39,728 nucleotides of DNA from a virus. The stretch covers positions 1 through 39,728 of IMG/VR virus record IMGVR_UViG_3300004231_000045. One strand, 5' to 3'. This document shows, one piece after another, positions 1 through 39,728 of the stretch (position 1 is the stretch's first letter; each line of letters opens with the position of its first letter). The translations under genes and the position numbers were made by a program. The notes under the pieces are model-generated. The model did not search any database. It saw nothing but the letters and a program-made list of their open reading frames with translations, and had not been told where the DNA came from.

Positions 1-675
1 ATGCTTGAAAGTCCTAAACTCACCGCACGGCAACAACAGATTCTGGACCTGATCCAAAGCGCCATCGCGCGCACCGGCGCCCCCCCCACCCGCGCCGAAA
101 TTGCCAACGAGCTCGGCTTCAAGTCCGCCAACGCTGCCGAAGAACACCTGCAGGCCTTGGCCCGCAAGGGCGTCATCGAGCTGGTCAGTGGCACCTCCCG
201 CGGCATCCGCCTCAAGAGTGACACACTACGCTCCATCCACGAATCCCGCATCAAGCAATTCTCGCTGCCGCTGCCCGGCTTGGCGCAGTTGGCGCTTCCG
301 CTGGTGGGCCGTGTGGCCGCAGGCTCGCCCATTCTCGCGCAGGAACACGTGGACCAGACCTACTACGTGGAAAACAGCCTGTTCCAGCGCCAGCCCGACT
401 ACCTGTTGAAGGTGCGCGGCATGTCCATGCGCGATGCCGGCATCATGGATGGAGACCTGCTGGCCGTGCAAGCCACCAAGGACGCCAAGAACGGCCAGAT
501 CATCGTCGCCCGACTCGGGGACGAGGTCACCGTCAAGCGCTTCCGCCGCAACAAGAACCTCATCGAATTGCACCCCGAGAACCCGGACTACCAAACCATC
601 GTGGTCGAGCCCGGCGAGCCCTTTGAAATCGAGGGACTGGCGGTCGGACTGATCCGCAACACCATGCTCATGTAA
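1..675 (+). CDS. lexA: LexA repressor, SOS regulator
   Basis: This 224-residue protein has the full LexA layout. A winged helix-turn-helix DNA-binding domain fills about residues 1-70 and an S24 self-cleavage domain fills about 95-224. The Ala107-Gly108 cleavage bond (GRVAAGSP), the nucleophile Ser142 (RGMSMRD) and the general base Lys179 (EVTVKRF) are all present, so it should be active. LexA represses SOS genes and cleaves itself when RecA is activated by DNA damage. The window begins at the ATG, so its promoter and SOS box cannot be seen. It is a host gene and marks chromosomal DNA left of the prophage. Confidence 0.97.
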
Positions 676-698
676 TCCACCACGGAAACACAAACGAT

Positions 699-1031
699 AT
701 GAACATCGCTCTCATTGCCCAATCCGGCGTTTTCGAACCACTGTACACACTGGTGCGCCGGTGGGTGGCCCATCGTGCTTCGGCCCGTCGGACTGCACCC
801 GCTTATCCGCTAAGCGAGCGCCATGCCGCTCCTAAATCAGTAGCACCTCACGCAGTATCTACGAGGGCTACAGCCAAAAACTCCACTGCATCAATGCCGC
901 TGCGAGTGGTCCGCGTGCTGGAAGCTGGCCAGACCCGTGCCAGCAGCGGCCGCATGGTGATCTCGGGCCGCATGGCCGACGTGTGCGCCGAACTGGATCG
1001 TCTGGCAGCCCGCGAAGCGGCCTTGTCCTGA
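699..1031 (+). CDS. Small hypothetical protein downstream of lexA
   Basis: A 110-residue open frame begins 23 bp after lexA on the same strand, so it may be co-transcribed. The protein is rich in Arg and Ala in its first 60 residues and ends in a more ordinary segment (VVRVLEAGQTRASSGRMVIS). I do not recognise a family and see no signal peptide or membrane segment. It is probably host DNA. The 178 bp that follow, to 1208, hold no recognisable gene and may contain the left prophage boundary. Confidence 0.5.
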   Translation: MNIALIAQSGVFEPLYTLVRRWVAHRASARRTAPAYPLSERHAAPKSVAPHAVSTRATAKNSTASMPLRVVRVLEAGQTRASSGRMVISGRMADVCAELDRLAAREAALS

Positions 1032-1208
1032 GCACGCCTGGTCCATTGGGTGCTACTGGCCCCAACGAATCGACCTGCCAAGGCAAATGAGCAGGTTTGA
1101 CAAGGCACAATTGCATCCATGAATATTGTGATTCTGGATGAATCACCTCTCCAATGAAGATTGGGGAGTTTTTCAAAAAGCTACGCCAAAACCTACGCCT
1201 GGGGACTA

Positions 1209-1430
1209 TCAGATCCTGCGCAGCACATACCCGCTATGCTGCCCTGTCGCCAGCAAAAAAAGCGCCCACGAGGCCGCAGGGATGGCCCGATGGCCATTTT
1301 CCCAGTAATTCCACGTCTGATAACTGGCGTGCCCCACCAGTTGTGCAGCCTCAAGCTGGCTCATGCCGACGGCCAGGCGGGCATCCTTGACCTCTTGCGC
1401 AGTGGGCGCGGGTTGAAGTATTTCAATCAT
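1209..1430 (-). CDS. Small XRE-type helix-turn-helix regulator
   Basis: This 73-residue protein has a single helix-turn-helix (about residues 12-45, around VGMSQLEAAQLVGHAS) followed by a Trp-rich segment (YQTWNYWENG). The pattern resembles a small family of prophage DNA-binding proteins in which WxxWExG follows the HTH. It is the leftmost leftward gene and probably the last prophage gene before host DNA. Its target is unknown; it could be a phage regulator or an unpaired antitoxin. Confidence 0.7.
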   Translation of the reverse strand: MIEILQPAPTAQEVKDARLAVGMSQLEAAQLVGHASYQTWNYWENGHRAIPAASWALFLLATGQHSGYVLRRI

Positions 1431-1524
1431 GCTGGTAATATCCTGACCGGAATCTGAATAGATTTTGTAGTTCCTGCCGAAAGGTGGTTAACAAGTCGAA
1501 GCCGAAAGGTGAAGACACCAAATG

Positions 1525-1549
1525 GAAGGCCCGGTATATCCGGGCCTTC
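1525..1549. terminator. Strong hairpin between two small leftward genes
   Basis: GAAGGCCCGG (1525-1534) pairs perfectly with CCGGGCCTTC (1540-1549) across a 5-nt loop. The run of T on either strand is short, so it may act as a weak terminator or an mRNA-stabilising hairpin. It lies just after the stop of the 1556-1828 gene. Confidence 0.55.
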
Positions 1550-1555
1550 GACTTT

Positions 1556-1828
1556 TCAGGCCCCCAATTTTTCCAACAGAGCGCGCACATCCGCCTCAAG
1601 CTGAGCCCGGCCCGCGGTCTTGCTGGGGTCGTACGCCTCGCCCACCTTGTGGGGCGCATCATGGGCGGTGCTGTAGCGGGCGCAGGGCATTTCGTGCTCT
1701 TGGTACTTGCGTCCGCAGAGCGTATTTTCAGGTGTGTATACGACTGTTCCGTCACGGCGCTGGGTGATCTTGAGGCCGGTGTCGCGGCCATCAATTAGGA
1801 TGCTGCCGCTGTCATCAATTTGAATCAT
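1556..1828 (-). CDS. Small accessory phage protein, unknown function
   Basis: The protein is 90 residues. I chose the ATG at 1828 because GGAG lies about 7 nt upstream; the longer open frame would need a TTG at 1840. It starts MIQIDDSGSILIDGRDTG, with β-rich, slightly acidic character and a CGRK-type segment in the middle. No family is recognised. It sits beyond the late terminator and downstream of the promoter at 2194-2221, so it is probably expressed independently of the virion genes. Confidence 0.6.
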   Translation of the reverse strand: MIQIDDSGSILIDGRDTGLKITQRRDGTVVYTPENTLCGRKYQEHEMPCARYSTAHDAPHKVGEAYDPSKTAGRAQLEADVRALLEKLGA

Positions 1829-1869
1829 GTTGATCTCCAAAGTTGCCCGCGTAGGCGGGCTTGGTTTGA

Positions 1870-2127
1870 CTATTTGACCAGGGACAGGACTTCAGTGAAT
1901 GTCTTGATGCGGGCGCCGGCAGCCGTGAAGATTGCGCGCTCTGCATCGTTGACGATGTTCTCAAGCTCAGAGCGGTTGCGGTTTTGGTTGACTGCACGGA
2001 TGGTGTACTCAAATCCGAATGCATCGGCTGTGCAGGCTTCTGCCCAGACCTTGGTGGCTCCAAAACCGGATATGTAGATGCGGACTGCGCCAGTGGCTGG
2101 TTGTGTCCAAGTGCTGAATGTTGTCAT
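1870..2127 (-). CDS. Small accessory phage protein, unknown function
   Basis: The protein is 85 residues from the ATG at 2127, which has GGAG upstream and fits better than the earlier in-frame start near 2175. It begins MTTFSTWTQPATGAVRIYIS and appears to be a small soluble α/β protein. I know no family. It is the first gene after the leftward promoter at 2194-2221 and is followed 41 bp later by another small gene, forming a two-gene accessory unit outside the late operon. Confidence 0.65.
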   Translation of the reverse strand: MTTFSTWTQPATGAVRIYISGFGATKVWAEACTADAFGFEYTIRAVNQNRNRSELENIVNDAERAIFTAAGARIKTFTEVLSLVK

Positions 2128-2193
2128 GATGTGCTCCGTTTGGAACGCCCGGAATCTGCCGGGACTCAGTAGCAAGTGCGCTTGCTTGACTCG

Positions 2194-2221
2194 ATTGTAT
2201 ATAACAATTGGGATATTGCAA
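2194..2221 (-). promoter_or_regulatory. Predicted sigma70 promoter for the leftward accessory genes
   Basis: On the minus strand TTGCAA (2216-2221) and TACAAT (2194-2199) are separated by 16 nt. The site lies between the late terminator (2254-2300) and the first accessory gene (ATG 2127). The AT-rich patch stands out from the GC-rich surroundings. The call rests on sequence match and position only. Confidence 0.55.
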
Positions 2222-2253
2222 GGGATTTTTTACCGTTCGTCGGAAAGACGGAC

Positions 2254-2300
2254 AAAAAAAATACCACCGAACCGCAGTTGAGCGGTTCGGTGGGATTTTT
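2254..2300. terminator. Bidirectional intrinsic terminator ending the late operon
   Basis: CCACCGAACCGC (2264-2275) pairs perfectly over 12 bp with GCGGTTCGGTGG (2282-2293) across a 6-nt loop. It has a T run on the plus strand (2296-2300) and an eight-base A run at 2254-2261 that becomes a T run for leftward transcripts. It stops the long leftward virion and lysis transcript. Confidence 0.9.
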
Positions 2301-2314
2301 GATGCTGGATATCT

Positions 2315-2581
2315 TCAGAAAACTACTGGCGTTACGCTGGCTGCAAAGGGGTAATCATCTGGATCAAGGTCCCTGCGCCAGTGGGCGCACCCGGTTGCCG
2401 GCGTCACCTGCACACTGCCCTTGCCGGCCCCATGCCCATCGCGCACACACCACACCCGCCGGTCATAACGCCACACGCCGCCCCAGCAGTCCGCCAGCCA
2501 GCCACCGCAGTGCGCGCACCCCTCGCAAGGCCCCTTTATCAGGTGCATTCCGCCTGGGCTCACGTTGCAAATACTGGACAT
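2315..2581 (-). CDS. Cys/Trp-rich small phage protein
   Basis: This 88-residue protein has several Cys pairs and Trp residues (GPCEGCAHCGGWLADCWGG), which suggests a small metal-binding fold. It is the last gene of the late operon, directly before the terminator and after the lysis genes. An internal ATG at 2548 is an alternative start. No family is recognised, and the coding call is moderate because the ribosome binding site is weak. Confidence 0.5.
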   Translation of the reverse strand: MSSICNVSPGGMHLIKGPCEGCAHCGGWLADCWGGVWRYDRRVWCVRDGHGAGKGSVQVTPATGCAHWRRDLDPDDYPFAASVTPVVF

Positions 2582-2614
2582 GAACCCAGTATATTGCCAT
2601 GACCAAGCCCGCCA

Positions 2615-3157
2615 TCACGGCGGCGGCGCTATCCCCCTCACCGAGTAGGCATCTCCCCTGCAGCTTGCGTAGGCGTCGTTGATGTCGTCGGCCTCTCGGG
2701 TGAGGCGCTGGAGTAGTCCAGTAAGCTGCGCTGAAAGTGGCCCGCCGGCTTCGGCGGCGTCTGCTGGACGATCAGCGGTGGCGGGGGCAGGCGCACCTGG
2801 GGCGCCACCACCACCTGGCCCACATCCACGGGCGTTTGGGTCGCGCAGCCGGCCAGACTGGCCAGCAGCAGCGCGCAGGCTGGCGGACAGGTCCGCCACG
2901 GTCTTTTGGTGTTCTGCATCTTGGGTCTCCTGTTGATCTCTGCGCGCTTGCAGGGCCTGCTCGGCGGCGCGGGTCTTGGCTATCTCATCGGCCAGCCGGG
3001 CGGAGGCATCGGCCTTCTGGGCGCCCAGCGCGGCCTCATAGTGGTCGGTGGTTGTGCGCACGCCTTTGGCGTAATGGTAGTGGCCGTAGCCCAGCACGGC
3101 GCCGGCCAGGGCTATGAAGGCCACCAGGGCGGCGATGGTCTTGGCCTGCAGGCTCAT
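2615..3157 (-). CDS. Rz-like i-spanin (inner-membrane lysis subunit)
   Basis: From the ATG at 3157 (shared as ATGA with the endolysin stop) the protein is 180 residues. It has one N-terminal membrane anchor (about residues 7-27, AALVAFIALAGAVLGYGHYHY) and then a long Ala/Gln/Glu-rich helix suited to a periplasmic coiled coil. This is the layout of lambda Rz, which joins Rz1 to fuse the inner and outer membranes at lysis. The identification is supported by the complete Rz1 frame embedded inside it. Upstream in-frame residues are excluded because they overlap the endolysin. Confidence 0.88.
   Translation of the reverse strand: MSLQAKTIAALVAFIALAGAVLGYGHYHYAKGVRTTTDHYEAALGAQKADASARLADEIAKTRAAEQALQARRDQQETQDAEHQKTVADLSASLRAAAGQSGRLRDPNARGCGPGGGGAPGAPAPATADRPADAAEAGGPLSAQLTGLLQRLTREADDINDAYASCRGDAYSVRGIAPPP
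2638..2919 (-). CDS. Rz1-like o-spanin lipoprotein, nested in Rz
   Basis: This 93-residue protein lies wholly inside the Rz gene in another frame. It has a lipoprotein signal ending in a clear lipobox (LLLASLAGC, Cys at about residue 25) and a Pro-rich mature part (VRLPPPPLIVQQTPPKP), both typical of Rz1 outer-membrane spanins. The nested arrangement is the same as in phage lambda and makes both calls strong. Confidence 0.88.
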   Translation of the reverse strand: MQNTKRPWRTCPPACALLLASLAGCATQTPVDVGQVVVAPQVRLPPPPLIVQQTPPKPAGHFQRSLLDYSSASPERPTTSTTPTQAAGEMPTR

Positions 3158-3567
3158 GGGTAGAAAACCCGGTTGCCCGAGCGCGGCGCGCGGGTGGTCC
3201 AATGGCTCCAGCCGGGCGTGGCGCTTGGGTGCTCGATGTAAATTCCATGCACGGCCAGGCGGTCCTGGTGGGCCATGCACCAGACATCAATTTCACCGTG
3301 CGGGTCGTAGCGGTCCACGCCCTGCCCCTGCTTGTGGCTGCTGTCCGGCGCGCCCTGCGGGCAGTCCTGCGGGCGGAAGCCGCCCAAGGTATGGCCGCTC
3401 ACGCCGCTGTGCGTGGCCGGGTTGTCGGGGAAGGCCACGCCGCCCCGGGCCATTTCGACCTCCAGCGCGGCGCATGCTGCCAGCAGCTTGGTAGCCGCCT
3501 GCTCGCGGGCGGGGGTCCAGTCCGGGCTGGTGCGGTGGGGGCCTACGTATTGGGTGAGGGTGATCAT
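3154..3567 (-). CDS. Endolysin, M15-type D,D/L,D-peptidase
   Basis: The protein is 137 residues with the metal-binding pattern of peptidase family M15: SSHKQGQGVD gives His78 and Asp85, and GWSHWT gives His122. Such enzymes cut peptide cross-links in peptidoglycan. It has no signal peptide, so release needs the holin-like proteins just upstream. It overlaps Rz by 4 bp (ATGA) and belongs to a holin-endolysin-Rz/Rz1 lysis cassette. Confidence 0.85.
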   Translation of the reverse strand: MITLTQYVGPHRTSPDWTPAREQAATKLLAACAALEVEMARGGVAFPDNPATHSGVSGHTLGGFRPQDCPQGAPDSSHKQGQGVDRYDPHGEIDVWCMAHQDRLAVHGIYIEHPSATPGWSHWTTRAPRSGNRVFYP

Positions 3568-3571
3568 TGTT

Positions 3572-3892
3572 TCATCCTTCTTTCACACGAGTTCTGACGA
3601 TCAGCACAGCAAAGCCGGCCGACCAGCAAACTTCGCCCACCGACGGCTCATAGTGGGCCAGCAGCTCGGCGGCACCTGATGGCACGCCCAGGGGCACGAG
3701 GAGCGGGCTGATCAATGCCCAGGCTGCACCGCAGGCCAGCAGCAGCCAGGCGATGGCCTTGAGACCGTCCACGAGGCGTTGGTTCCAGGTGAGCCCAGCA
3801 GCACATGGGTCTGTGCGCTCCAGCTTGTTGAGCGCTTCGGCCAGCGTGATGAATGCGGCCACCCAGTAGATTGTTTGCAACGCGGTCATCAT
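3572..3892 (-). CDS. Small membrane protein of the lysis cassette
   Basis: This 106-residue protein has two or three hydrophobic segments (about residues 5-20, 45-70 and 85-100) and a charged C-terminus (RTRVKEG). It lies between a second membrane protein and the endolysin, overlapping the former by 4 bp. It may be a holin, or an antiholin paired with the 3889-4311 product; the sequence alone does not say which. Confidence 0.7.
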   Translation of the reverse strand: MMTALQTIYWVAAFITLAEALNKLERTDPCAAGLTWNQRLVDGLKAIAWLLLACGAAWALISPLLVPLGVPSGAAELLAHYEPSVGEVCWSAGFAVLIVRTRVKEG

Positions 3893-4311
3893 GGCTTGTC
3901 CCCCTGCTCTGGCGCGGGGCGCGATCCGTCTGCGGGGGCCCAGCGGTTGATCATGCCCGAGAGAAAGCGCTGCGCCCCTGCGCCGACCACGCAGGCGATG
4001 CTGAGCAGCAGCGGTTGCTGCACGTTGTAGATCAGCAGGACCAGCGGCGTGAGGTAGCCGGCGGTGACGCTGGACGCGAATGCAACGGCCATGCGCTTGC
4101 CCGTGGTACGCACCAAGTTGAGCCAGGTGTCCATGGTTCCGGGAACGGTGTTGAGCAGGATGATGCCGACAACGGAGCCAAGGAAGCCTGCAATGAGCAC
4201 ATCAATGCGCAGGCCCAGGGGCGTGCCCATGAAGGCGATGACTGGCACGGTGGCACCGATGGATGACAGCGTGAAATACGCTGCTGTGGTGGTGGATGTG
4301 GGTTCTGCCAT
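3889..4311 (-). CDS. Putative holin
   Basis: The protein is 140 residues with about three hydrophobic stretches (about 15-30, 35-55 and 85-110) and a hydrophilic, proline-containing tail (DGSRPAPEQGDKP). Holins of this size often have three membrane spans and open the inner membrane to endolysin. Position at the head of the lysis cassette supports this. No exact holin family could be named by eye. Confidence 0.65.
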   Translation of the reverse strand: MAEPTSTTTAAYFTLSSIGATVPVIAFMGTPLGLRIDVLIAGFLGSVVGIILLNTVPGTMDTWLNLVRTTGKRMAVAFASSVTAGYLTPLVLLIYNVQQPLLLSIACVVGAGAQRFLSGMINRWAPADGSRPAPEQGDKP

Positions 4312-4314
4312 GGG

Positions 4315-4977
4315 TCAGATGTCCAGGATGTACGACACGCCGCATTGCTTGTGCGCCGCGGTCGCGGAGATGTTGTCGATGGCGAATTCGACTTTCAGGC
4401 TCTGCTCGAAGCGCACAATTTGCATACCAAACGCGATTGCATCCCTAACCTTCGGTATGCTGATGGCGACATCACCCGTTACAAGAAGGTCGAAACCGCC
4501 CACCGAAGCGTTGACAAAACCGTTGTCCAAGGCTGAATTGGGAAGGATGATGTCATCGGCAAGTGCCGCCGTTCCTGCTGCAGCAGTGGATTGCCGAGAC
4601 AACGTGGGTCCCAACACAAACCGCGTTGTGGCTGGCAGCGCGGCGGTTGGCGCAATGGTGTACACAATGCCGTCAACAGTGATTTTGGTCGATGGTGTAC
4701 ACGATGCCGAGTGCTCTGGAGAAATGACATTCACCATGTAGCCAGAACCGCTGGTTATATTCAGCGCTGTGACGTAGGTGTTTGACACTGCTACCGATGT
4801 CTGGGCACCGCACAGAGCCAGGGCGGTGAAGAATCCCGCCGTGCTGGAATCGGCGGACGATGCCGCTCCACTCTTGATGGCGAGCTTGTTGTGAAATACC
4901 GCCACCCGCGGGATCTGGCGGGGATTGGACGTAAAGCGGCCGCCGCTTCCGATCAATGCCGATTGTGTAGTGCTCAT
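4315..4977 (-). CDS. Putative tail tip or fibre-associated structural protein
   Basis: The gene starts at the ATG at 4977, which overlaps the stop of the upstream fibre-like gene (ATGA), giving 220 residues. The protein is rich in Ser, Thr, Ala and Val with little charge, as expected for a β-rich virion surface protein. I do not recognise the family. Its position between a fibre-like gene and the lysis genes suggests a receptor-binding or tip component. It has no similarity to the diversified lectin-like proteins of the rightward operon. Confidence 0.7.
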   Translation of the reverse strand: MSTTQSALIGSGGRFTSNPRQIPRVAVFHNKLAIKSGAASSADSSTAGFFTALALCGAQTSVAVSNTYVTALNITSGSGYMVNVISPEHSASCTPSTKITVDGIVYTIAPTAALPATTRFVLGPTLSRQSTAAAGTAALADDIILPNSALDNGFVNASVGGFDLLVTGDVAISIPKVRDAIAFGMQIVRFEQSLKVEFAIDNISATAAHKQCGVSYILDI

Positions 4978-5831
4978 AGCTGGATCCACATGGAAAGGGT
5001 TGAGGAATATTCGAACTCTGCCGGCGCGGCCAGATTGAGGGTCAGCACACCTGTGCCAGTGCCAACCGGGCCGCAATAAGTAGCCGCGCCAAAGTCGATG
5101 CTGTTGGTGCGTTTTTGATTTGCCGGGGTGACCTTGAAGCGTGCCAAGTCAACCGCTGTCGGGGCGGTAACCACACACCCCGCCGCGTTGGTCAGCAGGA
5201 TGTCAGTCCCATCCGTAGCCGTATGCGTAGTGCCGCTGGCAATGGTGCGGGTGAGCTTGCCACTGGATCCGGTGGCACCGGTGGAGCCCTTGGGGGCAGA
5301 CAGGGTGATGACCCAATCCGCGTAGGTGCCGCTGCCGCCAACGTCCAACACGTTGAGCACCAGGGCACCCGTGCCGGCGTTGTAGCTGGTGACCTGGCCA
5401 TGCATGTAGTTGGCTGGATTGGCCGCGCTGGCAGCTTGCAGGAATTGGCCAGTGCCCCACTGCCGACCGGTGGTGGCGGTGAAGCTCTTGGATGCTACAG
5501 CGATCAGCAGCGATGTAGAGCTATTGCCCGAGAGCGACGAGCTGTAGTTGGCGGCTGCGGCTGCACTGCCAGCGGCTGCCGTAGCGCTGTTCGCTGCATT
5601 GGTAGCGCTGGTGGCCGCCTCAACCGCCTTGGTCGTTGCGGTGGTGGCCGCTGTGCTCGCCGTGCTGGCCGCTTCCGTAGCGCTGGCTTCTTTCGCCAGG
5701 ATCTCCACCCGAGCGGCTTCCACCTGCACGGAAAAGCTCGGGAGCTTGACGCCCAAATATTCGTCACATTCCTCTTTGAATGTTGTCGACGTTCGGTCTA
5801 TAAGTGGGAGAGGGTCAATGCTCAGTGTCAT
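4974..5831 (-). CDS. Putative tail fibre protein
   Basis: This 285-residue protein has an N-terminal region, then a long Ala/Thr/Ser heptad-like segment (about residues 45-100) that should form a trimeric coiled coil, then a β-rich C-terminal part with a short collagen-like stretch (PKGSTGATGSSG). Coiled coil plus collagen-like repeat is typical of phage fibres. It overlaps both neighbours by 4 bp. The receptor cannot be inferred. Confidence 0.78.
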   Translation of the reverse strand: MTLSIDPLPLIDRTSTTFKEECDEYLGVKLPSFSVQVEAARVEILAKEASATEAASTASTAATTATTKAVEAATSATNAANSATAAAGSAAAAANYSSSLSGNSSTSLLIAVASKSFTATTGRQWGTGQFLQAASAANPANYMHGQVTSYNAGTGALVLNVLDVGGSGTYADWVITLSAPKGSTGATGSSGKLTRTIASGTTHTATDGTDILLTNAAGCVVTAPTAVDLARFKVTPANQKRTNSIDFGAATYCGPVGTGTGVLTLNLAAPAEFEYSSTLSMWIQL

Positions 5832-6898
5832 TGGATGACTCCTTCAATTTCGAGGGAACAGAGGTGGTGGTTGGCATACTCAATGTCGATGTTGAAATCG
5901 TTGTAGAAACCGTAAATCAGCAGCGGCTCAAAGCCTTCTGCCGTGGTGCCGATGAAAACGCACAGGCGCCCCTGCAGGCTGGCCAGCCAGCGGTAGATGC
6001 GGTTGAAACGGGCTTTTTCAGTCAGGGCGACCAAGCTGGCCTTCTTGCTCCAGGAGCGCTGGACGATGGTCAGATTGCCGAAATCGTTCTTCTCTTTCTT
6101 GGTGTAGCTGACGATTCCGACGCGGGCCCCTGACTTGGTGGCGCCAATCTCCTTTACCAACCCGGGCTTGAGGACACCGACGCTGGCATCACCACTGGTT
6201 GCTTCCAGCGTGACCTCAAGCTCACAGTTGTTGAATTGGGCTGGCAGGTCGGTGATGACTACATCGGTCAGCGGCTCGAATTCGGCAGTGAACCACTCGA
6301 AAAACGATTGGATAACGGTTGCATCCAGATCTATGGTGCGGGTGGCAATGGTGGCGCCGCCTGGCCCGTCGCGCATGGTCACATAGGCCTTGCGGGCCGT
6401 GACGTCGAACAAGGCCAGGCCGGAGGTGCTGCCTGGACTCAATACCATCTTGAGGGGCGATGCCCCGGTGGTCTGGGTGCCGATCTCGTCGTCAAAGGCC
6501 GCCCACAGGTTGTTGGCGCTGACGGGAATCCATTTATCGGTATCCGTCAGGGGGTTTCCGATATTGGCGCCCACGACCGACTGGTAGACCATGTGCGTGG
6601 TGTTGTCCTGCACACGATCATCCTCAGCGTAGGTGACGCCGCTGTCGTAGGCCTGGTAGACCTGGCAGGTCTGTTTCCACCAGGTTCCGGATATGGCTGG
6701 CGTGTGGCCCACGTTGGCGGCCTGCCGGCTTTTGTACACCGTGATCAGGCCGGCAGCGCCGGCCACGGAAACAGTGGCGTCCAGCGCATAGCTGGTGGCA
6801 GGGTTGTAGGCGGCGGGTGCCGTCTCCACCACACTGGAGCTGACAAGCATGGCGTCAGACATGATGTGGGGGACGAGGATCAGCATATCTGTTTTCAT
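5828..6898 (-). CDS. Tail tip protein with two carbohydrate-binding-type repeats
   Basis: The protein is 356 residues. Two segments resemble the short chitin/carbohydrate-binding modules found in phage tail proteins: about residues 30-75 (YNPATSYALDATVSV to TWWKQ) and about 85-130 (YDSGVTYAEDDRVQ to DKWIPV). The C-terminal two thirds is an α/β domain I cannot name. It follows the tape measure gene with a 4-bp overlap, the usual place for distal tail and tip proteins. It may help bind the host surface. Confidence 0.75.
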   Translation of the reverse strand: MKTDMLILVPHIMSDAMLVSSSVVETAPAAYNPATSYALDATVSVAGAAGLITVYKSRQAANVGHTPAISGTWWKQTCQVYQAYDSGVTYAEDDRVQDNTTHMVYQSVVGANIGNPLTDTDKWIPVSANNLWAAFDDEIGTQTTGASPLKMVLSPGSTSGLALFDVTARKAYVTMRDGPGGATIATRTIDLDATVIQSFFEWFTAEFEPLTDVVITDLPAQFNNCELEVTLEATSGDASVGVLKPGLVKEIGATKSGARVGIVSYTKKEKNDFGNLTIVQRSWSKKASLVALTEKARFNRIYRWLASLQGRLCVFIGTTAEGFEPLLIYGFYNDFNIDIEYANHHLCSLEIEGVIQ

Positions 6899-9800
6899 GC
6901 GGCAGCAGTCCTTGTTTCAATGGCATCACCGCCGGGCGTAACCCGTTTGAGCACGCGTGCCGTAACGGCCGCGTGCAGGGCGCCGGCGCGGGTATTGGCC
7001 TCGATCACATCCAGGCGGGATGACAGGCTGCGCACGGCGTTGATGAGGTCTGAGCCGCCGCCCAGATTGGCGCCGGCGGCGGGGTTATAGGCCCTGGGGA
7101 CCACGGCCTCGCCTTCGTGCAGGTAGGCCAGGCCTTCCTGGGTGTAGTTGGTGCCGGCGGAGAACTTGGGCACAGTCAGCCCGAACTTGAGCGCCAGGAT
7201 GCTGGCCGTCTCGGTCAGCGAGGCGGCCGATTTGGCCTGCATGACACGCAGTTCCACCGAGGATTGGGCGTTCTGCTGAGCCAGCTCTTGCAGGATGCGG
7301 CTGACTTCCGGCAGGGACTTGGCGGAATCCTGGTCCCCTGCCCTGGCTTGGGCCGTGGTGATGGCAAACTTGGCCTGGGCGGCGGCATAGGCTTCGGGGC
7401 CCGTGCCGGCCAGCAGGTTGCGGATGCGCTTGACCTCGTCCCAGATCCCGTCCGTGATGGACTGCCAGGCCTGGTTGATGCTCTGTGCGGCGGCATCGCT
7501 TGCGGATGATCCGCCACCACCACCACCGCCTCCACTGGACCCACCCACAGCAGATTGTGTTGGCTGCGTGATGGCAGCAAAAGCCTTGGCCTGGTCCAGC
7601 ACGGCGGCTGCGCCGCTGCTGTTGCCAGACGCCACCAGTTGCTCATACAGAGCGCGGGCGTCCGACCGGGTGGCATTGGCAATCTGGTCGCTGGTGAGCA
7701 CGACACCAGAGTCGGCCAGAGCGCGTTGGATCTGGTCGACCTGGAAGGCGCGCACCTCACCGCTGGAAGCGTAATCGGCAATGACGCTGGCCATCTTGGC
7801 CGCGGCGGCCTGGGCAGCACTGGCTGCGGTGTCGAACGCCGGAGCCAGGCCCAGCACAGCGGCGGCCATGCGCTGGCCGCTTTCGGTACTGATATCGATA
7901 CTGGCCACCAGTTGGCGGAAGCCTTCTCGGTTGGTCGGGATGGAAACGCCCAGCGCGTCGAATTGGGCTTGCAGGGATGCAAAGCCCTGGGCGGCGCGCT
8001 CGCTGTCGGAGTAGAACTTTTCGTAGTAGCTGCCTACAGCCGACTGCATTTTGTCCAAACCACCAAAGGCATCCGTCAGACCGGCGGCGGTCTTGGCACT
8101 GTCCAGCCCGATCGGCAGGACAGCCATGCCGAGCTGCTGCAGTCCGGAGTTGACAGTGGAGAGGTCAACCGCCAGACGCTGCAGAGTCTGCGACGAGGTC
8201 TCTCCGGACTTGGACAGGCCCGCGAGCGGTGTGCCGTAGGCCGATGACACCATCTCATCCAGGAATCCGGACACGGCCTTATCGATGGCGGCCTTTTGCT
8301 GCTCGGGGTTGAGGCCGGCGATGCTGGCCTCGATCTGCTTGCTGAAGCCGTCGATGGCGTCAACCGGCAGGCCCAGGGCGGCGGCGTAGAGACGTACGGA
8401 ATTGCTAGCAGATTTGGTTACGGTGTCGATGTAGCTGTCAACCGCATCGCCGGCACGGCTCCAGTCGCTGTTGTGCGTGGTGCCTCCGGAAAAGATGCCG
8501 CTGGACGACTGTGTGAAGTCGTCACGCCGGGCAACCTGGCCGCTAAGGCCTTTGCTGCCGATGTTGGCCACCAAGGCGCTACCGTCGGACTTGACGCTGT
8601 AGTCGGTAAGGCCTTTCAGCGCCATTGCCCCGGCAATCCACGGTGCGGCAGCACCCGCCAGCGTGCCGAATCCGCCGGCTAGGTTTCCAGCGCCTATCGC
8701 AGTGGTACCGGCCGATAGCGCACCCAGTGTGCCAGACTCCCCAAATACGGCACCTAGTCCTGCGCTGAACCCTTTGCCGAACAAACCAGCAGAGGCAAGG
8801 ATCGTTCCGGCGATGCCGGTCTCATCGCTCTTGCCGCTGGCCATAGACCCCAGCGTGCTCATGATGCCTCCGGCACCCGATGCACCCGGATTCGATCCGA
8901 CGACAGAGGTGTATATCTGCAGCACCAGTGGCTTGAAAGTTGCCTCGTAGATGGCAGACAGCAGGGCCTTCTTCAACGCCTTTCCGACGGCCTCCGCTGC
9001 GCTGGTTCCTCCTTCAGCCCAGCTGGTGAAAGCTTCGCGGGCGATGCGGTCGGTCTCAGCCCATCCGCGCTTCCATTCTTCGGTGGAAGCCTTGGAGGCA
9101 GCGGAGGATGCTTCTCGCGCAGAACCATCGGAATACAGCGCAGCGAGCTGCTTGCGCTTGGCGATCTGGTACTGGAGTTTCTTGCGCTCTTCCTCGTAGA
9201 TCTCTTTGGCCTTGCCGCCAATGAGCCCCAAGGTGTCGCCGTAATCGACAAGCGCCTGGTTGCGCTCCAGCAGGGCGGAGATGGCCTGCTCTTGCACCTG
9301 CAGCTCGGCCGTTCCGGCATCTTCCACGGTGCGCTTGTAGGCCTCGATCTGCTCTTTGGTGAGGCCGATTTCGGCGTTGTGCTCACGTTGGGAAGCGATG
9401 GCGCCGTCCAGGCGCTTGGCATCCGCTGCTCCGGCCTTTCCCAGCGCGGAGATGTAGTCGTCCTGGATCTTGAGGTTCTTTTGATTTATGGCGTAGAGCG
9501 AATCTGAGTATTCGCTCTCGATGCCAAGGTCCTGCTGGCGCAGCTTGGCCAGATCGCCGTTGTAGCGCTCGATCTCTTTGGTCTTGTCGCCGGACTTGAT
9601 GCCCGAGCGGGCCACCGCGGCGATTTCGGCGTTGATGATGGCCTGTTGCTCACCCACAGATTGCAGGGCCATGTCACGCTTTTTGGCGTAGAAATCGGCA
9701 TCGTCCACCAACTGGGCGGAGTGCTGGGCGGCCAGGGTCTTGGAGGCGCGCTGCTCGGCCTGGGTGATAACCATCTGCTGCTCTTCGAGCTGGCGGATGA

Positions 9801-11415
9801 TGCCGTCCAGGGCCGTGCGGGGGCCTTCGCCGGCATACTTTTCACGGATGCCTGCGATGGTGGCGTTGAGGAGTTTGGTGTTGTCTGCGTTCTGTGGTGC
9901 GTCTTTGGCGGCTTCGCGGGCGGCGGCGATCTCCTTGACCATGCGTACCTCGTTGCTGAGGTACTGGTCGGACATCTTGCGCAGCTTGGCCTGGGCATCC
10001 ATCTGGTCAGCCGCAATCTTTTGGTAGGCGGCGGATTGGGCCTCATAGGCGGCACCCTTGCCCAGCAGGGCGACTTCTTGCTGGCGAGCAGCGATGACGC
10101 GCTCGAGGCGGGTGATATTGGCATCGGCGTTGTCTTTGGAGGTGTCGCGCAGGCCGCCGTTGGCGGATTTGTCGCGGGCGCGGTCGAGCGCGGCCTGGGC
10201 GGCCTCCAGGGCCTTGTTGGCACCGGCCACCGGATCACTGGGGCGGCCGATGTTGAGCATGGAGTCCCATGCGCCCTTGGCCTCTTTGGCAATGGCCGCC
10301 CAGGCCTTTTCCACATAGCCCAGGTTGGCCTGGAGCTGGGGGATGCGCTGCTCCATGACGGAGGCGTAGGTGTTCTGGGCGAGCGCGGCGGCCTCGGTGG
10401 TCTTGCCTTGCTCGGCCAGGGCGCGGATCTGCTCATAGACCGACGCGGTGAGGAAGTGCGTGGATTCGTTGAGCTTGAGGCTGGCTTCCACGGGGGACTT
10501 GCCCAGCTCTTCAAACTGCTTGACGGTGGCGCCAACGGACGCGCCGGTAACGCTTTGCAACTGGGCGGCAATGCCGGCGATACGCTCGAAGCTGCCAGAG
10601 GCAATGTTGTTGCTTCCCGCCAAGGTGGCCAGGGCCTCTGCAGCGGCGCCCTGCGTGATTTTGCTGCTGGCAGAGACGCTGGCGGCCATGGCAGCGAGCT
10701 GCGTGGCGGTGACGCCGGAAGCGTTTCCAGTCTCGATCAGGGCCTGACGGTAGGCCTGTGATTCCTTTTGCCCCTGCGCAAAGGCAAGAACGACTACGCC
10801 TGCCGCGGCGGCGGTGATGGTGAACGGGTTGATCAGGCCGAGCACGTAAGAGCCCATGGCGCGTGCAGCATTGCCGGCGCCGCCAAACATATCCTTGAGC
10901 TGACCGCCCTGTTGCAGCAGCACGGTCATAGGCTTTTGGCCGCCCTGCAGGCTGGTAACGATGTCGGTGAACTGGGCCGGAACCTGGCGCATGGCGGCGG
11001 CGTTCTGGGCGGCGGAGACGCCGATTTTGTCGAGCGAGCTAGTGCCAGCGGTTTGGGCGCGCAGGGCCAGGGACTCGGTCTCGCGCAACTTTTGCAGCAT
11101 GGGCTCGAACTTGGTGGGGTCGAGTCCCTTGTCGGCGATGTTGAATTCGAACCGCTGTGAGGCCGTCTTGCCGAGCAGTTCCAGCTCGGTGGTGGACTTT
11201 TTGATGGCCTGGGACATGCGGGCCTCGGCCCGGGTGAATTTCTCGGCCGATTGGCCGGCGCCGTCGCCAATTTTGTCGACAGCCTGCCCGGCCAGACCGG
11301 CTGAGCTGGCCACTTCATTGGCCATGCCCTGGGCGGCTTCGCCCACCCGCGTGAAGGCGGCTTCTGCCTTCTCGGAGGTGACGACTACTTCGCCAGTGAT
11401 GCTGAGATCGGACAT
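6895..11415 (-). CDS. Tail length tape measure protein
   Basis: At 1506 residues this is by far the longest phage protein, as expected for the ruler that sets siphovirus tail length. The N-terminal part contains the typical tape measure segment (about 145-180, VPAQFTDIVTSLQGGQ) and a membrane-like segment at about 188-212. The middle is long charged helix with heptads. A glycine/serine-rich linker near the C-terminus precedes a final globular part. It lies after the tail chaperones, as in lambda-like phages. Confidence 0.96.
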   Translation of the reverse strand: MSDLSITGEVVVTSEKAEAAFTRVGEAAQGMANEVASSAGLAGQAVDKIGDGAGQSAEKFTRAEARMSQAIKKSTTELELLGKTASQRFEFNIADKGLDPTKFEPMLQKLRETESLALRAQTAGTSSLDKIGVSAAQNAAAMRQVPAQFTDIVTSLQGGQKPMTVLLQQGGQLKDMFGGAGNAARAMGSYVLGLINPFTITAAAAGVVVLAFAQGQKESQAYRQALIETGNASGVTATQLAAMAASVSASSKITQGAAAEALATLAGSNNIASGSFERIAGIAAQLQSVTGASVGATVKQFEELGKSPVEASLKLNESTHFLTASVYEQIRALAEQGKTTEAAALAQNTYASVMEQRIPQLQANLGYVEKAWAAIAKEAKGAWDSMLNIGRPSDPVAGANKALEAAQAALDRARDKSANGGLRDTSKDNADANITRLERVIAARQQEVALLGKGAAYEAQSAAYQKIAADQMDAQAKLRKMSDQYLSNEVRMVKEIAAAREAAKDAPQNADNTKLLNATIAGIREKYAGEGPRTALDGIIRQLEEQQMVITQAEQRASKTLAAQHSAQLVDDADFYAKKRDMALQSVGEQQAIINAEIAAVARSGIKSGDKTKEIERYNGDLAKLRQQDLGIESEYSDSLYAINQKNLKIQDDYISALGKAGAADAKRLDGAIASQREHNAEIGLTKEQIEAYKRTVEDAGTAELQVQEQAISALLERNQALVDYGDTLGLIGGKAKEIYEEERKKLQYQIAKRKQLAALYSDGSAREASSAASKASTEEWKRGWAETDRIAREAFTSWAEGGTSAAEAVGKALKKALLSAIYEATFKPLVLQIYTSVVGSNPGASGAGGIMSTLGSMASGKSDETGIAGTILASAGLFGKGFSAGLGAVFGESGTLGALSAGTTAIGAGNLAGGFGTLAGAAAPWIAGAMALKGLTDYSVKSDGSALVANIGSKGLSGQVARRDDFTQSSSGIFSGGTTHNSDWSRAGDAVDSYIDTVTKSASNSVRLYAAALGLPVDAIDGFSKQIEASIAGLNPEQQKAAIDKAVSGFLDEMVSSAYGTPLAGLSKSGETSSQTLQRLAVDLSTVNSGLQQLGMAVLPIGLDSAKTAAGLTDAFGGLDKMQSAVGSYYEKFYSDSERAAQGFASLQAQFDALGVSIPTNREGFRQLVASIDISTESGQRMAAAVLGLAPAFDTAASAAQAAAAKMASVIADYASSGEVRAFQVDQIQRALADSGVVLTSDQIANATRSDARALYEQLVASGNSSGAAAVLDQAKAFAAITQPTQSAVGGSSGGGGGGGGSSASDAAAQSINQAWQSITDGIWDEVKRIRNLLAGTGPEAYAAAQAKFAITTAQARAGDQDSAKSLPEVSRILQELAQQNAQSSVELRVMQAKSAASLTETASILALKFGLTVPKFSAGTNYTQEGLAYLHEGEAVVPRAYNPAAGANLGGGSDLINAVRSLSSRLDVIEANTRAGALHAAVTARVLKRVTPGGDAIETRTAAA

Positions 11416-11430
11416 GGATCACCCACAATG

Positions 11431-11455
11431 AAAAGGGCCCGCCAATGGCGAGCCC
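11431..11455 (-). terminator. Terminator-like hairpin just before the tape measure start
   Basis: Read leftward, GGGCTCGCC (11455-11447) pairs with GGCGGGCCC (11443-11435) with one mismatch, followed by TTTT (11434-11431). The T run ends 16 nt before the tape measure ATG. Confidence 0.65.
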
Positions 11456-11495
11456 GGTTAAAACAAATGAGGCCGCCAGGGGGCGGCGGTGGTGG

Positions 11496-11762
11496 TTAGG
11501 AGCGGTCGTCGCTGAATTTCTGAAGGGCAGCGCCTTCCATGACCTGGATGTCGTCGAGTAGCGCATCCCACTCTTGCGCCGACCCGGCCTCGCGGTCGAT
11601 CAGCGGGTAGACGGCTTCGTATCGCAGGCCAACACGGCCACCGAACCCGACGTTCCACTGGGTCTCGACTCGCGCGAAGATTCGGAATGGGCGCCAGCAG
11701 TCGGGCCAGGCTTCGAAGTCATCGTCCTCGAAGTCTTCAGGCTCATAGCCCGATGCCCGCAT
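11496..11762 (-). CDS. Tail assembly chaperone extension (DUF1799-like, gpT equivalent)
   Basis: The stand-alone frame from the ATG at 11762 is 88 residues, with an acidic start (EPEDFEDDDFEAWPDCW) and the DUF1799-like core (ETQWNVGFGGRVGLRYEAV). The same frame is open without a stop back to the slippery site at 11813-11819. It is therefore most likely made as the C-terminal part of a -1 frameshift fusion with the upstream chaperone, like lambda gpGT, rather than from its own start. Chaperones of this type coat the tape measure protein during tail assembly. Confidence 0.8.
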   Translation of the reverse strand: MRASGYEPEDFEDDDFEAWPDCWRPFRIFARVETQWNVGFGGRVGLRYEAVYPLIDREAGSAQEWDALLDDIQVMEGAALQKFSDDRS

Positions 11763-11806
11763 TTCTTGCAGTGAGGGTGGGCGGTCGTAAAAGGCTTGCG
11801 CCGCCC

Positions 11807-12232
11807 CTACCAGTTTCCCCGGCGGCCCTGGTCGATAGCCTGGCGGTAGTCGTCCATGAGGGCATGGAAGCCGGCGGGCTCTTCATCGCCCAGCTTGATG
11901 ATGTTGGCCCGGGTGAACTCGAAGTCGAGGTTCCAGCCTTTGGCGATCTTGAGGATGTAGTCGGCATTGGCTTCAATGCCCTGTGCGGTGTGCTTTTCCA
12001 GGCTGAAAACTGGTACCGGCTGGTCGGCTGCAGGACCATCAGCAGGTTTGCTTGCAAGGGCGTCTTGCTTCTCCTTGGCGTCGGCGTTCATGCTGTCGAC
12101 GAGGGCACCGAACTCGGTACGGGTGCGGTAGACGTAATCGACTTCAATGGCACCTTTGGTGCCGTCGAGCATGGTGAATTCAACGGTTTTCTTGAACGAT
12201 TCGGGGCGTTTGCCCAGGACGACTTTTGCCAT
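11807..12232 (-). CDS. Tail assembly chaperone (gpG equivalent)
   Basis: This 141-residue protein starts at the ATG at 12232; longer upstream extensions have no good start. It is charged and helical in its second half (YILKIAKGWNLDFEFTRAN). Its position between tail tube and tape measure, and the frameshift into the next frame at its last codons, match lambda G. The short form ends four codons after the slip region at TAG 11809-11807. Confidence 0.85.
   Translation of the reverse strand: MAKVVLGKRPESFKKTVEFTMLDGTKGAIEVDYVYRTRTEFGALVDSMNADAKEKQDALASKPADGPAADQPVPVFSLEKHTAQGIEANADYILKIAKGWNLDFEFTRANIIKLGDEEPAGFHALMDDYRQAIDQGRRGNW
11813..11819 (-). promoter_or_regulatory. Programmed -1 frameshift slippery heptamer GGGAAAC
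   Basis: Leftward, the chaperone frame reads CGG GGA AAC TGG TAG. The heptamer G GGA AAC is a canonical X XXY YYZ slip site in the correct phase. After a -1 slip, reading continues CTG GTA GGG GCG and stays open into the DUF1799-like frame at ATG 11762. This yields a fusion of about 245 residues. Confidence 0.85.
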
Positions 12233-12345
12233 GGTGGTGGTTCTTTCTTCGCAGGTGAATAATTGCCCGTGCACACCCACGCCGCTCCTGCGAAGGAACG
12301 AACGTGGATGTGTCGGTGCGGGGGTGGCTTGCGCCGGGATTCCGA

Positions 12346-12996
12346 TCAGGAAGCGCTGTAGCGGGTGATACGGCCCGTGCCGTTGATGGAGATGGCGTTG
12401 GTCATGATGGAGCCGTTGGCCATCTTGACGTTTTCGTTCATGGCAACACGGCATGGCGTGAGGATGATGGAGCCGGATTTCAGGGTCTTTTTCAGAACGG
12501 TGTCGGATTGGACTTCGGTCAGCGCTACCAGGGCGGCGTAGGCGGCGCCACCGAACTCATCGGCATCGATGTCGAAGGTTTCGGTGATGGCGCTGAAGCC
12601 GTCGTTGATGTTGGTCTCAACATCCGATTCGACGAATTTGACGGTGACGTTCTTGGGCTCGCCGCCGCTGTTGTTGGGGTTGAGCACCTTGTTGATCTGC
12701 TGGAAGGTGGTGATCTTGCGCACAGTGCCACCGCCAGAGCCAGAGGGGTAGAACTCGGAGTTGGTGGTGTTGATGCCTTCGGCCACGAAGTTATCGGTGG
12801 TGACCGATTTGACGCGCACGGCGCGGCGGTCCAGGCGGCCCCAGCCGGAGAAGAGCTGGAGAATGTCGCCCACAGAGTAGCCGTGCGCGGTGCAGGAGAC
12901 AACCGCTTCGGTGGCGTTGGAGATGCCGGTCACCGTTTTGGACGAGCCAAAGGCGGTGGCGGCGGAGAAGATGGTGCCGGTGGGAACAGATGCCAT
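12346..12996 (-). CDS. Major tail tube protein
   Basis: The protein is 216 residues, β-rich, with the start typical of siphovirus tail tube subunits (SVPTGTIFSAATAFGSSKTVTG) and a C-terminal region resembling the tube hairpin segment. It lies between the tail terminator and tail chaperones in standard order. It is expected to form the stacked hexameric rings of the flexible tail. Two terminator-like hairpins lie just upstream of its start (13018-13097). Confidence 0.88.
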   Translation of the reverse strand: MASVPTGTIFSAATAFGSSKTVTGISNATEAVVSCTAHGYSVGDILQLFSGWGRLDRRAVRVKSVTTDNFVAEGINTTNSEFYPSGSGGGTVRKITTFQQINKVLNPNNSGGEPKNVTVKFVESDVETNINDGFSAITETFDIDADEFGGAAYAALVALTEVQSDTVLKKTLKSGSIILTPCRVAMNENVKMANGSIMTNAISINGTGRITRYSAS

Positions 12997-13017
12997 GATG
13001 AGGGCCTTTCAAGAATG

Positions 13018-13038
13018 AAAAAGTCCGCCAATGCGGAC
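13018..13038 (-). terminator. Terminator-like hairpin just before the tail tube start
   Basis: GTCCGC pairs with GCGGAC across CAAT (13023-13038). On the leftward transcript it is followed by TTTTT (13022-13018), ending 22 nt before the tail tube ATG. Confidence 0.65.
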
Positions 13039-13064
13039 CGGTTACACGCCCTGTTAGGGCAACG

Positions 13065-13097
13065 AAAAAGCCCAACCGAATTGCTCCGATTGGGCTT
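13065..13097 (-). terminator. Second tandem terminator upstream of the tail tube gene
   Basis: AAGCCCAA (13068-13075) pairs with TTGGGCTT (13090-13097) and leftward transcripts then read into a T run (13069-13065). It sits 33 bp after the stop of the 13130-13483 gene. Confidence 0.65.
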
Positions 13098-13129
13098 AAC
13101 TGGGGTGGCCTTGCGGCCGGGTGGATGGG

Positions 13130-13483
13130 TTACCGGGTGGACACGACCTCAAAGCGCTGGATGGAGCCGTACAGGCCGGTTTCAGCCTCAAATGTGGACA
13201 GTGGCTCACCCATGGGAGTGGCCGTGAATGCAGCAGCGGCACGCATGTCGGCCTCTATTGCTCGGATGAGCTGCAGAGATTCCGCCCTGGTTTCTGACCA
13301 GGCGTTGATCTGCAGGTAGGTGTTGCGCTTGGGAGGCGCCGTGTTGTCTTCGTACGATGAGGATGGCCCACCGATACCCTGCCAGGTGACGTATGGCTTG
13401 CCTGCACCGTTGGGCGCAACATCTGGGTACACACGTGTGCACAGGTCTTGCAGCAGCGCGACGAGATCGGATTCCATGCTCAT
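13130..13483 (-). CDS. Tail terminator / completion protein (DUF3168-like)
   Basis: The protein is 117 residues with features of the DUF3168 group (ESDLVALLQDLCTRVYPDVAP near the N-terminus and NTYLQINAWSETRAESLQL in the middle). These proteins cap the tail tube and join it to the head. It overlaps the gp10-like gene by 4 bp and precedes the tail tube gene, which is the usual order. Confidence 0.85.
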   Translation of the reverse strand: MSMESDLVALLQDLCTRVYPDVAPNGAGKPYVTWQGIGGPSSSYEDNTAPPKRNTYLQINAWSETRAESLQLIRAIEADMRAAAAFTATPMGEPLSTFEAETGLYGSIQRFEVVSTR

Positions 13484-13914
13484 GGCTTGTTCACCTCGGC
13501 GATGTAGCGCTCTTTAATGACATCGCGCACCTGGGTGCGCGTTTCGATCACCGAGCGGGCAATGAAGGAGTGCGCTGGGGCCTTGCTGGTGCCAAGCTCA
13601 ACCATGAAGCCGTAGGGAGCCTTGGTCTTGTTCCAGCTGATTTGGTAGGTGGAGACGTCCTTGTAGCTGTTGTCCTTGCTGAATACCTGGTAGATGGCAT
13701 CGCGCAGGTTGCCGGGCCGGTAGGGTCCATAAACCTGGTTCATGCCGTAGAACATGTGCGCGTATTCCGCCTCGGGGCAGTTGATGCGGGCACGTTCGTA
13801 GATGATCTGGATGCCGGCCTGCGCTGCCGGGCGGGTGGCTTTGTGCAAGCGGTCTGCGTGGACGCGCAGGTGTTCCTTGAATCGCTCCACGTTCATGCGT
13901 ATGGCCATGCCCAT
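13480..13914 (-). CDS. HK97 gp10-like head-tail joining protein
   Basis: This 144-residue protein contains the characteristic segment YGFMVELGTSKAPAHSFIA of the HK97 gp10 family, which functions in head-tail joining. Order and 4-bp overlap with the DUF3168-like gene support the assignment. Confidence 0.88.
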   Translation of the reverse strand: MGMAIRMNVERFKEHLRVHADRLHKATRPAAQAGIQIIYERARINCPEAEYAHMFYGMNQVYGPYRPGNLRDAIYQVFSKDNSYKDVSTYQISWNKTKAPYGFMVELGTSKAPAHSFIARSVIETRTQVRDVIKERYIAEVNKP

Positions 13915-14231
13915 TACGTCACCTGCTTGCAGACAATGTCAACATGGCGGCGGTGCTCCAGATCGGGGAGAACGGCCTGGATGTCGTGCACCGCGGTGCC
14001 CTGCACTACCCGCATACCGGCGGTGATGTCGGTGCGCCAGCGGATGCGAAAGCTGGTCTGCACTGTGGATACGTCTGCACCGGATCGGATGGTGGATATG
14101 CCAGATCCGGTGCGGGGCCATGACCAGACCTGGCACACGTCGCTCCAGGTCTGCACGGGCTGGCCGATGGAGTCTTGGCCGGCAGCGAGCTGCTGGATGG
14201 TGATGCGGGTGTTGTATTTTCCGGCGGTCAT
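13914..14231 (-). CDS. Head closure protein (SPP1 gp16-like)
   Basis: The protein is 105 residues, β-rich, starting MTAGKYNTRITIQQLAAG with a Trp-containing middle (TWSDVCQVWSWPRT), typical of the small head-tail adaptor/closure family. It lies between the gp6-like connector and gp10-like gene, as in HK97-type modules. Confidence 0.82.
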   Translation of the reverse strand: MTAGKYNTRITIQQLAAGQDSIGQPVQTWSDVCQVWSWPRTGSGISTIRSGADVSTVQTSFRIRWRTDITAGMRVVQGTAVHDIQAVLPDLEHRRHVDIVCKQVT

Positions 14232-14233
14232 GG

Positions 14234-14803
14234 TCAGTACACGCGGTAGCGGTCCAGCAGGCGGTCGGCAAACCCGAGGGTGATGGCGGACCCGGTGGAG
14301 ATGACCTCGGTCTCGCGGTTGGCGTACATGGCGCCGACCATGAGTTTGATCCAGGATTTGATGCTCTCGGGCACGGCTTCGGCATCGGAATAGCCTGCCG
14401 TGTATACGATGCGCACGGCGTCGGGCTTGGCCCGGGTGCTGGGCCAGGCATTTCCATAGGATGGGACGATGGTGGCGACGCCGTAGTCGTCGGAGTTGCT
14501 GAAGGTGTACAGGCTTTGCGATAGGGTTTGCTCTGCGCCGTTGAGGTCGTCGTATTTGACGCTGTCCACCGCCGTGGCTGGCACTCGGGTGAGCTCTACC
14601 ACGGCGGGTAATGCGTCCAGGCTGAGTGTGAACTGCTGGGGCATGATGGCTCGGCTGGTCTGCTGTTCCGCCGCCTCGGTGGCGGCCAGGATCATGGCGG
14701 TGATGAGGGTGTCTTCATCAGCGTCATCCTTGCGCAGGTGCAGTTTGGCCTCGGCCAGGGAGACAGCGAGTTCCGTGGGGGCGACGGTGCGTTTGAGGGC
14801 CAT
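14234..14803 (-). CDS. Head-tail connector protein (HK97 gp6-like)
   Basis: The 189-residue protein has the N-terminal helix-hairpin of gp6-like connectors (VSLAEAKLHLRKDDADEDTL, then AAEQQTSRAI) and the C-terminal SWIKLMVGAMYANRE helix. Such proteins form a ring under the portal. It is followed in order by closure, gp10-like and terminator genes. Confidence 0.88.
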   Translation of the reverse strand: MALKRTVAPTELAVSLAEAKLHLRKDDADEDTLITAMILAATEAAEQQTSRAIMPQQFTLSLDALPAVVELTRVPATAVDSVKYDDLNGAEQTLSQSLYTFSNSDDYGVATIVPSYGNAWPSTRAKPDAVRIVYTAGYSDAEAVPESIKSWIKLMVGAMYANRETEVISTGSAITLGFADRLLDRYRVY

Positions 14804-14835
14804 GGTGGTGGTAGTGGTTGGCGGCGGTTCTGTGG

Positions 14836-14862
14836 AATGCGCTACAAACTCTGTAGCGCATT
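14836..14862. other. Perfect 11-bp hairpin between head genes
   Basis: AATGCGCTACA (14836-14846) and TGTAGCGCATT (14852-14862) pair perfectly across a 5-nt loop. There is no T run on either strand, so it is not a normal terminator. It lies in the 88-bp gap between the putative decoration gene and the gp6-like gene and may affect mRNA stability or processing. Confidence 0.6.
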
Positions 14863-14891
14863 GCGCAATATCGGCTAGGGCTAGAGACCTG

Positions 14892-15314
14892 TTATGCCGG
14901 GGGATTGGCGGTGGGTTTCACTGCCGGGCTGCCCAACACTGCAACAGCGGACATGAGTGCTGCGGATGCATTGTTGGTGGGGGTGATGGTGAGGCGCACG
15001 TAGCGCTTGTTGCCCTTGTAGCCAATCTTGCGGCACTTGTCGTCGTCGCTGAAGATAAAGCCGGCCAGGGTGGTTGAGCCAATGATGTCGGCGGCGGCCA
15101 CGGCCGATGCATCGGACAGATTGGAGGCGGCGCCTTCATCCATGGTGACGGCGAAGGTGGCATCAGCGTCGGCGATGGAGCCCAGCGCAATCAGGAAGGT
15201 GAGGGAGTCAAATCCCTGGCGGTCGATGATCTGGCTGACTTGGGCGGTGTTGTCGGCGACGGAGACGGGGGAGATGGCCCGCTTCACGTCGATCTTGTTC
15301 ATGAGGTCTTTCAT
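14892..15314 (-). CDS. Putative capsid decoration or stabilisation protein
   Basis: The protein is 140 residues from the ATG at 15314, with AAAGGA about 8 nt upstream. It is Ala/Thr-rich and β-like, with a C-terminal part (RYVRLTITPTNNASAALMS) seen in many phage proteins encoded just after the capsid. The position suggests a decoration protein or another head component, but I cannot name the family with confidence. Confidence 0.65.
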   Translation of the reverse strand: MKDLMNKIDVKRAISPVSVADNTAQVSQIIDRQGFDSLTFLIALGSIADADATFAVTMDEGAASNLSDASAVAAADIIGSTTLAGFIFSDDDKCRKIGYKGNKRYVRLTITPTNNASAALMSAVAVLGSPAVKPTANPPA

Positions 15315-15340
15315 GGAAGTAGTCCTTTGATGTTGGGTTT

Positions 15341-15373
15341 AAAGAGCCCGGTACACAGGGTGTGCAGCCGGGC
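15341..15373 (-). terminator. Terminator-like hairpin after the capsid gene
   Basis: GCCCGG (15346-15351) pairs with CCGGGC (15368-15373), with further pairing of the inner ACACA/TGTG bases. Leftward transcripts then read CTCTTTAAA, a short T-rich tail. It lies between the capsid stop and the putative decoration gene. Confidence 0.5.
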
Positions 15374-15382
15374 GGTTGCCGA

Positions 15383-16687
15383 TCAGGATGTGGCGATCTT
15401 GAAGAGCTTGACGGCTTCAAACTTGGCAATGCCGCCACCAACCCGGCGACGGGCCAGGAAGCGCACGTGCGGGAATGCTGTGGCGGGGTCGCGCAGGATG
15501 GCGATGCCCTTGCGTTCGATGACGTAATAGGCCTGTTTGAAGTCGCCGAAGGCGATGGGGAAGGCGTTGGCGCCAATGTCGGCCATGAAGTCGTCGGTGG
15601 CGACGTTGTAGCCCAGCAGGGTGCCGACAGCGCCGGCCATGAAGGACTCTTTGGTCATGCCCCACAGGTAGTTGCCCTGACCGTCTTTCAGCTTGCGGAT
15701 GGAGCCCAGGGTGGCGTCGTTCATCATGAACGATGCGCCAGCGCGGTACTGGCGCTTGAGGCTGTGGACCAGGTCAATGAGGTAGTCCGAAGGGTTGGAC
15801 GAAGCCCAGCTGGACGCGTGGCCGGATGCGACGTAGCCGACAGAGCCCCAGGCGTAGGAGGCGTTGGCGACGTTGGCGTAGCTGGTCAGGCCGCGGGGGC
15901 CGTTCAAGCCGTCACCGGAGATGAAGTCCGAGCCCTCTTTTTCGGCGAACTCGATGCCGATCTCCAGCTCCAGGTCGGCCCCAATGTCCTGGGTGGCGTC
16001 TTCCAGGGCTTCGCTGGTGATGCGCTGCTCGGAGAGATAGGTTCCGGGCTTGAATTCGAGTTCGGACCAACCGGGCGATGTGCTGTTGGACGGAGTGGCG
16101 GTTTCGCCACCGCTGATGGCGCCGCTGGTTCCGCTGGTCTTTACCAGCTTCTTGTAGCTGGAAGAACCGATGGGGATGACGCGAGCCACCTGGCGCATGG
16201 AGCTGTAGCGCTGGACCACGCGGTCGATGCCCGATTCCATCTGTTCGTCAATCAGGAAGCCGCCCTGGGTGGAGGTGCCGACGTTGATGGTTTTGCGCTC
16301 GGTGTCGCTCAGGCCCTCCATGCCCTTGCGGGCATACACGTCCCAGATGCCCTTGTATTGCGCATACTGGTCAGCGGAGACAGGGGTGAAGGACTTGCCG
16401 GCTTCCATGGCATTGGCCTGCAGGCGCAGGTTGAATTGCTTGAGCTCGGTTTCTTGCGTTGCGGATTGGCTTCCACCGGAGCCGGGGCGGTTGCCTTTGA
16501 GCACCAGTTCCTTGACTTCCTTTTGCAGGGCAGTCATTTCGTCATTGGCATTTTTCAGCTTGGCCTCAACGTCGGCGATGGATTCGCCTTTCTCCAGCTT
16601 GGCAATGCGTTCGTCAACCAGCTTTTGGTGGGCGGTTTGAGCTTCCGCAAATTTGTCCCACTTTTCGGACAGTTCTTTGATTTCCAT
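15383..16687 (-). CDS. HK97-fold major capsid protein
   Basis: This 434-residue protein starts at the ATG at 16687 with AAGGAAA upstream. An N-terminal charged coiled coil (about residues 1-70) corresponds to the scaffolding delta domain of HK97 gp5. The capsid domain follows, with typical segments TQGGFLIDEQM, VSARVIPIG-like ARVIPIGSSSYKKL, and the C-terminal AYYVIERKGIAI / VRFLARRRVGG. It follows the prohead protease, which is expected to remove the delta domain during maturation. Confidence 0.96.
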   Translation of the reverse strand: MEIKELSEKWDKFAEAQTAHQKLVDERIAKLEKGESIADVEAKLKNANDEMTALQKEVKELVLKGNRPGSGGSQSATQETELKQFNLRLQANAMEAGKSFTPVSADQYAQYKGIWDVYARKGMEGLSDTERKTINVGTSTQGGFLIDEQMESGIDRVVQRYSSMRQVARVIPIGSSSYKKLVKTSGTSGAISGGETATPSNSTSPGWSELEFKPGTYLSEQRITSEALEDATQDIGADLELEIGIEFAEKEGSDFISGDGLNGPRGLTSYANVANASYAWGSVGYVASGHASSWASSNPSDYLIDLVHSLKRQYRAGASFMMNDATLGSIRKLKDGQGNYLWGMTKESFMAGAVGTLLGYNVATDDFMADIGANAFPIAFGDFKQAYYVIERKGIAILRDPATAFPHVRFLARRRVGGGIAKFEAVKLFKIATS

Positions 16688-16710
16688 GGTCAATTTCCTT
16701 TCGGGAATGA

Positions 16711-16733
16711 AAAAGGCCGCTCGAAAGCGGCCT
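16711..16733 (-). terminator. Terminator hairpin just before the capsid start
   Basis: Leftward, AGGCCGCT and AGCGGCCT form a perfect 8-bp stem with a TTCG tetraloop (16733-16714), followed by a T run (to 16711). The T run lies 24 nt before the capsid ATG. This is the strongest of the internal hairpins in the virion operon. Confidence 0.75.
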
Positions 16734-16754
16734 GTTAAGGGTGGTGGTGATGAA

Positions 16755-17423
16755 TCAGCGCGAGAGCGCGGCGGTGTGCGCGTCGATGCGTGCAACAAGG
16801 CCTTTCAGGAGCAGACCCTCGTCGTCAGAATCCCTCTGACCCGATAGGGACTTGAAGCGGCTGATGAAGGCCGCTGCCTGCGCGTTGCTGAGCTGCCCTA
16901 CATCCCGCAGGAACGCCTCGGCATCGCGCACGGTTTGGATGGCGTCGATAGCGCTTTTGACAGCATTCACACCGGCCATTTGATTCATTGGGAAGGTGAC
17001 AATGCTGCCCTCCCACAGATCGAGTTTCTTGAGCGTACGAACATCGGTTGCACGGTCGTAGCTGTCATCGCGGGAGACGTAGCCAATGCTCATGCCCCGG
17101 ATGGCCTTGGCCTTGAGCAGACCGCGCGCCTCTTTTGCGCGCGGTACGTCATCAATGAGGAGTTTCCCTTTGACCCAAAGGCCAATGTTGTCTTCCCGCA
17201 TTTCAAGGAAAGGCCCAATGGGCTCACCGGAGCGGTGTTGCCACAGGACGGGCGGAAGACTGTCTTTCGACTTCCATGCGGCCAGCGTTTCAGTGAAGGC
17301 GCCCGGCAGGATGACATCGCCACCCTGATCGACGTTGTTGAAGACGCTCACATACCCTGTGAACGTCCCGTCGTCTTCCACAGCCTTCACCTCAAATGGG
17401 CGGTCGATGTATTTCAATTCCAT
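16755..17423 (-). CDS. HK97-type prohead protease
   Basis: The 222-residue protein has the catalytic pattern of phage prohead proteases: His63 in LWQHRSGEPIG and Ser112 in IRGMSIGYVS. Its start (MELKYIDRPFEVKAVEDDGT) is typical. It sits between portal and capsid genes and should trim the capsid delta domain. Confidence 0.94.
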   Translation of the reverse strand: MELKYIDRPFEVKAVEDDGTFTGYVSVFNNVDQGGDVILPGAFTETLAAWKSKDSLPPVLWQHRSGEPIGPFLEMREDNIGLWVKGKLLIDDVPRAKEARGLLKAKAIRGMSIGYVSRDDSYDRATDVRTLKKLDLWEGSIVTFPMNQMAGVNAVKSAIDAIQTVRDAEAFLRDVGQLSNAQAAAFISRFKSLSGQRDSDDEGLLLKGLVARIDAHTAALSR

Positions 17424-17432
17424 GGCGTTCTT

Positions 17433-18656
17433 TCAAGGGGTTGAATTGGGGTTGGCTGGCCGGTTGAGAAGCGGCGGGAGTTTGGCGGCATCACCGCCCA
17501 TTGGGTCCACGTCTTCAAGGGCACGAATTTCGTCCTGTGTGTGCCAGGCGGGTGACCCGCCAGAGCCCAGGGCCTTGGCGTAGTACTCGGCGCGGTCTTT
17601 GGCGGATGCGCGCATCAGGCCATTGGCAAATGATTTGAAGTAGTAGCCTTTCCGGCGCTCTTCGTCAGTCAGAAGATTGATGTCAGCAGATCCCTGGATT
17701 CGCTCGAACCAGGGGTTGAGGCCCAGCACTTTATGGGCATCGAACATGGATTCGGCACTGGCGTAGGTGCTTGCCTTGCTGCCGCTGTAGCCGATAACGA
17801 TGGGGAGGAGGCCGAAGAAGCGGCAGACTTCTTCGACCTGCAGGTCGCGGGTTTCCTTGTGCTGAGCATCCACACCGGACATGGTCTGAGACAGCCATTT
17901 GGCGCCGCTATCAAGAACCAATGGGGAGCCTGTGTTTTGAGCGCTGGCTTCCTCTTTGATCCATTTAGATAGCTTTTTCTGCTGCTCGTCGCTCAGGGTT
18001 CTTTCTACCGAATACACGCCACTGGGGCGCACGCCGTTGGTATGCAGGGCGGCGTGGCTTTGCTCCAGCGCGATGGATAGGCCCAGGGCCTCGCGGGCGA
18101 TGTTGAGGGTGTCGAGGCCCATAACGCCGTCCCACGATGGGCCGCGCACGTGCCAAATCATGTCTTGCGGGAATTCTTTGATGCTGCCATCTTTTCCGAT
18201 GACTCGGTATGCAATCGACCAGTCGTCGTTTTGCACGGCTTTGCAGCGGCCAGGGTCAAGGATGATCAGTTCAGCCAGTTTTCCGCGGTACATGTTCTTG
18301 AACACATAGGCGTTTCCCATGCAGGCGTGCATGGAAAGCTGTTCGCGAAACTCGAAAGCGGTCTGCCAGCCGTTTGGTTTGGCTGTAATCACGTCGTAAA
18401 GCGGGTGCTCGCGGGCGACGCGCTTGCGCTGCAGGCCAGCCTGCTCGTAATCCTGCATGAGCTTGAACGGGACCTGGGCGAAGCCTTGAGTGGAGATGGC
18501 GCGGATGCAAGCAAACGCAGCAGACACCCGAAGCGCCGATTGGAGTGTGACGGATGGCCCGGCCTTTGACTTTGAACCGTTGGCCAGTAGTTCCAGCCAG
18601 CGTTCGTAAACGCTATTGCCGGACTTTGCCTCGTAGGCGCGCGCAAGGAATCCCAT
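17433..18656 (-). CDS. Portal protein
   Basis: The protein is 407 residues from the ATG at 18656, which overlaps the stop of the upstream gene (TAATG). It contains typical HK97-like portal segments (ASAAFACIRAISTQGFAQ-like region near residue 45 and VCRFFGLLPIVIGYSGS in the middle). Portals form the dodecameric ring through which DNA enters the head. Gene order terL-small membrane gene-portal-protease-capsid is standard. Confidence 0.94.
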   Translation of the reverse strand: MGFLARAYEAKSGNSVYERWLELLANGSKSKAGPSVTLQSALRVSAAFACIRAISTQGFAQVPFKLMQDYEQAGLQRKRVAREHPLYDVITAKPNGWQTAFEFREQLSMHACMGNAYVFKNMYRGKLAELIILDPGRCKAVQNDDWSIAYRVIGKDGSIKEFPQDMIWHVRGPSWDGVMGLDTLNIAREALGLSIALEQSHAALHTNGVRPSGVYSVERTLSDEQQKKLSKWIKEEASAQNTGSPLVLDSGAKWLSQTMSGVDAQHKETRDLQVEEVCRFFGLLPIVIGYSGSKASTYASAESMFDAHKVLGLNPWFERIQGSADINLLTDEERRKGYYFKSFANGLMRASAKDRAEYYAKALGSGGSPAWHTQDEIRALEDVDPMGGDAAKLPPLLNRPANPNSTP

Positions 18657-18844
18657 TACTTGCCGCCCCGGGCCAACACCAGACCAGCATGGATGGACAT
18701 TACCCCGCCGACAATCCACCCGGCGGGCGGGTACACCATGCCGGCACCAGCGGAGACGGACACTGCACCACAGACCATGAGAACATCAGGAAGCAAGGAC
18801 TCCGCTGCAGTGCGCAGAGCCTGCAGATTGGTTTTGATTTTCAT
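18656..18844 (-). CDS. Small membrane protein between terL and portal
   Basis: This 62-residue protein from the ATG at 18844 has two hydrophobic segments (about 20-35 and 38-55). An in-frame TTG at 18859 is an alternative start. Small membrane proteins are found at this spot in related phages, with no known role. Confidence 0.65.
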   Translation of the reverse strand: MKIKTNLQALRTAAESLLPDVLMVCGAVSVSAGAGMVYPPAGWIVGGVMSIHAGLVLARGGK

Positions 18845-18849
18845 GTGCT

Positions 18850-20550
18850 CTATTCCCAAAATGATTTTTCTTCGACTTCCACACCAGCCAGGGCTCGGCC
18901 GAAGGCCATCAACATGGCCATGGGGGCGTCGATCTTGTTTTCTTCACGCTCTTTTGTCGGGGACTTGAGTTCGTTGTATTTGGATGTGACAACCACCAGG
19001 TTGCTCATCATCCAGTTCATCAGCGGGTTGTTGTCGTGCACCAGTTTTCCGCTTAGCACCAAGGCCTGCACTTGCAGCAGCGGCTGGGTGTAGAAGGTGG
19101 AACGCTGCGTGATCTCGACCATCGGCAAGCCCTTGTCCAGCAAGGTGCGAGCAAAGTAGCCTGCCAGTGCGGGGTCAAAGGCACTTTCACGAAGATCGTG
19201 CATGTTGCGATCTTTCAATAGGTCGCTTCCAACCATATCGAAGTCGGTCTGGTTGCCTGGACAGACCTGCACGTATCCTTCTTCGATCCAGCCCGGTAAC
19301 TGCGCAATCTTGCTCTCAGCCGCTGCCTGCGCGTTGTAGTACACACGTGTGAACACGTGCCACTTGCCATCTCTCTCGATCACTTTGACTTTGGCAGCGA
19401 AGTCATGCTTCTCGGCAAGATCCATCCCGGTGATCGCTTCGCATCCCTCGAAGTCTTCTTCGCGCAGCGTGGCGTCACCGCACTTGTTCCAAGCCTCCAT
19501 GTCCATCCAGGCGACGCCGGCATTGCTCCACACGTTCAAGTGCTTCGTGAGGAAGTTGCCGCGCGCCGATGGGGTGGCAATGGCCTTGGTACAGGTCGCA
19601 ATGAGCTTGTCGGTCTTGGCGCTGATCCCTATATTGGGGTTGGCCTTGCGCCAGATATGCTGGTCCTTCCAGTCGTCACCCTGGTCAATGGTGTAGATCA
19701 CTCCAAACCATGTCTCGTCAACGTGGGAGCATTGTAGTACCTTGATCGTATAGCCACGCAGCTCGTAGCCGATGCCGCCGGTATCCTTGCCAGCCGTGGT
19801 GATGGAACTGATCAGCGGCTGGCTTCGTGCGCCATCGGCCGACTCGATAACATCCCAGAGGTCGCGCTTCTTGTGGGCGTGGACCTCGTCCACTATGCCG
19901 CCATGGACGTTCAGGCCATCCTGCGTGGATGCCTCGGCGTTCATGATCTTGAAGCTGCTGGCCGTACTGGCGCACGTAATGTCGTAGCGGCCAACCGTTA
20001 CATCAAAGCGCGCCCGGAATTCACTGTCGCGCAGAACCATCTCGCGAGCGGTGTCGAATACTTCCTTAGCCTGCTCTGCCGTGGTGGCCGCGCTGTAGAC
20101 CTGGGCACCGGGTTCATCATCAGCAAAGGCGAGGTAAAGCCCCCGGCCAGCGGCACGCGTGGACTTCGCGTTTTTCCGTGCAATTTCTTCGTACGACCGA
20201 CGAAACCGGCGTAGGCCGGTTGCAGCATGCACCCATCCGAAGAGCTGAAATTCTGCGAAGATCTGCCAGTCTTCCAGCCTGATCTTCGCGTAGGTAATCA
20301 TGCCGTCCACGTAGATCGGCTTGGCCCATTCTCCTTTTATGTGACAGAGCAACTCCTGGAACTGGCAAGCGCGGCCACCCTTGCGTATGTCAATGATGTA
20401 CGGGAAGTCATCATTACCTTGTCGCTTTAAGTCCCTCAGAAGGCGCTTGCATGCAAGTCGCTCAAACTCTCCCGCGACCTCCTGCCCATCGACGACGCGA
20501 CGGGCATAGGCCTTCGCGCGCTCGAAGTATTCGGCGTGTGGTCGAGTCAT
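18850..20550 (-). CDS. terL: Terminase large subunit
   Basis: The 566-residue protein carries the packaging ATPase Walker A-like motif ARKNAKST (124-131) and Walker B IVDE (219-222), then a nuclease domain containing TGMDLAEKHD. It powers DNA translocation and cuts concatemers. It lies 6 bp downstream of terS. The short form of Walker A fits the HK97-like terminase group, usually associated with cos packaging. Confidence 0.96.
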   Translation of the reverse strand: MTRPHAEYFERAKAYARRVVDGQEVAGEFERLACKRLLRDLKRQGNDDFPYIIDIRKGGRACQFQELLCHIKGEWAKPIYVDGMITYAKIRLEDWQIFAEFQLFGWVHAATGLRRFRRSYEEIARKNAKSTRAAGRGLYLAFADDEPGAQVYSAATTAEQAKEVFDTAREMVLRDSEFRARFDVTVGRYDITCASTASSFKIMNAEASTQDGLNVHGGIVDEVHAHKKRDLWDVIESADGARSQPLISSITTAGKDTGGIGYELRGYTIKVLQCSHVDETWFGVIYTIDQGDDWKDQHIWRKANPNIGISAKTDKLIATCTKAIATPSARGNFLTKHLNVWSNAGVAWMDMEAWNKCGDATLREEDFEGCEAITGMDLAEKHDFAAKVKVIERDGKWHVFTRVYYNAQAAAESKIAQLPGWIEEGYVQVCPGNQTDFDMVGSDLLKDRNMHDLRESAFDPALAGYFARTLLDKGLPMVEITQRSTFYTQPLLQVQALVLSGKLVHDNNPLMNWMMSNLVVVTSKYNELKSPTKEREENKIDAPMAMLMAFGRALAGVEVEEKSFWE

Positions 20551-20556
20551 TTTTGA

Positions 20557-21129
20557 TCAATCGAAGTCGGCGAACCCCTTTGGCGCGACGGATGGCGCCG
20601 TTGGCTTGTCTTCGGAGGGGCTATCCGGACCCTCCCCTTCAAACAACTGGAGCTGCGCTCGGATGGCGGTGGTGACGTTGGCCTGCTCTGCAGGGCTCAA
20701 CCCGAATTTGGCGAGCAGCGACAGCATCATCTGGCGCTCACTCTTCAGAATCTGGTACAGCGGGTGCTGCTGCGGCATGCCGTTGGGCGTCAACACTGTG
20801 AACGCCTCCATCGGGTCTCTCTTCTCGGAGCGCAGAAGGTTCTGCTTTGCCCGGATGGAGTGCCGAAGTTCTTTCACGTCGGCGACGGTCTCACACAGTT
20901 CCTCAAAGATGTCGCTGTACACAACCGAAATCAGGTTGTACCGCAGCAGTTCGGAACCGAGGCGCCTCCACACCTTACGTGCGCCACCGCTCAATCCCTT
21001 TGGAACACCGGGCATGCCAGTCTCTGGACGGAATGTACTGTCCAGATTGACGGACAGTGGGCGTTTTCCCCGATTACCTTCCAACAGTTTCAGCTCGATT
21101 GGCTTTGCCGCCGGACCTGGTTTAGCCAT
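20557..21129 (-). CDS. terS: Terminase small subunit, P27-like
   Basis: This 190-residue protein has the P27-family start (MAKPGPAAKPIELKLLEGNR) and the helical core (GARKVWRRLGSELLRYNLIS, ILKSERQMMLSLLAKFGLSP). It recognises the packaging site and loads TerL. It is directly followed by terL. Confidence 0.92.
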   Translation of the reverse strand: MAKPGPAAKPIELKLLEGNRGKRPLSVNLDSTFRPETGMPGVPKGLSGGARKVWRRLGSELLRYNLISVVYSDIFEELCETVADVKELRHSIRAKQNLLRSEKRDPMEAFTVLTPNGMPQQHPLYQILKSERQMMLSLLAKFGLSPAEQANVTTAIRAQLQLFEGEGPDSPSEDKPTAPSVAPKGFADFD

Positions 21130-21234
21130 ATCATCCTCCCGGTTGACCCCCCCACCCCCCTATATCCTGCGCACGCAAAAATGTTCCTAACCGGTCGGTT
21201 TCCGGCGCAGGGGGTCCAGACTTTTCACCCCCCC
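21130..21234. other. Candidate cos region between HNH and terS
   Basis: This 105-bp gap has runs of C (two blocks near 21147 and 21226) and a dyad around AACCGGTCGGTTTCCGG (21189-21205). In HK97-like phages with an HNH-terS-terL order, the cohesive-end site lies here. The call is by position and composition only. Confidence 0.3.
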
Positions 21235-21615
21235 CTACCTGCCACCGTCTCGATAGTTCGACCAAGCACGGACAACACCGCGGGCGGACTCTGCCTTGCT
21301 CTTGATCGCATGGCAGTCATCGCACAACCCCTGTGTGTTATCCGGATCGTCTGCGCCACCCTCAGCCAGCGGGGTGATGTGATCTCGCTGGGTTGCCAAC
21401 TTCACACGGCCTTGACGCTGGCAATCCACGCATAGGGGATTGCTACTGAAAAGCTCAGCGCGCATGGTCTGTAGCCTCCGACCGGTCACCCGTTTGGTAG
21501 CTGTGGTCGACTTAGCCCAAACTTTGGCCGGATGCTTAGGGCACCGGCTTGTTCCGTCGCGCACCAGGACGCCGCAGCCTGGGTGACCGCATGGCTTGGG
21601 TGCTGCAGTTGGCAT
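21235..21615 (-). CDS. HNH homing-type endonuclease of the packaging module
   Basis: The protein is 126 residues from the ATG at 21615. It has the zinc-ribbon HNH layout: CVDC (62-65), RDHITPLAEGG with Asp78-His79, Asn93 and CDDCH (98-102). HNH proteins next to terS in HK97-like phages assist cos cleavage by terminase. It is the first gene after the terminator at 21708-21741, so it probably starts the late transcript. I could not find a convincing promoter in the 90 bp between. Confidence 0.9.
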   Translation of the reverse strand: MPTAAPKPCGHPGCGVLVRDGTSRCPKHPAKVWAKSTTATKRVTGRRLQTMRAELFSSNPLCVDCQRQGRVKLATQRDHITPLAEGGADDPDNTQGLCDDCHAIKSKAESARGVVRAWSNYRDGGR

Positions 21616-21707
21616 GGATATGCAATTGGTGACCGGCGCTGAACTCCGGCTCAAGGGCGCATGGTATTTTTTAACGAGTCGCGGACTGCATACGCTTCCG
21701 CCAAAAG

Positions 21708-21741
21708 AAAACCCCTGCAAGCAGTGGCCTGCAGGGGTTTT
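21708..21741. terminator. Strong bidirectional terminator between early and late blocks
   Basis: AAAACCCCTGCA (21708-21719) pairs perfectly with TGCAGGGGTTTT (21730-21741) across a 10-nt loop; both strands end in T runs. It separates the early leftward operon from HNH and the virion genes. It is a natural place for antitermination. Confidence 0.85.
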
Positions 21742-21804
21742 AGCGTGTGAGGTTGTGGGTGGTGACACGAACTCCACAGCTTGCCTGAAATGTACCAACT
21801 AAGT

Positions 21805-22221
21805 CTATGTAGACAAACTCCTTTTTACATCGCGCTGAGCCCGCTTGGCGGCGTCCTGGTCGGCCTTGTCATTGAACCAAGTCTGCAGCGCATGGTCAGC
21901 CTGCTCCAGGCTCGCCTTGATGGTGGACTCCGCACAGCCAGAGCGACGGGCCGCTTCCCGCACACCGATGCCGTCGATGTAGATCATGTACAGCCGGTCA
22001 TACAACTGCTGGCGCGTGGGCTTCAATGACTCGACCGCGCTCTCGGTCAGGGCTGCGTCAGTCTCGTCAATCGTGGAATACAAGTTGATCTCACGGCTCC
22101 GGTCGACCCGCTCCATCAGCAGTACCGATGTCGTGGCAAAGCCAAGGCCGCCGCCGCGCTCTCTGGCTTTCCACAGCGCCCAGTTGTCCAGGCGGTGCTT
22201 GATGTAATCAATGCGCGCCAT
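21805..22221 (-). CDS. Putative late-gene regulator (antiterminator or sigma-like)
   Basis: The protein is 138 residues from the ATG at 22221. The C-terminal half has a helix-turn-helix resembling sigma-70 region 4 (QLYDRLYMIYIDGIGVREAA, RRSGCAESTIKASLEQAD). It is the last early gene, directly before a terminator and the late operon, the position of phage late activators and antiterminators. The exact mechanism cannot be read from sequence. Confidence 0.65.
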   Translation of the reverse strand: MARIDYIKHRLDNWALWKARERGGGLGFATTSVLLMERVDRSREINLYSTIDETDAALTESAVESLKPTRQQLYDRLYMIYIDGIGVREAARRSGCAESTIKASLEQADHALQTWFNDKADQDAAKRAQRDVKRSLST

Positions 22222-22537
22222 GTTCCGCACCTTCCTTGATGCACAAATCAACTACGCCCTTCGGGTCGATGACTCCGGCAATGAAGGGTGCGCCCGTGAG
22301 AAGACTCATGCTCACCGCGACCGCACCATCGACTGTCCAATCGAACGGGGTTCCCAGGAAGTGCCCTGCCTCAATGGCGTAAAACTTGTTTCGCTCGCCG
22401 GCCATGGCGGCTTTTATGCAGGCATTGACGTGCTGCGCACCGAAACGCACTCTCCAATCCGCAACCTGTGCCGCGGTCAATGGCATGGCTTGGCGCATGT
22501 CGACCTTCCCTGCTGGCTGGCTGGCCTGTTGGTTCAT
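22208..22537 (-). CDS. Conserved phage protein, unknown function
   Basis: From the ATG at 22537, preceded by AAAGGAA, the protein is 109 residues. It contains RVRFGAQHVNACIKAAMAGE and a hydrophobic middle (AVSMSLLTGAPFIAG). It overlaps the probable late regulator by 14 bp. I do not recognise its role. Confidence 0.7.
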   Translation of the reverse strand: MNQQASQPAGKVDMRQAMPLTAAQVADWRVRFGAQHVNACIKAAMAGERNKFYAIEAGHFLGTPFDWTVDGAVAVSMSLLTGAPFIAGVIDPKGVVDLCIKEGAEHGAH

Positions 22538-22563
22538 TGCAGAGTTCCTTTCAAAACGAGGGG

Positions 22564-22905
22564 GTGGACGGCTGGTGGACGAGGGGTGGACGGCGCAAAC
22601 CCGCATGGATACTCAATCCGTCCACCCGTCCAACCCGACCACATGTGTGTGGGTAAGCTGCGCCCGTGCGTGCGCGCGCAGACACGCGCCCCCACGTGTC
22701 TGCGTGTGTGCATACGTGTGTACAGCGGGGGGCCGAGGGTGGACGGGTGGACGGATGCCAATTTCCCTAACAAAATCAACAGCTTGCGCCGTCCACCCCC
22801 TGTGGACGGGGGGTGGACGGGGTGGACGGCGGCGGCGACAGGACCGACTGAACAGATGATGTTCAGGCGGGGCGTGACCAGCCAGCATGGCGTCCACACG
22901 TCCAC
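22564..22905. repeat. Iteron-like cluster of GTGGACG motifs, candidate replication origin
   Basis: Within 342 bp the 7-mer GTGGACG occurs 8 times on the plus strand (starting 22564, 22575, 22586, 22739, 22747, 22802, 22813, 22822) and its complement CGTCCAC 4 times (22619, 22790, 22891, 22899). Spacings of 11, 11, 8, 11, 9 and 8 bp recur. The middle (about 22640-22725) is alternating purine-pyrimidine sequence. It lies directly after the primase-helicase gene. The region has no convincing gene. Confidence 0.65.
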
Positions 22906-22933
22906 ACGTGCGGTGGTTGGGCGGGTGGTGGAG

Positions 22934-25378
22934 TTACAGCGGCAGGTCATCATCCTGGTCCACTGATGGCCCTACGTGGGCCGAATTTGGGGCCACAGGC
23001 GCGCCTTGCGGTGCAGCTATGGGGGTTGCAGGGGGTCGCCTCAAAAAACCGCGCCGCCGCTTTCCATCTGGCTCCCTGTGGCGGTCAAAGCCCAGCGCCT
23101 TCATGGAATTGCTGATGCGCGTATCCATATTCCCGGAACCGTCTATCCGGTCGGCCTTGATCGCCAGGGCGACTGCGTAAAGCTCAGTACTCGTGAAGAA
23201 GGCTCTCTTGGCATTGACAGGCGCCGAGATATCGTCGTGCTTGTCAGGCGTGTCGCGATTGACGTAGGCGTCCAGGATGTTCTCCCACTCGTCCACGCGC
23301 TTGAACGGCTCCTGCTCTGGGAACACCAGCTCGCGTTCCTCCTGTTTGGAGGGCCAATAGGGCTCGCCTTCATTCAACCTGTGCAAAGCTTCGGCAAACA
23401 ATTGCAGCCGCATGCCGGCCAGCACCTCTTCGTTGACCTGGTGCACTTCCAGCGGCCAAAAGCGCCGGTCACCGGTCGCATCCTTCAGAAAGGTATCTGC
23501 ATTGGTGGTCCCCACGTTCACCGAATGCCTTTTGGCCCGGATCAACTGCGACCCATACGGCGGGCGGAACATATCCTCCTGCGCCGACAGGAACTGCTTG
23601 ATCTGCGTCGTCTCCGACTTGTTCAGCGACTCCAGCTCGGCCGACTCGGCGATCCACACGAGCTGCATCGCCATTAGCGAGTCCTTGTCCCCCATCCGGA
23701 TCGCGTTATCGGTGAAGAACGGATAAGCCAGCGCGCGGAAGGCGGTGGACTTTTTCAGGCCCTGCTCACCCTTGATGATCAGCATGTAGTCGAACTTGCA
23801 ACCCGGCTGCAGCGCCCGCTTGACCAAGCCCATGATGAAGCACTTACCGATCAGCCGGGTGTAGGGTCGCTCCTCGATCTCGTACACATCGGTCAGCCAG
23901 TGCTCCAAGCGCTTGACCCCATCCCACTTCTGTTTGTGGATCAGGTCAAGTACCGGGTTGTATTTGGCCGACCTAGCGGCCATCAGCACACCATTGCGCA
24001 GAGTGCTGGTCGCCTTCACGCCGAGGCCAAACACCCGCAGCAGGTATTCCCCCAGCATCAGATCATCTTCCTCATTCCACTCGCCGGGCGGGTGGCCCCA
24101 AGGCGTGGTGCGACTGCGCTCCAGCAAGTGGGTAAAGTCGTTCTGTTTCACCAACAGCTTCAACACCGGATCGAGCTGCAGGCAATACATCACGTTCTCT
24201 CGGCAATCCTGCGGGCGGCCGCGGTGCTTGACCAGGTGCTCCACCACGTCGACATATTCGACTTCATCTGGATCGAATGGGTCATCACCGCCCGATCCGC
24301 CGGCGCCGCTCCCGTGCCCACCGCCCTTCGCGTCTTTGCCCCCCCCAGCGGGAGCGGAATCGTTCGCGCCGATCGGTTTTGGCTTGCGCCGGGTGGGCGG
24401 GGTTAGGGCGATGCCGAGGCGCTGTGCGAGCCAGTGCAGCGCGTCTGTTGGCTTGGTGGCAGGCAGCCACTCCATCACCAGATCAATGGGCGTGCGGCGC
24501 CCCTGCTTGGGGTCGCCCATGTCCGCCAAGCCGAAGTCAACAATGCCCTCGGGCATGATGCTCAGGTCTTCCTGCAGGTCCCGGCCCAGGGCCTTGCTTG
24601 TGACGCGGAAGCCTAGTCCCTTCTGGATGGCCTTGGGGAACAGCGAGGGAACCCAGCCCTGCAGGTGGCCCATGGCCGCATCGTTGATGCGCTTGAAATC
24701 ATCCACACCCGAACCATCCTGCTGCGCGGCCAGTGCCGACGCGGGCGGGGGCTGTTTGGCGGGTGCTGCCGGCTGCGACTTCGCGCGGTGCGCGGCCTTG
24801 GCCTCGTCAATGGTCGCATGCAGCCGCTTGAGCACGCCCTCGTCGATCGGCAACACATCGGCGGGCGTGGCCGGGTAGCGGTTGGCCGTGAAGGTAAAGA
24901 ACTGGCGCTCGCAGAACACCTCCAGCCCGATATCGTTGCTCTTGTTCGTACTGGTCTCGCCCTGCACGATGATGTGAACGCCCTTGCCGCTAGGAGAGTA
25001 TTCGGTGAAGCTGTCGCAAGCCTTGATGATGGCGGCACACCGATCAGTCACCGCCCCGGTGGCCGGGTCAATGGCGCCGTCGATATCGATCCCTATCAAC
25101 CCATCGCCAGGAAGGAAGGCAAAGCCAATGCCCGTCCACCCCCCCCGCTCATACGCACGCCGCACCACGGGCAGCGTTGCCAGTCGCATGCGGTCGCGGT
25201 CATCACCCTGGCCACCGGTGCGCCGGCCGCCTTGCACGTAATAGGGAATCTTGCCCGGCTTGACTTGACCTTCCTTGGGCTCAAACTTCCACAGCAGCCA
25301 CTGCTGCCGTGTCGCCAAATCTGCGGGGATGTCGTCCCAAACCGGAGGCACCACCACCGGGGTTTGTGAATCTGTCAT
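22934..25378 (-). CDS. Primase-helicase (AEP-type primase fused to VapE-like ATPase)
   Basis: The 814-residue protein has an N-terminal archaeo-eukaryotic-type primase/polymerase domain with the acidic motif IGIDIDG (95-101) and SGKGVH (130-135). After a Pro/Ala/Gly linker comes a VapE-like P-loop ATPase with Walker A KGEQGLKKST (536-545). It should prime and unwind phage DNA. It is followed by an iteron-like cluster, and preceded by small early genes, consistent with a replication module. Confidence 0.9.
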   Translation of the reverse strand: MTDSQTPVVVPPVWDDIPADLATRQQWLLWKFEPKEGQVKPGKIPYYVQGGRRTGGQGDDRDRMRLATLPVVRRAYERGGWTGIGFAFLPGDGLIGIDIDGAIDPATGAVTDRCAAIIKACDSFTEYSPSGKGVHIIVQGETSTNKSNDIGLEVFCERQFFTFTANRYPATPADVLPIDEGVLKRLHATIDEAKAAHRAKSQPAAPAKQPPPASALAAQQDGSGVDDFKRINDAAMGHLQGWVPSLFPKAIQKGLGFRVTSKALGRDLQEDLSIMPEGIVDFGLADMGDPKQGRRTPIDLVMEWLPATKPTDALHWLAQRLGIALTPPTRRKPKPIGANDSAPAGGGKDAKGGGHGSGAGGSGGDDPFDPDEVEYVDVVEHLVKHRGRPQDCRENVMYCLQLDPVLKLLVKQNDFTHLLERSRTTPWGHPPGEWNEEDDLMLGEYLLRVFGLGVKATSTLRNGVLMAARSAKYNPVLDLIHKQKWDGVKRLEHWLTDVYEIEERPYTRLIGKCFIMGLVKRALQPGCKFDYMLIIKGEQGLKKSTAFRALAYPFFTDNAIRMGDKDSLMAMQLVWIAESAELESLNKSETTQIKQFLSAQEDMFRPPYGSQLIRAKRHSVNVGTTNADTFLKDATGDRRFWPLEVHQVNEEVLAGMRLQLFAEALHRLNEGEPYWPSKQEERELVFPEQEPFKRVDEWENILDAYVNRDTPDKHDDISAPVNAKRAFFTSTELYAVALAIKADRIDGSGNMDTRISNSMKALGFDRHREPDGKRRRGFLRRPPATPIAAPQGAPVAPNSAHVGPSVDQDDDLPL

Positions 25379-25387
25379 GTGCTGGGC

Positions 25388-25699
25388 TTACCTCATCCAA
25401 CCTTGCACACAGCCATCCAGGGCGACCCAGCCGGGGCCAGATGCCAGATCAGGCGCTTGGGCGGCCGGGGCGTATTCGTCAACCTTGCGGTTTCGGTATT
25501 CCACCTGACGCTCGCCAACCTTGACCAGTTGCCCCCGCGCCTTCATCTTGGCCACCAACGCGCGCGCGACCTTGTAGCCCACCTGGCTACGGTGCACCAG
25601 CTCCTGCAGCGTGGCGCCCTGCCCGCTATCGGATCGCTCTGATCTGATGGCCTGCGCGGCCTGCAGCAGGGCCAGATGGGTATCGCCTGCTGGCCGCAT
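25388..25699 (-). CDS. Small winged-helix-like protein
   Basis: The protein is 103 residues from the ATG at 25699, which overlaps the upstream stop (ATGA). The segment TLQELVHRSQVGYKVARALVAKM followed by a basic β-like stretch (QLVKVGERQVEYRN) looks like a winged helix. It lies 9 bp before the primase-helicase gene and may be a replication or regulatory accessory protein. Confidence 0.7.
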   Translation of the reverse strand: MRPAGDTHLALLQAAQAIRSERSDSGQGATLQELVHRSQVGYKVARALVAKMKARGQLVKVGERQVEYRNRKVDEYAPAAQAPDLASGPGWVALDGCVQGWMR

Positions 25700-26085
25700 C
25701 AACCCACCGCCCGAATTCCGCCGCGGGCCTTGATGTGGTCCAGCGCCTTGATCGCACGCTCCAGGGTACTGGCGGCGCCGTTGATCACCTCCACCAGTTT
25801 CACCGCCTCATCCTCGGGCGCCTTGCGGTCAGGGCGGGCGTGCAGCGTCTCGTCACATGCGTGGTGCAGTGGGTCGTAAGCCTCACAGAAGCTCATCAGG
25901 CGAACCACCTGGCCGAACGTCAGCCGCTGGTCCCCCGTTGGGCTGCAACATTCCTTCAGCCGCGCGTAGGCGCTCTCGGGCTTCATGTCCGGGAAGATGT
26001 GTGCGGCCACGATCTTGAAGGGCTTTCCGCTCTCCCCTATCGCACTTGCAATGGCGTCGAATTCATCGTCGTAGAACAGCTTCAT
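25699..26085 (-). CDS. Conserved early phage protein, unknown function
   Basis: This 128-residue protein begins MKLFYDDEFDAIASAIGESG with GGAG upstream. It contains a possible helix-turn-helix (FKIVAAHIFPDMKPESAYARL) and a helical C-terminus. It is the first gene of the tight leftward set that ends with the late regulator. It is probably a regulator (CII-like role possible), but I cannot confirm this. Confidence 0.7.
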   Translation of the reverse strand: MKLFYDDEFDAIASAIGESGKPFKIVAAHIFPDMKPESAYARLKECCSPTGDQRLTFGQVVRLMSFCEAYDPLHHACDETLHARPDRKAPEDEAVKLVEVINGAASTLERAIKALDHIKARGGIRAVG

Positions 26086-26164
26086 CGAAGGCTCCGTAAT
26101 TTTTAGGGGTGTTTAGGGGAGACGAATCCAGGCAAAAAAAACACACTTGCGGCATGGATCACAT

Positions 26165-26241
26165 TGAATTGGCGGGCACCCCGCATGGCTACACTGATTG
26201 CTCTCACACAACTCAACTTCACCAAGGGGGTGCCCATGAAA
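26165..26241. repeat. 77-bp structured leader repeat, copy 1
   Basis: This copy matches 26642-26718 at 75 of 77 positions and runs into the ATG of the 26236 gene. GGGCACCCC (26174-26182) pairs perfectly with GGGGTGCCC (26227-26235), which lies directly before the ATG and includes most of its AAGGGGG ribosome binding site. A local hairpin GCGGG-CAC-CCCGC (26172-26184) would compete with it. Confidence 0.9.
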
Positions 26242-26526
26242 ATGGACGAAAAATTTATTGCGCAAGTCATTGCAGAGTTCAAGACTGCACAAGGGCAAGC
26301 CCTGGCCATATTGACCCAGGCCATCTGCCAGCAACTAGACCCTGCCCGGCTCAAATCCGATCTCCAAAAACAGATCGCGGCAGCAAAGACACTACCCAGC
26401 GTCTCACCGATCGCCATACAGCTTGCAACCCACGCACAGGCGGCCGCAGAGGCGGAGAGCATGTTGCAAGCCAGGCATCCAAGCGAGGGACCCCATCCCA
26501 ATCGCAATGGGAAAGATACGCCCTGA
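26236..26526 (+). CDS. Small protein behind the first structured leader
   Basis: The protein is 96 residues from the ATG at 26236, chosen for the AAGGGGG 5 nt upstream. It is mostly helical (EKFIAQVIAEFKTAQGQALA) with a basic Pro-rich tail. The frame is also open through the leader, so an N-terminal extension from ATG 26185 is possible. It lies on the opposite strand from the early operon and overlaps the tail of a leftward frame (26351-26623). Function unknown. Confidence 0.55.
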   Translation: MKMDEKFIAQVIAEFKTAQGQALAILTQAICQQLDPARLKSDLQKQIAAAKTLPSVSPIAIQLATHAQAAAEAESMLQARHPSEGPHPNRNGKDTP

Positions 26527-26623
26527 CCGCAGTGGCATCGGAGCGCGTGAACCGCTTCAGCTCAGAAAGCTCGTATTTCCACAGCGCGGTCACATCGGCG
26601 TTGGGGTCAAGGGCATCAGACAT
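26351..26623 (-). CDS. Small leftward protein, possibly with a replaced C-terminus
   Basis: The ATG at 26623 has a strong GGAGG 5 nt upstream. The first 55 residues look like a real soluble protein (MSDALDPNADVTALWKYELS), but the last 30 are Arg/Pro/Trp-rich and lie antisense to the 26236 gene. It may be a true gene with an overlapping tail, or a gene whose end was replaced by an inserted cassette. Confidence 0.4.
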   Translation of the reverse strand: MSDALDPNADVTALWKYELSELKRFTRSDATAVRAYLSHCDWDGVPRLDAWLATCSPPLRPPVRGLQAVWRSVRRWVVSLLPRSVFGDRI

Positions 26624-26641
26624 GGGAACCTCCGTGCGTAA

Positions 26642-26718
26642 TGAATTGGCGGGAACCCCGCATGGCTACACTGATTGCTCTCACACAACTCAACTTCACC
26701 AAGGGGGTTCCCATGAAA
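26642..26718. repeat. 77-bp structured leader repeat, copy 2
   Basis: The two differences from copy 1 compensate each other: GGGAACCCC (26651-26659) pairs with GGGGTTCCC (26704-26712) before the ATG at 26713. A C:G pair in copy 1 is an A:T pair here, so the stem is preserved. Confidence 0.9.
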
Positions 26719-27009
26719 GACAAGAATCCGTTCGACCGGAAGATCGAACTCAACAAGGGCATGCCGGTCTTCGTGCGCAATGCCGCGATCGAATTGACGG
26801 ACACGCTAGACCTGTGCTGGGCAGCCGCACAGGCAGTGTTCGAGGGGAAAGCAAAACCCGAGCATGCACTGGCTCTATTGCCGATGTTCATGGAGCGGGC
26901 AGACGGGAAACGTCAACAAGCACTGACTCAGCATCACGACAATATGGCCGCCGCATCTGCACGAATCGAAGCGAAGAGAGGTCGCAAGCCCCCACCAAAG
27001 GCAAAGTAA
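26713..27009 (+). CDS. Small basic-tailed protein behind the second structured leader
   Basis: The protein is 98 residues from the ATG at 26713, with AAGGGGG upstream. It has a helical middle (DTLDLCWAAAQAVFEGKAKP) and a Lys/Arg/Pro-rich C-terminus (KRGRKPPPKAK) that may bind nucleic acid. Beyond the shared leader it has no obvious similarity to the 26236 product. It converges on and overlaps the leftward frame 26888-27112. Function unknown. Confidence 0.55.
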   Translation: MKDKNPFDRKIELNKGMPVFVRNAAIELTDTLDLCWAAAQAVFEGKAKPEHALALLPMFMERADGKRQQALTQHHDNMAAASARIEAKRGRKPPPKAK

Positions 27010-27112
27010 CCTCAGCCGCCAGAACTGCATCTTTGCTATGGCTGATGTGGGCCTCCAGATGCTGTACCTGGCCCAATGCCGGAAGGCTGTTCAGAAATTG
27101 CAGTGGCGTCAT
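26888..27112 (-). CDS. Small leftward phage protein, tentative
   Basis: This 74-residue frame starts at the ATG at 27112 with AGGGGGTG upstream. The N-terminal half (MTPLQFLNSLPALGQVQHLE) looks like real coding sequence; the C-terminal half is antisense to the 26713 gene. Either this or its partner may be spurious, or the overlap is genuine. Confidence 0.4.
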   Translation of the reverse strand: MTPLQFLNSLPALGQVQHLEAHISHSKDAVLAAEVTLPLVGACDLSSLRFVQMRRPYCRDAESVLVDVSRLPAP

Positions 27113-27207
27113 ATCACACCCCCTACGCTACGTTTTCACCCGCTGGCTGGGCGGTGTTGGCGAGGGCTGGAGCCAGTCTATTCAAATACTTCATACAGAA
27201 ACTCCAA

Positions 27208-27408
27208 ATGAAACGAGACATGGATATCGTCCGGCTGACATGGGAGGGCTGCGACTTTGCCGATGCTGTACGCAGCGACACGCTTTGGAAGAAAGCCAAG
27301 GAAATGGTGATCAAGCCCACAGCGTCATTCACCTTTGGACTGCTCAAGGACTGGCTCAAATCCGAGATCGCGCAGGGCCTGCCGACCCTCACCAAACTTG
27401 CACAGTAG
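27208..27408 (+). CDS. Shortened DUF2513-like protein
   Basis: The protein is 66 residues. It begins with the DUF2513-type start MKRDMDIVR and passes directly into the typical C-terminal part (LTWEGCDFADAVRSDTLWKK, then FTFGLLKDWLKSEI). Normal family members have about 50 more residues between these two parts, so this appears to be an internally deleted version. Its ribosome binding site is weak. It may be a remnant. Confidence 0.5.
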   Translation: MKRDMDIVRLTWEGCDFADAVRSDTLWKKAKEMVIKPTASFTFGLLKDWLKSEIAQGLPTLTKLAQ

Positions 27409-27609
27409 ATCGCGCAACTCCACCGCCGCCAGCAACGCACCCGTCTTCATGGTGTCGCCATGCGCAACCACGTCAGCAGGGCAAAACGGGAACGCCACCG
27501 ATGACTGTGCCAGCTCGAATAACCGCGCACATTGGTTTGCCACCAGGACCAGGAGCATCCGCTCCGAATCGTCAGTTGTCGGATCGAGCGTCAGAAATCG
27601 GACAGACAT
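27325..27609 (-). CDS. Small early protein downstream of the Cro-like gene
   Basis: The 94-residue protein starts at the ATG at 27609, overlapping the stop of the Cro-like gene (TGATG), so the two are translationally coupled. It has a helical C-terminus (LLAAVELRDLLCKFGEGRQA). It may be a YdaT- or CII-like partner by position only; I recognise no motif. Its last 84 bp overlap the DUF2513-like gene on the other strand. Confidence 0.55.
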   Translation of the reverse strand: MSVRFLTLDPTTDDSERMLLVLVANQCARLFELAQSSVAFPFCPADVVAHGDTMKTGALLAAVELRDLLCKFGEGRQALRDLGFEPVLEQSKGE

Positions 27610-27881
27610 CACACCACCTGGTTTACTGCGGTTTCAGTAGCTGTCTGCGCACTATTGGCGAGCGACTTGCGCAGATAGTCCCAATCAATATCGGGTCGAA
27701 CATCTTCGGGGCGCACACACCATTCCGATTCCGCCGCTATGCGAAGACACAGTCCTTCTCCAAGCTTCTGCTTGATCGAAACGGCCTTGCGGAGGTATCC
27801 GACAGACGTCTCGCACCGACGGGCAAAGTCTTCCTGGTCGGCCGGTCTGAGGCCATTGAGGTAGTCAGTGAGCTTTTCCAT
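27609..27881 (-). CDS. Cro/YdaS-like regulator
   Basis: The protein is 90 residues from the ATG at 27881. It has the Cro/YdaS helix-turn-helix (LTDYLNGLRPADQEDFARRC, SVGYLRKAVSIKQKLGEG). It diverges from the XRE regulator at 27966 across a set of operator dyads, the standard place for a Cro-like early regulator. The predicted promoter leaves almost no 5' leader, so its mRNA may be leaderless. Confidence 0.8.
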   Translation of the reverse strand: MEKLTDYLNGLRPADQEDFARRCETSVGYLRKAVSIKQKLGEGLCLRIAAESEWCVRPEDVRPDIDWDYLRKSLANSAQTATETAVNQVV

Positions 27882-27887
27882 GAGGTA

Positions 27888-27916
27888 ACTATACCTCAAG
27901 GTATTGCAGCAAACAA
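27888..27916 (-). promoter_or_regulatory. Predicted leftward promoter of the Cro-like gene
   Basis: On the minus strand TTGTTT (27916-27911), a 17-nt spacer and TATAGT (27893-27888) form a good sigma70 promoter. The ATG begins at 27881, only 7 nt beyond the -10 box, so transcription should start at or beside the start codon. Operator dyads overlap both boxes. Confidence 0.65.
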
Positions 27917-27944
27917 TACCCGCAGGCAATTTACCCGAAGGTAA
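27891..27944. promoter_or_regulatory. Three operator dyads of the lysogeny switch
   Basis: Three related 14-bp dyads lie between the diverging regulators: ATACCTCAAGGTAT (27891-27904), ATACCCGCAGGCAA (27916-27929) and TTACCCGAAGGTAA (27931-27944). Centres are 25 and 15 bp apart. A tripartite operator fits a lambda-like repressor/Cro switch. The same first pair, with the same 25-bp spacing, recurs upstream of the DGR operon. Confidence 0.75.
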
Positions 27945-27965
27945 TCAGTTGGAACAATCCACGCA

Positions 27966-28394
27966 ATGCAGAACGACTCTCGATTGCAAGCTCTTCTCGC
28001 TCAGATTCGGCACGACTATTGCCAAGACAATTCAACAGAATTGGCTCGCCGCATCAGCAAAGACGCCTCATACGTGCATCGCCTGTTCTATCCGCGGGAG
28101 AAGAAAGGCGCGAAGGGCATTGGCTTGGAAATCATGAATGCTTGTACTGAAGCGTTCAAACTACCACCGGGGTATTGGGATGGTTTTGGATCTATGCAGG
28201 GAACGATTTCCATGGATCAGCAAGCGCCATACCTCATACAGGCACCAGCAGTGGACGAATGGACCGCCGCCGCCCTTGCAATCATGAAGAGTCTTGACGC
28301 CGTGCAAAAAGCCCAGATGGTGGCAAAAATGCGGGAATACAAACAATTCCTCGGCCCGCCCCGCGACGGCCAAGCTCTACAAGTGGCCGGTTAG
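27966..28394 (+). CDS. XRE-type repressor candidate without a peptidase domain
   Basis: The 142-residue protein has an N-terminal helix-turn-helix (about residues 18-70, NSTELARRISKDASYVHRLF) and a helical C-terminus (ALAIMKSLDAVQKAQMVAKM). It lacks an S24 self-cleavage domain, so induction would need another signal or an antirepressor. It diverges from the Cro-like gene across the operators and is the best candidate for the prophage repressor. Confidence 0.75.
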   Translation: MQNDSRLQALLAQIRHDYCQDNSTELARRISKDASYVHRLFYPREKKGAKGIGLEIMNACTEAFKLPPGYWDGFGSMQGTISMDQQAPYLIQAPAVDEWTAAALAIMKSLDAVQKAQMVAKMREYKQFLGPPRDGQALQVAG

Positions 28395-28508
28395 AAAAAC
28401 GGAGCCGCGGGAAAAACAACATTCACACCCCGCGCAACTAGAACTAGACCTCGTTGGAAAAACGCCGCACCCGCGGCTGGACTCGTGCAACCAACTGAGA
28501 CTTGATCT

Positions 28509-29129
28509 ATGACCACCTCCAATCCGTTCCAGCGGCGCGCCGTCGCCTTCCACAACGAGCAAATGAGCGCTGCCGCCACCCTGCTCGGCATTGCACAAGG
28601 CCTGCTGGCTGACAACCAGTTGCATGACAGCGAAATTCACTTCCTCAACGACTGGCTGTGTGCCAATGAAACCCTATCGTTCGGGTGGCCAGGTAACGTC
28701 ATACTGGCCAAGGTACGCGAAGTGCTGGGGGATGGCATCATCACCGATACCGAGCGCGCCCACCTGGTGCAAGTGCTGGAGCAACTCATTGGCGGCGCCC
28801 TGGATGATGTTGCAGATGCCAGCCGCGTCACCCCAATGGCCCTTGATCAAGTGGAAATGATCGACATCGCGGGCCGATCCTTCTGCCTCACGGGAGAGTT
28901 CGTATTTGGCCCCAAACAGGCCTGCGAAGACGCCATCGAACGCCGTGGAGGAACCATTGCCAGCGGCGTTTCCAAAAAGGTGCACTATGTGGTGGTTGGC
29001 GGCCTGGGAAGCAAAGAATGGAAACATGGCAACTTCGGCACCAAAATCGAACGCGCCATGCAGCTCAAACAGGACGGCGCTGGACTGCTGGTTGTGCATG
29101 AAGACGTGTGGGCCGCATCCCTTGTCTGA
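28509..29129 (+). CDS. TerB-like plus BRCT domain protein
   Basis: The 206-residue protein has an N-terminal helical part resembling TerB-type domains (LLGIAQGLLADNQLHDSEIH, then GDGIITDTERAHLVQVLEQL). A C-terminal BRCT domain follows (about 118-205, DIAGRSFCLTGEFVFGPKQA, ending VVHEDVWAASL), like that of NAD-dependent DNA ligase. It may bind DNA ends or ligase-like complexes. It follows the repressor and is probably expressed in the lysogen. The 114 bp before it hold no clear gene, though one frame stays open through it. Confidence 0.75.
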   Translation: MTTSNPFQRRAVAFHNEQMSAAATLLGIAQGLLADNQLHDSEIHFLNDWLCANETLSFGWPGNVILAKVREVLGDGIITDTERAHLVQVLEQLIGGALDDVADASRVTPMALDQVEMIDIAGRSFCLTGEFVFGPKQACEDAIERRGGTIASGVSKKVHYVVVGGLGSKEWKHGNFGTKIERAMQLKQDGAGLLVVHEDVWAASLV

Positions 29130-29158
29130 CAACATCAAATTCACGAATGGAGGCTACC

Positions 29159-29680
29159 TTGAACCGCACCCTCACTACATTGGGCCTTACCCTACTGATC
29201 GCGAGCAGCGCAACCGCAGCCGACTACCAATCCTGCACCACCATCAAAGCGGCGAAAGACCGCCTGGCGTGCTTTGATCGCTTCGCTGTGGCACAAACTT
29301 CAGAATCAGAAGTTGTTGCGGCTGAGGCCAAGAAGGCCGCAGAACTGAAGGCTGCAACGGAATCAGAAGAGGCCCAACGCCGCGCCTACTTCGTCGCAGA
29401 AGTAGACCGATTCAAAGCCGCCCTTACCGCCAACTTCAAAGACCCAACTTCCGCACAATTCCGAAATGTTGTCGCCTACGGATCTCCCAAGCCGCTGCGC
29501 ATCTCTTACCTGTGTGGCCAGATCAACGGCAAGAACTCCTATGGCGCCTACATTGGGTTTAAGCGCTTCTTCATGATTGGCAAAGAAGTCTCGCAAATTG
29601 AAGATGAAAAGAATGGCTACGTTTTCGACAAAATGTGGCCGACCACTTGCGCCGGTGAAGAGGTCTACCGGCAAGAGTAG
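29159..29680 (+). CDS. Exported accessory protein, likely lysogeny-expressed
   Basis: I prefer the TTG at 29159 because GGAGG (29149-29153) is 5 nt upstream; ATG 29147 is the alternative. The 173-residue protein has a clear signal peptide (LTTLGLTLLIASSATA, cut before ADYQS). The mature part begins with a Cys-containing motif (DRLACFDRFA) and a charged helix, then a globular domain with FKDPTSAQFRNVVAYG. It is probably periplasmic. It lies in the switch region before a terminator, so it may be a lysogenic conversion or exclusion factor. Confidence 0.7.
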   Translation: MNRTLTTLGLTLLIASSATAADYQSCTTIKAAKDRLACFDRFAVAQTSESEVVAAEAKKAAELKAATESEEAQRRAYFVAEVDRFKAALTANFKDPTSAQFRNVVAYGSPKPLRISYLCGQINGKNSYGAYIGFKRFFMIGKEVSQIEDEKNGYVFDKMWPTTCAGEEVYRQE

Positions 29681-29705
29681 ACCAGACCGAGAAACCGAGT
29701 ACATG

Positions 29706-29726
29706 ACCCGCTTCGGCGGGTTTTTT
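29706..29726 (+). terminator. Intrinsic terminator after the switch operon
   Basis: ACCCGC and GCGGGT pair around a TTCG tetraloop (29706-29721), followed by six T (to 29726). It isolates the DGR operon from upstream transcription. Confidence 0.9.
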
Positions 29727-29743
29727 CTGCCCAAAGAAAATAT

Positions 29744-29785
29744 TTACCTGCGGGTATTGCATTAAACAATACCTCTGGGTATATT
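29744..29785 (+). promoter_or_regulatory. Promoter and repressor-type operator of the DGR operon
   Basis: TTGCAT (29757-29762), a 17-nt spacer and TATATT (29780-29785) form a good sigma70 promoter. It is covered by two 14-bp dyads, TTACCTGCGGGTAT (29744-29757) and ATACCTCTGGGTAT (29769-29782), with centres 25 bp apart. The block GGTATTG-CATTAAA-CAATACC (29753-29773) matches the switch block at 27900-27920 at 19 of 21 positions. The first downstream gene encodes the VR1 protein. Confidence 0.8.
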
Positions 29786-29826
29786 TCACCCCAGCCCTGC
29801 CATTTAGCGCGGGATTGGAGTGAAAA

Positions 29827-36845: not shown

Positions 36846-37306
36846 GAAAAACCACCAGCTACGCCCGCAAGTGTGGGCAACGCCGCATTGCGCAGATCAA
36901 GCGCCAGGTCATTGACGCCATCAATGCCGACGTGGCCGACATCAAGCTCAACGCCAGCATCCACTGCTTTACCGGCGCTGATGCGGTAAAACTGGCCGAT
37001 CGTGCCGGGCGCGTGTGCTACATCGCCGCCAGGGCTTCGGGGAGCATCGCAGACCAGGCCAGCATCGACGTGGACGCCCGAATATTGCGGGGCATGGCAC
37101 AGGCGCTGGCAGACATCGTGCAGATCGAGTCCACGCTCGAGGACTTTCGCGCCGCCATCCAGAGCGGAATGGCCGCCGCTGAGCGAATTCTGGTCAAGTG
37201 CAGCCGGGAGGCTATCGCCGCTGCCGCCGTGGATCTGGATCTGCTGCTCAATGGCGGCGGCGTATGGACCCGGCACATCGATGCCGCATTCGGGGTGGCC
37301 GCATGA
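36842..37306 (+). CDS. Helical phage protein, unknown function
   Basis: The 154-residue protein overlaps the ParB-like gene by ATGA. It is almost all helix (QRRIAQIKRQVIDAINADVA, LRGMAQALADIVQIESTLED) with a basic start. It may act with the ParB-like protein. No family recognised. Confidence 0.7.
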   Translation: MRKTTSYARKCGQRRIAQIKRQVIDAINADVADIKLNASIHCFTGADAVKLADRAGRVCYIAARASGSIADQASIDVDARILRGMAQALADIVQIESTLEDFRAAIQSGMAAAERILVKCSREAIAAAAVDLDLLLNGGGVWTRHIDAAFGVAA

Positions 37307-37653
37307 ACCGCCAGGCCCACCTCAGCACCACCATGCGTGGCCTGCGCTGCGCGTACCAGGCTTTGCGCGAAGGCGTGGCTACCGAACCGCAACTGGCCAC
37401 CATCTCCAACCGGTTGGAGGTAGCCAAGACCCTGGCCAGCCAGGGTGTGATGCGCGGCATTCGCGGGCACCTTGCTTCAGCCGATCAGGCTCTGCAGGGC
37501 ATCCAGGCACGTGCGCGATCTACCGCGGCGTGGAAGGCCCCGGAGCTGCAGTATTCCGAGCTGGACGCGCTGGCCACCTTTGTGGATCTGCACGCCTACC
37601 AGGTCAGGACATTGGGCGTCCGGCGTGTCGTCAGCAAAGGGGCAACCACATGA
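37303..37653 (+). CDS. Small helical phage protein, unknown function
   Basis: The 116-residue protein starts at the ATG at 37303 (ATGA overlap). It contains LATISNRLEVAKTLASQGVM and a C-terminal helix (LDALATFVDLHAYQVRTLGV). It is encoded between other small genes in a chain of 4-bp overlaps. No family recognised. Confidence 0.7.
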   Translation: MNRQAHLSTTMRGLRCAYQALREGVATEPQLATISNRLEVAKTLASQGVMRGIRGHLASADQALQGIQARARSTAAWKAPELQYSELDALATFVDLHAYQVRTLGVRRVVSKGATT

Positions 37654-37895
37654 CCACCATTCAAATCAAGGTCAAAGTGGTGCAGCGCACCGGCCTGGCG
37701 CTGCTGGTGTCTGACGGCCGCACCGAGGCGTGGGTGCCCTGGAGCGAGATCTCCGACACCGTGCAGGAGGATGGAATCTTTGGTCGCGAGATAACCGCCA
37801 TCACCATCCCCGAATGGCTGGCCGTTGACAAGGGCCTGCAGCGCCACCAGCACGACGACAACACGCTGGATCTGTTCGGAGGTGGCCCGCTATGA
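37650..37895 (+). CDS. Small acidic β-rich phage protein
   Basis: The 81-residue protein (MTTIQIKVKVVQRTGLALLV, AWVPWSEISD) is β-strand-rich. The pattern resembles small phage proteins that regulate or bind single-stranded nucleic acid, but no family can be named. It has ATGA overlaps on both sides. Confidence 0.7.
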   Translation: MTTIQIKVKVVQRTGLALLVSDGRTEAWVPWSEISDTVQEDGIFGREITAITIPEWLAVDKGLQRHQHDDNTLDLFGGGPL

Positions 37896-38026
37896 CCGTC
37901 AAAGGCGCCATCGTTGGCGCAGGCGGGACCCTGGGCCTAGCCTGCGTCGTTATCGTCATGCTGGGCTACATGCTGGCCCACATGGTCAAGAACCGCTTCA
38001 CAACTGGAAAGTGGTGGACATCATGA
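37892..38026 (+). CDS. Small single-span membrane protein
   Basis: This 44-residue protein has one membrane span (IVGAGGTLGLACVVIVMLGY) and a basic C-terminal tail (KNRFTTGKWWTS). It overlaps the genes before and after by ATGA, which supports that it is translated despite its size. Confidence 0.65.
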   Translation: MTVKGAIVGAGGTLGLACVVIVMLGYMLAHMVKNRFTTGKWWTS

Positions 38027-38451
38027 GCAACACCGTTCAATACCTCACCCACACCAGACAGCTGGGAAAGGCGGGCGCGTGCTACCTGGCGCAGATCTTT
38101 GACGCGGATGGAAAGTCCGTGGCCACCATCGATGCCACCCAGATCCCGGAACAGGCCACTGAGCGCGCTCGGCGCCTGGCGGCTTGTTGGAATGCATGCA
38201 TAGGCATTGATATCGAGCTGCTAGAACAGAGCCCGGAGCTGTTCAACAACTTGCTTGCGGCCCTGCGGGCCTACGAGTCCGCCTGGGAAGAAATGTTTGC
38301 GCAGTGCTGCAGCAATCCCATCACAGATGCATGGGGGAGGCAGCTAAACATGACAAAGTTCAACACGGCCCACCAGCTGGCAGGACGCGCACTGCGCACA
38401 CCAGAGCAGCAGCGCGGGCTATTGATGGCGCTGAAAGGCGGTGGTGAATGA
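38023..38451 (+). CDS. Phage protein, unknown function
   Basis: The 142-residue protein starts at the ATG at 38023. The first 60 residues form an α/β unit (CYLAQIFDADGKSVATIDAT) resembling small phage early proteins; the rest is helical. It has ATGA overlaps on both sides. No function can be assigned. Confidence 0.7.
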   Translation: MSNTVQYLTHTRQLGKAGACYLAQIFDADGKSVATIDATQIPEQATERARRLAACWNACIGIDIELLEQSPELFNNLLAALRAYESAWEEMFAQCCSNPITDAWGRQLNMTKFNTAHQLAGRALRTPEQQRGLLMALKGGGE

Positions 38452-39206
38452 CGCAAACCACCATCCTGAACGGTCTGCGCCCCGTTTCCGCCCTGGCCGC
38501 TGATCGCCCTCACGGTGATCGCCTACGCTACATGGCCGGGTGCCGCTGCCAGGACTGCCGAGGGGCCAATACGGCCTACGAGAGGCAGCGGGCGCTGGCC
38601 CGCAAGGACGGTGACTGGAACGGGTTTGTACAAGCCGGCCGCGCTCGAGCCCACTTGGCGGCTTTGTCCGCCGCCGGCGTCGGCCGTCGACAGGTATCGG
38701 ATGCAGCTAGCGTGGCCGATTCGAGCCTCTTCAAGATCATTTCTGGCGACCGCAAGCAGATCCGGGCCCGCACGGAGCGTTCCATCCTGGCGGTGACGCC
38801 GGCCGCCGCGGCTGACCATGCCCTGGTTGACGCTCGCGCCACGTGGGTATTGCTGTACGAGCTGCTAAACAGCGGGTACACCAGGACGCAGCTTGCGCAT
38901 GAGCTGGGTTACAAGACCCACGCCCTGCAGATCGGAAAGCACTATGTGACGGTGCGCAATGCTCACGATGTGCAGCGCCTACATCAGCGCTTGCGCCGCG
39001 TTCCGGCCGCCAAGACCGAGCAGCTGATACGGGATCTGCGCGATGAGGGCTACCGGCTTGACCGCATCCACGCCATGGCGGCAGAACTGGCCAAGCGCGA
39101 TGGGATGCCGGTTCCGGACTTCCATATCCACGGCTTGTTTGTCCATGCGGCCGGCGCCGACCTGATTGCGCGCCTGCACGCCGAACTGACGGAGGTTCCA
39201 GCTTGA
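38448..39206 (+). CDS. Phage protein with Cys-containing N-terminus and HTH-like regions
   Basis: The 252-residue protein begins with HGDRLRYMAGCRCQDCRGAN, whose Cys pattern may bind a metal. Two later segments look like helix-turn-helix motifs (GVGRRQVSDAASVADSSLFK and YTRTQLAHELGYKTHALQIG). The architecture occurs in prophages of related bacteria and may be DNA-binding or regulatory. Its exact role is unknown. Confidence 0.72.
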   Translation: MTQTTILNGLRPVSALAADRPHGDRLRYMAGCRCQDCRGANTAYERQRALARKDGDWNGFVQAGRARAHLAALSAAGVGRRQVSDAASVADSSLFKIISGDRKQIRARTERSILAVTPAAAADHALVDARATWVLLYELLNSGYTRTQLAHELGYKTHALQIGKHYVTVRNAHDVQRLHQRLRRVPAAKTEQLIRDLRDEGYRLDRIHAMAAELAKRDGMPVPDFHIHGLFVHAAGADLIARLHAELTEVPA

Positions 39207-39249
39207 GCGCCAATATCCAAATCGTCCGGTCATCGCAAGGGGATCGATC

Positions 39250-39483
39250 ATGAGCATCAAACCCCTATACCTGGACCGCGAGTCCGTGGCCGACTTTGTG
39301 AGCCTGTCTGTGCCGACCATGGAGCGCATGGTGGCCGCGGGCAATTTCCCAGCGCCGCGTCAGCTCACCGGCAAGCGTGTTGGATGGCTGGTGCGCGAGG
39401 TTGAAGACTGGGCAGAAAGCCGGCCAGTTTCTTCCAATCTGCCAGTACCCAACTGTGGCATGCGGAACGGCATGACCGAATAG
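39250..39483 (+). CDS. AlpA-family excisionase-like regulator
   Basis: The 77-residue protein has the AlpA/MerR-like winged helix (LDRESVADFVSLSVPTMERM) followed by the typical FPAPRQLTGKRVGWLVREVE segment. Members of this family regulate prophage excision or integrase expression and are often next to an integrase, which would be expected to the right of the window. Confidence 0.88.
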   Translation: MSIKPLYLDRESVADFVSLSVPTMERMVAAGNFPAPRQLTGKRVGWLVREVEDWAESRPVSSNLPVPNCGMRNGMTE

Positions 39484-39491
39484 GGACAATC

Positions 39492-39728
39492 ATGCAAGTC
39501 AAAATATCAAAATCACTCCTGCCGCACCAATCTGATGATCCAAAAATGTTGCTCGGATTCGATTACGGAAAAGACATTTATCACGTCATCGCCTTCGACT
39601 TTGGAGATAGCGGGGGTGCTATTGGAATATGGAGGGAAGGCGATAACTTTGTTGCCCGCCTGAGCTTGGATGCGCTAGTGGAATTCAACCGGCAAGCCAA
39701 CGCAATGCACATCGAGGGCCAGGGCTAG
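39492..39728 (+). CDS. Small phage protein, unknown function
   Basis: The 78-residue protein begins 8 bp after the AlpA-like gene and ends at the last base of the window. It is a small acidic α/β protein (MLLGFDYGKDIYHVIAFDFG). No family recognised. Its codon use is AT-richer than the preceding genes, suggesting recent acquisition. Confidence 0.6.
   Translation: MQVKISKSLLPHQSDDPKMLLGFDYGKDIYHVIAFDFGDSGGAIGIWREGDNFVARLSLDALVEFNRQANAMHIEGQG

Follow-up and report, generated by a model that had tools for sequence, protein, structure and literature searches.

Two small genes in a stretch of viral DNA of 39,728 nt (IMG/VR record IMGVR_UViG_3300004231_000045; the whole stretch analysed is called the window below) are each preceded by a 77-nt leader, which belongs to a family of leaders of Burkholderiales phages and prophages. 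In this family pairing occurs at three levels, the outer stem lies on the ribosome binding site of the following gene, and the genes that follow are diverse. The pairing goes beyond chance, and according to the modelled folds the leader should mask translation starts; judged from sequence comparison, the hairpin itself is very probably real. We propose that the leader may be a modular cis-regulatory hairpin of Burkholderiales phages, in which an outer stem of about 9 bp would bury the Shine-Dalgarno sequence up to the ATG, and above which a middle stem (in many copies) and then a short apical stem would close a conserved loop.

The two copies in the window are identical at 75 of 77 positions (97%), copy 2 sitting 477 nt downstream of copy 1 (Table 1). 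The sequence agrees with an earlier note on this DNA, which had described a duplicated 77-nt leader, each copy ending at the ATG of a small gene, and had claimed that the only two differences compensate. C at 26177 corresponds to A at 26654 and G at 26232 to T at 26709, and these are the two sides of the fourth pair (C:G in copy 1, A:T in copy 2) of a 9-bp stem, GGG(C/A)ACCCC with GGGGT(G/T)CCC, that abuts the ATG in both copies. The G run of the Shine-Dalgarno-like AAGGGGG is inside the 3' arm of the outer stem of copy 1. Both leaders are in frame with their own genes and contain no stop (ORFs 26164-26526 and 26641-27009).

Table 1. Features of the two leader copies and their genes in the window
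Feature	Position	Strand	Basis
Leader copy 1, 77 nt	26165..26241	+	Sequence repeat; covariance model R1 match 26166-26241, 86.8 bits (copy in R1 training set)
5' arm of outer stem, copy 1, GGGCACCCC	26174..26182	+	9/9 Watson-Crick with 26227-26235
-10-like element TACACT in hairpin loop, copy 1	26190..26195	+	TAnnnT conserved here; no -35 element
Apical hairpin TGA-TTG / CAA-C-TCA, loop CTCTCACA, copy 1	26195..26215	+	Predicted fold; family apical pairing z ~7
Shine-Dalgarno-like AAGGGGG, partly within 3' arm, copy 1	26224..26230	+	Sequence
3' arm of outer stem, copy 1, GGGGTGCCC, adjoins ATG	26227..26235	+	Sequence, pairing
Gene A, 96 aa	26236..26526	+	Searches of viral contigs and phages gave no relative
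Leader copy 2, 77 nt	26642..26718	+	Sequence repeat; R1 85.6 bits (copy in R1 training set)
5' arm, copy 2, GGGAACCCC, C to A at 26654	26651..26659	+	Sequence, pairing
-10-like element TACACT, copy 2	26667..26672	+	Conserved motif
3' arm, copy 2, GGGGTTCCC, G to T at 26709 compensates 26654	26704..26712	+	Sequence, pairing
Gene B, 98 aa	26713..27009	+	Relatives in phages and prophages, most with same leader

Viral contigs and two Burkholderiales genome bins encode relatives of gene B. Most of these follow the same leader with other stem letters; in L007 and L011 the gene is directly preceded by different sequence. A pattern search located the leader also before genes other than gene B relatives. 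The search for further copies by covariance model, which the earlier note had suggested, found them in Burkholderiales phages and prophages. In the bacterial family to which the Comamonadaceae bin belongs, R1, built from 13 leaders, had matches in 18 of 299 genomes. With R2, built from 39 matches, the figure for this family was 44 of 399 genomes at a cut-off of E 0.01, at which about four are expected by chance; some of the weakest matches precede ordinary host genes. R2 also matched in another Burkholderiales family (5 of 64 genomes) and, at E up to 0.003, in 5 of 369 genomes of a class-wide draw, two of which the search of the first family had already yielded. Two to four leaders per phage are seen in several cases, for example four in L013 (a 6.4-kb contig) and three each in L090, L146 and L148. 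The named Burkholderia phage Bcep176 has two, one before gp15 and one, on the opposite strand, at gp33, the latter with the arms GGCGGCCCC/GGGGCCGCC; the regions concerned are 6440-6545 (+) and 12600-12745 (-), and RNA-seq of B. cenocepacia K56-2 infected with this phage is described in PMC12584637. At 12611-12739 of Bcep176 (L122), minus strand, the annotated start of gp33 lies upstream of the leader, which suggests a later start at a TTG directly after the stem.

The family comprises 135 leaders, or 103 once those at least 88% alike are removed; L060, L106, L107, L108, L098 and one L102 entry, several of them preceding ordinary host genes, had been left out before as chance hits. The exact pattern TCACACA..AAGGGG..ATGAAA is absent from all 399 bacterial genomes, the bacterial copies being found by the models only. 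Exact leader words had no match in viral contigs, nor had the window leader in a DNA search of phages. Against Rfam 15, at gathering score, neither the leaders of the window nor those of eight other loci matched a family, and no description of this leader was found in the literature as judged by title or abstract.

RNAalifold recovered the stem unaided from 13 homologous leaders, and in all 13 aligned leaders GGG pairs with CCC and GAG with CTC. The 9-bp stem has 87.2% paired cells in this set, compared to 75.6% after shuffling and at most 56.4% on sliding; its covariation score is 0.328, compared to 0.134 (0 of 500 shuffles). Among 80 distinct leaders, a set from which two matches of at most 50 nt had been removed, there are 77 in which the last 9 nt ahead of the start form at least six of nine Watson-Crick pairs with an arm about 62 nt upstream. 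For the 73 of these that start with ATG, 560 of 657 stem cells are Watson-Crick (339 +/- 9 under row shuffles), and the best match to the own partner averages 7.63 of 9 against 5.91 +/- 0.09 in 5000 partner permutations. Compared to swapped partners, the 103 leaders yield z = 16.6 for the outer stem, 9.3 for the middle and 6.6-7.1 for the apical one, examples of which are GATGG/CCATC, ATTGG/CCAAT (L070), GCTGG/CCAGC (L056, L074 and L076), GCTTG/CAAGC (L097) and GCTGT/ACAGC (L053).

Against circularity, leaders were also selected in two structure-blind ways, by a sequence-only model (R3) and by a loop-only pattern. R3 matched in 43 of 399 genomes; in the 13 stronger matches outside its training set the own arm scores 7.46 on average and the arms of others 6.06, the exceptions being L099 and L073, for which most swapped arms are equal or better. 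The loop-only pattern gave 48 stretches, reduced to 28 by removing those with flanks at least 80% alike. The simple 9-nt test is weak in the loop-selected set (6.14 against 5.89 +/- 0.11, permutation maximum 6.28), which in our view is partly due to the many members with a common stem and to stems that lie, in some, a few nucleotides off the ATG. The duplex energy of the flanks of the 28 leaders is -22.0 for own and -19.2 +/- 0.6 for swapped partners (0 of 5000), and folding of loop-selected leaders revealed extra inner stems. The earlier note had counted variation without conserved pairing among homologues as evidence against its reading; the stems do vary and the pairing is kept (RNAalifold, shuffles, permutations). 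Both window copies have the stem that it had placed over the ribosome binding site next to the ATG, and the pairing of this stem persists across homologues. In folds predicted for the 73 leaders, the 9 nt preceding the ATG are unpaired with a probability of 0.157 in the full leader, 0.310 with a shuffled 5' arm, and 0.563 if the RNA starts 33 nt before the ATG.

A second fold fared less well. The local GCGGG/CCCGC hairpin that the earlier note had described as competing with the stem (26172-26176/26180-26184 in copy 1) exists in both window copies, but it is not conserved: a 5-bp hairpin at that place occurs in 25 of 103 leaders, within the shuffled range (mean 14, maximum 28), so that a conserved competing hairpin, and with it a pair of conserved exclusive folds, was rejected.

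The loop is the most conserved part of the leader, and its main class reads UACGAUGG-nnG-nUC-nn-ACACAACC. It carries a -10-like element, TAnnnT followed by GG, with T, A and T at the three chief sigma-70 positions in 78%, 100% and 99%, percentages which are inflated because the anchor was chosen partly on the same letters. Scored as -10 elements, the embedded hexamers reach 4.9 bits compared to 0.07 in shuffles, a value biased upward by an anchor chosen with a similar motif. The variable positions between the invariant letters take part in the apical stem. A -35 element sought in the leaders scored -1.65, below the shuffles at -0.48, and a search of window positions 25950-28100 for a full sigma-70-type promoter gave no match; the primary promoters of Burkholderia cenocepacia have TAnAAT and a weak -35 (PMC4603805). 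The 5' arm is upstream of any start from the -10-like element.

Three points of our reading are inferred: the mRNA would be the strand that folds, its folding would block translation, and the -10-like element would act as a promoter. A transcript with the whole leader would fold and be poorly translated. The gene's own promoter would lie inside the hairpin, the -10-like element being on the loop strand, and an RNA started there would be devoid of the 5' arms, leaving the binding site open for translation. In effect, the gene would be expressed solely from its own promoter and read-through RNA would stay silent, the design known from T4 gene e. In phage T4, inhibitory 5' structures hide the ribosome binding site of gene e (also of soc, 49 and I-TevI) on long early transcripts, and promoters in the 5' strand of the gene e structure lead to short transcripts that escape the hairpin (PMC3014915). 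Similarly to gene e, prediction and covariation place a hairpin of the leader over the Shine-Dalgarno sequence up to the AUG. The T4 cases are single genes with T4 late promoters, whereas in Burkholderiales phages and prophages a single leader family stands in front of dozens of unrelated genes, and its promoter and its inhibition are putative. This gate with an embedded promoter is favoured since the loop carries the conserved -10-like element, and we see about an even chance for it. The upstream neighbours are divergent both in the window and in Bcep176, so that it is hard to see where read-through RNA would come from, which counts against this gate, as do the missing -35 element and the conservation past the putative start. 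The divergent ORFs of L109, from which an argument about space had been drawn, are not credible, and this argument was given up.

The main rival, to which we give appreciable but clearly lower probability, is a switch or translational operator that acts in trans: transcription would cover the full leader, and a phage or host protein, small RNA or ligand binding the conserved bases of the apical and internal loops would open or lock the hairpin, with the accessory genes as a regulon. The leader has a paired scaffold with a conserved unpaired core, as in a riboswitch or translational operator, and the conserved loop caps helices that covary. Conservation is higher in the loop than in the stems, also where a promoter need not be, and extends beyond the putative start into ACACAACC; several leaders per phage would make a regulon. 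Against this reading, no effector of the leader is known, no Rfam riboswitch or leader matches, and the invariant loop positions are the -12, -11 and -7 of a -10 element. A combination of both, a portable RNA gate of Burkholderiales phages in which a three-tier hairpin with an apical loop acting as promoter and recognition site would form the front end of accessory genes, is a tentative proposal, less likely than not; if it were true, one phage or host factor or transcription state would switch many unrelated small genes jointly.

G-U pairs are scarce in the outer stem (7 of 657 cells in the 73 leaders, 40 being expected by shuffling), which is odd for an RNA helix and counts against a plain one. 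It is what would be expected if both arms had to match as DNA, i.e. if inverted protein-binding sites, or a single-stranded or cruciform DNA hairpin, were set around the promoter, and the arms do flank the -10-like element. However, leaders within one genome carry different arms, each fitting its own partner (L013, L018 and L091), hence one protein would not read them all. In 11 loci with at least two leaders the own 3' arm matches at 7.88 of 9 on average (n = 25) and those of neighbours at 5.97 (36 swaps), a comparison that disfavours a single repressor binding both arms. Moreover, three nested tiers covary and the stem keeps its place at the Shine-Dalgarno sequence and the ATG, and we hold a DNA-level element to be improbable. 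Among 59 cells of C-A or G-U type in 77 leaders, 47 are 5' C/3' A, and A-C, T-G and G-T account for 5, 4 and 3, respectively. We take this excess to reflect change from G to A confined to the 3' arm, with a preference for A before the start codon. An RNA from the bottom strand, considered since C-A outnumber G-U, was set aside, the excess being of the 5' C/3' A type alone.

Templated mutation, in which arm-to-arm copying during replication would keep the inverted repeat without selection, would yield paired changes such as the C:G to A:T of the window and few G-U intermediates, but it is made very unlikely by the C-A mismatch that 16 of 73 leaders have at the fourth pair, by the maintenance of apical and middle tiers of separate sequence and by the conserved loop. 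Equally slight are the prospects of a shared N-terminal peptide or upstream reading frame, which the earlier note had offered as its alternative: the leaders are indeed open frames joined to both window genes, and an ATG in the loop is in frame with the gene in 32 of 57 leaders, above one third, but it is out of frame in the other 25 and missing in 31 of 88 ATG-start leaders, and no Shine-Dalgarno sequence was seen upstream of it. The earlier note had named synonymous-only change as a sign of coding constraint; the codons ACA CAA CCA are almost without synonymous change in the in-frame group, and their third positions hardly vary in the 103-leader set. Taken as a whole, the earlier interpretation is partly supported.

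The genes behind the leaders are unrelated to one another. BLASTP distributed 107 downstream proteins, composed of a set of 67 and a set of 40 (of 41 listed), into 65 clusters; the set of 67 leaves out gene B relatives except that of L010, very short and chance proteins and one ambiguous protein. Few can be named: DUF2513 (3 of 67), KTSC (1 of 67 and 8 of 40), PHROG 1244 (7 of 67 and 3 of 40) and others, and PADLOC matched none of the 107. The leader genes are opposite in strand to a long replication gene in the window, where it encodes a VapE-like domain, and in several related phages. They adjoin the likely immunity region, a placement that relies on crude gene picks. Between the two window leaders, an ORF fragment on the minus strand (26351-26623) has a weak similarity to the VapE-like domain that does not reach the curated cut-off (E 0.0013); it looks as though part of the replication gene had arrived with the duplication. 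Further downstream, a plus-strand frame at 27208-27408 starting with MKRDMDIV resembles the DUF2513 proteins that stand behind leaders elsewhere and, read from the sequence, seems to be a shortened copy without leader.

At 29827-34657 the window has a probable diversity-generating retroelement, with a reverse transcriptase (PF00078) and two Lcl_C-like proteins. The Rfam RT-15 RNA is at 33274-33468, and we take the ORF at 32928-33290 to be Avd-like; a quick ungapped search of this element found no template/variable repeats.

In the transposase mRNA of IS10 and IS50, read-through RNA folds over the start site and RNA from the own promoter does not. These are transposons with one gene and a sequence unrelated to that of the leader family. 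In cluster K mycobacteriophages, short repeats (SAS and ESAS) stand at the translation starts of many unrelated genes, about half of the SAS being accompanied by inverted repeats upstream, and RNA pairing of the ESAS repeats is, in the view of the authors, generally not supported (PMC3203893). SAS is a fixed 13-nt sequence, GGGATAGGAGCCC, near start codons, and while ESAS pairing is unsupported, the pairing of the leader is strongly supported. The SAS consensus has no match in the window with up to two mismatches allowed. Burkholderiales-1, a weak candidate RNA in a row without Rfam number of the table of Weinberg 2010 (PMC2864571), has its host group in common with the leader family, the comparison covering this table row. 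The leader is new as a family and of a kind known in principle, with Burkholderiales-1 compared by host group alone.

The leader adds a covarying structured-leader family that matches nothing in Rfam 15. Bcep176, a named and growable phage that carries it, makes the mechanism testable. For the phages, the leader would be a reusable translation gate before dozens of uncharacterised genes, and it offers a handle for finding such genes, for asking when they are expressed and for testing a common control device.

Follow-up and report, generated by a model that had tools for sequence, protein, structure and literature searches.

A literature search for a phage repressor operator linked to a DGR found no direct case, and the nearest system is that of the Bacteroides hankyphage, a temperate DGR phage that, like the phage described here, has a CI-like repressor (RepCHP). 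According to the accessible part of its description, VR excess in hankyphage virion DNA is 7.93-fold when the repressor is silenced versus 3.32-fold in the wild type, DGR activity extends to uninduced cultures, and operators on the DGR promoter are not described (PMC12135933). The accessible part of the report on Burkholderia phage Magia mentions a DGR and a repressor and draws no link to an operator (PMC7883833). Variovorax phage VarioGold, in which no DGR is annotated, is described as mitomycin-induced (PMC9658991).

The window analysed here is the whole IMG/VR record IMGVR_UViG_3300004231_000045, 39,728 bp in length. Its divergent cro and cI genes have operators between them, and a second operator pair precedes an operon that carries a DGR (Table 1). 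The second site, at 29744-29785, is with high probability the phage's second repressor-controlled early promoter (P2), similar to lambda OL/PL, with the DGR as its cargo. The window has exactly four copies of the motif TACC-N4-GGTA (27892, 27932, 29745 and 29770), all at the switch or the P2 site, against a mean of 0.095 in dinucleotide shuffles. Tandem dyads with centres 25 bp apart are found at these two places only, and in none of 200 shuffles. The central 21-mers, GGTATTGCAGCAAACAATACC and GGTATTGCATTAAACAATACC, are identical at 19/21 positions, and a 29-nt direct repeat between the two sites has 83% identity. The coordinates and spacing that the initial annotation gave for O1, O2, O1' and O2' are thereby confirmed, as is its match across the central 21-bp block. 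Both of the switch dyads that it named are real, but it overlooked a third operator, O3, which outscores O2. The O3-to-O1 spacing of 39-41 bp is kept in relatives. O1' and O2' are near-equal dyads.

Table 1. Features of the switch, the P2 promoter and the P2 operon, in window coordinates.
Feature	Position	Strand	Sequence	Remark
Primase/helicase gene	22934-25378	-		Downstream of leftward cro
cro, 90-aa Cro/YdaS-type regulator	27609-27881	-		phrog_35 repressor, 4.6e-12
PR (cro promoter) -10	27888-27893	-	TATAGT	Read from sequence
Switch operator O1	27891-27904		ATACCTCAAGGTAT	Sequence dyad
PR -35	27911-27916	-	TTGTTT	17-bp spacer to -10; read from sequence
Switch operator O2	27916-27929		ATACCCGCAGGCAA	Sequence dyad; weakest
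Switch operator O3	27931-27944		TTACCCGAAGGTAA	Sequence dyad
cI-like repressor, 142 aa, HTH domain	27966-28394	+		phrog_5736, 5e-7
Operon operator O1'	29744-29757		TTACCTGCGGGTAT	Centre ~-41.5 of P2
P2 -35	29757-29762	+	TTGCAT	Aligned relatives; TTGACA in many relatives
Operon operator O2'	29769-29782		ATACCTCTGGGTAT	Overlaps P2 spacer and -10
P2 -10	29780-29785	+	TATATT	17-bp spacer; aligned relatives
Leader stem-loop	29786-29823	+		Predicted transcript start; 3' arm contains Shine-Dalgarno of first gene
DGR target 1	29827-30459	+		First gene of P2 operon; VR 30341-30433
Deoxynucleoside monophosphate (dNMP) kinase	31229-31897	+		P2 operon
DGR target 2	31944-32381	+		VR 32272-32362
DGR target 3	32422-32889	+		VR 32792-32883
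Avd accessory protein	32928-33290	+		phrog_3206, 9e-20
DGR reverse transcriptase (RT)	33287-34657	+		phrog_1423, 4e-110
ParB-like gene	34608-36845	+		Downstream in P2 operon; start codon uncertain

The Cro profile (A2) matches PDB 8co2/8c7k, solved prophage Cro structures annotated as 'antirepressor protein Cro', at 2.8e-9, and the CI profile (A1) weakly matches phage Repressor E (PDB 5d50, 0.002). An S24/LexA-type self-cleavage domain was not found in the 142-aa product of 27966; with this short CI the phage is lambda-like in layout but not necessarily in induction. To our knowledge, not every phage of the lambda kind carries such a domain. A longer CI homologue with a C-terminal extension occurs in relative L004. 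The repressors of L016 and L018 have a C-terminal tail in common with the repressor of the window but differ from it in HTH domain, which fits modular exchange of the DNA-binding domain together with its operators. About 7 nt separate the end of the PR -10 from the cro ATG, and the predicted +1 falls about at that ATG, a spacing that may leave the cro mRNA without a leader. The interval between switch dyad and cro start is short in many relatives too, at 10-14 bp.

Each P2 box abuts or overlaps one dyad, and leftward PR has a matching fused geometry. The TTGCAT-17-TATATT promoter that the initial annotation placed over the dyads is present and supported by relatives. It is missing from a simple sigma-70 promoter scan of the window because TTGCAT matches TTGACA at only 3/6 positions, and its likely status as a promoter rests on relatives rather than on that scan. 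Aligned P2 sites of Cro-selected relatives read TTTACC-N4-GGTATTGACA...TTTACC-N4-GGTA-tATT, a consensus in which each of the two dyads is fused to a P2 box, the -35 following the first dyad and the -10 overlapping the second. The spacer is 17 bp in 40/53 aligned sites, 18 bp in 10/53 and 16 bp in 3/53. In 26 of 37 P2 leaders, the Shine-Dalgarno sequence of the first gene pairs with the predicted very start of the transcript; the corresponding number is 12.6 on average (maximum 20) over 200 shuffles, and 18.3 (maximum 26) when arms are swapped between leaders.

The genes from target 1 to RT (29827-34657), among them small genes between target 1 and the dNMP kinase, share a strand, and no gap between them exceeds ~47 bp. 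The TR (33467-33559) lies within the 5' part of the RT reading frame, 3' of the conserved RT N-terminus. Most relatives have the TR at a similar offset inside the RT frame. Each VR differs from the TR by 11 A-mismatches and 0-1 others, which together with RT and Avd identifies a DGR. VRs were found at 30341, 32272 and 32792 only, all in the early operon, and the structural genes lie on the opposite strand. A BPP-1-type DGR with a tail-protein target is ruled out, since no VR lies in a tail or structural gene. The first three nucleotides of the record are the ATG of a LexA-like gene (window 1-675) that encodes an HTH and a UmuD-like domain and may be host DNA flanking a prophage.

A profile of five Cro proteins retrieved 80 viral loci (69 after removal of duplicates) and a CI-domain profile retrieved 9 bacterial loci, counts that, like the E-values, depend on the loci fetched. 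Both searches were operator-free, with two of the five Cro seeds coming from loci first found by operator pattern. A viral scan with the CI protein alone returned no relatives, and an exact double-operator scan of viral contigs returned only three stretches because the linker varies. A second dyad pair, 24-26 bp apart and on the cI side, is present in 52 of the 69 distinct viral loci, mostly 0.6-4 kb from cro and downstream of the switch; it was not found at the chosen stringency in the other 17, some loci ending near the switch.

The DGR RT family, sought in the whole record of each Cro locus, is present in 12/80 records. It was not found in the records of 43 of the 52 loci with a second pair; these records may be fragments, and many RT-less ones with a second pair exceed 35 kb. 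A general RT family, sought in 15 records (12 of them RT-less with a second pair), gave a single match, in a bacterial genome. In RT-less loci, P2 is followed by genes for Erf, exonuclease VIII, an RdgC-like protein, an exonuclease, ParB, dNMP kinase or a methylase. In loci that have both RT and second pair, RT is placed to the cI side of the switch, in most cases at 4-10 kb from cro (in L162, only if the record is circular). The N-terminal domain of target 1 also occurs without a VR domain in RT-less L118 (6524-6805) and in L089 (4642-4941). In L175 (Polaromonas jejuensis), a VR-target-like lectin gene (11300-11870) is first after P2, and a tblastn search found no RT match in that locus. The L008/L102 record (G013) contains two DGR-type RTs (9817-10902, + strand, and 17636-18913, - strand).

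Similar layouts are found under other immunity types. Of the RT-bearing loci, 61 have upstream DNA of sufficient length, and in 17 of these a single dyad family forms two clusters separated by 0.4-5.5 kb, compared with 0-2 loci in eight shuffles of the set, a null that leaves shared ancestry out of account. Three of these 17 de novo hits (L022, L055 and L086) are GC-rich repeats that probably arose by chance. Shared ancestry as the sole explanation is disfavoured by the Cro-selected set and by the variety of operator sequences. The dyads of other immunities include GTAGC, ACCA, CTAGC, TAGCG, AAACA, CACCA, AACAC and more, at switch and P2 alike, and in most of these loci the second cluster has the dyad/-35/dyad/-10 form. 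Operator sequence swaps at both places together with immunity type. This conservation and covariation bear out the earlier proposal that one operator system serves the switch and the DGR operon, and support the assignment of both sets of operators to a single regulator system.

The comparison strongly supports control of P2 by the phage's own CI and Cro. A dimer of the repressor (27966) or of Cro (27609) would bind each TACC-N4-GGTA dyad, at the switch and at P2. In a lysogen, repressor on O1' and O2' would cover the P2 -35 and -10 and silence the rightward operon; upon loss of repression, or in a fresh infection, P2 would fire together with PR, and Cro would later turn down both. The operon thus switched on would supply early lytic genes (dNMP kinase, ParB-like and others) along with three VR targets, Avd and RT with its internal TR. 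Protein binding, repression, continuity of the operon and the effect on VR rewriting are what we infer from this arrangement, and we would expect little diversification in lysogens and more upon infection or induction.

That the operator was instead recruited to the DGR promoter specifically, tying diversification to the lysis-lysogeny decision, would suit an operon that begins directly after the site with a VR target as its first gene. This reading is highly improbable given the 43 relatives that have the second operator promoter and no detected RT; in L008 and L021, moreover, the P2-type promoter precedes other genes and the first VR lies ~1.8 and 5 kb further on, respectively. A DGR-specific operator is largely refuted, since RT-less relatives have the same promoter, and this independence of P2 from the DGR is observed directly. 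The initial annotation had the repressor or Cro controlling diversification. Control of P2 is very probable from the comparison, but the site is not dedicated to the DGR. Nor is its view of the link as rarely visible in DGR loci supported, because most phages of this immunity have the same P2 ahead of an early operon that lacks a DGR. Most likely P2 switches early genes in general, and the retroelement is its cargo. That the dyads are read by a DNA-binding protein other than CI/Cro, from the host or elsewhere, is scarcely credible: they are situated between cro and cI, and at both places a change of immunity type brings a different dyad sequence.

Two further readings leave the operator pair with the phage's regulators and differ in what follows. 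Lambda CI at OR2 activates PRM from about the -41.5 position. O1' is likewise centred at ~-41.5 of the predicted +1 and the -35 is TTGCAT, not TTGACA, so that CI might activate P2 from O1', in which case moderate CI would keep the operon on in a lysogen and only occupancy of O2' would shut it. Such activation is very unlikely: O2', a near-equal dyad, reaches into the -10, TTGACA serves as the P2 -35 in 12/53 relatives' sites, which should need no activator, and the geometry is shared with the leftward cro promoter. An internal promoter might mainly drive TR and RT, making diversification independent of P2 even if P2 is repressor-controlled. Terminator-like stem-loops inside the operon would fit it, as would the insensitivity of a promoter scan that missed P2 itself. 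It is nonetheless unlikely, given the tight packing of the genes on one strand, the position of TR inside the RT reading frame and the lack of any sigma-70-like site at 29827-34657 in that same scan.

If the DGR is cargo of the P2 operon rather than under a regulator of its own, diversification is expected to follow lytic or early expression. From this reading comes a concrete prediction of the timing of such phage DGRs, a hardly studied matter: they should run alongside early lytic expression. The reading further suggests that the DGR targets here are co-expressed with early rather than tail genes, and it counsels caution, since the presence of an operator ahead of a DGR is no proof of DGR-specific control. 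More tentatively, and with confidence somewhat short of even, a large clade of phage DGRs may keep the whole cassette in an early lytic operon under the master lysogeny repressor through repeated immunity changes, with rewriting silent in lysogens and bursting at infection or induction, and with early, non-tail proteins as targets.

As in the lambda immunity region (OR with PR/PRM, OL with PL), cro and cI diverge from an interval that contains three operators, and a further operator cluster sits on another early promoter, the one that reads the other early operon. The locus differs from lambda in its 14-bp TACC-N4-GGTA operators, in the fusion of two dyads to the -35 and -10 of the second promoter, in a CI without the S24-type domain that lambda CI has, and in the DGR in the operon. 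VarioGold (OP296522) resembles the window in its Cro/CI pair, double-operator promoter, and operon with dNMP kinase and ParB, but its operator is of an ATAGC type. Closer in cargo are Magia (MT701587) and Pseudomonas phage LPPA56 (OR188718), in which a Cro/CI switch and a second operator promoter precede a rightward operon with DGR and integrase; their operator sequences, ATAACC and TTAGC, respectively, differ from that of the window. In these three phages the double-operator layout is present at both places. The hankyphage stands apart from the window as a transposable phage whose DGR target is a tail fibre.
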